Below are positions 1-64,000 of a stretch of DNA of 64,000 nt, in pieces. The notes under the pieces are model-generated. The model was not told the origin of the DNA, did not search any database, and worked only from the letters and a program-made list of their open reading frames with translations. Within the stretch, counting starts at the first letter, position 1. Every line of letters begins with the position of its first letter. A program made the position numbers and the translations under genes. The stretch is from Oceaniglobus trochenteri (GTDB taxonomy: Bacteria; Pseudomonadota; Alphaproteobacteria; Rhodobacterales; Rhodobacteraceae): the NCBI RefSeq assembly GCF_020529025.1, contig NZ_JACNMM010000002.1, forward strand, positions 496,001 through 560,000. The letters are read 5' to 3'.

Positions 1-565
1 CGCGATAGAGGATCGGTGTCCCCTCGCTCAGCCCCTCGATGCTGTTGGACCGCAGCGTGATCGGGATGCCCTTCTGCCCCGAGCGCACCAGCGGCGGGCG
101 CTCCAGCCCCTTGAACCGGTGTTCGGCACCAGTGATTTCGCTGTCCCAGCTGCCTTCGATGTAGACGCCCGACAAAACCGTATCGAGGCCGGACACACCG
201 CGCGCCGAAACCTCGGGGCGGACCACCCAGAATTGCGCGCTGTCGTCGATATAGGGGGCGATATCCTTGTGGACGCGCACCGCGATCACGACATCGGCCA
301 GTTCATCGGAAAACCGCACCTCTTCGACGACACCCACCGTCACCTCGCGGTAGCGCAGTTCGGTTTCGTCGATCTTGACGCCCGATGCGCTTTCGAAGGC
401 GATCTCGATCAGCGGACCGCGATCGTTGTAGGCGTTGAACACGACCCAGAGCGACACGGCAAGCGCGCCGAAGGGAACCAGCCAGACCAGCGAAAAGCGG
501 TCCCGCAGGGATTTGCGGGCCGGGGCGACATGGGGCTCGGCTGCGGAATCGTTGGAATGTGTCAA
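1..565 (-). CDS. pqiB: PqiB-like MCE-domain protein (partial, 3' end off the left edge)
   Basis: The visible 188 residues are the N-terminus of a PqiB/MlaD-type MCE protein. There is a short cytoplasmic lead, one transmembrane helix (about residues 28-48, ending LWVVFNAY), then an MCE beta domain beginning GPLIEIAFESASGVK with the motif YREVTVGVVEEV. PqiB proteins form periplasm-spanning tubes thought to move lipids between the membranes, working with PqiA. The start is a TTG at 565 whose TTGA overlaps the stop of the upstream pqiA-like gene; GGAGG at 576-580 lies 10 bases upstream, so translational coupling is likely. The remaining MCE repeats are outside the window. Confident as to family, incomplete by truncation. 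Confidence 0.9.
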   Translation of the reverse strand, partial: MTHSNDSAAEPHVAPARKSLRDRFSLVWLVPFGALAVSLWVVFNAYNDRGPLIEIAFESASGVKIDETELRYREVTVGVVEEVRFSDELADVVIAVRVHKDIAPYIDDSAQFWVVRPEVSARGVSGLDTVLSGVYIEGSWDSEITGAEHRFKGLERPPLVRSGQKGIPITLRSNSIEGLSEGTPILYR

Positions 566-1188
566 GCGGTCGTATCCTCCGGGAAGTCCCAAATCATGCG
601 CGGATCGAAACTCAGTGCCGACATCATCGTGAAGATGACCGACAGCGCAAACGTGATGGCAGCGGGCCCCGGATTGATCGAGGCCACGGAGCTAAGCTGG
701 ACCAGCGAACTGAGGATCGCCACCACAAAGACGTCGATCATCGACCAACGGCCAATGAATTCGACAAATTCATAAAGTTTGTGGCGCGCATGCGACGATA
801 GCCTGACCTGCCGCCGCAGGCTGAGCGCCAGGTATCCGATGGCGATGAACTTGCCGATCGGAATAACCACCGAAGCGATGATGATGATGGCCGCGATCCC
901 GTAGCTGCCGTGATGGGCAATCTCGATGGCGCCCCCCAGGATCGTGCTTTCGTCGGTCATGAACAGGGTGCGGGTGCGCAGCATCGGATAGATGTTTGCC
1001 GGCACGTAACAGATCATTCCGACAAAAAGCCAGGCCCAGACCCGTTGCAGGCTGCGCGTGCGCCGCGACACCAGCGGGCTGCCGCAGCGGCTGCACCTCT
1101 CCTGGCCCATGGGCCAGACGCGGGTGCAGCGCGTGCAGGCCACAAGGCCGCGGTCGCGCGCGGTTTCGATGGGGGCCGCGTGGCTCAC
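562..1188 (-). CDS. pqiA: PqiA-like integral membrane protein, second half
   Basis: This 208-residue membrane protein starts with a zinc-ribbon-like pair of CxxC motifs (CTRCTRVWPMGQERCSRCG, about residues 16-34) followed by about four hydrophobic segments. It matches the C-terminal half of PqiA, which in enteric bacteria is one protein of about 417 residues carrying two such ribbon-plus-membrane modules. The start is a GTG at 1188 overlapping the stop of the preceding gene (GTGA). The same frame stays open far upstream, but that part is the antisense-like shadow of the neighbour. Encoded between the other PqiA half and pqiB with 4-base overlaps on both sides, so the three are one operon. Confidence 0.85.
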   Translation of the reverse strand: MSHAAPIETARDRGLVACTRCTRVWPMGQERCSRCGSPLVSRRTRSLQRVWAWLFVGMICYVPANIYPMLRTRTLFMTDESTILGGAIEIAHHGSYGIAAIIIIASVVIPIGKFIAIGYLALSLRRQVRLSSHARHKLYEFVEFIGRWSMIDVFVVAILSSLVQLSSVASINPGPAAITFALSVIFTMMSALSFDPRMIWDFPEDTTA

Positions 1189-1826
1189 TTCCGGGCCTCC
1201 TTGTCCAGTGCCTTCCAGATGGTCCAGCGGCAAAGATACCCGTCCTGCAGGGTGATCACCACAACGAGGGCCGCGAACATCCAGAAGGCCGGGCCGTAAT
1301 CGACCCGCGCCAGATCGGAGATCTTGACCAGCGCCACCGCGACACCGATCACGAAGATTTCGGCCATGGACCAGGGTTTCAACCTTTCGGCCCAGCGAAA
1401 GGCGATGGTCGCCCCGCGCAACGGCGCACGGTCCATGGCCAGCGGCACGAGGACATAGAGCACCAGCCCGGCACGGGCGACAGGGATCAGCACGATCAGC
1501 GCGGCCACCGCGACGGAAAGCGGCAGCATCGGCCCATCGACAAAGGCCAGGGCGGCATCGAAGACCGAACTGGAGTTGCGAAAACCCGAGACCCGCACCT
1601 GGAGAAAGGGAAAGAAGGTGGCGCCGAACATCAGGATCATCATGGTGATGGCCAGGGCGATGACCCTGAGAAAGGCATTCCGGCGCGGCGCGATCAGCAC
1701 CGTGCCGCAACGCAGGCAGGTTGCCCTTTCGCCCGGGCCGGGAGCGACAGCCGAATAGAGCGCATCGCACTGCGGGCATGCGATCAGCTCGGGCTCGGCA
1801 ACAGGGGTCTGCGCGGTATCGGTCAT
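1185..1826 (-). CDS. pqiA: PqiA-like integral membrane protein, first half
   Basis: A 213-residue protein with an N-terminal zinc-ribbon (CPQCDALY ... CLRCG, about residues 18-42) and four predicted membrane spans, matching the first module of PqiA. I chose the ATG at 1826 because it places about 17 residues before the ribbon; an in-frame start 51 bases upstream would add an unusual Thr/His-rich tail. Its stop overlaps the GTG of the second PqiA module. PqiA partners MCE proteins in membrane-lipid trafficking and stress resistance. Splitting PqiA into two genes is common in this family of bacteria but differs from the enteric fusion. Confidence 0.85.
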   Translation of the reverse strand: MTDTAQTPVAEPELIACPQCDALYSAVAPGPGERATCLRCGTVLIAPRRNAFLRVIALAITMMILMFGATFFPFLQVRVSGFRNSSSVFDAALAFVDGPMLPLSVAVAALIVLIPVARAGLVLYVLVPLAMDRAPLRGATIAFRWAERLKPWSMAEIFVIGVAVALVKISDLARVDYGPAFWMFAALVVVITLQDGYLCRWTIWKALDKEARK

Positions 1827-1838
1827 GGCACAAGTGTA

Positions 1839-1852
1839 ATCATCAACATGAT
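1839..1852. promoter_or_regulatory. Inverted repeat in front of the pqiA operon (possible operator)
   Basis: ATCAT-CAAC-ATGAT is a perfect 5+4+5 inverted repeat lying 13-26 bases upstream of the pqiA start codon, a position where a bound repressor would block transcription or initiation. The arms resemble MarR/TetR-type half-sites, but no regulator gene is adjacent. Functional meaning is inferred. Confidence 0.3.
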
Positions 1853-2004
1853 GTGTACTATCAGGAACATTCGGCAAGGTGCAGTGACGTTTTCGCGAAG
1901 GCCATCACCGCCCGTCTGCCGTGCCATCCTTGTCACGCTTCTGCATGGAAGGCCGGGGGATTCGGGAATGACTTCGTCATTGCGCCGCCTTCGGCGTCGC
2001 CCCG

Positions 2005-2052
2005 TGGGGGCCAGCCCCCACACCCCCGGGATATTTCAGGACCAAAGATGGG
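2005..2052. repeat. 3'-end repeat, ATATTT/CCAAAGATGG family, with GC hairpin
   Basis: A hairpin with arms TGGGGGC and GCCCCCA is followed by CCCGGGATATTT and GACCAAAGATGGG. It begins 6 bases beyond the stop of the leftward GAPDH gene. Other copies of the same core occur at 29444, 37341, 42347, 49631 and 49675 (the last split by the IS). Probably a transcript-end element. Confidence 0.75.
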
Positions 2053-2057
2053 AAGAG

Positions 2058-3038
2058 TCAGGCGCGATGAAGCCGCAGGGCCATGTCGATCATGCGGTTG
2101 GAGAAGCCCCATTCGTTGTCGTACCAGCCGAAGATGCGGGCCATGCCATCGGGTTGCACGATCAGTTCGGGGCCGGCCAGGACCAGGGATTCGGGGCGCG
2201 CGCGCAGATCGGAGGAGACAAGCGGGCGGTCCGTCCAGCCGATGACCGGGCCGGTGGCGGCGCGCAGGGCGTTGCGGATGGCGCCATGGTCGGGCGCGCC
2301 GGAGAGGCGCACCACCAGATCGACCGCCGAAACGCTGGCCACCGGCACCCGGACGGCCGCTCCCGTCACCCGGCCCGCCATATGCGGCAGCACCACGTCG
2401 ATCAGGTGGGTCGCGCTGGTGGTGGTGGGTACCATCGACAGGGCCCCTGCCCGGCTGCGGGCGAAATCGCCGCGCGGCGCGTCGATCATCGGCTGGCTGC
2501 CGGTGTAGCAGTGGATGGTGGTCATGTGGCCCTGCATCACGCCGAAGGCCCGGTCGAGCACCGCGAGAAGCGGCGCCAGCGCGTTCGTGGTGCAGGAGGC
2601 ATTCGAGACGATGGCGTGATCGCCGGCCGCCTCTTCGTTCGCCCCCAGAACCACGGTCACATCGGCACCCGCGGAGGGGCCGGAGATCAGCACGCGGGTC
2701 GCCCCGGCGGTCAGGCCGCGTTCGGCCACCGCGCGGCTGTCGGCCTTGCCGGTGCATTCCAGCAGGAGGTCGATGCCGCGCAGGTCCAGCGTCGAGATGT
2801 CGTCGGTGCGGTGCAGGGTGATCGTGCGGCCATCTACCGTCAGCCTGGTATCCTCCAGCGAGACCTTGCCCGGATAGGGGCCGAAGACGCTGTCGTATTC
2901 GAAGAGATGGGCGCAGAGATCGGGCGCGGCGATGTCGTTGATGCAGACCACCTCGATGCCGGTATCGCCGCGTGTCGTCGCCAGGGCGCGCAGGATGCTG
3001 CGCCCGATCCTGCCGAACCCGTTGATCGCAATGCGCAT
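2058..3038 (-). CDS. gap: Glyceraldehyde-3-phosphate dehydrogenase, type I
   Basis: A 326-residue GAPDH, slightly shorter than the usual 331-340. The N-terminal NAD-binding fold has the motif INGFGRIGR at residues 4-12 and an Asn-Asp after the second beta strand (VVCINDI), which fits NAD rather than NADP preference. The catalytic Cys sits in SNASCTTN (about residue 152) with the His in the ALSMVPTTTSATHLID region's partner strands, and the C-terminus ends with the typical WYDNEWGFSNRM. It catalyses the reversible oxidation of glyceraldehyde 3-phosphate to 1,3-bisphosphoglycerate in the cytoplasm. It follows the bhc operon on the same strand after an 89-base gap; no link to that pathway is evident. 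It is probably one of several gap paralogues. Confidence 0.9.
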   Translation of the reverse strand: MRIAINGFGRIGRSILRALATTRGDTGIEVVCINDIAAPDLCAHLFEYDSVFGPYPGKVSLEDTRLTVDGRTITLHRTDDISTLDLRGIDLLLECTGKADSRAVAERGLTAGATRVLISGPSAGADVTVVLGANEEAAGDHAIVSNASCTTNALAPLLAVLDRAFGVMQGHMTTIHCYTGSQPMIDAPRGDFARSRAGALSMVPTTTSATHLIDVVLPHMAGRVTGAAVRVPVASVSAVDLVVRLSGAPDHGAIRNALRAATGPVIGWTDRPLVSSDLRARPESLVLAGPELIVQPDGMARIFGWYDNEWGFSNRMIDMALRLHRA

Positions 3039-3127
3039 ATTTCCAACTCCGACTGCCGCACCGCCATCAAAGGCCTTGCGCGCGGCAAGTCAAATCAGTT
3101 TCCGTGAAACCTGCCATCAAGCGGGAC

Positions 3128-4093
3128 TCAGAAGGCCACCTCGATCGCCACGCCCCTGTCGCGGGCGATCTTCACCGCGCGGGCGGCGACGGCCAGGTCC
3201 TGAAGCCCCACGCCGGTGCCGTCGAACAGGGTGATTTCGTCGCCCGAGGTGCGGCCCGGGTGGGTGGCGTTGATGACCGCGCCGATGCGGGTGATGTCGC
3301 CCTCGCCGATCAGACCGGCGGCGATGGCGTGCTGTGCTTCGCCGATGCTGATGGATTGCGCCACCTCGTCGGTGAAGACCGAGGCGCGGGCCAGAAGTGC
3401 CGCCTCGACCTCCTGCTTGCCCTTGGTGTCGGTGCCCATGCAGGCGATGTGGGTGCCCGGTCGCACCTGGGCGTCCATCAGGATCGGATCGAAGGACGAG
3501 GTGATCGAGATGATGACATCGGCCTGCGCGCCCAGTTCGTCCAGGCTCACCTCCTGGAACGGCAGGCCCAGTTGGGCGGCGCAATCGGCCAGGCGCGACA
3601 ACATCTCGGGGTGATAGTTCCAGCCGACCACGCGGTCGAAGCTGCGCTGCGCCACGGCGGCGCGCATCTGGAACACCGATTGGTGCCCGGCCCCGATCAT
3701 GCCCAGAACGCGCGAATCTTCGCGCGACAGGTGCTTGATCGACACGGCGCTGGCAGCGGCGGTGCGCAGGGCGGTCAGAAGGTTGCCCCCCACCATGGCC
3801 GAAACGCGGCCGGTGTCGGCATCGAACAGGATCACGGTCGACTGGTGGTTGGTCAGCCCCTTGTCGGCATTGCCAGGCCAGTAACCGCCCGATTTCAGGC
3901 CCATGGCCAGGCTGTCACGGTCGAACCCCGACTTGAAACCGTAGAGCGCGTCGGCATGGCCGATCGCCTCGCGGATGACGGGAAAGTTGTAGGCCCGCCC
4001 GGTATCCATGGCCGCAAAGACCGCCTCGACGGCATCAAAGCTGTCTTCGGGCGTGATCAGGTCGGCGATTGCCGCTTCGGGTACTATCCACAT
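3128..4093 (-). CDS. bhcD: Iminosuccinate reductase (beta-hydroxyaspartate cycle)
   Basis: A 321-residue member of the ornithine cyclodeaminase/mu-crystallin superfamily with the Rossmann motif GMIGAGHQS around residue 133. In the beta-hydroxyaspartate cycle BhcD reduces iminosuccinate with NAD(P)H to L-aspartate, regenerating the amino donor for BhcA. The assignment rests on context: it is the last gene of a leftward bhcA-bhcB-bhcC-bhcD series matching the cluster described in Paracoccus denitrificans, in the same order and with similar lengths. On its own it would only be called ornithine cyclodeaminase-like. An 83-base gap with a GC hairpin and a repeat separates it from bhcC, so its expression may be tuned separately. 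Confidence 0.92.
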   Translation of the reverse strand: MWIVPEAAIADLITPEDSFDAVEAVFAAMDTGRAYNFPVIREAIGHADALYGFKSGFDRDSLAMGLKSGGYWPGNADKGLTNHQSTVILFDADTGRVSAMVGGNLLTALRTAAASAVSIKHLSREDSRVLGMIGAGHQSVFQMRAAVAQRSFDRVVGWNYHPEMLSRLADCAAQLGLPFQEVSLDELGAQADVIISITSSFDPILMDAQVRPGTHIACMGTDTKGKQEVEAALLARASVFTDEVAQSISIGEAQHAIAAGLIGEGDITRIGAVINATHPGRTSGDEITLFDGTGVGLQDLAVAARAVKIARDRGVAIEVAF

Positions 4094-4115
4094 GTTCTAT
4101 CTCCGGTCAGGATGA

Positions 4116-4163
4116 GGGGGCAGCGCACCGCCCCCTTCTCTTTCTTGCTGAAAATACTCACTC
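4116..4163. repeat. 3'-end repeat, GAGTATTTT/CAAGAAAGA family, with GC hairpin, between bhcC and bhcD
   Basis: Reading leftward from the bhcC stop: GAGTATTTTCAGCAAGAAAG, then a hairpin with arms GGGGGC and GCCCCC (4116-4121 with 4130-4135). The same arrangement occurs at 11230-11280. Lying inside an operon, it may cause partial termination or protect the upstream mRNA from 3' decay; no U-tract follows the hairpin on the minus strand. Confidence 0.7.
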
Positions 4164-4176
4164 TTTCGGAGCGACC

Positions 4177-5337
4177 TCAGTAGGCTTTGCCACGGGCCGA
4201 CACCGGCCAGAGCGTTTCAACCTTGCCGTTGCGCACACCGACGTACCAATCGTGGACGTTGCAGGTGGGGTCGCAGTGGCCGGGCACCAGGCGCAGTTTC
4301 TCGTTCACCTTCAGCACGCCCTCCGGGTCGGACACCACGCCGTGTTCGTCGCTGCACTTGACGTATTTCACGTCGTCGCGGCCATAGATGAAGGGCAGCC
4401 CGCTATCCACCGACTGGGCCTTGAGGCCGGCGTCGACGATGGCCTTGTCGGCCTTCGCGTGGCTCATCACGCTGGTCAGGATGAACAGCGCGTTTTCCCA
4501 TTCGCCCTGGTCGATGCGGTTGCCCTCCTTGTCGTGGATGCGGCCATAGTCGGCATCCATGAAGGCGTAAGAGCCGCACTGAAGCTCGTTATACACCCCC
4601 GAGGCCCCTTCGAAGTAATACGACCCGGTGCCGCCGCCGCCGACGATGGGGCAGTCCAGCCCCTCGGCCTTCAGCGTGTCGACCGCATCCTTCACCATGG
4701 CGATGGCGATATCGGTCTTGCCCTTGCGTTCCTCGTAGCTGTCCAGGTGCTGCATCGCGCCCTGATAGGCCTGGATGCCCGAGAAGGTCAGGTTCTCGGC
4801 CGCATCGATGGCCTTGGCGATTTCCACGACAGCGGGCGTGTTGGTGACCCCGCAGCGCCCGGCGCCACAGTCGATTTCCACGATGCATTCGATCTGGGTG
4901 CCATGGCTGACCGCCGCCGCCGAAAGATCGGCCACGTTGTTCACGTCATCGACACAGACGATGGTGCGCGCGCCCAGCTTGGGCAGGCGGGCCAGGCGGT
5001 CGATCTTTTCAGGCTGGGTCACCTGGTTGGACACCAGGATATCCTTGATGCCACCGCGGGCAAACACCTCGGCCTCGGACACCTTCTGGCAGCACACGCC
5101 ACAGGCGCCGCCCAGATCCTGCTGGATCTTCTGCACGTCCACAGACTTGTGCATCTTGCCGTGGCTGCGGTGCCGCACGCCATGGGATTTGGCGAATGCG
5201 CCCATCTTGGCGATGTTGCGCTCCATGGCGTCCAGATCCAGGATCAGGCAGGGCGTGGCGATGTCCGCCTCGTCCATGCCGATGGAGGCCGGGATGTCAT
5301 AGCCGACTTCGTAGTCGTCGAAATTCAGGTCTTTCAT
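4177..5337 (-). CDS. bhcC: beta-Hydroxyaspartate aldolase
   Basis: A 386-residue PLP enzyme of the DSD1/D-threonine aldolase family (alanine-racemase fold). The PLP lysine is most likely K61 in SHGKMHKS, matching the KTHK motif of D-threonine aldolases, and the C-terminal metal site is GHCDPTCNVHDWY. In the cycle BhcC condenses glyoxylate and glycine to (2R,3S)-beta-hydroxyaspartate. The ATG at 5337 was chosen because GAGGAG precedes it at ribosome-binding distance and overlaps the bhcB stop region; the frame stays open upstream into bhcB only by chance. Gap to bhcB is 11 bases. Confidence 0.94.
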   Translation of the reverse strand: MKDLNFDDYEVGYDIPASIGMDEADIATPCLILDLDAMERNIAKMGAFAKSHGVRHRSHGKMHKSVDVQKIQQDLGGACGVCCQKVSEAEVFARGGIKDILVSNQVTQPEKIDRLARLPKLGARTIVCVDDVNNVADLSAAAVSHGTQIECIVEIDCGAGRCGVTNTPAVVEIAKAIDAAENLTFSGIQAYQGAMQHLDSYEERKGKTDIAIAMVKDAVDTLKAEGLDCPIVGGGGTGSYYFEGASGVYNELQCGSYAFMDADYGRIHDKEGNRIDQGEWENALFILTSVMSHAKADKAIVDAGLKAQSVDSGLPFIYGRDDVKYVKCSDEHGVVSDPEGVLKVNEKLRLVPGHCDPTCNVHDWYVGVRNGKVETLWPVSARGKAY

Positions 5338-5348
5338 GGCTCTACTCC

Positions 5349-6302
5349 TCAGCCCTGCATCCAGGGCAGTTTCTTCAGATCGACATTGCCGCCGGTGATG
5401 ACGACGCCCACGCGCTTGCCCCGGAACACCTCGGGGTTCTTCAGGATCACCGCAAGCGGCACCGCGCAGGACGGCTCCATCACGATCTTCATGCGCTGCC
5501 AGGTCAGGATCATGGCATTCACGATCTCGTCCTCGCTGGCCGTCAGGATGTCGGTGACATGGTTCTTCACGAAATGCCACGTCAGCTCCTTCAGCGGCAC
5601 CTTCAGCCCGTCGGCCACCGTCACCGGCGCGTCGTCGGCGATGATGTGACCGGCGCGGAAACTGCGCGCGGCATCGTCGGCCTGATCCGGTTCGGCGGCA
5701 TAGATCGCGGTTTCGGGCGCGATGCTGGACAAGGTAAGGCAGGTGCCAGATACCATGCCACCACCTCCGATCGGCGCCACCACAGCGTCAAGACCATCGG
5801 TCTGCTCCATCAGTTCGCGTGAACATGTCCCCTGCCCCGCGATCACCCGCGGGTCGTTGTAGGGGTGGACGAAATTCGCGCCGGTTTCGGCCTGCACCCT
5901 GGCAAACACCTCTTCCCGGCTGCTGGTCGATGGCTCGCATTCGGTGATGATCCCGCCATATCCGCGCACCGCGTCCTTCTTGGCCTGCGGAGCGGTACGG
6001 GGCATGACCACATGGCACGGGATTCCCCGCCGCCCCGCCGCATAGGACAGGGACAGCGCGTGGTTGCCGCTGGAATGCGTGGCGACGCCGTTCCTCGCCT
6101 CCTCATCGCTCAGCCCGAAGACGGCGTTGGACGCGCCACGCACCTTGAAGGCGCCGGCCTTCTGGAAGTTCTCGCACTTGAAGAACAGATCGGCGCCCGT
6201 CAGCTCGTTCAGATAGCTTGAGGTCAGGACCGGCGTGCGGTGGATATGGGGGCGCACCCTTTCATGCGCCGCCTTCACATCGTCAAAGGTCGGAATATAC
6301 AT
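5349..6302 (-). CDS. bhcB: beta-Hydroxyaspartate dehydratase
   Basis: A 317-residue fold-type II PLP enzyme resembling threonine/serine dehydratases. The PLP lysine is K53 in KAGAFKVRGA, and the phosphate-binding loop is PIGGGGMVSG. In the beta-hydroxyaspartate cycle it dehydrates beta-hydroxyaspartate to iminosuccinate. Its ATG shares one base with the bhcA stop (TGATG), so the two are translated together. Without the cluster it would be annotated as a threonine or hydroxyaspartate dehydratase; the neighbouring bhcA, bhcC and bhcD make the specific assignment strong. Confidence 0.94.
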   Translation of the reverse strand: MYIPTFDDVKAAHERVRPHIHRTPVLTSSYLNELTGADLFFKCENFQKAGAFKVRGASNAVFGLSDEEARNGVATHSSGNHALSLSYAAGRRGIPCHVVMPRTAPQAKKDAVRGYGGIITECEPSTSSREEVFARVQAETGANFVHPYNDPRVIAGQGTCSRELMEQTDGLDAVVAPIGGGGMVSGTCLTLSSIAPETAIYAAEPDQADDAARSFRAGHIIADDAPVTVADGLKVPLKELTWHFVKNHVTDILTASEDEIVNAMILTWQRMKIVMEPSCAVPLAVILKNPEVFRGKRVGVVITGGNVDLKKLPWMQG

Positions 6303-7492
6303 CAGGCCGCCTTCTCGGTTTGCGCCGGAACACCGCGCAGGAACGATCTCTGCGCCGCCGCCACGCCACTGCCCAGTGTGATGTCCAGGCCAAGGTCGGC
6401 CATGACCATCTCGGCGGTGGCGATGCCGCTCAGCGCCATCACGTCGGTCAGGCTGCCCAGGTGGCCGATGCGGAACAGCTTGCCCGACACCTCGCCCAGG
6501 CCCACACCGAAGGCCACGTCATAGACCGAGGCGGCATGGTTGACGATGCGCCCCGAATCGAAGCCCTCGGGCGTCATGATCGCGCTGACGGTGTTGGATT
6601 CCACCTCGGGCGACACGGCGCACAGCTTCATGCCCCAGGCCCTGACCGCCGCGCGCACGCCGGTGGCGATGCGGGCATGGCGGGCGATGACGTTGTCGAT
6701 CCCTTCATCCAGCAGCATGTCGGAACTGGTCAGCAACCCGTTCATCAACCCGACGGCGGGGGTGTAGGGATAGGCGTTGTTGGCATAGCCCTTTTCCATG
6801 TCGCGGATATCGAAGAAGGTGCGCGGCAGCTTTGCGGTATCGACGCAGGCCCGCGCCTTTTCGGAAAACCCGACGATGGCCAGGCCCGCAGGCAGCATGA
6901 AGCCCTTCTGCGATCCGGTCACGGCCACGTCCACGCCCCAGTCGTCGAACCGGAAATCCATCGACCCGATCGAGCTCACCCCGTCCACCAGCAGCAGCGC
7001 GGGGTGATCGGCGGCGTCCATGGCCCGGCGGACGGCGCCGATGTCCGAAACGACGCCGGTGGCGGTTTCGTTGTGGGTGGCCAGAACGGCCTTGATCGCC
7101 TTGCCGCTGTCCTCGCTCAGGATCTCCTGGAAGGTGGCGGCCGGAATGCCCTCGCCCCAGGGGGTTTCTACGACCTGCACTTCAAGCCCGAAGCGCTGGC
7201 ACATTTCGATCCACTTGTGGCTGAACATCCCGTTGCGCGCGATCAGAACGTTGTCGCCGGGCGACAGGGTGTTGGTGATCGCGGTTTCCCATCCGCCGGT
7301 TCCGGTGGACGGAAAGATGAAGATCAGCGCGCTTTCCGATTTCAGAACCTTGCGGACATTGGCGCGCACCGGATGCAGGATGCGCCCGAAGATGGGCGAG
7401 CGGTGATCGACGGTGGGCATGTCGCAGGCCTTGCGCACGACTTCGGGAATATTCGTGGGGCCGGGAATGAAAACGGGGTTCTGAAAGCTCAT
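6302..7492 (-). CDS. bhcA: Aspartate-glyoxylate aminotransferase
   Basis: A 396-residue class V aminotransferase (serine/alanine-glyoxylate aminotransferase type). The PLP-binding Asp-Gly is in LLLVDGVSSIGS (about residues 166-177) and the Schiff-base lysine is K196 in TGSQKGF. BhcA transfers the amino group of aspartate to glyoxylate, giving glycine and oxaloacetate, the entry and exit step of the beta-hydroxyaspartate cycle. The ATG at 7492 has GGAGG eight bases upstream; the frame is open further upstream but that crosses the promoter region. First gene of the leftward operon, divergent from bhcR. Confidence 0.95.
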   Translation of the reverse strand: MSFQNPVFIPGPTNIPEVVRKACDMPTVDHRSPIFGRILHPVRANVRKVLKSESALIFIFPSTGTGGWETAITNTLSPGDNVLIARNGMFSHKWIEMCQRFGLEVQVVETPWGEGIPAATFQEILSEDSGKAIKAVLATHNETATGVVSDIGAVRRAMDAADHPALLLVDGVSSIGSMDFRFDDWGVDVAVTGSQKGFMLPAGLAIVGFSEKARACVDTAKLPRTFFDIRDMEKGYANNAYPYTPAVGLMNGLLTSSDMLLDEGIDNVIARHARIATGVRAAVRAWGMKLCAVSPEVESNTVSAIMTPEGFDSGRIVNHAASVYDVAFGVGLGEVSGKLFRIGHLGSLTDVMALSGIATAEMVMADLGLDITLGSGVAAAQRSFLRGVPAQTEKAA

Positions 7493-7655
7493 CGCGTCCT
7501 CCTGGGGTGTGAACAGCCTGTCTAGGCCATGCCCCGAGTCGCCACAATTTTTTTGAATATATTTTTCATTTTCCGAAGGCGCATAAATTCCTTGCCAAAT
7601 CATGGCCTTGTGTTTTTCATAAGGCGAACTCGTTTTTCAATTTCAGGGAAAAGCA
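7493..7655. promoter_or_regulatory. Divergent bhcA/bhcR control region with repeated TGAAAAA motifs
   Basis: This 163-base AT-rich segment separates the operon from its IclR regulator. The heptamer TTTTTCA occurs three times in the same orientation (7562-7568, 7613-7619, 7633-7639; TGAAAAA toward bhcA). The first copy forms half of an imperfect palindrome TGAATATATTTTTCA at 7554-7568. Toward bhcA, TTGTGG and TAGACA are spaced by 17 bases immediately after that palindrome and could be its -35/-10. I infer that BhcR binds here; in P. denitrificans BhcR binds the bhc promoter and responds to glyoxylate. Confidence 0.6.
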
Positions 7656-8480
7656 ATGCCACCAGATCAGCCGCGCCGTGGTCGCCCCCGCGCATTCCAC
7701 GATCAGACCGACCAGAACATCATCAAATCGCTCGACCGGGCGCTGGTGGTGTTGCAGGCCCTGGCGGATCAGCAATCCGCCACCCTGTCGCATCTGGCGC
7801 AAAGCCTGGATCAGTCGCCCGCCACGCTTTATCGCGTGCTGCTGACCCTGCAACAGCGCGGCATGGTCGATCTGGACGAGGCCGCCCAGACCTGGCACAT
7901 CGGCGCAGGCGCCTTCCTGATCGGGGCCTCTTTCCTGCGGCGCACCGCGCTGGTGGACGTGGCCCGCCCGGTGCTGCGCGCCCTGATGGAGGCAACGGGC
8001 GAAACCGCCAACCTGGGGGTGGAACGGGGCGACCAGGTGCTCTTCGTCAGCCAGGCCGAAACCCATGAAACGATCCGCGCATTCTTTCCCCCGGGCTCTC
8101 TATCACCGCTGCATGCCTCGGGCATCGGCAAGGCGCTGCTGGCCACCTGGCCCGAAGACCGGCTGAACCGCCACCTGGCACGCCGGGCGCTGGAACGCTT
8201 CACCCCCCATACCATCACCGACGCCGAGGCCCTGCGCGACGAGCTGCGCCAATGCGCGGCCCGGGGCTATGCCGTGGATGGAGAGGAAAAGAACCTCGGG
8301 ATGCGCTGCATCGCGGCCCCCGTCACCAATGCCATGGGCGATGTGGTGGCCGGCATCTCGGTCTCCGGCCCCACCAGCCGGGTCGATCTTGCGGCAACCG
8401 GGGCCCTGGCAACCGAAGTGGTGCGCGCGGCTCAGGCGCTTTCGGCCGCCATGGGGGCCCGCGCCGAACCGGCACGCTGA
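7656..8480 (+). CDS. bhcR: IclR-family regulator of the beta-hydroxyaspartate cycle
   Basis: A 274-residue IclR-type regulator with a winged helix-turn-helix at about residues 23-82 (LSHLAQSLDQSPATLYRVLLTLQQRG) and a C-terminal effector-binding domain (about 95-265). An Arg/Pro-rich stretch (RRGRPRAFHDQ) precedes the HTH. It is divergent from bhcABCD, as in the characterised cluster where BhcR controls the operon in response to glyoxylate. The start has GGGAAAAG upstream and fits IclR length. It ends convergently with ade across a 63-base gap containing a terminator-like hairpin. Confidence 0.92.
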   Translation: MPPDQPRRGRPRAFHDQTDQNIIKSLDRALVVLQALADQQSATLSHLAQSLDQSPATLYRVLLTLQQRGMVDLDEAAQTWHIGAGAFLIGASFLRRTALVDVARPVLRALMEATGETANLGVERGDQVLFVSQAETHETIRAFFPPGSLSPLHASGIGKALLATWPEDRLNRHLARRALERFTPHTITDAEALRDELRQCAARGYAVDGEEKNLGMRCIAAPVTNAMGDVVAGISVSGPTSRVDLAATGALATEVVRAAQALSAAMGARAEPAR

Positions 8481-8501
8481 CGCCAGCCCCGGGCGCGCCC
8501 G

Positions 8502-8531
8502 AAAAAATCGCGTGGGGCCGCAAGGCCCCGC
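8502..8531 (-). terminator. Candidate intrinsic terminator of ade
   Basis: On the minus strand the hairpin GCGGGGCC-TTGC-GGCCCCAC (8512-8531) is followed, after ACGCGA on the template side, by six T residues (8502-8507). It lies 12 bases beyond the ade stop. The gap between stem and U-tract is longer than ideal. Confidence 0.5.
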
Positions 8532-8543
8532 ATTTCGGTCAGG

Positions 8544-10244
8544 TCAGCCGATGATCTCGAATTTCGTCACATCCACCATGCCCCGGTCGGTGATCTTCAG
8601 CATCGGAATGACCGGCAGCGCCAGAAAGGCCAGCTGCAGGAAGGGTTCATCCAGCACCACCCCCAGCGACACAGCCGCTTCCCGCAGTTCCTCCAGCCTT
8701 TCGCGCACATGCTCGAAGCTCTCAAGGCTCATCAGCCCGGCCATGGGCAGGGCCAGTTCCGCCAGCACCCGGCCCTCTCGCACCACGACGAAGCCGCCTT
8801 CGATCTCGCCCAGCCGTGTGGCCGCCAGCGCCATGTCGTCGTAATCCATACCAACGACCGCGATGTTGTGATGGTCGTGACAGACGGTCGATCCGATGGC
8901 GCCCGCCTGCATCCCGAAGCCGCGCACGAAACCGTTGGCCACGTTGCCGTTCTTGCCATGGCGTTCGATCACCGTGATGCGGGCCAGATCGCGCGCCGGG
9001 TCGGGCCGCTTGTCGCCATCCTGCACCGGAATGTCCCCGTGCAGGTGCTCGGTTATGATCTTGCCCGGCAGAATGCCGATCACGTCGGTTTCGGCCTTGT
9101 TCGACGTGGTCCGGAACGAGGCCGCCCCCACCACCGGCGCCTTGACCGATCCGCGCCCGATGGGCGGCACGATGCGCCGTGCGGCAAAGGCCGCCTCTTC
9201 CATCACCACACCGCCACAGACCACCAGCCGCGCGTCACAATCGGCCAGCGCACCCAGCGCGACGATATCGGCCCGCTGGCCCGGCGCGATCTGGCCCCGG
9301 TCTTTCAGGCCAAAAGCCTCGGCCGCCGAAAGCGATGCCGCGCGATAGGCCGCCAGGGGCGACACACCCCGCGCTATGGCGGTGCGGATCATGTAATCCA
9401 GGTGGCCATGTTCCCCGATGTCCAGCGGGTTGCGGTCGTCGGTGCAGAAGCAGCAGTAGGCGCTCGTGGCATCGTTCAGGATCGGCAGCAGCGCATCCAG
9501 ATCCTTGCTGACCGAGCCTTCGCGGATCAGCACCCGCATTCCCTTGCGCAGCTTCTCCAGCGCCTCTTCGGCGGTCGTCGCCTCGTGCTCGGTGCGGATG
9601 CCGGCCGCCACATAGGCGTTCAGGTCGCGCCCCGACAACAGCGGCGCGTGGCCGTCGATATGGCGCCCCCTGAAGGCTTCAAGCTTCTCCATGCAACCCG
9701 GCTCGCGGTTCACCACGCCGGGATAGTTCATGAACTCGGCCAGGCCCAGGGCGCTGGGGTGCTCCATCAGCGGCACCAGGTCGGCGGCCGAAATCGCCGC
9801 CCCCGCCGTCTCCATGTCGGTCGAGGGCACGCAGGACGACAGCTGAACCTTGATGTCCATGATGGTTTCCAGCGCACAGTCCTGGAAATACCTAATGCCC
9901 TCCACCCCCAGGACATTGGCAATCTCGTGCGGGTCGCAAATGGCCGTGGTCACACCGCGCGGCCCCACGCAGCGGTCGAACTCGAAAGGCGTGACAAGGC
10001 TGCTTTCGATATGCAGGTGGGTGTCGATGAACCCCGGCACCAGGACAAACCCGCTCACGTCCCGCACCTCGGCGCCCTCGTAGGTATCGCCGATCCCGAC
10101 GATGCGGTCGGCGGTGATGGCCACATCGCCGGGAATGAAGGCCCCGGTCACCACGTCGAAAACCGTTCCACCACGCAGAACAAGATCACAGGGAACTAAG
10201 CCACGGGCAGTGTCGATCAGGCGCGCTAGGGATGAGTCGGGCAA
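8544..10244 (-). CDS. ade: Adenine deaminase
   Basis: A 566-residue amidohydrolase of the Ade family converting adenine to hypoxanthine. Metal-binding motifs are visible: [23 protein letters not shown] and CFCTDDRNP. The C-terminal subdomain contains the typical VCHDHHNI segment. The start is most likely the TTG at 10244, because AGGAG lies six bases upstream; an in-frame GTG at 10307 has no ribosome-binding site. Length agrees with bacterial Ade (about 565-600). It stands alone on the minus strand; its upstream region also contains the candidate rightward small RNA. Confidence 0.92.
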
Positions 10245-10384
10245 AACGGTCTCCTGCCGGGGGTAAATTGTGTGACAGATTGGCACCAATTCGCCCGAAA
10301 GGTCCACCCCGGGCGCAAAGCTCCGCCTATTGTATGCAATGCGGCTTTTTTCTGCCCGATTTCCGGGCTAGATTGAAATCAACA

Positions 10385-10536
10385 CCACATGACGACGGTA
10401 CAGCGGTGAAGCCGGGCCAAGACCCCGCAAACCGCCACCAGCCAAGAATTTCGCCCCCTGCCCGGTTTCGGGCAAAGGTGGCACCCAGTTCCTCCCTGAC
10501 TGGACAGGTCGCGGCTTGCCGCGGCCTCTTTTTTTT
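10385..10536 (+). ncRNA. Candidate trans-acting small RNA with CCUCC loop
   Basis: Between ade and the SRAP gene, the plus strand carries a chain of hairpins ending in a strong intrinsic terminator, although no plus-strand gene precedes it. Visible stems: TGCCCG-GTTT-CGGGCA (10459-10474); CCAGT ... ACTGG (10485-10503), whose 9-base loop reads TCCTCCCTG; then the terminator. A CCUCC loop can pair with Shine-Dalgarno sequences and is typical of several alphaproteobacterial regulatory RNAs, including the CcsR 'cuckoo' RNAs of Rhodobacter. GCCACC at 10434-10439 can pair with GGTGGC at 10477-10482 to enclose the first stem. The 5' end and promoter are not resolved; 10385 is a guess. Confidence 0.55.
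10506..10536 (+). terminator. Intrinsic terminator of the candidate small RNA
   Basis: A nine-to-ten-pair stem AGGTCGCGG / CCGCGGCCT with a tight loop is followed by CTTTTTTTT (10528-10536). The U-tract is on the plus strand only, so it does not serve the leftward SRAP gene that ends two bases further on. Confidence 0.85.
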
Positions 10537-10537
10537 G

Positions 10538-11209
10538 TCAGATGCCCGCCTCTTCCAGCGGCTCGATCAGCTCCGGGCCTTCGGCACGGTTCGAATTCAC
10601 CGCAGGATCGACACGGTGCCATGTCAGGGCCTCGTCGGGCGGCGCGGTCATCAGGGGTGCCGCGCCATGACCGGCCTCCCCCAGCCACAGCGCCCAGTCC
10701 TCGGGCTCCAGGATCACCGGCATCCGGTGGTGAATGGCCGACATCGCCGCATTGGCGCCGGTGGTGACCACGGCGCAGGTGTTCACCGGGTCGTCCTCTC
10801 CCCAGCCCTGCCAGACGGCGGCCATGGCCATGGGCGATCCGTCGGCGCGGGTGATGTACCAAGGCAGGCGATTGCCCGCCTCGTCCTTCGTCCATTCATA
10901 GAAACCGCTGGCCGGCACGATGCAGCGGCGCAACCGGACGGCGGCGCGGAAGGCCGGTTTCTCGGCGATGGTTTCGCCCCGCGCGTTGATCAGAAGCGGC
11001 CCGCCGTTCATCGCCTTGTACCAATGGGGCAGAAACCCCCAGCGCATGGCACCCAGCCGCCGCACCCCGTCCTGCGCGCTCACGACATGGACGCGGTCGG
11101 TGGGGCAGATGTTGTAGTCGGGCACCTCGGGCAGGTCGTTGCCCGGCGTCGCGCCGAACAGGTTCACCATCGCCTCGTGGGGCAGGGTCAGGACCATTCG
11201 TCCACACAT
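10538..11209 (-). CDS. SRAP-domain protein (HMCES/YedK family)
   Basis: A 223-residue SOS-response-associated peptidase-family protein. The catalytic Cys is residue 2 (MCGRM), exposed after Met removal; other family motifs are INARGET (residues 74-80), GFYEW and IHHRMP. These proteins form a covalent thiazolidine crosslink with abasic sites in single-stranded DNA, shielding them during replication. Length and motifs are complete. It stands alone; the upstream intergenic region carries a repeat. Cytoplasmic. Confidence 0.93.
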   Translation of the reverse strand: MCGRMVLTLPHEAMVNLFGATPGNDLPEVPDYNICPTDRVHVVSAQDGVRRLGAMRWGFLPHWYKAMNGGPLLINARGETIAEKPAFRAAVRLRRCIVPASGFYEWTKDEAGNRLPWYITRADGSPMAMAAVWQGWGEDDPVNTCAVVTTGANAAMSAIHHRMPVILEPEDWALWLGEAGHGAAPLMTAPPDEALTWHRVDPAVNSNRAEGPELIEPLEEAGI

Positions 11210-11229
11210 GTCTTTTCCTCACATGAAAC

Positions 11230-11280
11230 GGGCCGCCCGACATCCCGGGCGGCCCTTCTCTTTCTTGCCGAAAATACTCA
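11230..11280. repeat. GC hairpin plus GAGTATTTT/CAAGAAAGA repeat
   Basis: A ten-pair stem GGGCCGCCCG/CGGGCGGCCC (11230-11239 with 11246-11255) is joined to TTCTCTTTCTTGCCGAAAAT ACTCA. Same layout as 4116-4163. It lies downstream of the leftward 5'-nucleotidase gene and just upstream of the SRAP gene. Confidence 0.7.
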
Positions 11281-11321
11281 ATTCCCGCCGTGCCCCCGGG
11301 CGGGCCCTTCGGCGGGTGGCG

Positions 11322-12878
11322 TCACTTGCGCGTGATGCGCCCTTCCACCTTGGGCGAAACCGGCCCGTTGGCGATCATGTACTCGGCCAGAACGTCGGCC
11401 ACGTCGGGGCCGAAGTCATAGGCGTTCTCGGCATCGCGGAACATCGCGAAGCCGTCGCCGCCGTTGCGCACGAAGTTGTTGGACACCACGCCGTAGGTCG
11501 CGGCAGGGTCGATCGGCTTGCCATCCACCATCACGTCGGAAATCCGGCTGCCCACCTCCTTGCTCAGATCAAAGGCAAAGGTCATGCCCGCCACCTGCAG
11601 GAACCGCCCCGAGCCTTCCTCGTGCTGGCTCACGGCATTTTCCAGCGCCTCAAGGATGGTCTCGCCGCTAACCTGGAAGGTCGACAGGGTGTTCTGGAAC
11701 GGCAGCACCGTCAGGATCTCGCCCATGGTCACCTCGCCCGCGTCGATGCTTGCCCGCACCCCGCCCGAGTTCTGAAGCGAGATCTGCACGCCCTGATCGG
11801 CGGTGCGGGCCAGCATGGCATCGGCAATCAGGTTGCCCATGGCGCATTCCTCGGCCCGGCAGACGCTGCGGTCGCCCTCGATCGCCTCGGTCGTCTCGGC
11901 CACCACCTTGTTGCGGATCTCGTCCAGCGGCACGGCGGCCTCGGTGATGCGGTCCTTGGTGGCGCCATCCTCGGCGACATTGCCGTCCATGATCAGCGGC
12001 GCGCCGGTGGCGGCGGTGATGACGCCCTCGTCGTCGAAGGTCACGTTCAACTCGCCCAGGAACTTGCCATAGGCATAGGCCGAAACGATGGCCGTATCCC
12101 CCACCATGGTCGGATAGGCGCCCTCGGCCCCTTCCATGTCGCCCAGCAGGGTGTTGGTGTGGCCGCCCACGATCACGTCGACACCGGTCGTGTTCTTCGC
12201 CACCTCCTGGTCAACACCATAGCCCGAATGCGAGAGGACGATGATCTTGTTCACGCCCATTTCAGTCAGCTTGTCCACCTCGCCCTGCACGGCATCGCTG
12301 GGGTCGGTGAAGATGACATTGGGGCCGGGGCTGGCCAGTTCCGGGGTGTTCTGCGGTGTCAGACCGATCAATCCGATCTTCTCGCCGTTCTTCTCGATCA
12401 CGGTGGATTTCTGGATCGCGTCCTTCAAAAGGTCCTCGCCCGAGACATCGGCGTTGCTCATCAGGATGGGAAAGTCCAGCGCATCGACAAAGCCGCGCAG
12501 AACCTCGGGGCCATCGTCGAACTCGTGGTTGCCGACGGTCATCCCGTCATAGCCCATCTTGTTCATCATCTCGGCGGCCAGCTTGCCCTTGTAGTAGGTA
12601 TAGAACAGCGTGCCCTGGAACTGGTCGCCGCCATCCACCAGGATTGAATTGTCCGCCCGGGCCCGCGCCTCGGTGATGGCGGTCATCAACCGGGCCGATC
12701 CGCCGAAGCATTCGCCCGCCGTGTTGTCCTCGGCCGAGCAGCCCGAATCATACTTGCTGATCGGTTCGAACCGGGCGTGGAAATCGTTGGTGTGCAGAAT
12801 CGTCAGCGAATATTCGGCCGAAGCGGTCCCCGCGACAAGCGCCAGCGCGGCAGCGGTGGAAAGAAGACGGATGGTCAT
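11322..12878 (-). CDS. Periplasmic 5'-nucleotidase / 2',3'-cyclic phosphodiesterase family protein
   Basis: A 518-residue exported metallophosphatase of the UshA/5'-nucleotidase family. The signal peptide MTIRLLSTAAALALVAGTASA is followed by SLTILHTNDFHARFEP, the first metal-binding motif; GNHEFD (about residue 112) and the H-x-H type SHSGYG and GGHTNT motifs complete the dinuclear site. The C-terminal nucleotide-binding domain spans about residues 320-510. It would hydrolyse extracellular or periplasmic nucleotides to nucleosides and phosphate, feeding salvage. I chose the ATG at 12878 because it begins the signal peptide; GGGGGATCAT upstream provides a weak ribosome-binding site. Confidence 0.9.
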   Translation of the reverse strand: MTIRLLSTAAALALVAGTASAEYSLTILHTNDFHARFEPISKYDSGCSAEDNTAGECFGGSARLMTAITEARARADNSILVDGGDQFQGTLFYTYYKGKLAAEMMNKMGYDGMTVGNHEFDDGPEVLRGFVDALDFPILMSNADVSGEDLLKDAIQKSTVIEKNGEKIGLIGLTPQNTPELASPGPNVIFTDPSDAVQGEVDKLTEMGVNKIIVLSHSGYGVDQEVAKNTTGVDVIVGGHTNTLLGDMEGAEGAYPTMVGDTAIVSAYAYGKFLGELNVTFDDEGVITAATGAPLIMDGNVAEDGATKDRITEAAVPLDEIRNKVVAETTEAIEGDRSVCRAEECAMGNLIADAMLARTADQGVQISLQNSGGVRASIDAGEVTMGEILTVLPFQNTLSTFQVSGETILEALENAVSQHEEGSGRFLQVAGMTFAFDLSKEVGSRISDVMVDGKPIDPAATYGVVSNNFVRNGGDGFAMFRDAENAYDFGPDVADVLAEYMIANGPVSPKVEGRITRK

Positions 12879-12993
12879 GATGATCCCCCTGAGGTTTATG
12901 ATTGCCAACAGCTTGGCCCCACACCCCGCACGAGTCAAAGGCCAATCGGCATCGCTCTATCGCCAGGTTGCAACAGGCGGGTGACACCCCCCT

Positions 12994-13029
12994 GTTTCTT
13001 TCTTGCGCCCAATACTCCCCCCGGAGGGT
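12994..13029. repeat. GAGTATT/CAAGAAAGA-family repeat upstream of DUF952-pyrD
   Basis: Reads GTTTCTTTCTTGCGCCCAAT then ACTCCCCCCGGAGGG on the plus strand. Unlike most copies, it lies between two divergent genes rather than behind a stop codon. Confidence 0.65.
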
Positions 13030-13078
13030 CCGCCGGTGCCGCCTTGACCAAAGGCCGCCAAGGGGGCATGACGGCGCC

Positions 13079-13417
13079 ATGCAAATATACAAAATTTTCC
13101 GCGCCCAAGAATGGGCCGCCCTCTCCGAACTCGGCACCACCGGCGGTGCCCCCATCGACATCGAAGATGGATTTGTTCACTTTTCCACCGCAGCCCAGGT
13201 CCAGGAGACGCTGGACAAGCACTTTGCCGGCGAAACCGACCTGCTTCTTCTTGCGGTCGAGGCCGACAAGCTTGGCGAAAGCCTGAAATGGGAAGAATCC
13301 CGTGGCGGGCAGGAGTTCCCGCATCTCTATCGCGCGCTCAGCCTGGCCGATGTCATCTGGCATCGCCCGATCGGCACGGGCCCCGCCGGCCACATCCTGC
13401 CAGAAGGGGTGGAATGA
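13079..13417 (+). CDS. DUF952 domain-containing protein
   Basis: A 112-residue protein matching DUF952: starts [12 protein letters not shown], contains [15 protein letters not shown] and ends in [17 protein letters not shown]. Proteins of this family have a ferritin-unrelated, ADP-ribosyl-transferase-like small fold and no firmly established function. The ATG at 13079 is chosen because the family conserves the xxIYKI start; the open frame continues upstream through a repeat. Its stop overlaps the pyrD start (ATGA), so the two are co-translated, a pairing conserved in related bacteria as far as I recall. Confidence 0.88.
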
Positions 13418-14499
13418 GCGGGCTTGAACGCCTCGGCCTGGGGCTTTTGCACCGGGTCGATCCCGAAACCGCCCATGGGCTTGCCCTCAGGGCGCTGAAG
13501 CTGGGGCTTGCCCCCGCGCCCGGCGCGCGGACATCGCCGCGCCTTGCCACCCGGCTTGCCGGGCTGAGCCTGCCGAACCCCGTCGGCCTGGCCGCGGGTT
13601 TCGACAAGAACGCCGAAGCCGTCGCGCCCCTGTCGCGGGCCGGTTTCGGTTTTGTCGAACTGGGCGCCGCCACCCCCCGCCCGCAGCCGGGCAATCCGCG
13701 CCCCCGCCTGTTCCGCCTGACCGAGGACGCGGCGGCGATAAACCGCTTCGGGTTCAACAACGACGGGATGGAGGCGATTGCCGCCCGCCTGTCGCGCCGC
13801 GCTCCCGGCATTCCCGTGGGGCTGAACCTGGGCGCCAACAAGGACAGCGAAGACCGCGCCGCCGATTTCGCCCGCGTGCTGGCCCATTGCGGCCCGCACG
13901 TCGATTTCGCCACGGTCAACGTTTCGTCCCCCAACACCGAAAAGCTGCGCGATCTGCAGGGGCCGGCCGCGCTTTCGGCGCTGCTGGGCGGGGTGATGAC
14001 GGCGCGCGCCGCCCTGCCCCGCGCCATCCCCGTCTTCCTGAAGATCGCCCCCGACCTGACCGATGCCGACCTGGCCGACATCGCGCAGGTGGCGCGTGAT
14101 ACCGGTGTCGATGCGATTATCGCCACCAACACCACCCTGTCGCGCGCGGGGTTGCACAGCCCCCACGCAGGCGAAAAGGGTGGGCTTTCGGGCGCACCAC
14201 TGATGGCCCCTTCGACGCTGGTTCTGGCGAAACTGTCGCGGCTGACCGATGGCGCGCTGCCCCTCATCGGTGTCGGAGGCATCGCCAGCGCCGAAGATGC
14301 CTATGCCAAGATCCGCGCCGGGGCCTCGGCCGTGCAGCTTTACACCGCGCTGGTGTTCGGCGGCCTTTCCATGGTGGATGACATCGTTGCCGGGCTTGAA
14401 ACGCTTCTGTCGCGCGACGGCTTTGCCACGGTCGCCGATGCCGTGGGCACCGGGCGTGACGCCCTGCTTCAGACGACCGAGCGTTCCAGCGACGGGTAA
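13414..14499 (+). CDS. pyrD: Dihydroorotate dehydrogenase (quinone), class 2
   Basis: A 361-residue class 2 dihydroorotate dehydrogenase, the membrane-associated flavoenzyme of pyrimidine synthesis that passes electrons to quinone. Evidence: N-terminal helical part, [12 protein letters not shown] (FMN site), the NVSSPNT motif with the catalytic Ser characteristic of class 2, [19 protein letters not shown], and [15 protein letters not shown] near the C-terminus. The start overlaps the DUF952 stop by four bases. The 3' end overlaps the convergent MATE gene by 31 bases. Confidence 0.95.
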
Positions 14500-15782
14500 C
14501 GCAGGCCCAGCGTCACGCCACGGGCGGCGAATGAGATCATCAGCGCCGCCCAAAGCCCGTGGTTGCCGAAGACCGGGGCCAAGAGGAACACCGCCCCGAA
14601 ATAGACCGCCGCCGAGATGAACATCATGTTGCGCATCTCGCGCGTTGCGGTGGCGCCGATGAAGATGCCGTCGAACATCCATGCCGCCAGCCCGATCAGC
14701 GGAGCAAGGCACATCCAGGGCAGGTACAACCGCGCCTCGGCCCGCACCAGTGGCGCGGTTGTCATCAGGTCGATCAGCAGGCCGCCGAAGACCGCAAAGA
14801 CCATGGCCAGGACCACCACGATCACCAACCCCCAACCCGAGGTGACGATGGCCGCGCGGCGGAACAGATCGCGCCGCCGCCGCCCCATGGCCTGGCCCAC
14901 AAGCGCCTCGGCGGAAAAGGCAAAACCGTCCAGCCCGAAGGCGGTGATGTAAAGGAACTGCAACAGGATCTGGTTCGCGGCCAGGGGTGTATCGCCGAAA
15001 TCGGCCCCCAGGAACATGAAGGACAGCAGGATCGCCTCAAGCAGGATCGACCGGATCAGGATATCGCGGTTCACCATCGCCATGCGCGCCAGGTGCACCT
15101 TGTCGAACACCTGCGCCCAGTTGCGCCAATCCGGCACCCGGAACGCCGCCCGGCACAGCCAGAGGCCAACGGCAAAGCCGCTCCACTCGGCCAGGAAGGT
15201 CGCGAAGGCCACGCCGCTGACACCCCAATCAAGCCCCAGAACGAACCAGAGATCGAGCAGGATGTTGAACCCGTTCATCCACAGTTGCAGAACCAGCACG
15301 GCGCGCGTCCGCTCGGCCGCGATCAGCCAGCCGGTTATTCCGAAGATGGCGATGGCCGCAGGGGCCGACCAGATGCGGATCTGCATGTAGTCGCGCGCCA
15401 GCGACTCGACCTCGGGGCTGGCGGGAGCGACCGCAAAGGCCGCCGCGAAAAGCCACACCTGCAAGGCGATCAGAGCAACACCCCCGCCCAGCCCGATCAG
15501 CAGGGCCCGCGACAAAAGCGCGGCCACCTCGCCCTTGTCCCCGGCGCCGATGGCCTGGGCGGTCAGGCCCACGGTGCCCATGCGCAGGAAGCCGAAAATC
15601 CAGTAAAGCGCCGAAAGAACCACCGCGCCGATTCCCACCGCGCCGATGGGGGCCGCCAGGCCGATCTGGCCGACGACGCCGGTATCCACGACACCAAGGA
15701 TCGGAACCGTGGCGTTGGACAGCACGATGGGCACCGCGATCTTCAGAACCCGGCGATGGGTGATCGCCGCCGCTTCAGCCAT
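14469..15782 (-). CDS. MATE family multidrug/metabolite efflux protein (DinF type)
   Basis: A 437-residue protein with about twelve transmembrane helices in two homologous bundles. The first helix region reads [18 protein letters not shown], followed by [10 protein letters not shown], the pattern of DinF-subfamily MATE transporters. These export organic cations or metabolites using sodium or proton gradients. Substrate cannot be deduced. Start at 15782 overlaps the stop of the upstream thioesterase by eight bases, so it is coupled to the thioesterase pair. Its last 31 bases overlap pyrD on the opposite strand. Confidence 0.88.
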
Positions 15783-16281
15783 CGCGCGGCGCCGCCAGGT
15801 CGGGCATTATGAAATGGCCGGTCCCCTGGGCGAAAAGCCGGGCGCGATTGTCCTGCCAGGCCTCGACATGCACGCTGGCATAGCGCCGCCCCGAGCGGTT
15901 GATCCGGGCGCGCGCATAGGCATCGCGCGGCAGGCCCGAGCGCAGGTAATCGACGGTGAAATCCACCGTGCGCGGCAGGCGCGGCAGGGTGTCGGCATCC
16001 ATGCGCCCCGCCTCGATCTCGGGCCAGAGGATCGCCCAGCTCAGCTCGATGATCGCCGTCACCTCAAGAAAGGCGGCGGTGGCCCCGCCGTGGATGGCCG
16101 GGAGGATCGGATTGCCGATCAGCATTTCGGAATAGGGCATGATCGCAGTCAGTTCATCGCCGCGGCGTTCGAACTGGATGCCCATGAAACGGATGTAGGG
16201 CACGTTGCCCACCAGCGCGGCCAGCGCACCGTCGCGCCGCTGCTTGATCACCTGCACGGGTTCGGGGCGGGGGCGTTTCAT
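15775..16281 (-). CDS. Hotdog-fold thioesterase (PaaI-like)
   Basis: A 168-residue hotdog-fold protein of the PaaI/4HBT thioesterase family. The family signature appears as IHGGATAAFLEVTAIIEL, with the long central helix following the HGG turn. It would hydrolyse acyl-CoA or aryl-CoA thioesters in the cytoplasm. The gene overlaps its upstream neighbour by ATGA and its downstream MATE gene by eight bases. Two adjacent related thioesterases suggest a duplication that has diverged. Specific substrate unknown. Confidence 0.82.
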   Translation of the reverse strand: MKRPRPEPVQVIKQRRDGALAALVGNVPYIRFMGIQFERRGDELTAIMPYSEMLIGNPILPAIHGGATAAFLEVTAIIELSWAILWPEIEAGRMDADTLPRLPRTVDFTVDYLRSGLPRDAYARARINRSGRRYASVHVEAWQDNRARLFAQGTGHFIMPDLAAPRDG

Positions 16282-16715
16282 GCTTTCGTCCCCTTGCGTT
16301 CAAACGTGAAGGCGCCCGTGGCGGCCGCCACCGGATTGTCGGAATCCTCGTCCATCGCCTCGGCCCGCACGAAGGCGACGTTGCGGGTGACGTGGTAACA
16401 GGTGGCGCGGGCGCGGATCGTCTGACCCGGCGTCGCGGCGCGCATGTAGTCGATCCGCAGGTCGATCGTTGCCGTGCTGCCGTTGCCCTCGGGGTGGCAC
16501 ATCACGGCGGCCCCGCCGCAGGTATCCATCAATGCCGACACCGCGCCGCCGTGAATCACCCCCGTCACCGGGTCGCCGATCAGGCGTTCGTCATAGGGCA
16601 TCTCGATCTCGGCGGCACCGTTGCCGATGCTCAGCATCCTCATTCCCAGCGCGCGGGCATGGGGCAAGGCGGTGATGAATTGCTGCGCCACTTGCGCTTC
16701 GGTGCCGTCGGTCAT
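16278..16715 (-). CDS. Hotdog-fold thioesterase (PaaI-like)
   Basis: A 145-residue PaaI/4HBT-type thioesterase with VIHGGAVSALMDTCGGAAV as the hotdog signature, the Asp in the helix being the usual catalytic acid. First gene of a leftward three-gene operon (thioesterase, thioesterase, MATE). It is divergent from the MerR/beta-oxidation block, and an acyl-CoA thioesterase next to fatty-acid oxidation genes would make metabolic sense, but that link is inference. Confidence 0.85.
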   Translation of the reverse strand: MTDGTEAQVAQQFITALPHARALGMRMLSIGNGAAEIEMPYDERLIGDPVTGVIHGGAVSALMDTCGGAAVMCHPEGNGSTATIDLRIDYMRAATPGQTIRARATCYHVTRNVAFVRAEAMDEDSDNPVAAATGAFTFERKGTKA

Positions 16716-16852
16716 CTTGCGTCCCTTGCTGCTGGCCCTCGTTATTGGCCCTTGCCCGGCGCATCACAAGGGTAAATTGCCGGCGCGGCCGGGCGCAACC
16801 GATTGATCCCACGCCAAAGCTGGACTAGCCTTGAGCGAGGAGGTCCGCAGCC

Positions 16853-17239
16853 ATGCCAGATCAACGCCTGTCCTTCAAGGATATGTGCTCAAGGTTCGAT
16901 GTGACGCCGCGCACCCTGAGGTACTATGAATATATCGAGCTGTTGCAGCCCGAGAAGGAGGGCCGCTCGCGGTTCTACCATTCGCGCGACATCGCCCGCA
17001 TGAAGCTGATCCTGCGGGGCCGGCGGTGGGGTTTCTCGCTTGAGGAAATCCGCCAGTGGCTTCTGATCTACGACAAGCAGGGCAACGATGCACAGATGGC
17101 CGAATGGGTCCGCCTGGCCGACCGGCAGCTGACCACCCTGCGCGCCGAATTCACCCAGCTGGAAAAGACGATCGGCGAGCTTGAGGAGATGCGCAACCAG
17201 GTCGCGAACGAGATGAAATCCGACGGCGACCCCACCTGA
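16853..17239 (+). CDS. MerR-family transcriptional regulator (first of two)
   Basis: A 128-residue MerR protein: winged HTH at residues 6-75 (FDVTPRTLRYYEYIELLQPEK ... [11 protein letters not shown]) and a C-terminal coiled coil (LADRQLTTLRAEFTQLEKTIGELEEM) for dimerisation. No metal-binding cysteines, so it is not a metal sensor. GAGGAGG lies 8 bases before the start. The second MerR gene, 217 bases on, is clearly related and leads an acyl-CoA oxidation operon; MerR proteins of this size (LiuR type) control branched-chain amino-acid or fatty-acid catabolism in proteobacteria. The precise role of each copy is unknown. Confidence 0.9.
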   Translation: MPDQRLSFKDMCSRFDVTPRTLRYYEYIELLQPEKEGRSRFYHSRDIARMKLILRGRRWGFSLEEIRQWLLIYDKQGNDAQMAEWVRLADRQLTTLRAEFTQLEKTIGELEEMRNQVANEMKSDGDPT

Positions 17240-17373
17240 CCTTGCGTCAGGAACCGCCCCCAGGGCGGCCCGGACAAGGGGAATTGAAAGCGCTTTGGCC
17301 CAAGTTTAATTGCGTATTCCCCTACGTCATCTTTTGCATAATTTCACGCCACGGCAAGTGACGCGACGTTCCG

Positions 17374-17389
17374 TTTACGTCCACGTCAA
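17374..17389. promoter_or_regulatory. ACGT-type inverted repeat, candidate MerR operator
   Basis: TTTACGT-CC-ACGTCAA has arms matching at six of seven positions when inverted. It lies 68 bases before the second merR start. ACGT-containing palindromes of this type are recognised by LiuR-like MerR regulators of acyl-CoA catabolism. Binding by either adjacent MerR protein is inferred. Confidence 0.5.
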
Positions 17390-17456
17390 CCAATCTTGTA
17401 AGGTGATGGAAACCGACGCATCTCAGGCCGGTAATCGGAGCTGAGAGGTACTGGAA

Positions 17457-17855
17457 ATGGAAAAGCAAACGATGACGATCCGCGAGATGTGTGACGCCTT
17501 CAACGTGACGCCCCGCACCCTGCGGTTCTACGAGGCAAAGGAATTGCTGTTCCCGATCCGCGACGGACAGAAGCGCCTGTTCACCCATCGCGACCGCGCC
17601 CGCCTGACGCTGATCCTGCGGGGCAAGCGTTTTGGCTTCTCGCTGGAGGAAATCCGCCAGCTTCTCGATCTCTACAATGCCGACGATCAGCAGGTCACCC
17701 AGCTGTCGCGCACCTACGAGATCGCCAAAAGCCGCCTGGCCGAGATGGAACAGCAGCGCGCCGAACTGGACGAAGCGATTGCCGACCTGAAGAAACAACT
17801 GGACTGGGGGGCAGACCGCCTGGCCAGTCTTCGCGCCCACGACGCCGCAGCCTGA
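17457..17855 (+). CDS. MerR-family transcriptional regulator (second of two)
   Basis: A 132-residue MerR protein with HTH at about residues 7-76 ([19 protein letters not shown] ... [13 protein letters not shown]) and a coiled-coil tail. It shares long identical stretches with the first MerR ([24 protein letters not shown]), so the pair arose by duplication. It is 11 bases upstream of the acyl-CoA dehydrogenase gene and in the same operon, implying control of the beta-oxidation genes, probably autoregulated through the ACGT palindrome upstream. Confidence 0.9.
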
Positions 17856-17866
17856 GGAGCACAGCC

Positions 17867-19642
17867 ATGCCCACCTACTCCGCCCCCACCAAGGACATGC
17901 AGTTCATCCTGCACAATGTCCTCGAAATCACCTCGGCCGACATTCCCGGCTATGACGAACTTGACCGGGAGTTCACCGGGGCGATCCTGGAGGAAGCGGG
18001 CAAACTGGCCGAGAACGTGCTGGCCCCCCTGAACGTGGTGGGCGACGAACAGGGATGCACCCTGGAAAACGGCGTGGTGCGCACCCCCGAGGGGTTCAAG
18101 GGCGCCTATGACCAGATGCGCGAAGGCGGCTGGATCGGGCTGGACTGCGACCCCGAATTCGGCGGCCAGGGCATGCCCTATCTGCTGAACTCGGCCGTGG
18201 GAGAGATTTTCGTCTCGGCCAACATGGCCTTCAACATGTACCAGGGGCTGAGCCACGGCGCCTACAACGCCATCCACACCCACGGCACCGACGAACAGAA
18301 GGCGACCTACCTGCCGAAGATGGTCGAGGGGTCCTGGTCGGGCACCATGAACCTGACCGAGCCGCACTGCGGCACCGACCTGGGCCTGATCCGCACCAAG
18401 GCCGAACCCCAGGATGACGGCACCTACAAGGTGAGCGGTCAGAAGATCTGGATCTCGGCCGGGGAACACGACCTGACCGACAACATCATCCACCTGGTCC
18501 TGGCCAAGATCCCGGGCGGCCCCGATGGCGTGAAGGGCATTTCCCTGTTCATCGTGCCGAAATTCCTGGTGAACGAGGACGGAAGCCTAGGCGCACGCAA
18601 CGCCTTGTCCTGCGGCGGGCTGGAAAAGAAAATGGGCATTCACGGCAATGCCACCTGCGTGATGAACTACGATGGCGCCACCGGCTACCTGATCGGCGAG
18701 ATGCACAAGGGCATGCGCGCCATGTTCACCATGATGAACGAGGCGCGGCTTGGCGTCGGCCTTCAGGGCTATGCCCAGGGTGTCGTGGCCTACCAGAACG
18801 CGCTTGGGTTCGCCCAGGACCGCTTGCAGGGCCGCGCCGTGACCGGCGCCGAAGCACCCGACAAACCGGCCGATCCGATCATCGTCCACCCCGACGTGCG
18901 GCGCAACCTGCTGCACCAGAAGAGTTTCGTCGAGGGCGCCCGCGCCTTCACCTTCTGGGGCGCCTCGCTGATCGACCGCGCCCGCCGCAACGACGACGCC
19001 GAGGCCGAGGCGCTGATCTCGCTGCTGACGCCCGTTCTGAAAGGCTTCCTGACCGACAAGGGTTTTGAAACGACCGTGCTGGCCCAGCAGACCCTGGGCG
19101 GATCGGGCTTCACCCGCGAATGGGGGCTGGAGCAGTTCGTGCGCGATGCCCGGATCACCATGATCTATGAGGGCACCAACGGCATCCAGTCGCTTGATCT
19201 GGTGGGCCGCAAGCTGGGCCTGAACGGCGGCAAGACGGTGATGGGCTTCTTCGAGATGGTGAAAGCCTTCATCAAGGAAAACGAAGGCGATGCCGAACTG
19301 AAAGCCGGCTTCCTCGACCCGCTGAAGGCGGCCAGCAAGGATCTGCAGGCGGCGGGGATGTATTTCATGCAGAACATGAAAAACCCCAACGATGCGCTCT
19401 CTGGCTCCTACGACTTCATGCACCTCTTCGGCCATGTCTGCCTGGGGCTGATGTGGGCCAAGATGGCCAAGGCGTCGATGGCGGCGCTTGCGGCAGGCGA
19501 TACCGACAGGGCCTTCCATGAAACCAAGGTCGCGACGGGGCGTTACTACATGGCGCGCCAGCTTCCCGCGACGGCCATGCACCTGGCCCGCATCACCAGC
19601 GGAGCGGAAACGGTGATGGAACTCGACGCCGCGAACTTCTAG
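17867..19642 (+). CDS. Acyl-CoA dehydrogenase, large C-terminal-extended type
   Basis: A 591-residue FAD-dependent acyl-CoA dehydrogenase of the long form that includes FadE-like and DmdC enzymes. The core contains [33 protein letters not shown] and the catalytic Glu in [13 protein letters not shown]; residues beyond about 470 form the extra C-terminal helical domain. It introduces the alpha,beta double bond in acyl-CoA. DmdC (3-methylthiopropanoyl-CoA dehydrogenase of DMSP breakdown) is the closest alternative by architecture; the neighbouring thiolase and FadJ-type gene favour fatty-acid oxidation. GAGGAG precedes the start. Confidence 0.9.
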
Positions 19643-19666
19643 CGTCCCGTCCGAAAGGAGAACGCC

Positions 19667-19879
19667 ATGCCGAAACGGTTCAAGACCACACGCCGCCTGC
19701 CCGTCGCGATGACCGAGGACGGGTACCGGAGGCTGAAGCGGTTTTCCGACGAGGCAGGGCTGGAGGAAGGCGAGGCGCTGAGTTTCCTGTTCGAGCATTT
19801 CGACAGCGTGATCCACCGCGAAAACCTGACCGCGCGCCTGCGGTTGTTCCTGGCCGAACTCGAAGCGCGCAAGAGGTGA
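19667..19879 (+). CDS. Small protein with ribbon-helix-helix-like sequence
   Basis: A 70-residue basic protein with AAAGGAG before its ATG, 24 bases behind the acyl-CoA dehydrogenase. The segment RRLPVAMTEDGYRRLKRFS, an EAGLEEGEALSF turn and a following helix resemble a ribbon-helix-helix fold, but I do not recognise a named family. Strong GC3 and the ribosome-binding site support it as a real gene of the same operon. Function unknown; a DNA-binding role is only a possibility. Confidence 0.72.
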   Translation: MPKRFKTTRRLPVAMTEDGYRRLKRFSDEAGLEEGEALSFLFEHFDSVIHRENLTARLRLFLAELEARKR

Positions 19880-19900
19880 CGCGGTGCGGTTTGCAAGGGA

Positions 19901-19938
19901 GGGACGCCTCCGGCGGGAGTATTTGGACAAAGAAGAAA
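19901..19938. repeat. GGAGTATTTGG/ACAAAGAAGAA repeat behind the acyl-CoA dehydrogenase operon
   Basis: Reads GACGCCTCCGGCGGGAGTAT then TTGGACAAAGAAGAAACC, starting 21 bases past a stop codon. An inverted partner follows at 20092-20120. Confidence 0.7.
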
Positions 19939-20063
19939 CCCAAGTGGGTGCGCTCCATCGCCATATCGGTCTTACCCAGTGCCCTTGCCGGGCGGCGATG
20001 GAGCGGCTTCTCCTTTGGCGGTCATCGGCTCTCCAGCCTGTACCGCATCACGATGATCGCGCG

Positions 20064-20073
20064 TTAACGTTAA
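20064..20073. promoter_or_regulatory. TTAACGTTAA palindrome upstream of gst-fadA-fadJ
   Basis: A perfect 10-base palindrome centred on ACGT, 95 bases before the GST start, in the only sizeable gap of the beta-oxidation block. It shares the ACGT core with the box at 17374-17389 and could be a second operator for the MerR pair. Confidence 0.3.
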
Positions 20074-20091
20074 TGAAACCCTACCGATTGC

Positions 20092-20120
20092 CTTCTTCTT
20101 TGTAAAAATACTCGCCGGGG
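20092..20120. repeat. Inverted partner repeat, TTCTTCTTTGT/AAAAATACTC
   Basis: Complementary in sense to 19901-19938, with CTTCTTCTTTGTAAAAATAC then TCGCCGGGGG. The two copies enclose 150 bases that hold the TTAACGTTAA palindrome and no gene. Confidence 0.65.
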
Positions 20121-20168
20121 GTGCGGGGGTGGCAAACCCCCGCTCCGACACTGGCAAAGGGAGCAACC

Positions 20169-20834
20169 ATGACGATAAAACTCTATTGTTTCGGAGAGAG
20201 CGGCAACGCCTACAAGGCTGCGCTGGCACTGGAACTCTCGGGGCTCGACTGGGCGCCGGTGAAGGTGGATTTCTTCAACGGCGAAACCCGCACACCCGCT
20301 TTCCGCACCGACATCAACGCCATGGGCGAAGCGCCGGTGATGGTGGACGGTGACTGCCGGCTGAGCCAATCGGGCGTGATCATGGATTACGTCGCCGAGA
20401 AGTCCGGCAAGCTGGGCGGTGCCACCCCCGAGGCACGGCGCGAGATCCTGCGCTGGATGTTCTGGGACAACCACAAGCTTTCCAGTCAGGCGGGCATGTG
20501 CCGTTTCCTGATGAACTTCCTTCCCGCGGAAAAGCGCCCGGCCGAAGTGATCGCCTTTACCCAGGGCCGCCTGAAGGCCGCCTATCAGGTTCTTGACACC
20601 CACCTTGGCGAACGAAAGTGGATCGCCGGTGAAGAGGTCAGCATCGCCGATCTGAGCTGCTGCGGTTATCTTTATTACCCCGAGCCCTTCGGGTTCGACC
20701 GTGCCGACTGGCCCAACATCGACCGCTGGCTGGACGACATCGCCGCCCTGCCCGGTTGGAAGCACCCCTACGATCTCATGCCCGGGTCGCCCGCCGACCG
20801 GGCACAGGAAAGCGCGTCTGCGGGCCGTGTATGA
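20169..20834 (+). CDS. Glutathione S-transferase family protein
   Basis: A 221-residue two-domain GST: thioredoxin-like N-terminal domain (LYCFGESGNAYKAALAL ... EAPVMVD and QSGVIMDYVAEK for the glutathione site) and an all-helical C-terminal domain with WIAGEEVSIADL, the conserved N-capping/hydrophobic staple motif. ATG at 20169 chosen for the typical MTIKLYCFGE start; AAAGGGAGC precedes it. It lies directly before the thiolase gene (11-base gap), suggesting a role in detoxifying or processing acyl-derived intermediates. Substrate unknown. Confidence 0.88.
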   Translation: MTIKLYCFGESGNAYKAALALELSGLDWAPVKVDFFNGETRTPAFRTDINAMGEAPVMVDGDCRLSQSGVIMDYVAEKSGKLGGATPEARREILRWMFWDNHKLSSQAGMCRFLMNFLPAEKRPAEVIAFTQGRLKAAYQVLDTHLGERKWIAGEEVSIADLSCCGYLYYPEPFGFDRADWPNIDRWLDDIAALPGWKHPYDLMPGSPADRAQESASAGRV

Positions 20835-20845
20835 AAGGAATGACC

Positions 20846-22057
20846 ATGACCGATGCCTATATCTTCGACGCCGTGCGCAGCCCCCGTGGCAAGGGCCGCG
20901 CCGATGGTGCCCTGCACGAAGTCACCAGTATCCGGCTTTCGGCGCTGATGCTGAACGCGATCAAGGCCCGCAACGGGCTGGAAGGCCACGCAGTCGAGGA
21001 CGTGATCTGGGGCAATGTCACCCAGGTGGGCGAACAGGGCGGTTGCCTGGCGCGGACGGCCGTTCTGGCCTCGGAGCTTGACCAGGCGATCCCCGGCCTT
21101 GCCATCAACCGGTTCTGTGCCTCGGGCATGGAGGCGGTGAACCTGGCCGCCAACCAGGTGCGCGGCGGCGCCGGCGGCGGCTATATCGCCGGCGGGGTCG
21201 AGATGATGGGCCGTGTCGCCATGGGCAGCGATGGTGCTGCCATCGCCGTCGATCCCTCGATCGCCATGAACACCTATTTCGTGCCCCAGGGCATTTCCGC
21301 CGACATCATCGCCACCGAATACGGGTTCTCCCGTGACGATGCCGATGCGCTGGCCGTCGAATCCCAGAAGCGGGCCGCCGCTGCCTGGGCCGACAACCGC
21401 TTTGCCAAATCGATGATCGAAGTGAAGGACATCAACGGTCTGCCCATCCTGAGCCGTGACGAATACATGCGCCCGGGCACCGACATGCAGAGCCTTGGCG
21501 CGCTCAAGCCCAGCTTCAAGGACATGGGCGAGGTGATGCCGGGCTTCGACAAGGTCGCGCTGATGAAATATCCGCATCTCGAGGCGATCAACCACATTCA
21601 TCACGCCGGGAACTCGTCGGGCATCGTCGATGGCTCTGCCGCCGTCCTTATCGGCAGCAAGGAATGGGGCGAGGCGCATGGGTTGAAGCCCCGCGCCCGC
21701 ATCCGCGCCACCGCCAAGATCGGCACCGACCCCACCATCATGCTGACCGGCCCGGTGCCGGTAACCGAAAAGATCCTGAAGGATCACGGCATGGCGATTT
21801 CCGACATCGACCTGTTCGAGGTGAACGAGGCCTTCGCCAGCGTGGTTCTGCGGTTCATGCAGGCCTTCGACGTCGATCCTTCGGTGGTGAATGTCAATGG
21901 CGGCAGCATCGCCATGGGCCACCCCCTGGGCGCCACCGGGGCGATCATCATCGGCACCCTGCTGGACGAGCTGGAACGCTCGGACAAGGAGGTGGGTCTT
22001 GCCACCCTGTGCATCGCGTCCGGCATGGGCGCGGCCACCATCATCGAACGCGTGTGA
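20846..22057 (+). CDS. fadA: Acetyl-CoA C-acyltransferase (3-ketoacyl-CoA thiolase)
   Basis: A 403-residue thiolase for the last step of beta-oxidation. The acyl-accepting Cys is in [12 protein letters not shown] (about residue 92), the second active-site motif is [15 protein letters not shown] (His) and the third is [10 protein letters not shown] (Cys). The start was chosen at 20846 because AAAGGA lies six bases upstream; two further in-frame ATGs occur just before it. It is followed after 11 bases by the FadJ-type gene, with which it probably forms the trifunctional complex. Confidence 0.93.
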
Positions 22058-22068
22058 GGAGCGAAGCC

Positions 22069-24258
22069 ATGACCGATTTCACCTATGAAGTGGATGCCGA
22101 CGGCGTAGCCGTGATCACCTGGGACGCGCCGGGCAAGTCGATGAACGTGTTGACCCGCGAGGCGTTCGCGCTGGTCGAAGACCATATCGACCGGGCGCTG
22201 GCCGACGACGCCGTGAAGGGCGTGGTCATCACCAGCGGCAAGAAGGATTTCGCCGGGGGGATGGACCTGAACGTGCTGGCCAGCATCCGCGAGGAATCGG
22301 GCGAGAACCCGGCGCAGGGGCTGTTCGATTTCACGATGAACGGCCACCGCATCCTGCGCAAGCTGGAGCGCGCGGGGCTGGACCCCAAGACCAACAAGGG
22401 CGGCAAGCCTGTCGCCTGCGCGATCAATGGCACCTGTGCGGGCATCGGCACCGAGATCGCCCTGGCCTGTCATCGCCGGTTCATGACCGACAACGAAAAG
22501 GCCAGGATCGGCCTGCCGGAAATCCTGCTGGGCATTTTCCCCGGCGGTGGCGGCACCACGCGGTATTCGCGGATGGTGGGGGCCATGGCGGCCTCTCCGG
22601 TGCTGCTGGAAGGCAAGATGCTGGACCCGAAAAAGGCGAAATCCGCCTCGCTGGTCGATGAGGTTTCGGCCGATCCGCTGGCCGATGCCAAGGCCTGGGT
22701 GCTGTCGGCCGGCGACGCCGACATCGTGAAGCCCTGGGATGTGAAGGGCTGGAAGATGCCGGGCGGCGCGCCCTATCACCCCGCCGGGTTCATGACCTTC
22801 GTGGGTGCCTCGGCCATGGTGAATGGCAAGACCCAGGGCGTTTACCCGGCGGCCAAGGCGCTGCTCAGCGCGGTTTACGAGGGGGCCATGGTGCCTTTCG
22901 ACACGGCGCTGAAGATCGAGGCGCGGTGGTTCACCCATGTGCTGATGAACCCCTCCAGCAGCGCGATGATCCGCAGCCTGTTCATCAACAAGCAGGCGCT
23001 GGAAAAAGGTGCGAACCGCCCCGATGTGGCCGATCAGACCGTGAAGAAGGTCGGTGTTCTGGGCGCGGGCATGATGGGGGCCGGTATCGCCCTGGTGTCG
23101 GCACTGGCCGGGATCGAGGTTGTCCTTCTGGATCAGAAGCAGGAAGCCGCAGACAAGGGCAAATCCTATACCGCCGATTACATGGACAAGGGGATTTCCC
23201 GCAAGAAGGCCACCCCCGAGAAGAAGGACAAGGTGCTGTCGCTGATTACCGCCACCACCGATTATGACGCGCTGAAAGGCTGCGATCTGATCGTCGAGGC
23301 GGTGTTCGAGGACATGGGCATCAAGGCCGAGGTGACCAAGGCGGTCGAGGCCGTGGTGGGAAGCGATTGCATCTTCGCCACCAACACCTCGACCCTGCCG
23401 ATCAGCGACCTGGCCCGCGCCAGCCAGCGGCCCGAACAGTTCATCGGCATCCACTTCTTTTCGCCAGTCGACAAGATGATGCTTGTAGAAATCATCAAGG
23501 GCGCGAAAACCGGCGATGTGGCCGTGGCCAAGGCGCTGGATTTCGTGCGCCAGATCCGCAAGACGCCCATCGTGGTGAACGACGCGCGGTTCTTCTACGC
23601 CAACCGCTGCATCATTCCCTACATCAACGAAGGCATCCGCATGGTGAAGGAGGGCGTTGCCCCCGCCCTGATCGAAAACGCCGCCAAGATGCTGGGTTTC
23701 CCCCTGGGGCCGCTGCAACTGGTGGACGAAACCAGCATCGACCTTGGCGTGAAGATCGCCAAGGCCACCAAGGCGGCCATGGGCGATACCTATCCCGACG
23801 AGGCGGTGGACGAGGTTCTGTTCTGGATGGCCGACGAAGGGCGCCTGGGCCGCAAGGCGAAGGCGGGCTTTTATGCCTATGACGACAAGGGCAAGCGCCA
23901 GGGCCTGTGGGACGGGCTGTCGAAGTTCCCCGAGGCAGACGATCAACCCGACCTGTCCGAGGTACAGCATCGCCTGATGTTCGCGCAGGTGCTGGAAGCG
24001 GTGCGCGCGCTTGAGGATGGCGTGCTGACCGACATCCGCGAAGGCGACGTGGGCGCGATCCTGGGCTGGGGCTTTGCCCCTTGGTCGGGCGGGCCGTTCA
24101 GCTGGCTGGATATCCTTGGCGCGGCGCGGGCGGTCGAAATCTGCGACCGGCTGAGCGAAAGCCATGGCGAACGCTTTGCGACGCCGGAAATGCTGCGTGA
24201 AATGGCCGCGAAGGGTGAAACTTTCTACGGGCGCGCCGAAGCGCAGCGCGCCGCCTGA
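22069..24258 (+). CDS. fadJ: FadB/FadJ-type enoyl-CoA hydratase / 3-hydroxyacyl-CoA dehydrogenase
   Basis: A 729-residue bifunctional beta-oxidation enzyme. The N-terminal crotonase domain (about 1-290) has VVITSGKKDFAGGMDL and AINGTCAGIGTEIALACH; the NAD-binding 3-hydroxyacyl-CoA dehydrogenase domain begins VGVLGAGMMGAGIA (about residue 327) and continues with IVEAVFEDMGIKAEV and FFSPVDKMMLVEII; the C-terminal dehydrogenase domain covers about 505-725. Length equals FadB/FadJ. GAGGAGCGAAGCC precedes the ATG. Ends five bases before the convergent Hint gene. Confidence 0.94.
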   Translation: MTDFTYEVDADGVAVITWDAPGKSMNVLTREAFALVEDHIDRALADDAVKGVVITSGKKDFAGGMDLNVLASIREESGENPAQGLFDFTMNGHRILRKLERAGLDPKTNKGGKPVACAINGTCAGIGTEIALACHRRFMTDNEKARIGLPEILLGIFPGGGGTTRYSRMVGAMAASPVLLEGKMLDPKKAKSASLVDEVSADPLADAKAWVLSAGDADIVKPWDVKGWKMPGGAPYHPAGFMTFVGASAMVNGKTQGVYPAAKALLSAVYEGAMVPFDTALKIEARWFTHVLMNPSSSAMIRSLFINKQALEKGANRPDVADQTVKKVGVLGAGMMGAGIALVSALAGIEVVLLDQKQEAADKGKSYTADYMDKGISRKKATPEKKDKVLSLITATTDYDALKGCDLIVEAVFEDMGIKAEVTKAVEAVVGSDCIFATNTSTLPISDLARASQRPEQFIGIHFFSPVDKMMLVEIIKGAKTGDVAVAKALDFVRQIRKTPIVVNDARFFYANRCIIPYINEGIRMVKEGVAPALIENAAKMLGFPLGPLQLVDETSIDLGVKIAKATKAAMGDTYPDEAVDEVLFWMADEGRLGRKAKAGFYAYDDKGKRQGLWDGLSKFPEADDQPDLSEVQHRLMFAQVLEAVRALEDGVLTDIREGDVGAILGWGFAPWSGGPFSWLDILGAARAVEICDRLSESHGERFATPEMLREMAAKGETFYGRAEAQRAA

Positions 24259-24263
24259 GATCG

Positions 24264-24944
24264 CTATTCCGGCATCGCCCCCCAAAGGGCGGTGTCGGCC
24301 CCCGTTTCGATCAGGGTCAGCAGGGCTTCGGCCTGATCCAGCGGCAGGGGCGCATAGGCCGGGGCGCCGGTGGTGTGGGCCATGTCGATCATTTCGGTGA
24401 CGGCCCGTTTGGCCGGGCAGAAGAACAGCACGCCCATGTTGGCGAACACCACCTGATCGTCGGCAAAGCGCAGGGTGATCACGTCAACCTCGCGCGGCAT
24501 GGCCACCAGTTCGACGCCCGCACATTCGGCAAGGGCCGCCGCGGGGATCAGCACGAAGGGGTCGCCCAGCACGTCCTCGGCGCAATCGGCCTCGATCATC
24601 ACCACCTGTTCGGGCAGCAGCATCGTCTCGGTCCGGTTGCCCAGAACGCCCTTGCCCACCCGAAGCGGCCACAGGTGGCGGGGGCAGGCCGTGGGCGAAG
24701 ACCAGAGATGCCCCCGTTCGACCGCGACAACCTCTTGCATGCCGCCATCAAAGGTCAGAACCCGGTCACCCGGGATGACACCTTCCACCGGGCGCCAGCC
24801 CATCGAAGTGGCCACCTGCGTTCCTGCAACCATGCCCGTCGCCAAACCGCCCTTGGCCATGTCACCGCCATCGGCGGCGGCGCTGTGTTCTGCCTGACCC
24901 AGCGTCACTTCCTTGGCTCTTCCCCAACTTCCGAAACCGAACAT
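24264..24944 (-). CDS. Hint-domain protein lacking the catalytic cysteine
   Basis: A 226-residue protein whose residues 35-170 match the Hint_2 (hedgehog/intein-type) domain common in Rhodobacteraceae: GTQVATSMGWRPVEGVIPGDRVLTFDGG then LLPEQVVMIEAD. Hint domains normally start with Cys directly before the (F/T)xxGT segment; here that position reads GMVAGT, so the self-splicing nucleophile is absent. The protein has no signal peptide and no repeat-rich toxin or adhesin partner. Either a non-splicing structural descendant or an enzyme-dead copy. Function unknown. Confidence 0.8.
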   Translation of the reverse strand: MFGFGSWGRAKEVTLGQAEHSAAADGGDMAKGGLATGMVAGTQVATSMGWRPVEGVIPGDRVLTFDGGMQEVVAVERGHLWSSPTACPRHLWPLRVGKGVLGNRTETMLLPEQVVMIEADCAEDVLGDPFVLIPAAALAECAGVELVAMPREVDVITLRFADDQVVFANMGVLFFCPAKRAVTEMIDMAHTTGAPAYAPLPLDQAEALLTLIETGADTALWGAMPE

Positions 24945-25075
24945 CCCTTAACTTCCCATACTGATACGGCCTTTCTGGCCCCGCTGAACGATTGATCGCG
25001 GGGAAACTGGCCGTCACTCCGACGCAAAACCGGCAAATTTGTGTTAATTGCAACTGAGCGTTGATCGCCCTGCAA

Positions 25076-25720
25076 TCAGAACCCGTAGCCGAACCGCGCG
25101 ATGTCGCGGGCGCAGAGTTCGCCCACCAGGTTGCGCGTTTCCGTGTCATAAAGGCTGCGATAGCCAGCCGGGCGGCGCGATGGGTTCGCATGGGGCACCG
25201 CCAGCGCAAAGCCGAGGTGGGCCTCGAATGTGGCAAGATCGCGGCCCAGATGTTCCAGCCGCAGGAACAGCGCCGGACGCTCGGCCCCGTCCGATCCGGT
25301 GACGTAATGGGCAAACCCCTCACCGGCGAAGCTGCGCCGCGTCACCGGGTGGCGTAGGAAATCACCAAAGGCCAAGGTCTTTGCCAGGGGAACGGCGGGG
25401 TGGTCGAAGGTCTGATCGCGCAACCAGTGATAGTAGCTGGCCATCCTGTCCCATGGATTGCGCACGAGGGTCACCACCATCATGCGGGCCATCTCCTCGG
25501 GCGGCAGGATGCCTTCGATATCCGCAAGGGTCGAATGCTTCCAAAGCCGCCCCCGCGCGGTCAGCCCCTTCAGCCGCCCCCGCCGCCGCCGCGCCTTGGG
25601 GGTGTCGCCGATCAGGATATCGTCCTTCATCGCCCGCGCCTCCAGCGCCAGGGCAAGCGAAGTGCCGCCCGTCTTGGGCGCATGGGCAAAGATGTATCCG
25701 CGACCGGGCGAAATGATCAT
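25076..25720 (-). CDS. Sulfotransferase family 2 domain protein
   Basis: About 214 residues of a PAPS-dependent sulfotransferase. The 5'-phosphosulfate loop is HAPKTGGTS near the N-terminus and the 3'-phosphate motif is LVRNPWDRMASYYHWL. These enzymes sulfate carbohydrates or other hydroxyl groups, often on surface polysaccharides. I place the start at the ATG at 25720 because homologues begin just before the PKTGGTS loop; in-frame ATGs up to 25846 lack family similarity, and no convincing ribosome-binding site marks any of them. Stands alone. Confidence 0.8.
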   Translation of the reverse strand: MIISPGRGYIFAHAPKTGGTSLALALEARAMKDDILIGDTPKARRRRGRLKGLTARGRLWKHSTLADIEGILPPEEMARMMVVTLVRNPWDRMASYYHWLRDQTFDHPAVPLAKTLAFGDFLRHPVTRRSFAGEGFAHYVTGSDGAERPALFLRLEHLGRDLATFEAHLGFALAVPHANPSRRPAGYRSLYDTETRNLVGELCARDIARFGYGF

Positions 25721-25887
25721 GCAAAGGCCAATAGCGCCCGCCTGTCGCCACATCAATCGTTTCGCGCCCACCCCGCCCGATTGCGCCGCAGACAGGGGCC
25801 GATCGCGATTGTCGCCACCTGCCGATTGCCCTATCATTGCGTACAATAATGACAGTGAGGCGGCCGCAAACCCCGCCCGGCAGGTAA

Positions 25888-26904
25888 ATGACAGCGCTGA
25901 ACGAATACGAACGGCTTGAAACCACCGGCATCTGGCGCGCCAGCCCCTATACCCAACGGCGCGACGTTGTCGTTTCCCTGGGCGATGCCACGCTTGCCAT
26001 CTACGACATGAACGAAACCGCGCTGGCCCATTGGTCGCTGGCGGCGGTCCAACGCGAGAACCCGGGCACCCTGCCTGCCCTGTTCAGCCCCGGTGCCGAC
26101 GCCGAAGAACGGTTGGAGATCGACGACGACACCATGATCGCCGCCATCGAAAAGGTGCGCCGCGTGGTCGACCGGCACCGCCCCAAGCGCGGCCGCCTGC
26201 GGTATTACCTGATGGCCGGGTGCCTGGCGGCGGTCACGGCGCTGGCGGTGTTCTGGCTGCCCCAGGCGATGATCCGCCACACGGTCAAGGTGGTGCCCCC
26301 CGCCAGCCGCGCCGACATTGGCGCCCAACTGCTGGAAACGATCCAGCGGGTGGCGGGCCGCCCCTGCGCCAGCGACACCGCGACCGAGACGCTGGAAACC
26401 CTGGCGCGCCGGATGCTGCCCGACCGCAAGGTGCGCATGGTGGTGCTTTCCCGCGGGGTCAGCGCCTCAGAACATCTGCCGGGCGGTTATATCCTTCTGA
26501 ACCGCGCCCTGATCGAGGATTTCGAAGGCCCCGCCCCCCTGGCCGGCTATATCCTGGCCGAGGATGAACGCGCCCGACAGCTAGACCCGCTGGAGCGTCT
26601 GTTGCTTTCGACCGGCGCGGCATCGGCCTTCCGCCTGCTGATCACCGGCCACATGGATGTTGCCACGCTTGAAGCCTACGCCGAAAAGCTGCTGCTGCAA
26701 CCGCCCCTGAAGATCGACACCCAGGATCTCCTGGAACGCTTCCGCCTGGCCGGTGTCAGCGCGACACCCTATGCCTATGCTCTGGACATTTCCGGCGAAG
26801 CCACCCTGCCCCTGATCGAGGGCGACCCCATCGCCCCCGAAGACAGCCGCACCATCCTGAACGACGGCCAATGGGTGACCCTGCAGGGCATCTGCGGCGA
26901 ATAG
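25888..26904 (+). CDS. Membrane-anchored M48-like protein without the HExxH motif
   Basis: A 338-residue protein with an N-terminal domain of about 95 residues (beta-rich, PH-like by impression), one transmembrane helix at about 110-127 (AAVTALAVFWLP) and a C-terminal region resembling Ste24/M48 metallopeptidases: LPGGYILLNRALIED mirrors the LPGGxIxVxxGLL segment before the active helix. At the place where M48 enzymes have HExxH the sequence reads ILAEDERAR, so the zinc site is lost. It is therefore probably a pseudopeptidase. The start has no strong ribosome-binding site. Alternative: an unrelated protein with chance similarity, judged less likely. Confidence 0.7.
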   Translation: MTALNEYERLETTGIWRASPYTQRRDVVVSLGDATLAIYDMNETALAHWSLAAVQRENPGTLPALFSPGADAEERLEIDDDTMIAAIEKVRRVVDRHRPKRGRLRYYLMAGCLAAVTALAVFWLPQAMIRHTVKVVPPASRADIGAQLLETIQRVAGRPCASDTATETLETLARRMLPDRKVRMVVLSRGVSASEHLPGGYILLNRALIEDFEGPAPLAGYILAEDERARQLDPLERLLLSTGAASAFRLLITGHMDVATLEAYAEKLLLQPPLKIDTQDLLERFRLAGVSATPYAYALDISGEATLPLIEGDPIAPEDSRTILNDGQWVTLQGICGE

Positions 26905-26955
26905 ACTTCGATCCAGACATTGACCCCGGCGCGGCAATGCCTAAATAGCGGATGA

Positions 26956-27016
26956 GAGGACGACCTCCCCACATCGGGCAGCTTCGTCGGGACGACCCGA
27001 CCTGCAAAGGAGGGGG
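26956..27016 (+). promoter_or_regulatory. Guanidine-II riboswitch (mini-ykkC)
   Basis: Two small hairpins carry the diagnostic ACGA loops: GAGG-ACGA-CCTC (26956-26967) and GTCGGG-ACGA-CCCGAC (26986-27001), separated by 18 bases. This is the guanidine-II class consensus, in which two ACGR-loop hairpins dimerise on guanidinium and free the ribosome-binding site. AAAGGAGGGGG follows directly at 27006-27016, then the ATG of a Gdx/SugE exporter, the typical regulated gene. Confidence 0.94.
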
Positions 27017-27020
27017 CGTC

Positions 27021-27335
27021 ATGTCCTGGATATTCCTCATCATCGCCGGCGGTCTTGAAATCGTCTGGTCCGCCGCCATGAAACAATCGGCCGGCTTTAC
27101 CCGGTTGGCACCCAATCTGCTGATGCTGGTCGCCATGGTCGGGTCATTCGGGCTTCTCGCGCTGGCCATGCGCAACCTGCCCCTTGGCACGGCCTACATG
27201 ATCTGGACGGGGATCGGCGCGGTCGGGGCCTTCGTTCTGGGGGTGGTGCTGTTTGACGAACCGCTCAGCCCGGCGCGGATCTGCGCAGCCCTGCTGATCG
27301 TCGCGGGGATGATCCTGATGAAACTGTCCCAGTAA
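27021..27335 (+). CDS. gdx: Guanidinium exporter, small multidrug resistance family
   Basis: A 104-residue four-helix SMR protein. Key features of the Gdx (SugE) subtype are visible: the central Glu in GGLEIVWSAAMKQS (about residue 13), AYMIWTGIGAVGAFVLG in helix 3, and LIVAGMILMKLS at the end. Gdx exchanges guanidinium for protons as a dual-topology dimer. The start follows AAAGGAGGGGG, which is controlled by the guanidine-II riboswitch immediately upstream. That regulatory element makes guanidinium, rather than quaternary ammonium drugs, the expected substrate. Confidence 0.95.
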   Translation: MSWIFLIIAGGLEIVWSAAMKQSAGFTRLAPNLLMLVAMVGSFGLLALAMRNLPLGTAYMIWTGIGAVGAFVLGVVLFDEPLSPARICAALLIVAGMILMKLSQ

Positions 27336-27340
27336 CGAAA

Positions 27341-27368
27341 CGGGCGGCGCAGCCCCCTGCACCGCCCG
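27341..27368. terminator. Hairpin between convergent gdx and SPOR genes
   Basis: CGGGCGG (27341-27347) pairs with CCGCCCG (27362-27368) in the 60-base gap between the two converging genes; GAAAAGC follows on the plus strand and GTTTCGTTA on the minus. A weak bidirectional terminator is possible. Confidence 0.35.
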
Positions 27369-27395
27369 AAAAGCTGTTGTCGCCCTGACCTGCGC

Positions 27396-28637
27396 TCAAT
27401 TGCGCAGGAAGGCATCCGCAAAACCGGCCCGGCGCGCCGCCGACAAGGCGCTCTGCGCCTGACCGGCATCGCCGAAGGGCCCGGCCATGACGATCTGCAG
27501 GGCGCGCCCCTTGCGGTTGACGGTGCCGATCCGCACCGGCAGCCCCGCCTGCTGAAGCCGCGCCGCCGTCTTGCGGGCGTTACCCTCGACGCCGAAGGTG
27601 CCCACCTGAACGTAGCGCCCGCCGCCCGCCTTGGGCGCCACCCGGGCGCTGGCCACGGCGGGGGCGCGGACCGACTTGGTGGAATAGGTCGGGTTGACGC
27701 CGGATTTCAGGATCGTCTGCCCCGTGCGCTTCGATACGGCAAGCTGGCTCTTGTGCACGATCATCCGCTGGCCCGATCCGGTGCGCACCACGATGTGCTG
27801 ACCGCCCGCCAGGTCACGCTTCTGCTTGGCGTAATCGGTGTAGGGGTAGACAAGATAATTATAGTCGCGCGTCACATCGGCGCCGGTGCGGTTGTCGACC
27901 AGGCGGCGCGGCACCGTCTGCGTCCAGACCAGCGCGGTCTGCAACGCCCCCGACAGCAACTGCTTGCCCCGGTTCGGGTTCAGGCGATCATCCTTCCAGA
28001 CGTTGCGATACCCCTTGGGCACCTGCACCGGCGCGGGCGCCGTCACGGGAAGCGAACGCACGACAGGCGTGCCCGCACCACCCCGCAACAGCACCGCCCC
28101 ACCCGAGGGATGCTCGGCCTGCGGGCCGCAGCGGGCGCCGGGGTTGATGTATTGCGCCGAAATCGCCGAGGCACCGGGACAGCTCCCGCGCACCTGGCGC
28201 ACCTGCGCGCTTTGCACCACGGGCGCAGGGGCCACCGGGCGCGTCACGACACGGGGCTGGGCAACCACAGGGCGCTGCACCACCACACGGGGGCGCTCCG
28301 GCGCAACGACGGGTGCGCTGGCCGTCGGGGCGGGCGTTCCGGGCGCATCGGCGATGACCGGCGCATCGGCACGGCGCACGGTGCTGGGGGTGAAGCCGCA
28401 CAGCTTCTTCCGCGACCGCGACACGCGCGGCACCCAGGTCACCGCGCCATCGAACCCGGCCCGCACAAAGACGCAGCCCGCACTGTCGACATATTGCCTG
28501 CCGGTATAGCTTGACGGTGGAAACTCGGCCGGCTGGTCATTGGCGGTGATCAGCTGCGCCTCGGCCGGCGCCCCGATGGAAAGCCCGATCGCCATGGCAG
28601 CGGCGACGGCATATGCACTTGCACGCAAGGTTCTCAT
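27396..28637 (-). CDS. Exported SPOR-domain protein
   Basis: A 413-residue secreted protein: signal peptide MRTLRASAYAVAAAMAIGLS ending about residue 27 (APAEAQ), a Pro/Ala/Val-rich linker (about 95-170), a central region with four cysteines, and a C-terminal SPOR domain (about 335-413; GGGRYVQVGTFGVEGNARKT, LQIVMAGPF). SPOR domains bind denuded peptidoglycan at the division site, so a periplasmic cell-wall or septation role is expected. The start at the signal peptide is preferred over the 46-residue upstream extension. Confidence 0.85.
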   Translation of the reverse strand: MRTLRASAYAVAAAMAIGLSIGAPAEAQLITANDQPAEFPPSSYTGRQYVDSAGCVFVRAGFDGAVTWVPRVSRSRKKLCGFTPSTVRRADAPVIADAPGTPAPTASAPVVAPERPRVVVQRPVVAQPRVVTRPVAPAPVVQSAQVRQVRGSCPGASAISAQYINPGARCGPQAEHPSGGAVLLRGGAGTPVVRSLPVTAPAPVQVPKGYRNVWKDDRLNPNRGKQLLSGALQTALVWTQTVPRRLVDNRTGADVTRDYNYLVYPYTDYAKQKRDLAGGQHIVVRTGSGQRMIVHKSQLAVSKRTGQTILKSGVNPTYSTKSVRAPAVASARVAPKAGGGRYVQVGTFGVEGNARKTAARLQQAGLPVRIGTVNRKGRALQIVMAGPFGDAGQAQSALSAARRAGFADAFLRN

Positions 28638-28710
28638 GAAATGTGCCCCCACACATCTGATTTTCAACGACGATGCCGGAATTGCCCCCCTGGGTAAAGT
28701 CCAATTCGCC

Positions 28711-29349
28711 TTATTTTGTACCGAACATCCGGTCGCCCGCATCGCCAAGCCCGGGCACGATATAGCCCCGGTCATCCAGCCTTTCGTCCAGCGCCGCCGT
28801 GACGATCGGCACGTCCGGATGCGCCTCCTTCATCCGCGCCACACCCTCGGGGGCGGCCAGCAGACAGAGAAACCGGATATCCTTGGCGCCCGACTGCTTC
28901 AGCAGGTCGATGGCCGCAACCGAGGAATTGCCCGTGGCCAGCATCGGATCGACGGCGATCACCAAACGCTCATCCAGCTCCGAGGGCAGCTTGCAGTAAT
29001 ACTGCACCGGCTCCAGCGTCTTTTCATCCCGGTAAAGCCCGACAAACCCCACCCGCGCCGAAGGCACCAGCTCGAGAATACCATCCAGAAGCCCGTTGCC
29101 CGCCCGCAGGATCGACACCAAAGCCAGCTTGCGCCCGTCCAGAACCGGCGCATCCATCGGACAGACCGGCGTGTCGATCCGCCGGGTGGTCATCGCCAGG
29201 TTGTCGGTGATCTCATAGGCCAGAAGCTGCGAAATCTCGCGCAGAAGCTGGCGAAACACGGCGGTGGGCGTGTCGCGGTCGCGCATCAGCGTCAGCTTGT
29301 GCTGCACCAGCGGGTGGCGAACGACGGTCAGATGTTCGAGGGTCGACAT
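28711..29349 (-). CDS. upp: Uracil phosphoribosyltransferase
   Basis: A 212-residue UPRTase making UMP from uracil and PRPP. Characteristic motifs: [12 protein letters not shown], the PRPP loop [14 protein letters not shown], and the uracil-binding C-terminus [22 protein letters not shown] at 29349 fits the usual length (208-212). It follows the cdd-deoA-deoB-add operon on the same strand but after a 260-base gap holding a repeat, so it may have its own promoter. It consumes the uracil released by that pathway. Confidence 0.96.
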
Positions 29350-29443
29350 GGCAGTGTCCTTTGGCAGCGGCGGTTGCCATCGGGATAGCCCGCCCCGCCC
29401 CCGGGGTAAAGCGCCCGCTGGGCCCGCGGCTTGCGCGCCCCTT

Positions 29444-29475
29444 CCATCTTTGGTCCACAAATATCCATGCCCGGG
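29444..29475. repeat. ATATTT/CCAAAGATGG-family repeat between upp and add
   Basis: Reads CCATCTTTGGTCCACAAATA then TCCATGCCCGGG. It lies between the add stop and the upp start. Confidence 0.7.
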
Positions 29476-29609
29476 CGGAAAACCCGGTTCTCGGCCTGAA
29501 AGGCTCCTGCACCGGAAACCAACCGCCGCCCTTTATCCGCGGCTCGGTCCGCCTGACACGGGCGCTTCCGAAAAAATGTCGGGGCGCGCGCCAGCGCGCC
29601 GCCGCCAGG

Positions 29610-30596
29610 TCAGCGCCCCGCCAAACGCTTCAGAAGGGCTTCACGGGTGTCCTTGTCGCAGAAGGCCGCCTCGGCGCTGGTCCGCTCGATATCCTCGAAA
29701 ACGCCGTCGTCCCAATCGAAGACCTCGGCCAGCATGTCGTATTCGTGGCTCATGGTGGTATGGAAGAATGGCGGATCGTCGGTCGAAACCGTCACCTTCA
29801 CCCCGCGTTCGCGCAGCCGGTGGATCGGGTGGTCGCGCCAGCGCGGATAGACCCCCAGCGCGATGTTCGATCCCGGGCAGACCTCAAGCACCACGCCATC
29901 CTCGGCCAGCCGGTCCACCAGCGCCAAATCGTCGATGGCCTGCACGCCATGTCCGATCCTCTCGACCCGCAGATCGTCCAGCGTGTCGCGCACCGACTGC
30001 GCCCCGCCCCATTCGCCCGCATGGGCGGTCAGCCGCAGGCCCGCCTCGCGCGCCATGTCGAAGGACCAGGCGAAATCCCCGGGTTTGCCGGCCATCTCGT
30101 CGCCCCCGATGCCGAAGCCGACAATCCAGTCGCCCGCCGTTTCCGCCGCGCAGCGCGCGGTTTCGCGGGCCTTTTCGGGCCCGAAATGGCGAATGCAGGT
30201 GACGATGCCGCGCAGGATGATGCCATCGGCGCGCTCGGCCTCGGCTGCCGCTTCCTGCATGGCGTGCAGGTATTCGCGCCAGGCCGCCACATCGCGCCCG
30301 CCGCAGAAATCGGGCGATACGAAGGTTTCGGCATAGATCACGCCGTGTTCGGCGCATTCGGCCAGAACCGCGCGGGTAAGACGGGCATAATCCTCGGGCG
30401 TGGTCAGAACGCTGGTCGCCGCTTCGTAGACGCGCAGGAATTCGGGAAAGCCATTGTAGGCATAGTGGCCCCTTTCATCGAAGATCCGCCCGATGTCGGC
30501 GTTCTTTTCCTTGGCAAGGCCCCGGATGAAGGCGGGCGGCGCCGCGCCCTCCAGGTGCAGGTGCAGTTCGATCTTGGGGCGGCTGGACAGGCTCAC
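29610..30596 (-). CDS. add: Adenosine deaminase
   Basis: A 328-residue zinc amidohydrolase converting adenosine to inosine. Zinc-binding and catalytic motifs are present: ELHLHLEGA near the N-terminus, LTAHAGEWGG, RIGHGVQAI and VSTDDPPFF. Length fits bacterial adenosine deaminases. Its ATG overlaps the deoB stop (ATGA), so it is translated with the nucleoside catabolism genes. A related activity on adenine or N6-modified nucleosides cannot be excluded from sequence. Confidence 0.92.
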   Translation of the reverse strand: MSLSSRPKIELHLHLEGAAPPAFIRGLAKEKNADIGRIFDERGHYAYNGFPEFLRVYEAATSVLTTPEDYARLTRAVLAECAEHGVIYAETFVSPDFCGGRDVAAWREYLHAMQEAAAEAERADGIILRGIVTCIRHFGPEKARETARCAAETAGDWIVGFGIGGDEMAGKPGDFAWSFDMAREAGLRLTAHAGEWGGAQSVRDTLDDLRVERIGHGVQAIDDLALVDRLAEDGVVLEVCPGSNIALGVYPRWRDHPIHRLRERGVKVTVSTDDPPFFHTTMSHEYDMLAEVFDWDDGVFEDIERTSAEAAFCDKDTREALLKRLAGR

Positions 30597-31786
30597 AGGA
30601 AGCTCCTTCCTCGTTTGGGCGTCGGCAATCCAAGGTGCGCGGCGACCGAGGCGGCCACGTCGACAAAGGCGCAGTGGCCGATCTCACCCGTCCCTGCCCC
30701 GGCCACCAGAACCGGAACCCGTTCGCGGGTGTGTTCGGTGCCCCGCCAGGTGGGGTCGTTGCCATGGTCGGCGGTGACGATCAGGATGTCGCCCTCTTGC
30801 ATCCGCGCGGTCAGATCGGGCAGTGCGGCATCGAACCATTCAAGGTGGCGGGCATATCCGGCCACGTCGCGGCGATGCCCATAGACCGAATCGAACTCGA
30901 CGAAATTGGCAAAGATCAGGGCCTTTTCGTCGGCGCTGTCGATCCGCCCCGCAAGGGCCGTCAGCAGGTCTGCGTCGAACCCCTTGTCGACGGTGTCGAT
31001 CCCCTGCATCGAGAAGATATCGCCGATCTTGCCCACCGCATGCACCTTGCCCCCCGCCCCCTGCACCCAGTCGCACAGCGAGGGTTCGGGCAGGGCGATG
31101 GCGTAATCGTGCCGGTTGGCGGTCCGGCGGAAATCGCCGTCGACGCCGACAAAGGGACGGGCGATGACGCGCCCCACCTTCATGGCGTGCAGGGCCGGCG
31201 CCAGGTCGGCGCAGAGCTTTTCCAGCCGGTCCAGCCCGAAGGCCTCTTCATGGGCGGCAATCTGGAACACGCTGTCCGCCGAGGTATAGCAGATCGGCCA
31301 GCCGGTTTTCAGGTGCTCGCCGCCCAGACGCTCGATCACCTCGGTCCCCGAGGCATGACAGTTGCCCAGGATGCCATCGGTTCCGGCCAAGGCGCAGACC
31401 TGCGCGGTCAGAACATCGGGAAAGGCGGGGGTTTCGTCGGGAAAGACCGTCCATTCCCACGGGACCGGCACGCCCGCCAGTTCCCAATGCCCCGAGGGCG
31501 TGTCCTTGCCGCGCGACACCTCGGTCGCAGCCCCCCAGCGCCCCGTCGGACGCGCCATCAGCCCCGGCGTGGCATCCCCCGAGGCCAGGCGCACCGCCGC
31601 CCCAAGCCCCAGCGCGTCGAGGTTGGGCAGGTGCAGCGGACCGCTGCGCCCCTCGTCGCCCTGCCCCGCCGCGCAGGCCTGGGCGATATGGGCAAGGGTA
31701 TTGGCACCCGCATCGCCGAAATCACCGGCATCGGGCGCACCGCCGCATCCGACGGAATCAAGCACGATCAGGATGGCGCGTGGCAT
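30593..31786 (-). CDS. deoB: Phosphopentomutase
   Basis: A 397-residue metalloenzyme of the alkaline-phosphatase superfamily interconverting (deoxy)ribose 1-phosphate and 5-phosphate. Motifs: ILIVLDSVGCGGAPDA at the N-terminus (first metal Asp), GKDTPSGHWE around the phosphorylated Thr (about residue 90), ANFVEFDSVYGHRRD and ADHGNDPTWRGTEHTRE for the remaining metal ligands. Overlaps deoA by one base (TGATG) and add by four. It receives the sugar phosphate released by DeoA. Confidence 0.95.
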   Translation of the reverse strand: MPRAILIVLDSVGCGGAPDAGDFGDAGANTLAHIAQACAAGQGDEGRSGPLHLPNLDALGLGAAVRLASGDATPGLMARPTGRWGAATEVSRGKDTPSGHWELAGVPVPWEWTVFPDETPAFPDVLTAQVCALAGTDGILGNCHASGTEVIERLGGEHLKTGWPICYTSADSVFQIAAHEEAFGLDRLEKLCADLAPALHAMKVGRVIARPFVGVDGDFRRTANRHDYAIALPEPSLCDWVQGAGGKVHAVGKIGDIFSMQGIDTVDKGFDADLLTALAGRIDSADEKALIFANFVEFDSVYGHRRDVAGYARHLEWFDAALPDLTARMQEGDILIVTADHGNDPTWRGTEHTRERVPVLVAGAGTGEIGHCAFVDVAASVAAHLGLPTPKRGRSFL

Positions 31787-33066
31787 CAGCGGATTTCCTC
31801 GTGAATCAGGGGGGGAAGATCGGGCGGCGCGCCGATATGGATGGCCGCCCCCAGGGCAGCGGCGGCGGCATCGGCGCCTGCCGCGTCGGCGGCATGGATG
31901 CGCAGCAGCGGCGCGCCCTTTTCGACGGCATCACCAAGGCGCAAGACCAGCGACAGGCCGACGGCGGGGTCGATCCTGTCGGTTTCGCGTTGCCGCCCGC
32001 CACCAAGGCGCACCACCGCCATGCCAAGCGCGACGCCGTCGATCGCCGCGACATGGCCGGTTTCGGGGGCCGGCAGATCGCGGATCACGGGGGCGACGGG
32101 CAGATGCGCGCGCCAGTTCCGCGCGAAATCGCCGGGCCCGCCCAGAGCCGCGATCATCCTGCCAAAGCATTCGGCGGCGCGCCCGTCCCGCAGGGTCGCG
32201 GCCAGATCGCCCCCCTGCCCCGACATGTCCAGCAGCGCCGCGCCAAGGGCCAGCGCGACCTGCGCCAGCGGGCTATCCGTGGCACCGTTCAACACCGCCA
32301 TGACCTCGGCCAGTTCCACGGCATTGCCGACCGAAGCGGCCAGCGGCTGGTTCATGTCGGTGATCAGCGCCATGGTCGGGCAGCCCGCGCCATTGGCAGT
32401 CGCCACCAGTTGCCGGGCCAGGGCGCGGGCCTCGTCCGCCGTGGCCATGAAGGCGCCGCTGCCTGCCTTCACGTCCAGCACCAGCGCGCCGATCCCGCCG
32501 GCCAGCTTCTTGGACAGGATCGAGGCGGTGATCAGGTCGATGCTTTCCACCGTCGCCGTCACGTCTCGGATGGCGTAAAGCCGCTTGTCCGCCGGGGCGA
32601 TCCGCCCGGTGGCCGAGACGATGGCACAGCCGACATCGCCCACGATGGCGCGAAACCGCGCCTCATCGACCGAGGTATCGACGCCCGGAATGGATTCAAG
32701 CTTGTCCAGCGTGCCGCCCGAATGGCCCAGCCCCCGCCCCGAGATCATCGGCACGTAACACCCGAGCGCCGCCAGCGCCGGCGCCAAGATCAGCGACACC
32801 GGATCACCGATGCCCCCGGTCGAATGCTTGTCGATCACCGGGCCGGGCAGATCCCAGGCCAGAACATCGCCGCTGTCGCGCATCCCTTCGGTCAGAGCCA
32901 CCGCGCCGCCGTTGCCCAGCCCGTTCAGGCAGGCCGCCATGGCAAAGGCACCCGCCTGCGCATCGCTGACCCGGCCATCGGCCAGGCCCAGCGCGAAGTC
33001 GCGCAGTGCCGCCGCATCGGGCGCACGCCCGGCCCGCAGATCGGCGATGACGGCGCGGGCATCCAT
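31786..33066 (-). CDS. deoA: Thymidine phosphorylase
   Basis: A 426-residue pyrimidine nucleoside phosphorylase. The phosphate/nucleoside-binding signature DKHSTGGIGDPVSLILAP, the SGRGLGHSGGTLDKLESIPG block and DVKAGSGAFM are all intact. It splits thymidine or deoxyuridine to base plus deoxyribose 1-phosphate. I use the ATG at 33066, four bases after the cdd stop, rather than an upstream start that would overlap cdd by 24 bases; AGGGCG precedes it. Confidence 0.95.
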   Translation of the reverse strand: MDARAVIADLRAGRAPDAAALRDFALGLADGRVSDAQAGAFAMAACLNGLGNGGAVALTEGMRDSGDVLAWDLPGPVIDKHSTGGIGDPVSLILAPALAALGCYVPMISGRGLGHSGGTLDKLESIPGVDTSVDEARFRAIVGDVGCAIVSATGRIAPADKRLYAIRDVTATVESIDLITASILSKKLAGGIGALVLDVKAGSGAFMATADEARALARQLVATANGAGCPTMALITDMNQPLAASVGNAVELAEVMAVLNGATDSPLAQVALALGAALLDMSGQGGDLAATLRDGRAAECFGRMIAALGGPGDFARNWRAHLPVAPVIRDLPAPETGHVAAIDGVALGMAVVRLGGGRQRETDRIDPAVGLSLVLRLGDAVEKGAPLLRIHAADAAGADAAAAALGAAIHIGAPPDLPPLIHEEIR

Positions 33067-33070
33067 CGCC

Positions 33071-33463
33071 CTAGACGTTGTCCATGTGCGAGGCATCGAA
33101 CCGCCCCGGCAGCAATTCGCCCACCGTCATGGTTTCGGCCTTCCCGCCGGTGGTGGCCATGGTGACAGGCACATCATTGGCGGCAAATTCGGCCAGCTTC
33201 TGACGGCAGCCGCCGCAGGGGGGCACCGGCGTGGGGCTGTCGGCGATCACATAGGCCTCGGCGATCACCCGCTCACCGGCCGCGACCATGGCGGCGATGG
33301 CGCCCGCCTCGGCACATGTGCCTTCGGGATAGGCCACGTTTTCGACGTTGCAGCCGACGAAAATGGTCCCGGCCTCGGTGCGCAGGGCGGCGCCCACCTT
33401 GAACCCGGAATAGGGCGCATGGGCGTTTTCGCGCACCTGGCGGGCTGCTGTCTTGAGTGTCAC
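33071..33463 (-). CDS. cdd: Cytidine deaminase
   Basis: A 130-residue homotetrameric-type cytidine deaminase. Zinc ligands are C in EGTCAEAGAI (with the catalytic Glu) and the two Cys of PCGGCRQ. The NVENVAYPEGTCAE context is canonical. Start is a GTG at 33463, supported by AAGGAG six bases upstream; longer readings have no family similarity. First gene of the cdd-deoA-deoB-add operon. Confidence 0.94.
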   Translation of the reverse strand: MTLKTAARQVRENAHAPYSGFKVGAALRTEAGTIFVGCNVENVAYPEGTCAEAGAIAAMVAAGERVIAEAYVIADSPTPVPPCGGCRQKLAEFAANDVPVTMATTGGKAETMTVGELLPGRFDASHMDNV

Positions 33464-33571
33464 TTGCTGCTCCTTCGCCACGTTGTCGGCCCATGGTGCC
33501 GACTGTCCTGACCGGGCGCAAGGGGAACTGCGCCGACCCGCCCGGCGTTTGCACAGGGAAAGGAGAACACC

Positions 33572-33793
33572 ATGCCCAAGCACGAAGATCCGGAAATCGC
33601 CCCGGCAAGCGCGATTGGTGCCGTTCCCACTGTCGACACCCATGGCGATGAACCGATGACCGACAAACAGGCCGCCTATCTTCGCAACCTCTGCGACAAG
33701 ACCGGCGAAGCCTTCGACACCGCCCTGTCCCGCCGTCAGGCGAACGAGCGGATCGAGGCCCTGCGCTGTCAGGTCGAAGACAGAAGCGTCTGA
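33572..33793 (+). CDS. DUF3072 family small protein
   Basis: A 73-residue protein with an excellent ribosome-binding site (AAAGGAG six bases before ATG). The C-terminal half, MTDKQAAYLRNLCDKTGEAFDTALSRRQANERIEAL, fits the DUF3072 family, short helical proteins of unknown function. The N-terminal 28 residues are acidic and probably disordered. Its last 25 bases overlap the convergent cupin gene. Confidence 0.85.
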   Translation: MPKHEDPEIAPASAIGAVPTVDTHGDEPMTDKQAAYLRNLCDKTGEAFDTALSRRQANERIEALRCQVEDRSV

Positions 33794-34860
33794 AAGACCC
33801 CGGGCAGGGACACCTCGAGAAGTTCGAAATCGTCGCTTGCCCGGGCGAAACGGGTGTCCATGTCGGGCGGAATGACAAAGGCATCCCCCGCCGACAGGGC
33901 AAAGGGCGCCCGCCCCTCGCCCTCAAGCATCATCGTGCCTTCCATGACGAAGCCGAACAGGATGTCGGCGTCATGGCGCACCATCGGCACGTCACCCTTT
34001 CCCTTCCGCGCAACCTGCACCCCCGCCACGTTGCCCGTATGCTGCGCGATGGTGGTGTCGCGTGCGGTGAAACCGGGCACGCGGAAGGGTTTCCAATCCG
34101 CCGTTTCGGCGCGGTGGTGAACGAACCGCTGGCCCTGGAAGAGGCGTTCGGGATTCACCCTTTCATTGGGCAGATCCATGTCGTGGTCGATGGTCGTGAC
34201 ATGTTCCGCCGGAACGCCGATCTCGATCACCTCGATATTGTCGCTGGCAAACAGCACGCGGTGGCGGATTTCGGGCGGCTGGATCACGCAGTTCCCGGCG
34301 TGCAGGCGGAAGGGCGGGCCCTGATCCTCGTAGACCAGATCGACCCAGCCGCGATAGCAGAAGATCAACTGGAACCCCACCGTGTGATAGTGGACCATGT
34401 CGGGCACCGGGCCGCCATCGGGGATGCGGATGTGGCTGGCGATGATCGACCCGCCCAGCCTGTCAGGAATGAGATCGCGATACTGCATCCCGGCCCGCCC
34501 GATCACCCAGGGCGCCTGATCGGCCAGGCGGCGCACCACGAAGGAATGGACGGTCTGCGGCATCACCAGCGGCGGGTTCAACTCGGCAATCTCGACCCGT
34601 GTTCCGTTGGGCGCCGTCAGTTCCAGGGCGCCACCGGCAAACCCATGCGGATCGTCGGTCAGGATGCGGAGCGTTGCAGGGGGTTCATCGGCCCCCTTTT
34701 CAACCCGCAACCGCAGGCCATGGCCCGAGAACACCGCCACCTGCGGATCGTCGGCCGGATAGATCATGTCCAACCGCATGCCCAGCACCTTGGTGAAGAA
34801 GGGAATGTCGTCGCGCAGTTCCTGAGTGGAAAGACGGATTTCCGCGCGAATCTGGGCCAT
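33769..34860 (-). CDS. Cupin-domain protein with N-terminal glyoxalase-like region
   Basis: A 363-residue protein. The first about 110 residues (ELRDDIPFFTKVLGMRLDMIYPADDPQVAVFSGHGLRLRVE) resemble the VOC/glyoxalase fold; residues about 150-240 and 270-355 look like two cupin barrels (MVHYHTVGFQLIFCYRGWVDLVYED ... HAGNCVIQPPEIRHRV; GFVMEGTMMLEGEG ... SAGDAFVIPPDMDTRF). Bicupins of this type are often dioxygenases or isomerases; the first barrel retains His residues (HYH, EIRH). No substrate can be assigned. Divergent from maeB. Confidence 0.75.
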   Translation of the reverse strand: MAQIRAEIRLSTQELRDDIPFFTKVLGMRLDMIYPADDPQVAVFSGHGLRLRVEKGADEPPATLRILTDDPHGFAGGALELTAPNGTRVEIAELNPPLVMPQTVHSFVVRRLADQAPWVIGRAGMQYRDLIPDRLGGSIIASHIRIPDGGPVPDMVHYHTVGFQLIFCYRGWVDLVYEDQGPPFRLHAGNCVIQPPEIRHRVLFASDNIEVIEIGVPAEHVTTIDHDMDLPNERVNPERLFQGQRFVHHRAETADWKPFRVPGFTARDTTIAQHTGNVAGVQVARKGKGDVPMVRHDADILFGFVMEGTMMLEGEGRAPFALSAGDAFVIPPDMDTRFARASDDFELLEVSLPGVFQTLLSST

Positions 34861-35020
34861 TTTCTTTTCCCATTTGAAAGTGTTGCCGGGTTCGCGCAAC
34901 TGTGGGATCCCTTTCATCATTTGACAAGACGCCCGCAACCGCCGGATATGGGCGAACCCCGGGCCCACACGCGGCCCCGGCATCACATACGACCACGCCC
35001 CAATTCGAAAGGCCCCCATC

Positions 35021-37300
35021 ATGGACGACGCCAAGAAGGAAAGCCTTAGGCAGGCCGCGCTGGATTATCACCAGTTTCCCAAACCCGGAAAGCTTGAGAT
35101 CCGCGCAACCAAGCCCCTGGCAAATGGCCGCGACCTGTCGCGCGCCTACTCTCCCGGCGTCGCCGAGGCCTGCCTGGAAATCAAGGCCAACCCCGACACC
35201 GCCCGCGACTATACCTCGCGCGGCAATCTTGTCGCCGTGGTTTCCAACGGCACCGCCGTGCTGGGGCTGGGCAACATCGGCGCGCTGGCCTCCAAGCCGG
35301 TGATGGAGGGCAAGGCCGTCCTGTTCAAGAAATTCGCCAACATCGATTGTTTCGACATCGAGCTGAACGAGAACGACCCCGAAAAGCTGGCCGATATCGT
35401 CTGTGCGCTGGAACCCACCTTCGGTGCGATCAACCTGGAAGACATCAAGGCACCCGACTGTTTCATCGTCGAAAAGCTGTGCCGCGAGCGCATGAACATC
35501 CCGGTGTTTCACGACGACCAGCACGGCACGGCCATCGTCGTGGGCGCGGCGGCCACCAATGCCCTGCGCGTGGCGGGCAAGCGGTTCGAGGACATCAAGG
35601 TGGTGTCGACGGGCGGCGGCGCGGCGGGAATCGCCTGTCTCAACATGCTGCTGAAACTGGGCGTGCAGCGCGAAAACGTCTGGCTTTGCGATCTGGCCGG
35701 GCTGGTCCACGAGGGCCGCACCGAGGACATGACCGAACAGAAGGCCGCCTTCGCGCAACCCGGCGGACCGCGCGCCTTGATGGACGTGATCGAGGGCGCC
35801 GACCTGTTCCTGGGCCTTTCGGGCCCCGGTGTCCTGAAACAGGACATGGTGGCGAAGATGGCCAATGATCCGGTGATCTTTGCCCTGGCCAATCCCAACC
35901 CCGAAATCGACCCGGACGAGGCGCGCGCCGTCGCCCCCGGCGCCCTGATCGCCACCGGGCGCAGCGATTACCCCAACCAGGTGAACAACGTCCTGTGTTT
36001 CCCGTTCATCTTCCGCGGCGCGCTGGACGTGGGCGCGACCGAGATCAATGACGAGATGAAGATCGCCTGCATCGTGGGCATCGCCGCCCTGGCCCGCGCC
36101 ACCACCAGCGCCGAGGCCGCCGCCGCCTATCAGGGCGAACAGATGACCTTCGGGCCCGATTACCTGATCCCGAAACCCTTCGATCCGCGCCTGATGGGCG
36201 TGGTCGCCAGCGCCGTGGCCAAGGCCGCGATGGAAACCGGAGTGGCCACCCGGCCGATCCCCGACATGGCGGCCTACAAGGCCAAGCTGGACGGCTCGGT
36301 CTTCAAGTCGGCCATGATCATGCGCCCGGTCTTCGAGGCCGCCGCCACCGCCGAACGGCGCATCGTCTTTGCCGAGGGCGAGGACGAGCGCGTGCTGCGC
36401 GCCGCCTCGGCCATGCTGGAGGACACGACGGACAAGCCGATCCTGATCGGCCGCCCCGATGTCATCGAAAGCCGGGCAGAACGCGCGGGCCTTGCCATCC
36501 GGCCAGGCCGCGACTTCGAGATCGTGAACCCCGAGAACGACCCGCGCTATCGCGATTACTGGGGCACCTACCACGAGATCATGCAGCGCAAGGGCGTCAC
36601 CCCCGACCTGGCCAAGGCCATCATGCGCACCAACACCACCGCCATCGGCGCCGTCATGGTCCACCGCGAGGAAGCCGATTCGCTGATCTGCGGCACCTTC
36701 GGTCAGTATCTGTGGCACCTGAACTATATCGAACAGATCCTGGGCACCCCCGATCTGCACCCGGTGGGCGCGTTGTCGCTGATGATCCTGGAAGACGGGC
36801 CGCTGTTCATCGCCGATACCCAGGTGAACCCGACCCCCACCCCCCAGCAGATCGCCAATACCGTGATCGGCGCCGCCCGGCATGTCCGCCGCTTCGGGGT
36901 GGAGCCCAAGATCGCGCTCTGTTCCCATTCGCAATTCGGCAACCTGAACTGCGATACCGGCATCCGCATGCGCGACGCATTGGCGATCCTCGACGCCCAG
37001 CCGCGCAATTTTGCCTACGAGGGCGAAATGCAGGCCGATGCGGCACTGAACCCGCAACTGCGCGAGAGGATCTATCCCAACAGCCGGTTCGAGGGGCAGG
37101 CCAACGTGTTGATCTTCGCCAATACCGACGCCGCCTCGGGGGCGCGCAACATCCTGAAGCTGAAGGCCGGGGGGCTGGAGGTGGGGCCGATCCTGATGGG
37201 CATGGGCAACCGCGCCCATATCGTCACCCCGTCGATCACCGCGCGCGGCCTTCTGAACATGAGTGCCGTCGCCGGCACGCCGGTAGCGCATTACGGATAA
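35021..37300 (+). CDS. maeB: NADP-dependent malic enzyme (malic enzyme-phosphotransacetylase fusion)
   Basis: A 759-residue MaeB-type enzyme. The N-terminal malic domain (about 1-420) has [51 protein letters not shown] and the dinucleotide fold [14 protein letters not shown]; the C-terminal 330 residues are a phosphotransacetylase-like domain ([14 protein letters not shown]) that is regulatory, not catalytic, in this family. It decarboxylates malate to pyruvate and makes NADPH. Together with oxaloacetate formed by the bhc cycle it could supply pyruvate, but it is not clustered with it. A ribosome-binding site AAAGG lies nine bases upstream. Confidence 0.95.
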
Positions 37301-37340
37301 GGCAGAGGGGGGCTGTCTGCCCCCCGATGGCTGCGCCATC

Positions 37341-37370
37341 CCCCCCGAGGATATTTGAAGACCAAAGATG
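37341..37370. repeat. GGATATTT/GACCAAAGATG repeat behind maeB
   Basis: CCCCCCGAGGATATTTGAAG then ACCAAAGATG, 40 bases past the maeB stop and directly before a strong terminator. Confidence 0.75.
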
Positions 37371-37371
37371 C

Positions 37372-37412
37372 AAAAAGGCCCGCCGCCCCCGGTTGGGGAT
37401 GGCGGGCCTTTT
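37372..37412. terminator. Bidirectional intrinsic terminator between maeB and the small-protein gene
   Basis: AAAAGGCCCGCC (37373-37384) pairs perfectly with GGCGGGCCTTTT (37401-37412), with CCCC/GGGG pairing inside the loop. The A-run on one side and T-run on the other make it work for the rightward maeB and the leftward gene starting at 37544. Confidence 0.9.
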
Positions 37413-37427
37413 CGGCCGGTGCCTTTC

Positions 37428-37544
37428 CTACTTGCGTGGCGGTTGCTTTTTCGATGTCGGCGCCGCGGGGGCGATCATCGGTTCGATCTTCGCGCCCGGT
37501 TTGGACGGCTGTTTCATCTTCTTCTTCGGATTCTTGTCGCCCAT
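37428..37544 (-). CDS. Small basic protein of 38 residues
   Basis: Starts MGDKNPKKKMKQPSKPGAK and ends SKKQPPRK; a very Lys/Pro-rich, probably unstructured peptide. AAGGA lies nine bases before the ATG and the gene ends 16 bases from a strong terminator, so it is a self-contained transcription unit. Short MGDKNPKK-type proteins are widespread in proteobacterial genomes and have no known function. Confidence 0.72.
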   Translation of the reverse strand: MGDKNPKKKMKQPSKPGAKIEPMIAPAAPTSKKQPPRK

Positions 37545-37742
37545 GGCAACGTGTCCTTGATTTTGGGACCGGCCCAATGCCGCTGTCCCATGGGATAAGC
37601 ATGCCGCAGATTCCGCCACGCTGCGCATCCGAAACCGACCTGCGTGTCGAAAACCGCCCACGGTGCGCGGTATCGCGCCGCTTGCCGCAGGGCCACCCGG
37701 GGGCGTAGAACCGAGGCAATGCACGAACGGGAGGCGCGCACC

Positions 37743-39635
37743 ATGGGATACCGGGACATCTATCAAGGCTGGCGGGACGACCCCGAGGGGTTCTGGCTGG
37801 AGCAGGCGCGCGCCATCGACTGGGACGTCGCACCGACCCGCGCCCTGAACGACAGCCGCGCGCCGTTCTATACCTGGTTCGACGATGCCATGGGCAACAC
37901 CTGCCACAATGCCGTCGACCGCCACGTCGCCGCGGGGCGCGGCGATCAGCCCGCGATCATCTGGGACAGCCCGATGACCGGTTCGAAATCCACCACCACC
38001 TTCACCCAGTTGCAGGAGCAGACCGCCCGCCTGGCCGGCGCCCTGGCGGCCAGGGGCGTGGTCAAAGGCGACCGGGTGATCATCTACATGCCCATGGTGC
38101 CCGAGGCCCTGGTGGCGATGCTGGCCTGCACCCGGATCGGCGCGGTGCATTCGGTGGTCTTTGGCGGCTTTTCGGCCCATGAACTGGCCAAGCGGCTGGA
38201 CGACGCCACCCCCAAGGCGGTGATCGCCGGTTCCTGCGGGTTGGAGCCGGGGCGCGTGGTGGCCTACAAGCCGCTTCTGGACGGCGCCATCGCCGAGGCG
38301 CGCCACCAGCCCGAGTTCTGCGTGATCTTCCAGCGCGACCAGCAGCGCGCCGACCTGACCGAGGGACGCGACATCGACTGGCACGCCTTCCAGGAGGGCG
38401 CCGCCCCTGCCCCCTGCCTGCCCGTCGAGGGCAGCCATCCGGCCTATATCCTCTATACCTCGGGGACCACCGGCCAGCCCAAGGGGGTGGTGCGCGCCAC
38501 CGCCGGGCACATGGTGGGGCTGCACTGGACCATGAAGAATGTATACAACGTCGATCCGGGCGATGTGTTCTGGGCGGCTTCGGATGTGGGCTGGGTCGTC
38601 GGGCACAGCTATATCTGCTATGCTCCGCTTCTGGCGGGCAACACCACCGTGGTGTTCGAGGGCAAGCCCGTGGGCACCCCCGATGCGGGCACCTTCTGGC
38701 GGGTGATTTCCGAGCATAACGTGCGCAGCTTCTTCACCGCGCCCACGGCCTTTCGCGCCATCAAACGGGAAGATCCCGACTGCCGCTGTCTCGAGGAATA
38801 CGACATCTCGTGCCTGCGTATCCTTTACCTGGCAGGCGAAAGGGCCGACCCCGACACCGTGGAATGGGCCCAGCGGCACCTGCAGATCCCCGTGATCGAC
38901 CATTGGTGGCAGACCGAGACCGGCTATACCATTGTCGGCAACCCCATGGGGATCGAACCGCTGCCGGTGAAGGTAGGCTCGCCCACCGTGCCCATGCCCG
39001 GCTATGACGTGCAGATCCTGGACGAGGCCGGCCACCCGGTGCCCCCCGGCACCCTGGGCGCCATCGCGCTGAAGCTGCCCCTGCCGCCCGGCACCCTGCC
39101 CACGCTCTGGCAGGCGGAAGACAGGTTTCGCAAGGCCTACCTCGACCATTTTCCCGGCTATTACGAAACCGGCGATGCGGGCTATGTCGACGAAGACGGC
39201 TATGTCTTCATCATGGCCCGCACCGATGACGTGATCAACGTCGCCGGGCATCGCCTGTCGACGGGCGCGATGGAGGAGGTTCTGGCGGGCCATCCCGATG
39301 TGGCCGAATGCGCCGTGATCGGTGTGGCCGACCCGGTGAAGGGCCAGGTTCCAATGGGCCTGATCTGCCTGTCGAAAGGGGTGGAGAAACCGCACGCCGA
39401 GATCGAGGCCGAATGCGTGGCCCGCGTGCGCGAGAGGATCGGCCCGGTCGCGTCGTTCCGGCTGTGCAAGGTGGTGGAGCGTCTGCCCAAGACACGCTCG
39501 GGCAAGATACTGCGCGCCACCATGGGCAAGATCGCCGATGGCGAGACGTTCAAGGCCCCCGCCACCATCGACGACCCGGCCATCCTGGACGAAATCGCGG
39601 CGGCCCTGCGCGCGTTGGACTATCCGGCCCGCTGA
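37743..39635 (+). CDS. prpE: Propionyl-CoA synthetase (acyl-adenylating)
   Basis: A 630-residue acetyl-/propionyl-CoA synthetase family enzyme. The P-loop-like AMP motif YILYTSGTTGQPKGVVR, the IDHWWQTETGYTI adenine site, DEDGYVFIMARTDDVINVAGHR hinge and the acetylatable Lys in RLPKTRSGKIL are all intact. The WWQTETG sequence and length (628-630) fit PrpE better than Acs (about 650). It activates propionate (or acetate) to the CoA ester. The start at MGYRDIYQGW has AGGCGC upstream, not a strong ribosome-binding site, but homologues begin here. Confidence 0.9.
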   Translation: MGYRDIYQGWRDDPEGFWLEQARAIDWDVAPTRALNDSRAPFYTWFDDAMGNTCHNAVDRHVAAGRGDQPAIIWDSPMTGSKSTTTFTQLQEQTARLAGALAARGVVKGDRVIIYMPMVPEALVAMLACTRIGAVHSVVFGGFSAHELAKRLDDATPKAVIAGSCGLEPGRVVAYKPLLDGAIAEARHQPEFCVIFQRDQQRADLTEGRDIDWHAFQEGAAPAPCLPVEGSHPAYILYTSGTTGQPKGVVRATAGHMVGLHWTMKNVYNVDPGDVFWAASDVGWVVGHSYICYAPLLAGNTTVVFEGKPVGTPDAGTFWRVISEHNVRSFFTAPTAFRAIKREDPDCRCLEEYDISCLRILYLAGERADPDTVEWAQRHLQIPVIDHWWQTETGYTIVGNPMGIEPLPVKVGSPTVPMPGYDVQILDEAGHPVPPGTLGAIALKLPLPPGTLPTLWQAEDRFRKAYLDHFPGYYETGDAGYVDEDGYVFIMARTDDVINVAGHRLSTGAMEEVLAGHPDVAECAVIGVADPVKGQVPMGLICLSKGVEKPHAEIEAECVARVRERIGPVASFRLCKVVERLPKTRSGKILRATMGKIADGETFKAPATIDDPAILDEIAAALRALDYPAR

Positions 39636-39661
39636 GACCTGCGCGGCCGGGTCGGCGCAAC

Positions 39662-40060
39662 CTAACTGTCGTCGGGCTTTTCCACCGGCCCGCCGGCAGA
39701 CTGCCAGCCCGAGAACCCATCCTTCAGGTGGGCGGCGTCAAACCCCATGTCCTGCAGGGTGGCCACCGTCAGCGCCGAGCGCCAGCCCGAGGCGCAGTGG
39801 AAGACAAACCTCTTGTCCTGACCGAACACCTCCTTGAAATAGGGGCTTTCGGGATCGACCCAGAATTCGATCATGCCGCGCGGGGCGTGGAGGCTGCCGG
39901 GAATATACCCGCTGCGTTGGCGTTCGCGCACATCGCGGATATCGACGATCACGACGTTCGGGTCATCCACCATGGCGATGCCATCGGCGGTCTCGACCTC
40001 GTCAATGCGCGCACGCGCTTTGGCGACCATTTCGGCGGCGGTGGTTTTCAGCGGTTTCAT
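39662..40060 (-). CDS. Rhodanese-like domain protein
   Basis: A 132-residue single-domain rhodanese. Active-site loop is FHCASGWRSAL with Cys as the sulfur-accepting residue (about residue 95); VVIVDIRDVRERQRSGYIPGSLHAPRG is the usual N-terminal block. It would move sulfane sulfur or act as a sulfurtransferase or phosphatase-like domain. Fourteen bases downstream of nadK and probably co-transcribed; AAGGGAGAGGGC is its ribosome-binding site. Confidence 0.9.
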   Translation of the reverse strand: MKPLKTTAAEMVAKARARIDEVETADGIAMVDDPNVVIVDIRDVRERQRSGYIPGSLHAPRGMIEFWVDPESPYFKEVFGQDKRFVFHCASGWRSALTVATLQDMGFDAAHLKDGFSGWQSAGGPVEKPDDS

Positions 40061-40074
40061 GCCCTCTCCCTTCT

Positions 40075-40836
40075 TCAGACGAACTGTTCGCGGATCAACC
40101 GTTCTTCCAACCCGTGCCCCGGATCGAACAGCAACCGGTGACCCACGGCGCGTTCACTGCGAATCTCGACGCTGGCCACGTCGCGCACCGATTGGCGGCT
40201 GTCGGCATCGGCCATGACCGGGCGCTTGTCGGGTTCCAGAACGTCGATCCGCACCACCGCCCCCGAGGGCAGCAGGGCCCCGCGCCAGCGCCGCGGGCGA
40301 AAGGCCGCCATCGCCGTCAGCGCCAGCACATCGGCACCGATGGGCAGGATCGGGCCGTGGGCGGAATAGTTGTAGGCGGTCGATCCCGCCGGCGTCGAAA
40401 CCAGCGCCCCGTCGCAGACCAGTTCATCCATCCTGAGCCGCCCATCGACGCTGATGCGCAGCTTTGCCGCCTGCGGTCCGGCACGCAGCAGCGCCACCTC
40501 GTTGATGGCCAGGGCGTTGTGGCGGCTGCCGTCGCAGGTGACCGCCGACATGGTCAGCGGGTTGATCACCTCTTCCACCGCCTGTGCCAGGCGGTCGGGC
40601 AGATCCTCTTCGCTGTATTCGTTCATCAGGAAACCGATGGTGCCGCGGTTCATGCCATAGACCGGCACATCCAGCGTGCTGTTGCCATGCAGCGTCTGCA
40701 GCATGAACCCGTCGCCCCCCAGCGCGACGATGACATCTGCCGCCTCGGCCGCAACCTCGCCGTAAAGCAAGCGCAGGCGGTGGGCCGCCTCCTGGGCCAT
40801 CGGGGCCGTGCTGGCGGCAAAGGCAATAGCGCGCAT
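40075..40836 (-). CDS. nadK: NAD kinase
   Basis: A 253-residue NAD kinase making NADP. The GGDG motif (VALGGDGFML), NEV in LAINEVALLR and STPAGSTAYNYSAHGPI, the NAD-binding loop, are intact. ATG at 40836 starts MRAIAFAAS, the first beta strand, in line with short alphaproteobacterial NadK proteins; the frame upstream is an accidental extension. Forms a leftward pair with the rhodanese gene and diverges from glyA. Confidence 0.94.
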   Translation of the reverse strand: MRAIAFAASTAPMAQEAAHRLRLLYGEVAAEAADVIVALGGDGFMLQTLHGNSTLDVPVYGMNRGTIGFLMNEYSEEDLPDRLAQAVEEVINPLTMSAVTCDGSRHNALAINEVALLRAGPQAAKLRISVDGRLRMDELVCDGALVSTPAGSTAYNYSAHGPILPIGADVLALTAMAAFRPRRWRGALLPSGAVVRIDVLEPDKRPVMADADSRQSVRDVASVEIRSERAVGHRLLFDPGHGLEERLIREQFV

Positions 40837-41004
40837 ATCGTACTCCGTTGACCAGGGGAAAGGTTGGCCGACCCCAACGGGAAACACAAGGGCAGGCTAT
40901 GGGTGGAATTGGCGCGATGAGGGCCGGTTGCGTCGCAATGCGGGCTTTCTTGCCCGCGCGCCATGGCCTATACCGCCGCCAACCAAAGCCCCAGGAGAAG
41001 CTCC

Positions 41005-42300
41005 ATGAACGCCCCGCACAAAGACAACGGTTTCTTCACCGAAGACCTGGCCAGCCGCGACGCCGAAGTGTTCGGCGCCATCGGCAAGGAACTGCACCGC
41101 CAGCAGACCGAGATCGAGCTGATCGCCAGCGAGAACATCGTCAGCCGCGCGGTCATGCAGGCCCAGGGCACCGTCCTGACGAACAAATACGCCGAGGGCT
41201 ATCCCGGGCGGCGTTATTACGGCGGCTGCGAATACGTGGACATCGCCGAGGAACTGGCCATCGCCCGCGCCTGTGAATTGTTCGGGTGCAGCTTTGCCAA
41301 CGTCCAGCCCAACAGCGGATCGCAGGCCAATCAGGGCGTGTTCACCGCCCTGCTGCAACCCGGTGACACGATCCTGGGCATGTCGCTGGACGCGGGCGGC
41401 CACCTGACCCACGGCGCGCGGCCCAACCAGTCGGGCAAGTGGTTCAACGCCGTGCAATACGGCGTCAAACGCGACACCCTGGAACTGGATTATGACCAGG
41501 TGGAACAGCTCGCCAAGGAGCATCAGCCCAAGCTGATCATCGCCGGCGGCTCGGCCATTCCCCGCCAGGTGGATTTCGCGCGGATGCGGGCGATCGCCGA
41601 CATGGTGGGCGCATACCTTCATGTCGACATGGCGCATTTCGCGGGCCTCGTGGCGGCGGGCGAACACCCCTCGCCCTTCCCCCATGCCCATGTTGCCACG
41701 ACAACCACCCACAAGACCCTGCGCGGCCCGCGCGGCGGCATGATCCTCACCAACGACGAGGCGCTGGCGAAAAAGTTCAACTCGGCCATCTTCCCCGGCA
41801 TCCAGGGCGGCCCCCTGATGCATGTGATCGCCGCCAAGGCGGTGGCCTTCGGCGAGGCATTGCAGCCCGAATTCAAGACCTACCAGCAGCAGGTGATCGC
41901 CAACGCCAAGACCATGGCGGCGCGGCTGGTCGAGGGCGGGCTAGACATCGTCACCGGCGGCACCGACACCCACGTGGTGCTGGTGGATCTGCGCCCCAAG
42001 GGGGTGAAGGGCAATGCCACGGAAAAGGCCCTGGGCCGCGCCAACATCACCTGCAACAAGAACGGCATCCCCTTCGACGATGAAAAGCCGACCATCACCA
42101 GCGGGATCCGGCTCGGCTCGCCCGCCGGAACCACCCGCGGCTTCGGCGCCCCCGAATTCACCCAGATCGCCGAATGGATCGTCGAGGTGATCGACGGTCT
42201 TGCCGCGAACGGAGAAGAGGGCAACGCCGCCGTCGAGGCAAAGGTGAAGGCCGAGGTCGAGGCGCTCTGCGCCCGCTTCCCCATCTACACCGACATCTGA
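41005..42300 (+). CDS. glyA: Serine hydroxymethyltransferase
   Basis: A 431-residue fold-type I PLP enzyme interconverting serine and glycine with tetrahydrofolate. Motifs: [73 protein letters not shown] with the Schiff-base Lys in [18 protein letters not shown] precedes the ATG at 41005 at seven bases. It links glycine (also produced by BhcA) to one-carbon metabolism. Single gene with a repeat behind its stop. Confidence 0.97.
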
Positions 42301-42346
42301 TCCTCATATACGCAGGTGCGCGGCCCCGCGGGGCCGCCGCCACCCC

Positions 42347-42401
42347 CCATCTTTGGTCCGCAAATATCCCGGGGAGCGCGAGGGGCTGGCCCCTCGCTCC
42401 G
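42347..42401. repeat. CCATCTTTGG/AAATATCC repeat with GC hairpin behind glyA
   Basis: CCATCTTTGGTCCGCAAATA then TCCCGGGG, followed by a hairpin built on GAGGGGC/GCCCCTC. It lies between glyA and a convergent small membrane-protein gene and may terminate one or both. Confidence 0.7.
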
Positions 42402-42452
42402 CCCCCGCGTCCAGGCGCCGCGCCATAGGTTTCGCGCCCCGCCCTGCCCGGC

Positions 42453-42815
42453 TCAGAGATAGCCGCGCCAGACCAGGACAGCGATCAGCGCCGCCGAAAC
42501 CGCCAGGAAGTTGAAGGCATTGGCGGTGACGATTCCCAGGACGAAACGGATGATCCGCTCCGACCCGTCGATCTGCTCGAGGAAGCGCTTGCAATCGCGA
42601 TAGGCCTGCTTCTGCGCCGCCGGGTCCACCATGCGCGACAGTTTCGGATGCGCCGAAAGCTTCGCCCCCTCGATCAGCACGCCCGCCTCGCGCCGGATTC
42701 GACGGGGCAGAAGGCGGCCCGCCCGGCGCACCTTGCGCTCAAGCCCCTGACCACCGATCCCCAGCCGCGCGCCGATCAGGTCGGCAATGTCCTGGGCCTG
42801 TTGTTCTGGTGTCAT
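42453..42815 (-). CDS. Small protein with C-terminal membrane segment
   Basis: A 120-residue protein, basic through the first 90 residues (LERKVRRAGRLLPRRIRREAG), ending in one transmembrane helix (about 98-117; FNFLAVSAALIAVLVW). Conserved hypothetical by appearance; I recognise no named domain. GAGGATGCGATGACACC lies around the start. Flanked by glyA (convergent) and an alpha/beta hydrolase (divergent). Probably a tail-anchored membrane protein. Confidence 0.75.
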   Translation of the reverse strand: MTPEQQAQDIADLIGARLGIGGQGLERKVRRAGRLLPRRIRREAGVLIEGAKLSAHPKLSRMVDPAAQKQAYRDCKRFLEQIDGSERIIRFVLGIVTANAFNFLAVSAALIAVLVWRGYL

Positions 42816-42906
42816 CGCATCCTCCGGTCATGGTTCGATTACCCCCCTGACCGGATTCGCTCAATCCCCTGTAGCCCGCAAAATTCCGTTGCGCTAACAA
42901 GGGCTC

Positions 42907-43664
42907 ATGTTGAACGTCATCACCCACGGTTCGCCCACGGATCGCCCGCCTCTCCTGATTGCCCATGGCCTCTTCGGTTCGGCCCGCAACTGGGGCGTGA
43001 TCGCCAAACGCCTGTCCGACAGCCGGCAGGTGCAGGCCGTCGACATGCGCAACCACGGCGAATCCTTCCGGGATCCCTCGCATTCCTACCCCGCGCTTGC
43101 CGATGATCTTGCCGGTGTCCTCGACGGCCCCGGCGATGTGCTGGGGCACTCCATGGGCGGCAAGGCGGCGATGGTCCTGGCGCTGCGCCGGCCTGACCTG
43201 GTGCGCCGCCTGGTGGTGGCCGACATCGCCCCCGTGGGCTATGGCCACACCCAGATGCCGCTGATCGACGCGATGCGCGGGCTGGACCTGTCGCAGATCA
43301 CCTCGCGCGGGCAGGCCGACGCCGCGCTGGCCGATGCAATCCCCGAACAGGGCGTGCGGGCCTTTCTTCTGCAATCGCTGGATGTGGCGGGCAGGACATG
43401 GCGGCTGAACCTCGATGTCCTTGCCAGCGAAATGTCCGGGATCATCGGCTGGCCCGAGATCACCGGCCGCTACGAGGGTGAAACCCTGTTCCTGACGGGC
43501 GCCGACTCTGACTACGTGCAGCGCGAACACCGCGAGCGTATCCGCAGCTATTTCCCCGCCGCCCGCTTTGCCAAGATCCCCGGCGCGGGCCACTGGCTCC
43601 ACGCCGAGAAACCACGCGAGTTCGAGGCTGCGGTTCGCGCGTTCCTTGACCGGCCAGAGGGCGG

Positions 43665-43668
<4 letters not shown>
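42907..43668 (+). CDS. Alpha/beta hydrolase (YbfF-like esterase)
   Basis: A 253-residue alpha/beta-fold hydrolase. The oxyanion region is [14 protein letters not shown], the nucleophile elbow is [10 protein letters not shown] with Ser at about residue 82, and the catalytic His is in [11 protein letters not shown] near the C-terminus; the acid is probably in LTGADSDYV. The VDMRNHGES motif is typical of YbfF-type acyl esterases. Its stop overlaps the convergent lepA stop by four bases. Confidence 0.88.
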
Positions 43669-45464
<1,796 letters not shown>

Positions 45465-45611
45465 CAAATCAGCGCCTGTCGCGGGGTTCAGCTGCCGTGA
45501 ATGAAGCGTGACAAGGAAATTTGCAAGAGGGATAGGCGAGAAGTCTGTGACGCCAGCCTGGGAATGCGCAATGGAACATGCATCCTATCGCACATCACAT
45601 GAGGTATCGCC

Positions 45612-45809
45612 ATGCCCCGCCGGCCGACCAACGAAATCGCCACGATGACCTGGGTGCGCGAGCCGCCAAAGGTGCTGGACCGCGCGAACGGTAAACCCGT
45701 CGCCATCGCCACCGCGCAAGGCAGGATCGCGGGCGATGACCTTGCCGCGTGGTTGCGCGGCAAGGTCGAGGTGCCGGATCAGCCGTTCATCGCCCAGGGG
45801 CCGTGGTAA
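45612..45809 (+). CDS. Small hypothetical protein
   Basis: A 65-residue protein starting MPRRPTNEIATMTWVREPPK. GAGG lies nine bases before the ATG, GC3 is high as in real genes here, and the frame is not a shadow of a longer gene for its first 165 bases. Its last 31 bases overlap the convergent gnd gene. No recognisable domain; function unknown. Confidence 0.6.
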   Translation: MPRRPTNEIATMTWVREPPKVLDRANGKPVAIATAQGRIAGDDLAAWLRGKVEVPDQPFIAQGPW

Positions 45810-47206
45810 TCCTTGCCGTCGCGGTCGGTGCGTTCAAATCCGTGGGCGCCGAAGAAATCACGCTGGCCCTGGATCATGTTGGCGGTGCTGCGCGCGGTGC
45901 GGATCATGTCGAACCAGTTCAGCGCGGCGGACAGCGCCGGCACCGGCAGGCCGTGGGACAGCGCGGTTGCCACCGTCTGGCGCAGGGCCGGAATGTGCTG
46001 CACGATCAGGTCGCGGAAGAACGGTGCAAAGATCAGCGTGTCGTCCGGCGCCTCGGTCAGGGCATCGGCCATGTCGTTGAGCATGGATGAACGGATGATG
46101 CAGCCTTCGCGCCAGACCCGCGCCACCTCGGGCATGGGCAGGCCCCAGTCGAACTGTACCGAAGCCGCGCCCAGAAGCTCGAACCCCTGCGCATAGCACA
46201 TGATCTTGCCCGCGATCATGGCACCTTCCAGCACCTCGTCGCTCAGCGCGCCCTCGGGCAGGGCCATGGGGGCGGCGCCGAACACCTCTTCGCCGCGCTT
46301 GCGCAACGGCAGCCGCGACGAGGCATTGCGCGCAAAGACCGCCGCCTCGATCACCGGGATGGCCGCGCCCAGGTGCTGCGCCTCGATCACGGTCCAGCGG
46401 CCGGTGCCCTTCTGCCCGGCACGGTCGAGGATGATGTCAAGCATGGGCTTGCCGCTGTCGGGGTCCGTCGCCGTGGCCACCTTGCCGGAAATCTCGATCA
46501 GGTAGGATTGCAGCAGGCCGTCGTTCCACTTGGCGAAGGTCTTGCCGATGGTGACGGCATCACGGCCCATGCCATCGCGGAAGATGCCATAGGTTTCGGC
46601 GATCATCTGCATGTCGGCATATTCGATACCGTTGTGCACCGCCTTGACGAAATGCCCGGCCCCGCCCTTGCCCATCCATGTCGCGCAGGGGGTGCCTTCG
46701 TACTTGGCAGAAATCGCCTCGAGCACGTTCGACACCCGGTCCCAGTGATCCTTGGGGCCGCCGCCCATGATGCTGGGCCCGTGGCGCGCGCCCTCTTCGC
46801 CGCCCGAAACGCCCATGCCGATGAAGGGCCAGCCTTCGGATTCGGCAGCGGCGGCGCGGCGGTTGGTGTCGTGGAAATTGGCGTTGCCCGCGTCGATGAT
46901 CAGGTCGTCGTCGTTCAGAAGCGGGCGCAGCGCCGCGATCACCTTGTCCACCGGATCGCCGGCATCGACCATGACGATCACCGCGCGCGGCGTGGCCAGC
47001 GCGGAAACGAAACCCTCAAGGCTGTCGGCCGGTGTCAGCCGTTCGGCCAGGGCCGGTTCGTTGGCCTTGGTGTGGGCGATGAAATCGTCGGTCTTTTCGG
47101 TGGTCCGGTTGTAGACGGCCAGCGGCTCGGCGTTCTCGGCGATGTTCAGGGCCAGGGCGCGGCCCATGGTTCCAAGGCCGATCAGGCCGATGCGTGGTTG
47201 TGTCAT
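45779..47206 (-). CDS. gnd: 6-Phosphogluconate dehydrogenase, decarboxylating
   Basis: A 475-residue classic (long) 6PGDH. NADP motif IGLIGLGTMGRALALNIAEN at the N-terminus, GMGVSGGEEGARHGPS and the catalytic Lys/Glu region GGAGHFVKAVHNGIEYADMQ. It oxidises 6-phosphogluconate to ribulose 5-phosphate, CO2 and NADPH. Start overlaps the stop of the upstream gluconolactonase-like gene (ATGA). This coupling ties it to gluconate use rather than to zwf. Confidence 0.96.
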   Translation of the reverse strand: MTQPRIGLIGLGTMGRALALNIAENAEPLAVYNRTTEKTDDFIAHTKANEPALAERLTPADSLEGFVSALATPRAVIVMVDAGDPVDKVIAALRPLLNDDDLIIDAGNANFHDTNRRAAAAESEGWPFIGMGVSGGEEGARHGPSIMGGGPKDHWDRVSNVLEAISAKYEGTPCATWMGKGGAGHFVKAVHNGIEYADMQMIAETYGIFRDGMGRDAVTIGKTFAKWNDGLLQSYLIEISGKVATATDPDSGKPMLDIILDRAGQKGTGRWTVIEAQHLGAAIPVIEAAVFARNASSRLPLRKRGEEVFGAAPMALPEGALSDEVLEGAMIAGKIMCYAQGFELLGAASVQFDWGLPMPEVARVWREGCIIRSSMLNDMADALTEAPDDTLIFAPFFRDLIVQHIPALRQTVATALSHGLPVPALSAALNWFDMIRTARSTANMIQGQRDFFGAHGFERTDRDGKDYHGPWAMNG

Positions 47207-48105
47207 GGTGTCTGAACCCCCTGGCGGTTGAGTGAGATGGAATAAAGGCTGGTGGTGGCGGTGATGAACAGGCGATGCTTGCCCCGCCCGCCAAAACAGA
47301 TGTTGGATACGATCTCGGGCACATGGACATGGCCCAGAAGGGTGCCGTCGCGGGCATAGCAATAGACGCCATCCCCCGCCGAAGACCACAGGTTGCCGTC
47401 ACTGTCACAGCGGATGCCGTCCGAGGCGCCCACCGGCACGGTGCAGAACACCGCGCCCCCGCTCAGCGTGCCGTCCGGGGCAACATCCCAGGCCCGCACA
47501 TTCCGGGCGTCCTCGCTGAACATCCGGCCCGTGTCGGCCACGTAAAGGCGGGATTCATCGGGCGAAAAACACAGACCGTTGGGCGCATTGATGCCCGGCG
47601 TCGGCACATGGTGCACCGCTCCGGTTTCGGGTTCGACGCGATAGACCTGCAGGGGCAGTTGCGGCGTGGCGGCATGGCCTTCGTAATGGGTCATGATCCC
47701 GTAGTGGGGATCGGTAAACCAAATGCTGCCGTCCGATTTCACCACCACGTCATTGGGCGAATTCAGCGGCTTGCCGTCGAAGCTGTCGGCGATCACGGTG
47801 ATCGTGCCGTCGTGCTCGGTCCGACTCACGCGCCGCGCCCCGTGTTCGCAGGATACCAGCCGCCCCTGACGGTCACGGGTGTGGCCATTGGCGAAATTCG
47901 ACGGCGCGCGATAGGTGGTGATCCCGGTCTCCGCGTTCCAGCGCAGGATGCGGTTGTTTGGAATGTCGGAGAATAGCAGGCAATCGGCATCTCCGAACCA
48001 GACCGGCCCCTCGGCCCAGTCAAACCCCGTCGCCAGTCGCTTGAGCGGTGCGTTGAACAGCACGAAACGCTCGAATCGCGGGTCGTTGGCGGTATGAAAC
48101 GTCAC
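47203..48105 (-). CDS. SMP-30/gluconolactonase family lactonase
   Basis: A 300-residue six-bladed beta-propeller of the SMP-30/Gnl family. Metal-site residues are in EGPVWFGDADCLLFSDI (Glu), SPNDVVVKSDGSIWFTDPHYGI (Asn-Asp) and APNGLCFSPDESRLYVADTG (Asn). No signal peptide, so cytoplasmic. It would open glucono-1,5-lactone (or a related sugar lactone) to the acid that, once phosphorylated, is used by Gnd, with which it overlaps by ATGA. Confidence 0.9.
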   Translation of the reverse strand: MTFHTANDPRFERFVLFNAPLKRLATGFDWAEGPVWFGDADCLLFSDIPNNRILRWNAETGITTYRAPSNFANGHTRDRQGRLVSCEHGARRVSRTEHDGTITVIADSFDGKPLNSPNDVVVKSDGSIWFTDPHYGIMTHYEGHAATPQLPLQVYRVEPETGAVHHVPTPGINAPNGLCFSPDESRLYVADTGRMFSEDARNVRAWDVAPDGTLSGGAVFCTVPVGASDGIRCDSDGNLWSSAGDGVYCYARDGTLLGHVHVPEIVSNICFGGRGKHRLFITATTSLYSISLNRQGVQTP

Positions 48106-48185
48106 ATCCTGTCTCCGGGCTGGTCGGATCGCGGCTTCATTGCTATCCCTGCGCGCAGGTCAGGTAAATGACAAAGGGGAATACC

Positions 48186-48605
48186 ATGGACTTCACCGAA
48201 AAGACGATGCGCCTTACCCATGCGGGCGTGATGAAGATGCTTGAGGCCGCGATCGCCAGGGCAACCGAGGCCGGGCAACCCCAATGCATCGTGATCGTCG
48301 ACGCCAGCGGCGAAACCCTGGGCGAGCTTCGGATGACCGGCGCCAAGTTCCTGAGCCTGAAAAGCGCCCGCGCCAAGGCCCGCACCGCCGCCAGCATCCG
48401 CGCCCCCAGCGCCAATATCCCCGAGGCGGTGCGCGCCGGCATTCCCGCCGCCACCGAAGGCAACATGACCGCCCTGCCCGGCGGCCTGCCGATCAGGATC
48501 GACGGCCATTGCCTGGGTGGCATCGGCGTCGGTTCGGGCACCGGCGATCAGGATGTCGACGTGGCAAACGCCGCCCTGGCCGCCATCGGCGCCGACCTGT
48601 GTTGA
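48186..48605 (+). CDS. GlcG/HbpS family protein
   Basis: A 139-residue protein of the GlcG/HbpS (DUF336) family: AIVIVD-like strand (CIVIVDASGETLGELRM), SARAKARTAAS helix and GGLPIRIDGHCLGGIGVGSGTGDQDVDVANA. Members bind haem or cobalamin or accompany glycolate/diol metabolism; the exact role here is unknown. AAAGGGG lies six bases before the ATG at 48186. Divergent from the lactonase gene. Confidence 0.87.
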   Translation: MDFTEKTMRLTHAGVMKMLEAAIARATEAGQPQCIVIVDASGETLGELRMTGAKFLSLKSARAKARTAASIRAPSANIPEAVRAGIPAATEGNMTALPGGLPIRIDGHCLGGIGVGSGTGDQDVDVANAALAAIGADLC

Positions 48606-48612
48606 CCCCCGC

Positions 48613-48729
48613 CTAGCCAAGGGCAGTCAGCCCCATCCGCGGCGGGTTCACGGTGCCGCCAGCGCGGCCCAGGTCAGGCCCGCTGTGCGGGCTGTCCGTA
48701 CCATGAATGATGATCGACTGCTGGCTCAT
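48613..48729 (-). CDS. Possible 38-residue peptide
   Basis: An open frame MSQQSIIIHGTDSPHSGPDL ... MGLTALG with GGAG four bases before the ATG. It fills the gap between the GlcG-like gene and the gluconate dehydrogenase promoter. Codon use is acceptable but the length is too short to be sure, and no relative is recognised. Might equally be chance. Confidence 0.3.
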   Translation of the reverse strand: MSQQSIIIHGTDSPHSGPDLGRAGGTVNPPRMGLTALG

Positions 48730-48747
48730 AAGGCTCCGGCGGTTTCG

Positions 48748-48776
48748 TTGACAGGTTCTGTTACCGTTATCATAAA
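48748..48776 (+). promoter_or_regulatory. Promoter of the gluconate 5-dehydrogenase gene with a GntR-type box
   Basis: TTGACA (48748-48753) and CATAAA (48771-48776) are 17 bases apart. Between and over the -10 lies CTGTTACCGTTATCAT (48758-48773), which matches 13 of 16 positions of the Escherichia coli GntR operator ATGTTACCGATAACAT (LacI family). A repressor there would block RNA polymerase until gluconate is present. No gntR gene is in the window. Confidence 0.65.
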
Positions 48777-48818
48777 GAGCCGGCGACGGAATTGTCGAGG
48801 TCAATCGGGAGAACGGAA

Positions 48819-49592
48819 ATGGCTGATGGCCTTGCGCTTTTTTCACTGAAGGGCAAACGCGCCCTTGTCACCGGGTCATCCCAGGGGATCGGTTTCGCCC
48901 TGGCACGCGGCCTGGCCGCCGCGGGGGCCGAAATCCTGCTGAACGGGCGCGACACCGGCAAACTCGCCACCGCCGCCGACACCCTGCGCGCCGAGGGCGC
49001 GACGGTGCAGATCCTTGCCTTCGACGTGACCGATGCGCAGGCGGTCACCGCCGCCATCGACACCTTCGAACAGGAAAACGGCGCCATCGACATCCTCGTG
49101 AACAACGCCGGGATGCAACACCGCACCCCTCTCGAGGATTTCCCCGCCGACGCCTTCGAACGTCTGATGAAAACCAATGTCACCTCGGTTTTCCTGGTGG
49201 GCCAAGCAGTGGCGCGTCACATGATCGCCCGCAAGGCCGGAAAGATCGTGAACATCGCCAGCGTCCAGACCGCTCTGGCCCGCCCCGGCATCGCCCCCTA
49301 CACCGCCAGCAAGGGCGCCGTCGCCAACCTGACCAAGGGCATGGCCACCGATTGGGCCCGCCACGGGCTGCAATGCAATGCCATCGCACCGGGCTATTTC
49401 GACACGCCCCTGAACGCCGCGCTGGTGGCGGACCCCGAATTCACCGCATGGCTTGAAAAACGCACCCCCGCAGGCCGCTGGGGCAATGTCGAGGAACTGG
49501 TGGGCGCCTGCATCTTCCTCGCATCCGCCGCATCCAGCTTCGTGAACGGCCACACGCTTTTCGTGGACGGCGCGATCACCGCATCCCTCTGA
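48819..49592 (+). CDS. Gluconate 5-dehydrogenase (SDR family)
   Basis: A 257-residue classical short-chain dehydrogenase. Cofactor motif VTGSSQGIGFALARGL, NNAG in ILVNNAGMQHRTP, catalytic Ser-Tyr-Lys in NIASVQTALARPGIAPYTASKGAV, and the C-terminal NGHTLFVDG. The MQHRTPLEDF segment and size match gluconate 5-dehydrogenases (Gno/IdnO), which interconvert gluconate and 5-ketogluconate. The GntR-like box and the nearby lactonase-gnd pair support this. GGGAG is seven bases before the start. Confidence 0.85.
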   Translation: MADGLALFSLKGKRALVTGSSQGIGFALARGLAAAGAEILLNGRDTGKLATAADTLRAEGATVQILAFDVTDAQAVTAAIDTFEQENGAIDILVNNAGMQHRTPLEDFPADAFERLMKTNVTSVFLVGQAVARHMIARKAGKIVNIASVQTALARPGIAPYTASKGAVANLTKGMATDWARHGLQCNAIAPGYFDTPLNAALVADPEFTAWLEKRTPAGRWGNVEELVGACIFLASAASSFVNGHTLFVDGAITASL

Positions 49593-49630
49593 CCGAATTC
49601 GGAAGGTCGGATTGGGGTTCCCCCCCAAAC

Positions 49631-49658
49631 CCCGGGATATTTATAGGACCAAAGATGG
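49631..49658. repeat. GGATATTT/GACCAAAGATGG repeat behind the SDR gene
   Basis: CCCGGGATATTTATAGGACC then AAAGATGG, 38 bases past the stop. Its inverted partner starts at 49675 and is interrupted by the IS. Confidence 0.75.
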
Positions 49659-49674
49659 AGGGTCCGGCACCTTT

Positions 49675-49693
49675 CCATCTTTGGTCTTTCAAA
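49675..49693. repeat. Left half of an intergenic repeat split by the IS (ends in the 8-bp target duplication)
   Basis: CCATCTTTGGTCTTTCAAA stops at the IS border; TATCCCCGCCGGAGG resumes at 51781. Joined, they give a normal member of the repeat family. The last eight bases (CTTTCAAA, 49686-49693) are repeated at 51773-51780. Confidence 0.92.
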
Positions 49694-49716
49694 GGGGCTT
49701 ATATATTTAACTAGCC
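49694..49716. repeat. Left terminal inverted repeat of the IS
   Basis: Begins GGGGCTTATATATTT and ends TTAACTAGCC; matches the right end at 20 of 23 positions. The inner part AACTAGCCAAA (49709-49719) recurs inverted as TTTGGCTAGTT at 49734-49744, giving a perfect 11-bp subterminal palindrome arm pair that may bind transposase. Confidence 0.95.
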
Positions 49717-49776
49717 AAAAATCGCTTGCGTCGTTTGGCTAGTTAGGTTATTCATGGTGCATAAGGAGCTTGCACC

Positions 49777-50703
49777 ATGTCGAAGCCTGAAACCCTCTCC
49801 ACCTTTGAGTTCTTCCGCAAGTTCCCGGATGAAGATGCCGCACGCAAGTTCTTTGAGGCTAAGCGTTGGGGCGACGAGCCGGTTTGCGGTCACTGTGGTT
49901 CGGTCAGCGTGGCCGAGTGCAAAGACCACAAGCCCATGCCGTACCGCTGCAAGGATTGCCGGAAGCATTTCAGCGTCCGCACTGGCACTGTTCTGGCCGA
50001 GAGCCGCCTTCCCCTGCAAAAATGGCTCCTTGCTATTTTCATGCTGACCAGCGCCCGCAAAGGCATTCCCAGCACTCAGATGGCGCGGGAGCTTGGCGTC
50101 ACTCAGAAAACCGCATGGTTCCTTGCACAGCGCATCCGCGAAACTTGGCTCAAGGATCGTGACGACCACATGGACGGTCAGATGCAGGTTGACGAAACCT
50201 ATGTCGGTGGCCGCGAGAAGAACAAGCACGCCGACAAGAAGCTCCGCGCTGGCCGTGGCGCGGTTGGCAAGACTGTGGTCGTCGGCGTTCGTGACGAGCA
50301 TGGCGAAGTTCGCGCGGTCGTGGTCGAGAACACTAAGGCAACGACGCTTGAACGCTTCGTCCGCGAGCATTGCAAGGCGGGCGCTACCATCGTGACCGAC
50401 ACCCACGGCGGCTACATCAACCTCAAGGCCCGTGGCTACAATCACATCACCATCAACCACACCGCTGGCGAGTACGTCCGCGACATGGCGCATACCAACG
50501 GCATCGAAAGCTTCTGGTCCCTGCTCAAGCGCGGCTACATCGGCATCTATCACTACATGAGCGCCAAGCACCTGCACCGCTACGTGAAGGAGTTCTCCTT
50601 CCGCCACAACACGGCACAGATCGGCACCATGGGCTTCATCGGAATGACTATCGACCGCATGGCAGACAAGCGGCTGACTTACAAAGGGCTGATCAATGGC
50701 TGA
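49777..50703 (+). CDS. IS1595-family transposase (ISXO2-like)
   Basis: A 308-residue transposase. An N-terminal zinc ribbon (CGHCGS ... YRCKDCRKHFS, about residues 38-68), a helix-turn-helix (STQMARELGVTQKTAWFLAQRIRE) and the ISXO2-like catalytic domain with Asp in QVDETYVGG, Asp in VTDTHGGY and the HTNGIESFWSLLKRGYIGIYH block are intact. It lies on the plus strand within complete inverted repeats, with its 3' end overlapping the passenger gene. Confidence 0.96.
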   Translation: MSKPETLSTFEFFRKFPDEDAARKFFEAKRWGDEPVCGHCGSVSVAECKDHKPMPYRCKDCRKHFSVRTGTVLAESRLPLQKWLLAIFMLTSARKGIPSTQMARELGVTQKTAWFLAQRIRETWLKDRDDHMDGQMQVDETYVGGREKNKHADKKLRAGRGAVGKTVVVGVRDEHGEVRAVVVENTKATTLERFVREHCKAGATIVTDTHGGYINLKARGYNHITINHTAGEYVRDMAHTNGIESFWSLLKRGYIGIYHYMSAKHLHRYVKEFSFRHNTAQIGTMGFIGMTIDRMADKRLTYKGLING

Positions 50704-51700
50704 CAACGAGAAAGACCTGATTGAACCTATCGATGCGAGCTTCGACGAGGTAGTGAGCGCGATTGCACCTGCGCGTGGATCCGTGGTCACTGACAACCTG
50801 CCCAAGGCAACCCATCGAGGCATTTTGCCAATCGGCGGCTTGCAACTGGATTGCTTCGTTCTCCAGGATGGACGGCGGCTTTTCCACAAAAGAGGCATGG
50901 CAAAGGCGCTTGGCCTTAAGTCGGAAGGCGGTAACGCCTTCATGAAGACTTTGGGGGGCAAGAAGCTTGGATCTGAACTGGATCTGGAGCTTTGGGAAAA
51001 GATCGAAAATCCCATTGTTTTCAACACAGAAGGCCCGGATCCGGCGCACGGATATGAGGCTGACGTCCTAGTTGATGTTTGCAAGGCAGTAGGTCGCGCT
51101 TTTGCGGCGGGCAAGCTGACAAAAGCTCAAGAGCCGATGGCGCGGCAAGCACAGGCAATCGTTAACGCTCTGGCCAGCGTCGGCATCACCGCCCTGATCG
51201 ACGAGGCGACGGGATATCAGACCGAGAGAAGCCCTGATGCATTGCGCCTCCTCGTGGCCGCGTACATCGAGAAGGAGCAAAGGGAGTGGGAAAAGGAGTT
51301 CCCGGACGATTTTTACATCACGCTGAACCATGTCTACGGTTCGGATCCATACGTTAAGAGGGCCAAGGGGGCCGTTGTCATCAACAAGCCTCAGCACTTT
51401 GGGAACTTTACCAACAAGTACGTGTACGGACCGCTCGAAAACGGGGAAGTCCTAAAGGAGCTTCAACGGCTCAACCCGCAGATTGATGCGAAAGGAACAA
51501 GGAAGCAGCGCTTCCACCAGTTTCTGAGCGAAGGATATGGTCTTGAGAAGCTTCGAGCCCAAAGACAGGAAGTGCTGACCATGCTGAAGCTGTCTGACGA
51601 CATTGAAGACTTCAAAAGGCTTTACGAGAAGCGGTTCGGTCCAATGGATGACCAGTACTCCATGTTCCCGGACTTCTTCCCCGTGGGACGCAAGAAGTAG
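50696..51700 (+). CDS. P63C-domain protein, IS passenger gene
   Basis: A 334-residue protein. Residues about 200-285 (KEQREWEKEFPDDFYITLNHVYG ... PQHFGNFTNKYVYGPLENGEVL) match the P63C domain found in phage and mobile-element proteins, sometimes next to antirepressor modules; its biochemical role is unknown. The N-terminal part (GILPIGGLQLDCFVLQDGRRLFHKRGMAKALGLK) resembles phage antirepressor-type DNA-binding regions. Its ATG lies eight bases inside the transposase gene, so its translation is coupled. Both genes move together as one element. Confidence 0.88.
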   Translation: MADNEKDLIEPIDASFDEVVSAIAPARGSVVTDNLPKATHRGILPIGGLQLDCFVLQDGRRLFHKRGMAKALGLKSEGGNAFMKTLGGKKLGSELDLELWEKIENPIVFNTEGPDPAHGYEADVLVDVCKAVGRAFAAGKLTKAQEPMARQAQAIVNALASVGITALIDEATGYQTERSPDALRLLVAAYIEKEQREWEKEFPDDFYITLNHVYGSDPYVKRAKGAVVINKPQHFGNFTNKYVYGPLENGEVLKELQRLNPQIDAKGTRKQRFHQFLSEGYGLEKLRAQRQEVLTMLKLSDDIEDFKRLYEKRFGPMDDQYSMFPDFFPVGRKK

Positions 51701-51712
51701 GCTGCATGAGTT

Positions 51713-51740
51713 TCATGGGCGGATTGATCTCCGCCCATGA
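51713..51740 (+). terminator. Perfect hairpin behind the P63C gene
   Basis: TCATGGGCGGA and TCCGCCCATGA are perfect 11-bp arms around TTGATC, 12 bases past the P63C stop and just inside the right IS end. No U-tract follows, so it may stop transcription weakly or protect the transcript. Confidence 0.55.
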
Positions 51741-51839
51741 TGAGTTGAAGGCTAGTTAAGTATATAGTCCCCCTTTCAAATATCCCCGCCGGAGGCTCCG
51801 ACATTTTTGCCCGCACCCGCGCCGGAAAGCCGGGCGCCG

Positions 51840-52517
51840 TCAGATCAGCCCGCCGTCCTTCAGATGCAGCGTGCGGTCCATCCGCGCGGCCAGTTCCAGG
51901 TTGTGGGTGGCGATCACCGCCGAAAGCCCCGTGGTGCGCACAAGGTCCATCAGGGCCGCGAAGACGGCATCCGATGTTCCGGGGTCCAGGTTGCCGGTCG
52001 GCTCGTCGGCCAGCAGAACCTTGGGCGCATTGGCCAGCGCGCGGCAGACCGCGACGCGCTGCTGCTCCCCGCCCGACAGGGCCGAGGGGCGGTGATCCTC
52101 GCGGTGCCCGATCCCGACGCGGCCCAGAAGGTCGCGCGCGCGGCTGGCCGCCTCGGCCTCCGGCACGCCATTGGCCAGCTGCGGCAGCACGATGTTCTCA
52201 AGCGCGGTAAACTCGGGCAGCAGGTGATGGAACTGGTAGACAAAGCCGATGTCGCCGCGCCGCGCCCGGGTGCGGCGCCGGTCGGACAGGCCGGTCATGT
52301 CCTCGCCCCCCAGCACCACGCGCCCGGCGTCGGGCGTGTCCAGCAGGCCCGCGATGTGCAGCAGTGTCGATTTGCCCGCCCCTGAGGGCGCGATGATCGC
52401 CACCACCTCGCCGCGCTTCACGCTCAGCGAAGCCCCTGCCAGCACCTGCACGGCGTTGACGGCCCCCTTGTTGTAGGTCTTGTCGATGCCCTCCAGCACC
52501 AGCACCGGATCACTCAT
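51840..52517 (-). CDS. lolD: Lipoprotein-releasing ABC transporter ATPase
   Basis: A 225-residue ABC ATPase of the LolD/MacB type. Walker [11 protein letters not shown]-loop [16 protein letters not shown], signature [11 protein letters not shown], Walker [12 protein letters not shown] and the His switch ATHN are all visible. LolCDE extracts outer-membrane lipoproteins from the inner membrane. Overlaps the lolC stop by eight bases. The IS lies between this gene's 3' end and the SDR gene and does not disrupt it. Confidence 0.95.
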
Positions 52518-53796
52518 AACGCAGGGCCTCGACCGGGTTCATCCGCGCCGCGCGGCGGGCGGGAAAGATGGTAACGATGAAGGACAGGCCCAGCGACAGG
52601 AACACCGCCGACATCACGTCGCCCGCCTGCAACTTGGCCGGCAGGGCATAGATGCCGCGGATCGACGGATCCCACACCCCGCCGCCGGAAAGATAGTTCA
52701 CCGCCGAAAAGATCGGGTCGATCCAGATGGCAAAGGCGCATCCCAGCGTGACCCCCAACAGGGTGCCAATGATGCCGGTCGCCGCACCGCAGATGAAGAA
52801 GATCCGCAGCACGCTGCCCTCGGAAAGCCCGATGGTGCGCAGGATGCCGATGTCGCGCCCCTTGTTCTTGACCAGCATGATCAACCCCGAAACAATGTTC
52901 ATGGCCGCGATCAGCACCAGGATCGACAGGATGATGAACATCACGTTGTCCTCGATATCCAGTGCCCGCAGGAAACCTCCGCTCGCATCCCGCCAGGTCC
53001 AGAGCAGGGCATTCTCGCCCCCCGCGGTCAGCAGCGGCAGCGTCAGGTCGTCCACCGCCTCGGGGTGTTCGACCATGATCTCCAGTTCGTCCGCCACGCC
53101 CTCGCGGTTGAAGAACGACTGCGCCTCGGCGAAGGGCATGTAAAGGCGGGTGCGGTCGATGTCATAGCGCCCGGCGGTGAAGATATAGGTCACGTCATAA
53201 TTGCTGACCCGGGGCGAGGTGCCGAAGGCCGTCTTCGCCCCATCGGGCGAGATCAGCTTGATCCGGTCGCCCACGCTCAGCCCCAGCTCGCGCGCCACCC
53301 CCGATCCGATGGCGACGCCCTGCCCAAAGTCGGCAATGTCGCCCCAGGCTTCCAGAGGCTCGGCGACACGCGGGATGGTGGCCAGGTCTTCCGCGCTGAT
53401 CCCGAAAACCTCCACCCCCGCGTTCGATCCGCGGTGGGTGGCCATGACCTGCCCCTTGACCAGGGGCGCGGCCCGGATCACGCCATCGACGGCGCGCACC
53501 CGCGCGGCCATCTCGGCATAATCGGGGATGGTGCGGGTGGTCTGTCCCGTCTCGGTGACACGCACCGAGGAATAGAGCGTCACATGGGCGTTGGCCCCCA
53601 GGATCGTATCGACAAACTCTTCCCGGAAGCCCGAGCGCACCGCCAGCGTCGCGATCAGGGCAAAGACAGCCAGGGTGATTCCGGCCAGCGAAATCCAGGT
53701 CATCACGCTGACCCCGCCCTCGGCCCGCTTGGCCCGAAGATAGCGCCAGGCGATCATCCATTCGAAACGCGAAAACGGGGCGGTGCGGCCTGTCAT
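52510..53796 (-). CDS. lolC: Lipoprotein-releasing ABC transporter permease
   Basis: A 428-residue LolC/LolE-type permease: N-terminal transmembrane helix (about 26-50), a long periplasmic domain (about 50-275), then three C-terminal helices with [19 protein letters not shown] and [10 protein letters not shown]. Start [20 protein letters not shown] is conserved in the family; the in-frame upstream extension is unconvincing. Alphaproteobacteria have one such permease acting as a homodimer with LolD, so the LolC/LolE label is interchangeable. Confidence 0.92.
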
Positions 53797-53857
53797 GTGG
53801 GTGCTGCCTTTGCTTGCGTCACGCGCCCGGGGGATCGGCGCGCCTGTGGTCGATGTG

Positions 53858-53949
53858 GGGACGCCTCCGGCGGGAGTATTTTTCCAAAGAAGAATACAGC
53901 CGGTCTGACTTCTTCTTTGTCCCAAATACTCCCCCGCCGGAGGCGTCCC
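53858..53949. repeat. Large inverted repeat between proS and lolC
   Basis: A 24-base arm (53858-53881, GACGCCTCCGGCGGGAGTAT within) pairs with 53924-53949 with only a two-base bulge, around a loop containing CAAAGAAGAATAC and CTTCTTTGT. Each half is a member of the GGAGTATTT/CAAAGAAGAA repeat family. It sits seven bases past the proS stop, before lolC, and is probably the end of the proS transcript. Confidence 0.85.
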
Positions 53950-53955
53950 GTCCTC

Positions 53956-55293
53956 TCAGCCCTTGCCGTAGATCGACGCGATGCGCGCGACGGCAGCTTC
54001 GGCGCTCATTTCCTCGCTCTCGCCCGTGCGGCGGCTGGTCAGTTCCACCACGCCGTTCTTCAACCCGCGCGGGCCGACGGTGATCCGCCAGGGCAGGCCG
54101 ATCAGGTCCATGGTGGCGAACTTGCCCCCTGCCCGTTCCTCGCGGTCGTCATAGAGCGGTTCAAGCCCCAGGGCTGTCAGCCTGGCATAGAGGCTTTCAC
54201 AGGCGGCGTCGCAATCGCTGTCGCCCTGGCGCAGGTTGACGATGCCGCAGTGGAAGGGCGTCACGCCCTCGGGCCAGATGATGCCCTTGTCGTCATGGCT
54301 CGCCTCGATGATGGCGCCCAGCAGGCGCGAGACGCCGATGCCGTGGCTGCCCATGTGGACCGGCACCCGCCCGCCCTTGCCGTCGTCCACCAGCGCGCCC
54401 AGGGCGTCGGAGTACTTGGTGCCGAAGTAGAAGATCTGCCCCACCTCGATGCCGCGCGCCGTGCGGCGGCGGTCTTCGGGCACCTTGGCAAATTCCGCCT
54501 CGTCGTGGGTTTCGTCGGTGCGGGCATAGCGGGACGTGAATTCATCAAGGACGGCGGCGCATTGCGCCTTGTCGTCATAGTCGATCTCGCGGTCGCCGAA
54601 TTTCAGATCGGTGATCTCGGCGTCATAGAACACCTCGCTCTCGCCGGTTTCGGCCAGCACCAGGAATTCGTGGGTATCGTCGCCGCCGATGGGGCCTGAG
54701 TCGGCGCGCATCGGGATCGCCTGCAATCCCATGCGTTCATAGGTGCGCAGGTAGCTGACAAGGTGGCGGTTGTAGGCGTGCAGCGCGTCCTCTTTCGTGA
54801 GGTCGAAGTTGTAGCCGTCCTTCATCAGGAACTCGCGGCCGCGCATCACGCCGAAGCGGGGGCGGATCTCGTCGCGGAATTTCCACTGGATGTGATAGAG
54901 CGTGAGCGGCAGATCCTTGTAGCTGCCCACCGCGCCCTTGAAGATGTCGGTGATCATTTCCTCGTTCGTCGGCCCATAGAGCATGTCGCGCCCGTGCCGG
55001 TCGGTGATGCGCAGCATTTCGGGGCCATAGGCATCGTAACGTCCGGATTCGCGCCACAGGTCCGCGCTTTGCAGCGTGGGCATCAGCATGGGGATGTGGC
55101 CCGCGCGCTGCTGCTCTTCGTGGACGATCGCCTCGATGTTCTTCAGCACCTTGTAGCCCAGAGGCAGCCAGGAATAGATGCCCGCGCTGGCCTGCTTGAT
55201 CATCCCCGCCCGCAGCATCAGGCGGTGCGAGACGATCTGCGCCTCGGAGGGTGTTTCCTTGAGAACGGGCAGAAAATAGCGGGACAGGCGCAT
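53956..55293 (-). CDS. proS: Prolyl-tRNA synthetase (short bacterial form)
   Basis: A 445-residue class II aminoacyl-tRNA synthetase. Motif 1 ([30 protein letters not shown]), motif 2 ([28 protein letters not shown]) and motif 3 ([16 protein letters not shown]) are present. It lacks the about 180-residue editing insertion of E. coli ProS, typical of alphaproteobacteria. Its 5' side borders the 0.93-kb gene-free region with structured repeats. Confidence 0.95.
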
Positions 55294-55548
55294 GTGGGTG
55301 GCTCACTTGATGAGGCAGGAATGTTGCTGGCCGGTTTAGACGGGCCGGGCCGCACAGGCAAGGCGGCAGTGCCGACCGGCGCTTGCCCGCGCAGCAGGTG
55401 AGGCCATGGCTGGAGAGGTTTCGGCGCAGGAGACACGGGGTTGGCCGCACCTCCTGCGCCTGCGCGGCTGGGGATAACGCGCCGCGTATCCCTTGACCAC
55501 CGAAGCGAGCTCCATCTGCGCCCCCGAAGGCGCGCCTTGGCCAAGGGC

Positions 55549-55697
55549 GGACAGGCGGGCCGCCTGAATGCATGGCTGCGCCGCCTGTCCGTTGTTACCG
55601 GGAACAATTCCCCGTTCAGTCAACAGGGCCATGTTGACGCAGCGGCATGAGCGGCGAAAGTACGGAAAACCCTACCCCCGGCCGAGCCGGTGCCCGG
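55549..55697. repeat. Structured repeat unit, copy A
   Basis: Part of a 929-base stretch (55294-56222) in which I find no convincing gene. The core has a perfect ten-pair hairpin GGACAGGCGG (55549-55558) with CCGCCTGTCC (55581-55590), then the palindrome CGGGAACAATTCCCCG (55599-55614), then GTACGG-AAAA-CCCTAC and CCGGTGCCCGG. The same order recurs 346 bases further on as copy B. Confidence 0.75.
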
Positions 55698-55747
55698 TTG
55701 CCGGCATCTGGCGATTGTTCTCACGACAGCTTGACCTGAAGGTTGGT

Positions 55748-55794
55748 TAAAAAATGGCAGAGGGCGGCGACACTCACCACCTCCCCTCTGCCAT
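55748..55794 (-). terminator. Intrinsic terminator on the minus strand downstream of copy B
   Basis: ATGGCAGAGGG (on the minus strand 55794-55784) pairs with CCCTCTGCCAT (55764-55754), a perfect 11-bp stem, followed at once by TTTTTTAA. It ends a leftward transcript starting somewhere near or beyond 56040, where no minus-strand gene is recognisable; this suggests a noncoding transcript of about 250-300 bases. Confidence 0.8.
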
Positions 55795-55894
55795 CCGTGG
55801 TTCGCCACCTGGGGAAAGGGGGACCACGATGTTTCCCTGGCCGACGCGCGGAATGGCACGTTTGGGGAACCGGGACAGTCCCCTGGTCAGGGTC

Positions 55895-56041
55895 GGACAG
55901 ACGGGCCACCTGAATGAATGGCGACACCGCCCGCCCGCTGTTTCCGGGAAAAATTCCCCGCTCACGAAACAAGATTACAATGACGCAAGGGAAGGACGAA
56001 ATAAAGTAAGGGATACCTTACCCATGGTCACCGGTGCCCGG
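55895..56041. repeat. Structured repeat unit, copy B
   Basis: Aligns without gaps to the first 66 bases of copy A at an exact 346-base offset, with 55 identities by my count; features kept are GGACAG, the palindrome CGGGAAAAATTCCCCG (55945-55960), GTAAGG-GATA-CCTTAC (56007-56022) and CCGGTGCCCGG (56031-56041). A two-base deletion precedes the last element. Confidence 0.75.
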
Positions 56042-56222
56042 CAGCCGCCCCGGCGCGGCCCGCAGCACCGGTGATGGCGGCCCGGGGAGGCTGGGCCGCA
56101 AGGACGCAGACACAGGGATTTCGGGCCACAATTGCATACCCGGCACCTTCCCGACAGGCAGGTTGCGCTTGAACCATGGCATGGGGTGGGCGATGAAGAG
56201 AACGTAAATGCGAGGACGCCCG

Positions 56223-57311
56223 ATGGCACTTACCGTGCGCGAACAACTGAAATACTGGGGAATCGCCGCGGCGGTCTTCCTGTTCCTTCTCTGGTGGCTG
56301 GGCGGGGTGATCCTGCCGTTCCTGCTGGGGGGCGGTATCGCCTACCTGCTTGATCCGGTGGCAGACCGGCTGGAGCGTCTTGGCCTCAGCCGGGTGATGG
56401 CGACCACGGTGATCACGATCGTCGGGCTGCTGCTGTTCGTGGTGCTGGCGCTGGCGGTGGTGCCGACCCTGATCAGCCAGGCCGCCGGTCTGATCGAATC
56501 GGCGCCCAAGATGGCCAGCAATCTTCAGAAGTTCCTGACCGAACGCTTCCCCGACCTTGTCGACGAAGGGTCGGTCGTGCGCAAATCCCTTGCCGGGGTC
56601 GGCCAGACCATCCAGAGCCGGGGAGGCGAGTTGCTGAACGGTGTCCTTTCGTCGGTCAGCGGCATCGTGAACGTGCTGGTCCTGTTCGTCGTGGTGCCGG
56701 TGGTGGCCTTCTACCTGCTGCTGGACTGGGACAAGATGGTTGCCCGGATCGACTCCCACATCCCGCGCGAACATGTCGTGACCGTGCGCCAGATCGCCAG
56801 CGACATCGACCGTACTCTGGCCGCCTTCGTGCGCGGACAGGGGACCGTCTGCCTGATCCTGGGCATCTATTATGCCGGGGCGCTGATGCTGGTCGGGCTG
56901 CCCTTCGGCCTGGTGGTGGGCGCCATCGCGGGCGCGCTGACCTTCATTCCCTACGTCGGCGCCCTGGTGGGCGGTGGCCTTGCCATCGGCCTTGCGCTGT
57001 TCCAGTTCTGGGGGGATTGGCTGTGGATCGTGCTGGTGGCGGTGATCTTCCAGGCCGGCCAGTTGATCGAGGGCAATGTCCTGACGCCCAAGCTTGTCGG
57101 CTCGTCCATCGGGCTGCATCCCGTCTGGCTGATCTTCGCGCTGTCGGCCTTTGGCGCGCTGTTCGGCTTTGTCGGGCTGCTTGTCGCGGTGCCGGTGGCG
57201 GCGGCCCTTGGCGTCATCATCCGCTATGCCCTTGGAAAATACCGCCACAGCCAGCTTTACCGTGGCAACGACCCCGACGACAGCACTGTCGTTCGCCAGG
57301 ACAGCTTCTGA
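56223..57311 (+). CDS. AI-2E family transporter (PerM-like permease)
   Basis: A 362-residue membrane protein with about eight transmembrane helices and the family hallmarks PVVAFYLLLDWDKMV, GLPFGLVVGAIAGALTFIPYVGALVGG and the C-terminal EGNVLTPKLVGSSIGLHPVW. Members export small molecules or ions; the substrate cannot be deduced. Start at 56223 has GAGG seven bases upstream. It heads the block AI-2E - hdaA - ppk1, with only three bases before hdaA, an order conserved in related alphaproteobacteria. Confidence 0.9.
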   Translation: MALTVREQLKYWGIAAAVFLFLLWWLGGVILPFLLGGGIAYLLDPVADRLERLGLSRVMATTVITIVGLLLFVVLALAVVPTLISQAAGLIESAPKMASNLQKFLTERFPDLVDEGSVVRKSLAGVGQTIQSRGGELLNGVLSSVSGIVNVLVLFVVVPVVAFYLLLDWDKMVARIDSHIPREHVVTVRQIASDIDRTLAAFVRGQGTVCLILGIYYAGALMLVGLPFGLVVGAIAGALTFIPYVGALVGGGLAIGLALFQFWGDWLWIVLVAVIFQAGQLIEGNVLTPKLVGSSIGLHPVWLIFALSAFGALFGFVGLLVAVPVAAALGVIIRYALGKYRHSQLYRGNDPDDSTVVRQDSF

Positions 57312-57314
57312 ACC

Positions 57315-57998
57315 ATGGAACGGCAACTGACCTTCGATCTGCCCAGTGTCCCGGCACTGGGGCGCGAGGATTTCTTCGTCTCGCCCGCCAATGCCAATGC
57401 CGTCGCGGCACTGGACGGCTGGCGCGACTGGCCGCTGCGCAAGCTGGCGCTTTGCGGGCCGCCGGGCGCGGGCAAGACGCATATGGCCCATGTCTTCGCC
57501 GCCGCCACAGGTGCGCCGATCCTGCCCGCAGCGGCGCTGGAGGAGGCCGACATTCCCGCCCTGGCCCGCGCGCCGCTGGTGGTCGAGGACGTGCATGCCA
57601 TCGCCACCGATGCCCCGGCCCAACGCGCGCTGTTCCACCTGCACAACCTATCCCAGGCCGAGGGCGGCACCCTGCTGCTGACCGGACAAGAGGCGCCGGC
57701 CCAGTGGCGCCTTACCCTGCCCGATCTGGCCAGCCGGATGCAGGCCGCCGATGTTGCCCGCATCGACCCGCCCGACGACAACCTGCTGGCGGCCGTGGTG
57801 GCCAAGATGTTTTCCGACCGGCAGTTGAACGTCGACCCCGAGGTGATCCGCTATGTCACCCTGCGGATGGAGCGGTCCTTTGCCGCGGCGCGCGCCCTGG
57901 TCAACCGGCTGGACAAGATCTCGCTCGCGGAAAAGCGGCCGATCACCAAACCGCTGGCGGCGCGGGTGCTGGACAATGGTGACACGCCGGACGCATGA
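57315..57998 (+). CDS. hdaA: HdaA-like DnaA regulatory protein
   Basis: A 227-residue AAA+ protein of the Hda family. Walker A is degenerate but recognisable (LALCGPPGAGKTHMAHV), with LVVEDVHA as the Walker B-like element, and the sensor/arginine region SFAAARALVNRLD. It begins MERQLTFDLP; the QLTFDLP start is a clamp-binding-type motif used by Hda to contact DnaN. Hda with the sliding clamp inactivates DnaA-ATP after initiation. Close downstream of the AI-2E gene and 40 bases before ppk1. Confidence 0.88.
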   Translation: MERQLTFDLPSVPALGREDFFVSPANANAVAALDGWRDWPLRKLALCGPPGAGKTHMAHVFAAATGAPILPAAALEEADIPALARAPLVVEDVHAIATDAPAQRALFHLHNLSQAEGGTLLLTGQEAPAQWRLTLPDLASRMQAADVARIDPPDDNLLAAVVAKMFSDRQLNVDPEVIRYVTLRMERSFAAARALVNRLDKISLAEKRPITKPLAARVLDNGDTPDA

Positions 57999-58038
57999 TC
58001 GTCATGTTCCCGTTACAGCGATTGGTCACAAACCGCCC

Positions 58039-60213
58039 ATGAGCATCACCGATTTCCTTGCCGCCCCCTTCCCCGAAGCCACCGATCTGCCCGATGTCGA
58101 CCTGACCGGCCCGGCGCGGTTCTTCAACCGCGAACTCAGCTGGCTGGCCTTCAACTGGCGGGTGCTGGAAGAGGCGGGCAATCCGCGCGTGCCCCTGTTG
58201 GAGCGGCTGCGGTTCCTGTCGATCAGCGCCACCAACCTTGACGAATTCTATACCGTCCGCGTCGCCGGGCTGCGCGAACTGGCCCAGGCAGGCAACACCA
58301 CCCCCGCCACCGACGGGCTGACCCCGGTGGAACAACTGGTGCTGATCGACCGTGACGCCCGCGCCCTTCTGGAAAAACAGCAATCCCAGTTCCAGGAGTT
58401 GCGCGCCCTGCTTGAGGACGAGGGCATCAGCATCCTGGCGCGCGATGCGTTGACGGATGCCGACCTTGCGCATCTCGAACAGGTCTTCCTGACCCAGGTC
58501 TTCCCGATCCTGTCGCCCCTGGCCATCGACCCGGCCCATCCCTTTCCGTTCATCCCGAACACCGGCTATTCCCTTGCCCTGCAACTGGAACGCCGGGCCG
58601 ACCGGCGCAAGCTGCGCGCGCTTCTGCCGATCCCGGCCCAGATCGACAGGTTCGTGCGCCTGCCCGCCGAGGACGGAAAGGCCCGCTTCCTCCCGCTTGA
58701 GGAACTCCTGCTGCTGCACCTCGGCTCGCTCTACCCCGGCTATACCGAAAAGGGCTCCTGCGCGTTCCGGGTGTTGCGCGACAGCGATCTCGAGGTGGAG
58801 GACGAGGCCGAAGACCTGGTGCGCGAATTCGAGGTGGCGCTGAAACGCCGCCGCCGCGGCGAGGTGGTGCGCCTGACCATCTCCACCGGTGCGCCGGCCG
58901 GGCTGCGCCGGGTCATCATGGAGGAACTGCCCGTCCGCGAGAACGAGGTGATCGAACTGGACGGCATGATCGGCATGGCCGACCTCAAGGAACTGGTGCT
59001 GGACGAACGCCCCGACCTGCTGTGGCCCAGCTTCACGCCCCGCGTCCCCGAACGGGTGCAGGACCACGACGGCGACATGTTCGCGGCGATCCGCCAGAAG
59101 GACATGCTGCTGCATCACCCCTACGAGACCTTCGACATGGTGATCCGGTTCCTGGCCCAGGCCGCGAACGACCCCGACGTGGTGGCGATCAAGCAGACGC
59201 TCTATCGCACCTCGCGCAATTCGCCCATCGTCTCGGCCCTTTGCGATGCCGCGGAACAGGGCAAATCCGTGACCGCCCTGGTCGAGCTGAAGGCCCGCTT
59301 CGACGAGGCGGCCAACATCGCCCAATCCCGGCGGCTGGAACGGTCGGGGGCGCATGTCGTCTATGGTTTCATCAACCTCAAGACCCACGCCAAGATTTCC
59401 ACCGTGGTGCGGCGCGAGGGCGATCAGCTTGTCACCTATACCCACTACGGCACGGGCAACTATCACCCGATCACGGCGCGGATCTATACCGACCTGTCGT
59501 TCTTCACCTGCGATGCCGCGCTGGGGCGCGATGCGACGCGGGTTTTCAACTATCTTTCGGGCTATGCGGTGCCCGACCGGTTGGAAAACCTGGCAATCTC
59601 GCCGCTTTCGCTGAAGACGGCGCTGGTGGACATGATCGGGCAGGAAGCCGAGAACGCCCAGGCCGGGCGCCCCGCGTCGATCTGGGCAAAGATGAACGCG
59701 CTTGTCGACCCCGAGGTGATCGACGCGCTTTATGCCGCCAGCCAGGCGGGGGTGAAGATCAGCCTCGTGGTGCGAGGCATCTGCGGGCTGCGCCCCGGCG
59801 TGAAGGGGCTGAGCGAGAACATCCGCGTGAAATCCATCGTCGGGCGGTTCCTGGAACATTCGCGCATCGTCTGTTTCGGCAACGGCCACGACCTGCCCTC
59901 GCGCAAGGCCCGCGTCTTCATATCCTCGGCCGACTGGATGGGCCGCAACCTCGTGCGCCGGGTCGAAACCCTGGTGGAATGCACCAACCCCACGGTCAAG
60001 GCACAGATCGTCAGCCAGGTGATGGCGGCCAACATGGCCGACACCGCGCAAAGCTGGATCCTGTCGCCCGACGGCAGCTTTGCCCGCAGCCTGCCCGAGG
60101 GCGACACGCCGCCCTTCAACTGCCACCGCTTCTTCATGGAAAACCCATCGCTTTCGGGGCGCGGCACGGCCGGCGCCAGCGATGTGCCGGCGCTGACCCA
60201 TTCCGAGGACTGA
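58039..60213 (+). CDS. ppk1: Polyphosphate kinase 1
   Basis: A 724-residue PPK1. N-terminal domain starts RFFNRELSWLAFNWRVLEEA; the catalytic His lies in GFINLKTHAKISTVVRREG (about residue 455) and the second His in RFLEHSRIVCFGNG; the C-terminal RVFISSADWMGRNLVRRVE motif is intact. It makes polyphosphate from ATP. The ribosome-binding site is weak, but the MSITDF start fits homologues. The partner ppx follows after a reversed PNPOx-family gene. Confidence 0.96.
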   Translation: MSITDFLAAPFPEATDLPDVDLTGPARFFNRELSWLAFNWRVLEEAGNPRVPLLERLRFLSISATNLDEFYTVRVAGLRELAQAGNTTPATDGLTPVEQLVLIDRDARALLEKQQSQFQELRALLEDEGISILARDALTDADLAHLEQVFLTQVFPILSPLAIDPAHPFPFIPNTGYSLALQLERRADRRKLRALLPIPAQIDRFVRLPAEDGKARFLPLEELLLLHLGSLYPGYTEKGSCAFRVLRDSDLEVEDEAEDLVREFEVALKRRRRGEVVRLTISTGAPAGLRRVIMEELPVRENEVIELDGMIGMADLKELVLDERPDLLWPSFTPRVPERVQDHDGDMFAAIRQKDMLLHHPYETFDMVIRFLAQAANDPDVVAIKQTLYRTSRNSPIVSALCDAAEQGKSVTALVELKARFDEAANIAQSRRLERSGAHVVYGFINLKTHAKISTVVRREGDQLVTYTHYGTGNYHPITARIYTDLSFFTCDAALGRDATRVFNYLSGYAVPDRLENLAISPLSLKTALVDMIGQEAENAQAGRPASIWAKMNALVDPEVIDALYAASQAGVKISLVVRGICGLRPGVKGLSENIRVKSIVGRFLEHSRIVCFGNGHDLPSRKARVFISSADWMGRNLVRRVETLVECTNPTVKAQIVSQVMAANMADTAQSWILSPDGSFARSLPEGDTPPFNCHRFFMENPSLSGRGTAGASDVPALTHSED

Positions 60214-60236
60214 GCCTGCGGCAACGCCGGATTAAT

Positions 60237-60292
60237 GAGTATTTTCAGCAAGAAAGAAAGGCAGCGCCCGTTTCTTTCTTGCCCAAATACTC
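60237..60292. repeat. Symmetric repeat hairpin between ppk1 and the convergent PNPOx gene
   Basis: GAGTATTT ... AAATACTC and GCAAGAAAGAAA (60248-60259) ... TTTCTTTCTTGC (60270-60281) are nested perfect arms. Each half is a GAGTATTT/CAAGAAAGAA repeat pointing away from its gene, so one palindrome serves the 3' ends of both. Confidence 0.85.
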
Positions 60293-60322
60293 AAATTCCG
60301 ACGGTGCGGCCGGGCGCAGCGT

Positions 60323-60877
60323 TCAGAGGGCCGGAAAGCCCGTCGGCAAGCCGTCGATGCTTTCGCGGTTTTCCTTGTCCCACCAGTCGCGGATGCCCTC
60401 TTCGCCCTTGTTGTCGTGCCAGTTCTCCATCGCCTGGCGTTCGCCCTGGTAGTCGAACAGCGGCACGCCGTAGCCACAGGATGTCTGCACAAGGTCGATG
60501 GCCAGGCGCACGATCTGCCGGGTGCCCAGGGGCAGCGGGGCATCGAAATGGGCGGCGATGGCGCTGTCAAATGCCGCGGTTCCGTGGCTGAGCGCGGTGC
60601 CCTGGCCGTAAAGGCGCATGATCTGCGGCGGGCCCGCGAAGCTGCACAGCATGATTGTCATCCGCCCGTCGGCCCTGAGGTGGGCGGCGGTTTCCATGCC
60701 GCTGCCCGTCCTGTCGAGGTAGAGCACCGTCTGCGCATCCACCACGCGCAGGGCGCCGATTTCGCGGGGCGAGATATTGACCCGGCTGTCGGTGGTCGCC
60801 GTGGCGGTGAAGAACATGTGCTGGCGCGCGATGAAATCGCGGTGGGCATCGGAAAGTGCGGGAAACTGCTTGGCCAT
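60323..60877 (-). CDS. Pyridoxamine 5'-phosphate oxidase family protein
   Basis: A 184-residue FMN-binding split-barrel protein: HMFFTATATTDSRVNISPRE and VLYLDRTGSGMETAAHLRADGRMTIM are the flavin-fold strands. It is not PdxH itself (motifs differ); relatives reduce or sequester flavins or haem. The ATG at 60877 was chosen as it begins the conserved MAKQFPALSD; an upstream start gives an odd leader. It is reversed relative to ppk1 and ppx and separates them. Confidence 0.85.
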   Translation of the reverse strand: MAKQFPALSDAHRDFIARQHMFFTATATTDSRVNISPREIGALRVVDAQTVLYLDRTGSGMETAAHLRADGRMTIMLCSFAGPPQIMRLYGQGTALSHGTAAFDSAIAAHFDAPLPLGTRQIVRLAIDLVQTSCGYGVPLFDYQGERQAMENWHDNKGEEGIRDWWDKENRESIDGLPTGFPAL

Positions 60878-61005
60878 GGCAACCTTCAGAGTGGAATCGC
60901 CCCAGTCTGCCCCGGATTGCACCGGGACAAAAGGCCGCTTCGCATTGACCGGGCGCCGATCACGGGGCAGTGTCGCCGCAACGACAAAGCTGCCGGGAAA
61001 GCGCG

Positions 61006-62553
61006 ATGCAGGACGACCAGGAAGACCGGACGCCGTTTGGCCGCCCTCTTTTCGATGATCCGACGGCCCGTGCCCTGTCCCGTGTCGGGGTGGTCGACGT
61101 GGGGTCGAACTCGGTCCGCATGGTGGTCTTCGACGGCGCGGCGCGCTCGCCCGCGTATTTCTTCAACGAAAAGGTGATGGCGGGCCTTGGCGCAGGCACC
61201 GGTGAAACCGGCCGTCTGAGCGTCGAGGGGCGCAAACGCGCGCTGGCCGCCATGATCCGGTTTCAGCAACTGGCCGAGGGGATGAACGCCACCCCCCTGA
61301 CCGTGGTTGCCACCGCCGCCGTGCGCGAGGCCGAGGACGGCCCCGAGTTCCGCGCCGAGGTGGCCGAACATACCGGTCTGAAGATGTGGGTTGTTGACGG
61401 GCGCGAAGAAGCCCGCCTATCGGCCCAAGGCGTTCTGCTGGGCTGGCCCGGGGCGCACGGGATGGTCTGCGACATCGGCGGTTCGTCGATGGAACTGGCC
61501 CAGATCGGCGAAGGGCGCGTGGGCAAGCGGGTGTCATCCGCGCTTGGGCCGCTGCGGCTTCAGGGGATCAAGGGCGGCAAGAAGGCGATCAAGGCGCATA
61601 TCGCCGCCACCTTGGACGATCTGGTCGAAACCATGGGGATCGACAACAAGCGGCTGTTCCTGGTCGGCGGGTCCTGGCGGGCCATCGCCCGCCTGGACAT
61701 GGAGCGGCGCGGCTATCCGCTGCACGTTCAGCATGAATACCGCATGACGCCCCAGGGTATTCAGGACACGGTGAAATTCATCGACAGCCACAGCGTGGAA
61801 GAACTGCGCGCCATGACCGGCATCGGCGAGGCGCGCATGGCCCTGGTGCCCTTGGCGGCCATGGTCCTGAAACAGCTGGTGCGCCGGTTCAAGCCGCGCG
61901 ACATCGCGATTTCCAGCTATGGCATCCGCGAAGGTCTGCTGTTTGAACAGATGCCCCAGCGCCTGCGCGACCGCGACCCCCTGATCGAGGCCTGCCGCTG
62001 GGCCGAGCAGAAGGACGCCCGCCTGCCCGGCTTCGGGCGCGCGCTTTATCAATTCCTGCTGCCGCTGTTCAAGGGCGAGGGCGAAAAGCGGCTGCGCATC
62101 ATCCGGGCCGCCTGTCTGTTGCATGATGTCAGTTGGCGCGCCCACCCCGATTACCGCCACGAAGCCTGTTTCGACAATGCCACCCGCGCCAACCTGGGCG
62201 GGCTGACCCACCGCGAACGGGTCTTCATGGGCCTTGCCCTGCTGCACCGCTACAAGAATTCGCGCAGCGGCAGCCGGTTCGAACCCCTTGTCGCCCTTCT
62301 GGACGAACGAGAGGTGGCCCTGGCCGAGGTTCTGGGCCGGGCCATGCGGTTCGGCGCGATGTTCTCGGCCGACAAGCCCGGTTCGCTGGGAGAATTGCGG
62401 TGGTTTCCGAAGAAGAAGTTGCTGGAGCTCTGGCTCACGAAACCGGCCGAGGCGCTGTTCGGCGAGGTGGCGCAATCGCGCTTCACCTCGCTGGTCACCG
62501 CCCTGGGGGCGGAAAGCAACGTTAAGCGACTGCGCGCGAAGGGCGAGCGTTAG
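61006..62553 (+). CDS. ppx: Exopolyphosphatase / guanosine pentaphosphatase family
   Basis: A 515-residue Ppx/GppA protein. ASKHA motifs: VVDVGSNSVRMVVFDG and CDIGGSSMELAQ; the middle region has ATAAVREAEDGPEF and LDMERRGYPLHVQHEYRMTP; the C-terminal HD-like helical domain (about 320-500) contains CLLHDVSWRAHPDYRHEA. It releases phosphate from polyphosphate ends, opposing Ppk1. Start at 61006 omits a 12-residue chance extension. Overlaps the next gene by four bases, convergent. Confidence 0.94.
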   Translation: MQDDQEDRTPFGRPLFDDPTARALSRVGVVDVGSNSVRMVVFDGAARSPAYFFNEKVMAGLGAGTGETGRLSVEGRKRALAAMIRFQQLAEGMNATPLTVVATAAVREAEDGPEFRAEVAEHTGLKMWVVDGREEARLSAQGVLLGWPGAHGMVCDIGGSSMELAQIGEGRVGKRVSSALGPLRLQGIKGGKKAIKAHIAATLDDLVETMGIDNKRLFLVGGSWRAIARLDMERRGYPLHVQHEYRMTPQGIQDTVKFIDSHSVEELRAMTGIGEARMALVPLAAMVLKQLVRRFKPRDIAISSYGIREGLLFEQMPQRLRDRDPLIEACRWAEQKDARLPGFGRALYQFLLPLFKGEGEKRLRIIRAACLLHDVSWRAHPDYRHEACFDNATRANLGGLTHRERVFMGLALLHRYKNSRSGSRFEPLVALLDEREVALAEVLGRAMRFGAMFSADKPGSLGELRWFPKKKLLELWLTKPAEALFGEVAQSRFTSLVTALGAESNVKRLRAKGER

Positions 62554-62885
62554 AGTTCGATCTCGGAACCGTCGGGCAGGGGCAGATCCGGCTCGGGCGT
62601 CTTGCGGCGCAGGATGATATCGCCATTGGGCAAGACTTCGGGCGGATGATAGTCATCCAGATCCTCGATGTTCAGCCCTTGCCAGTTGAGGTTCTGCAAT
62701 TCGCGCGCCAGATCGCGCATGGCGGGTTCAACCTCGTCCAGCAGGCCGCGAAACAGCAGGCGCGCGCCCCTGTCCAGCAGATCGACACCTTCCCCGACAT
62801 CGCCTTCGGGCGCGGGTTCGGTGGTCTGGGCGGGGGCGGACAGGGCGAAGGTGCCCGCAAGGAAAAGCACGGCAATCTGTTTCAT
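62550..62885 (-). CDS. Small exported protein
   Basis: A 111-residue protein with a signal peptide (MKQIAVLFLAGTFALSAPAQ) and a mature part containing LDRGARLLFRGLLDEVEPAMRDLARELQNL and DDYHPPEVLPNGDIILRRK, ending in acidic DGSEIEL. Similar short proteins are common in Rhodobacteraceae and are sometimes mislabelled AAA+ ATPases; I see no nucleotide-binding motif. Function unknown. TGGGTGGTATG precedes the start. Confidence 0.8.
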   Translation of the reverse strand: MKQIAVLFLAGTFALSAPAQTTEPAPEGDVGEGVDLLDRGARLLFRGLLDEVEPAMRDLARELQNLNWQGLNIEDLDDYHPPEVLPNGDIILRRKTPEPDLPLPDGSEIEL

Positions 62886-62961
62886 ACCACCCAATATAGC
62901 GCAGGTCGGGCGATTTTCTAAGGGCTTCGATGGTTTTCGCCCGCACAGGCCGGCATCGGCG

Positions 62962-63966
62962 CTAAATGTCAATGTCCAGCGTCACCGGGAAATGGTCCGA
63001 CGCATCGTTCAGCGCCGCGGCCAGCACCGGATCGCTGGCCAGCGCCGGGTCGTTCAGGGGGTGCCAGATCCGCCACTGCGGGGCGCGGGCCGCCAGGTCG
63101 GGCGATACCATGATGAAATCCAGCAGCGCCTCAAGCCAGCGCTCTTCGTGCTGCTGCCAGAACCGTGCGGTGCTGACACCCGGACGGGTGATATGCGGAT
63201 CGTGAAGCTGCGCCGCCGTGCCTTCGCCGCGCACGATCTCTACCCCCGATCGCCCGAACAACCGTTCATAGACATCAAGCCCCGGGCCATCGTTGAAATC
63301 CCCCATGACCATGACGGAATCGCCCGCGTCCAGGTGGGTCTGCACCCGCTGGCGCAGCCAGATGCATTGCGCCAACTGCTTGCGCCTGTTCTCGATCGCG
63401 ATGCGCATGGCGTCGGCCTCGGAACTGGCCCCATGCGGTGCCTTCGATTTCGCGTGTACCCCGATCAGCCGCAGATCGTTTCCCGCGCGGGTGCGCAGCG
63501 CCACCTCAAGCGGCGGTTTCGACCAGCGCACCGTTTCGGGGGCGGCATCGACATCGAGATCGATATGGAAGGCCTCGTCAAAGCGGGGGTTCTGCCGTGC
63601 GCCGGGCTGCCCCAGGGCCAGGCCGCCGGGCGCATGGCGGGCGGTCATGCTGTCGGGGTCATACAGCAGCGCGATCTCCTGCTGGGTGTCGTTGGCAAAT
63701 CCGATCAGCGCCCGCCTTGCCCGCAGGCCGAAGCGTGCCGCGAAGGTCTCAAGCGCGCGGGTGCCGTCGCGCCCCCGGCTGGTGTCCGGCGCCTCGATCA
63801 CCATGACCGCATCGGCGTCAAGCGCGCGGAACACCGCCCCCAGCGCGGCCGTCTGTGTGGCGCGGGTGACATTCCAGCGGGCCGACCAGCCGTCATCGTC
63901 GATCAGGGCGCCTGCATCGTCGAACAGGCTGTTGAACCATTCAACGTTGTAGCTGGCGAACCTCAC
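62962..63966 (-). CDS. Endonuclease/exonuclease/phosphatase-family protein
   Basis: A 334-residue EEP-fold protein: N in MRFASYNVEWF, Glu in MVIEAPDTS, His in IGVHAKSKAP, Asp-Asn in VMGDFNDGPG and the terminal SDHFPVT. Reaction could be nuclease, phosphatase or sphingomyelinase-like; no signal peptide is visible. The start is a GTG at 63966 overlapping the stop of the preceding, edge-truncated gene (GTGA), so it is the second gene of a pair. Confidence 0.85.
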   Translation of the reverse strand: MRFASYNVEWFNSLFDDAGALIDDDGWSARWNVTRATQTAALGAVFRALDADAVMVIEAPDTSRGRDGTRALETFAARFGLRARRALIGFANDTQQEIALLYDPDSMTARHAPGGLALGQPGARQNPRFDEAFHIDLDVDAAPETVRWSKPPLEVALRTRAGNDLRLIGVHAKSKAPHGASSEADAMRIAIENRRKQLAQCIWLRQRVQTHLDAGDSVMVMGDFNDGPGLDVYERLFGRSGVEIVRGEGTAAQLHDPHITRPGVSTARFWQQHEERWLEALLDFIMVSPDLAARAPQWRIWHPLNDPALASDPVLAAALNDASDHFPVTLDIDI

Positions 63967-64000
63967 GCGCGGCCTGCGCTGATCTCTTCATAGGCGCGGT
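63963..64000 (-). CDS. C-terminus of an unidentified gene cut by the right edge
   Basis: Reads RAYEEISAGRA before its TGA at 63965-63963. Only 11 residues are visible; translation is coupled to the EEP-fold gene by GTGA. Identity cannot be determined. Confidence 0.5.
   Translation of the reverse strand, partial: RAYEEISAGRA

Follow-up and report, generated by a model that had tools for sequence, protein, structure and literature searches.

We examined the bhc genes and their surroundings in a 64,000-nucleotide stretch of the Oceaniglobus trochenteri genome (the window). The original prediction had placed bhcR and bhcABCD between positions 8480 and 3128, and the reading frames were found at those positions with the order, lengths and PLP lysines claimed. 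A GAPDH-like gene (GAPL), an adjoining adenine deaminase gene and a conserved operator lie beyond the features that it had described. The features are as follows, with each profile score given in bits against the cut-off of its model.

2058..3038, minus strand: GAPL, divergent GAPDH-like gene (both GAPDH Pfam domains; GAPDH-I, 328.2 against 367.2; own subfamily)
3128..4093, minus strand: bhcD, iminosuccinate reductase (NF045643, 592 against 500; PDB 6rqa, 462 bits)
4177..5337, minus strand: bhcC, 3-hydroxy-D-aspartate aldolase (NF045642, 754.7 against 690; PDB 6qkb, 704 bits)
5349..6302, minus strand: bhcB, beta-hydroxyaspartate dehydratase (NF045641, 607.2 against 550; own-genome comparison)
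6302..7492, minus strand: bhcA, aspartate-glyoxylate aminotransferase (NF045640, 733.1 against 650)
7545..7568, minus strand: putative operator of BhcR, 5′ of bhcA, TGAAAAATATATTCAAAAAAATTG (spacer alignment, genome match)
7606..7645, minus strand: second conserved block, closer to bhcR, TGAAAAACGAGTTC ... TATGAAAAACACAAGG (spacer alignment)
7656..8480, plus strand: bhcR, IclR-type regulator BhcR (NCBIfam NF045644, 398.2 against 350; BhcR ligand residues)
8544..10244, minus strand: ade, adenine deaminase, start uncertain (TIGR01178, 570.5 against 472.5, read from 10307; Pfam)

The predicted proteins comprise 321 (BhcD), 386 (BhcC), 317 (BhcB), 396 (BhcA) and 274 (BhcR) amino acids, and the PLP lysines are K196 in BhcA, K53 in BhcB and K61 in BhcC. 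bhcR is divergent from bhcABCD across a spacer of 163 bp. bhcA and bhcB share one base, and gaps of 11 and 83 bp separate bhcB from bhcC and bhcC from bhcD, respectively; on the plus strand, the latter spacer folds little better than its own shuffles (z -1.32). GAPL follows bhcD on the same strand at a distance of 89 bp, and 63 bp lie between the ends of ade and bhcR. The ade gene also adjoins bhc genes at three other loci (L003, L140 and L143, the last cut by a contig end).

NCBIfam holds equivalog models for all five Bhc proteins, and the cut-offs of these models were exceeded by all five window proteins, i.e., the four enzymes and BhcR. The gene order and divergent regulator of Paracoccus denitrificans were matched as well, and the claim of a complete Bhc cluster was upheld. 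The P. denitrificans proteins, against which an alignment had been proposed, each paired with their namesake in a syntenic cluster, with identities of 73, 79, 80, 68 and 53% for BhcA, BhcB, BhcC, BhcD and BhcR, respectively. All nine ligand residues given for BhcR (PMC11323563) are identical in the window's regulator. The top PDB matches of BhcC and BhcD were a D-3-hydroxyaspartate aldolase (6qkb) and an iminosuccinate reductase (6rqa), while BhcB and BhcA matched more distant enzymes only (6lut, 323 bits, and 6pk1, 383 bits, respectively). In a genome-wide paralogue comparison covering BhcB, BhcC and BhcD, the window's proteins scored 571 (with P. denitrificans BhcB as query), 754 and 591 bits, vs. 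195, 176 and 115 bits for the next relatives, which are thus far weaker; the refuting condition named beforehand did not overturn the claim. The expectation that standard pipelines would misname the genes was not supported, as all five have NCBIfam equivalogs and many current records carry Bhc names; misleading generic names do occur in one older record. Such names, together with the unspecific Pfam domains of the four enzymes, would fit a set of enzymes of the ordinary serine/threonine, D-threonine and ornithine types, adjacent by chance and serving another pathway. However, every generic NCBIfam equivalog shown scores below its own cut-off whereas the Bhc models pass, and the gene order and divergent regulator are identical to those of P. 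denitrificans, rendering a chance arrangement highly improbable.

Conservation extends to the spacer between bhcR and bhcA, where the operator core was conserved across the aligned sequences (n = 15, 14 distinct) and TGAAAAANNNNTTCAAAAA had a single exact match in the whole genome. A one-mismatch match (C20:1145) was set aside, as it lies inside a long reading frame resembling, by eye, a membrane transport protein. In the second block, TGAAAAA was invariant in all 15 spacers. The operator pattern was absent at up to two mismatches from the P. denitrificans stretch, in which a diverged version is visible by eye. It was likewise absent, at the same threshold, from the bhcR-bhcD spacer of O. ichthyenteri, and we counted both results against reading the locus as a beta-hydroxyaspartate cycle (BHAC).

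As judged from sequence, the locus is very probably a BHAC operon. This reading is favored because all five proteins pass their cut-offs and pair with their P. denitrificans counterparts, and because the PLP lysines and the nine BhcR ligand residues are in place. The far weaker paralogues of BhcB, BhcC and BhcD and the conserved operator argue in the same direction, as do the glcDEF-like genes found elsewhere in the genome by profile search and the lack of a glyoxylate carboligase (Gcl, of the glycerate pathway) over its cut-off (best of seven matches, 338.8 vs. 711.2 bits). Counted against it were the scores of GlcE (275.2 vs. 284 bits) and GlcD (527.9 vs. 897 and 438.3 vs. 567.9 bits), all of which fall under their cut-offs.

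The individual steps of the BHAC run from BhcA through BhcC and BhcB to BhcD. In the window's organism, BhcA would transaminate glyoxylate with aspartate as the amino donor, yielding glycine and oxaloacetate, BhcC would condense glycine with a second glyoxylate, BhcB would dehydrate the product to iminosuccinate, and BhcD would reduce iminosuccinate to aspartate. The predicted net result is the conversion of two glyoxylate into one oxaloacetate with no CO2 released. BhcR would sense glyoxylate and activate bhcA, probably via the conserved site at 7545-7568. Glyoxylate could be derived from glycolate through the glcDEF-like genes, and perhaps from purines too. Both the net reaction and the activator role of BhcR are described for P. 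denitrificans (PMC11323563), and by analogy we infer the same cycle and regulation here. Because no Gcl passes its cut-off and glcDEF-like genes are present, growth on glycolate by the BHAC route is a fair prediction from the genome. The cycle represents a carbon-conserving use of glycolate, a major algal product, and has been applied in metabolic engineering (PMC11323563). Of 149 genera sampled from the family, 60 had a BhcC above its cut-off; the window's cluster is thus an ordinary further case of a known and common system, already named by current annotation, and one additional BHAC cluster by itself brings little gain.

GAPL may be a fifth gene of the bhc operon, a candidacy suggested by its placement. 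Its predicted structure confirmed a GAPDH fold and nothing further. Members of its subfamily were cleanly separated from ordinary GAPDH (488-586 bits vs. at most 403 among the matches listed). Cys149, His176, Thr179 and Arg230 were retained in all 70 GAPL proteins and an Asp at the coenzyme site in 69 of 70, which we take to argue against an NADP type. A gluconeogenic GapB of that type was weakened as a candidate on this account. When the 70 proteins were compared with 36 canonical GAPDHs, 20 positions of conserved difference emerged; these include serines at 181 and 208 and, at 279, an arginine new to GAPL. Two of the changed positions are, we assume, phosphate-site positions. One explanation would be a plain GAPDH paralogue carrying gluconeogenic triose-phosphate flux when carbon is supplied as oxaloacetate by the BHAC, and we give it slightly less than an even chance. 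The domains, fold and four retained residues all agree with such a role, whereas the coenzyme-site Asp and the conserved changes at 181 and 208 do not. Moreover, the genome already has a canonical type I gene, gap, beside transketolase; its product shares Pfam domains, fold class and catalytic Cys/His with GAPL, to which it is 45% identical, but passes GAPDH-I (437.6 vs. 367.2 bits).

The genomic context of GAPL bears on its role as well. Of 149 genomes, 64 had a member of the subfamily; in 22 of these it lay no more than 5 kb from bhcC, in 27 no more than 10 kb from uraH, and in 36 near one or the other. In 8/8 cases (70 eligible named loci), GAPL followed bhcD on the same strand by 10-117 bp. 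At 18 of 59 GAPL loci, none of the sought neighbors was present. GAPL also adjoins purine genes at loci without a nearby bhc gene, a setting at odds with the gluconeogenic role above. It also speaks against GAPL as an erythrose-4-phosphate dehydrogenase feeding PLP synthesis, since the purine genes concerned are presumably not PLP-dependent. That function would suit the three of four Bhc enzymes that use PLP, as indicated by their lysines, but GAPL scored far below the TIGR01532 (259.9 vs. 530.55 bits) and NF010058 (264.6 vs. 539 bits) cut-offs; we consider it very unlikely and set it aside. GAPL could also be a mobile, plasmid-borne hitch-hiker that lies near bhc or purine genes without a common task. 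Indeed, copies occur on plasmids, the distribution is scattered on the tree, and the co-occurrence with BhcC (42/78 genomes with BhcC vs. 22/71 without, p 0.005) was lost after removal of linked cases (p 0.70). Nevertheless, the uniform placement after bhcD, the 36 genomes with bhcC or uraH nearby, and the fact that 0/27 canonical gap loci lay near such bhc or purine genes make mere hitch-hiking unlikely. A single origin of bhc-linked GAPL found no support in the tree. The presence of uraH, a gene of purine breakdown (itself a glyoxylate source), was uninformative as a predictor of GAPL, being over the cut-off in 142 of 149 genomes.

Taken together, we read GAPL as probably a GAPDH-family enzyme, linked to NAD, that goes along with the metabolism of glyoxylate. 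A shift in its aldehyde substrate is possible, with a likelihood somewhat short of even. More tentatively, and again from sequence comparison, GAPL may have moved to another aldehyde tied to glyoxylate or ureide breakdown, acting as an unrecognized step or relief valve of the BHAC and purine catabolism in Rhodobacteraceae. This proposal draws on the clean separation from GAPDH, the changes at 181 and 208 and the arginine at 279, and on the repeated joining of GAPL to bhc and purine clusters. At the title and abstract level, no tie between a GAPDH and BHAC or purine clusters appeared among the literature matches listed. GAPL recurs as a partner, and in 23 of 60 genomes bhcC has uraH within 10 kb; these observations point to purines as a natural supply of glyoxylate to the BHAC and to an as yet unassigned enzyme associated with it.

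In its five proteins, their order and the divergent regulator, bhcR-bhcABCD of P. denitrificans is like the window. In contrast, the P. denitrificans record (L146) has no GAPL beside bhcD, where the window has its GAPDH-like gene, with ade beyond bhcR; 3′ of bhcD it carries a 493-aa gene, an 8-oxoguanine deaminase cluster gene, uraH and puuD. Unlike in the window, the bhc set of O. ichthyenteri is split, which was counted against the BHAC reading. In Limimaricola variabilis, Tateyamaria omphalii and Rhizorhabdus wittichii DC-6, bhcABCD-GAPL lies on one strand as in the window; these loci are plasmid-borne, with no ade within the stretches shown, and that of R. wittichii DC-6 has an extra malic enzyme gene relative to the window.

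The original prediction placed a complete beta-hydroxyaspartate cycle (BHAC) cluster, bhcR plus bhcABCD, at window 3128-8480, and this identification was upheld. The reading frames and the PLP lysines K196 (BhcA), K53 (BhcB) and K61 (BhcC) were present where claimed, and all five proteins (BhcA, 396 residues; BhcB, 317; BhcC, 386; BhcD, 321; BhcR, 274) passed the equivalog cut-offs of their own NCBIfam models; no generic NCBIfam model was over its own cut-off for any of them (for BhcB, among the best 25 of 37 models). The top PDB matches of BhcC and BhcD were D-3-hydroxyaspartate aldolase (6qkb) and iminosuccinate reductase (6rqa), respectively; BhcB and BhcA matched more distant enzymes only. 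Better matches to ordinary enzymes, proposed as grounds for refutation, were sought for BhcB, BhcC and BhcD within the window's genome (4.59 Mb, 33 contigs), where the next relatives were far weaker (571 vs. 195, 754 vs. 176, and 591 vs. 115 bits). Glyoxylate carboligase (Gcl) of the glycerate pathway had seven matches in this genome, none over the cut-off (best 338.8 vs. 711.2). The cluster shares its contig with glycolate oxidase-like genes; the GlcF-like protein exceeded its cut-off (446.3 vs. 333), and the identities of GlcE and GlcD are likely rather than certified, because their scores (275.2 vs. 284 and 527.9 vs. 897) were below the cut-offs.

The unusual interest claimed for the cluster falls, because the pathway is known, common in the family and named by current annotation. 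BhcC was over its cut-off in 60 of 149 family genomes (one genome per genus). Nor did the claim hold that standard pipelines misname the genes: many current records carry Bhc names, and misleading names were found in one older record. Among 80 loci in named genomes (the best 80 of 581 relatives), bhcA, bhcB, bhcC and bhcD occurred together in 68, 57 of which also had bhcR. Of the remaining 12, eight run into a contig edge, L078 offers just 1.2 kb of upstream sequence, and three with ample flanks (L003, L019 and L061) are truly missing a gene at that place. The Neomegalonema-labelled L019 and L061 carry bhcBCD, with neither bhcA nor bhcR found in ~7 kb upstream. L003, from Oceaniglobus ichthyenteri, has bhcABC, the adenine deaminase gene ade and a GAPDH-like gene (GAPL) on one contig (L003:3881-10268), without bhcD and bhcR; its bhcR and bhcD form a divergent pair, with products 60 and 72% identical to those of the window, on a separate 54-kb contig (L139:9856-11805), and by eye adjoin genes resembling plasmid partition genes. 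The position of bhcD on its contig and its score agree between the O. ichthyenteri genome and one assigned to the window's genus, which points to an Oceaniglobus relative as the source of the window. In Limimaricola cinnabarinus, a bhcR-like gene (L068:4670-5413) is on the same strand as bhcA rather than divergent. Two kinds of cluster were seen (L004, L010, L012 and others), both with BhcC >80% identical to the window's: one has BhcA at ~75% and BhcR at ~60% identity, the other BhcA at ~60% and BhcR at 42-49%.

Fifteen bhcR-bhcA spacers, including the window's (163 bp), were aligned, 14 of them distinct. Kandeliimicrobium roseum (L008) and G152, which fall in one genus group, have identical spacers; this group therefore extends beyond a single named genus. 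All aligned spacers share a TGAAAAA block closer to bhcR and the following element:

7568-7545, upstream of bhcA: TGAAAAATATATTCAAAAAAATTG, conserved block and putative BhcR operator

In the window's genome, the pattern TGAAAAANNNNTTCAAAAA matched exactly only at the bhcA upstream site, and once elsewhere with a single mismatch. L003 retains it before bhcA, also with one mismatch; allowing up to two mismatches, it had no match in L139 or in the Paracoccus denitrificans stretch L146, which by eye has GAAATATTTTTCAGAAAAATTGC at the equivalent place. PMC11323563 proposes that BhcR has a dual role and that its site is a palindrome upstream of the bhcA -35 region, and the conserved blocks fit this proposal; all nine BhcR ligand residues named there are present in the window's BhcR. 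A further intergenic motif, TTTCTTGCTGAAAATACTC, has three copies in the window (4141-4159, 11261-11279 and 60237-60255; 0.00 expected), the first of which lies in the bhcC-bhcD spacer, after a GC-rich hairpin there. Elsewhere, the start of a reading frame at 49777-50703 resembles, by eye, an IS1595-type transposase.

The part of the locus worth pursuing is the GAPDH-like gene and its tie to purine breakdown:

3038-2058, minus strand, as bhcD and 89 bp beyond it: GAPL, with both GAPDH Pfam domains

GAPL scored below the GAPDH-I cut-off (328.2 vs. 367.2), and the genome's other GAPDH, near transketolase, exceeded it (437.6); these two were the only NAD-binding domain matches in the genome. A profile built from 12 bhc-linked GAPL copies found a copy at 488-586 bits in 64 of the 149 family genomes, the other matches listed scoring at most 403. 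In a class sample of 190 genomes (family share unspecified), three had strong matches, all of the window's family and one being the window's genome. Among the matches listed, 29 of 265 records were plasmid copies with at least 50% identity, among them copies from Rhizobium, Agrobacterium and Rhizorhabdus. When 70 GAPL proteins and 14 of 36 canonical ones were placed in one tree, the canonical proteins formed one side of a fully supported branch. The 24 bhc-adjacent copies required 16 label changes, at least 13 of them on starred branches, a count that may be too high where short flanks gave a wrong label; shuffled labels averaged 21.1 changes, with one of 500 shuffles as low as 16. Thus, bhc-adjacent copies are dispersed on the tree, but less than at random. 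Ser148, Cys149, Thr150, His176, Thr179 and Arg230 are conserved in all 70 GAPL proteins, which differ consistently from the 36 canonical ones at 20 positions, including Asp to Ser at 181 (68/70), Gly to Ser at 208 and Asn to Arg at 279 (both 70/70). We take positions 181 and 208 to be phosphate sites of GAPDH. The predicted model (mean pLDDT 87; residues 180-201 below 50) matched GAPDH structures in nearly all of 50 rows among the matches listed, a result that does not reveal the substrate.

Of the 64 genomes, 22 have GAPL no more than 5 kb from bhcC, 27 no more than 10 kb from uraH (random placing would give ~0.3 by an arithmetic estimate) and 36 near either gene. This count is less biased than one of 59 distinct GAPL proteins flanked by 4.5 kb or more on each side (11 of 70 dropped), which includes loci found via BhcC and gave bhc, purine-related (including adenine deaminase and nucleobase transporter) or glycine-cleavage neighbours in 41 and none in 18. 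Such neighbours occurred at 0 of 27 canonical gap loci (nine of 36 dropped for flanks), one of which had a BhcR-like regulator nearby. Ureidoglycine aminohydrolase, ureidoglycolate lyase and 8-oxoguanine deaminase families were named via NCBIfam and uraH, puuE, puuD and gcvP from annotated members; the labels gcvH, gcvT and xdhA/B are our assumption. Adenine breakdown can end in glyoxylate. The window's ade (8544-10244) adjoins bhcR, and L003, L140 and L143 likewise have an adenine deaminase gene next to bhc genes.

Eight of 70 named loci with at least 2 kb beyond bhcD have GAPL 10-117 bp 3′ of it, and the order bhcABCD-GAPL is annotated in Limimaricola, Rhizorhabdus and Tateyamaria. Sulfitobacter faviae has bhcABCD, a transporter gene and GAPL within a purine-breakdown set; Aliiroseovarius crassostreae, Salipiger and Alloyangia have GAPL-uraH with no bhc genes in view, and Aliiroseovarius sp. 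M344 has GAPL with neither in view. In G034, GAPL is directly preceded by the gene for a protein with a weak BhcC match (499.9 bits; L229:6929-7900 and upstream), with no other bhc genes recognised near the pair. GAPL occurred in 42 of 78 genomes with BhcC (weaker matches of at least 499 bits counted in) vs. 22 of 71 without (p 0.005); with linked cases removed, the difference was gone (20/56 vs. 22/71, p 0.70). These results and P. denitrificans speak against a tight link between GAPL and the BHAC. The P. denitrificans plasmid stretch encodes the same five Bhc proteins as the window (BhcA 73, BhcB 79, BhcC 80, BhcD 68 and BhcR 53% identical), but unlike the window has no GAPL next to bhcD. 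There, bhcD is followed by a gene for a 493-aa protein and then by members of the 8-oxoguanine deaminase, uraH and puuD clusters (L146:8103-13146), placing purine breakdown genes beside the model BHAC cluster.
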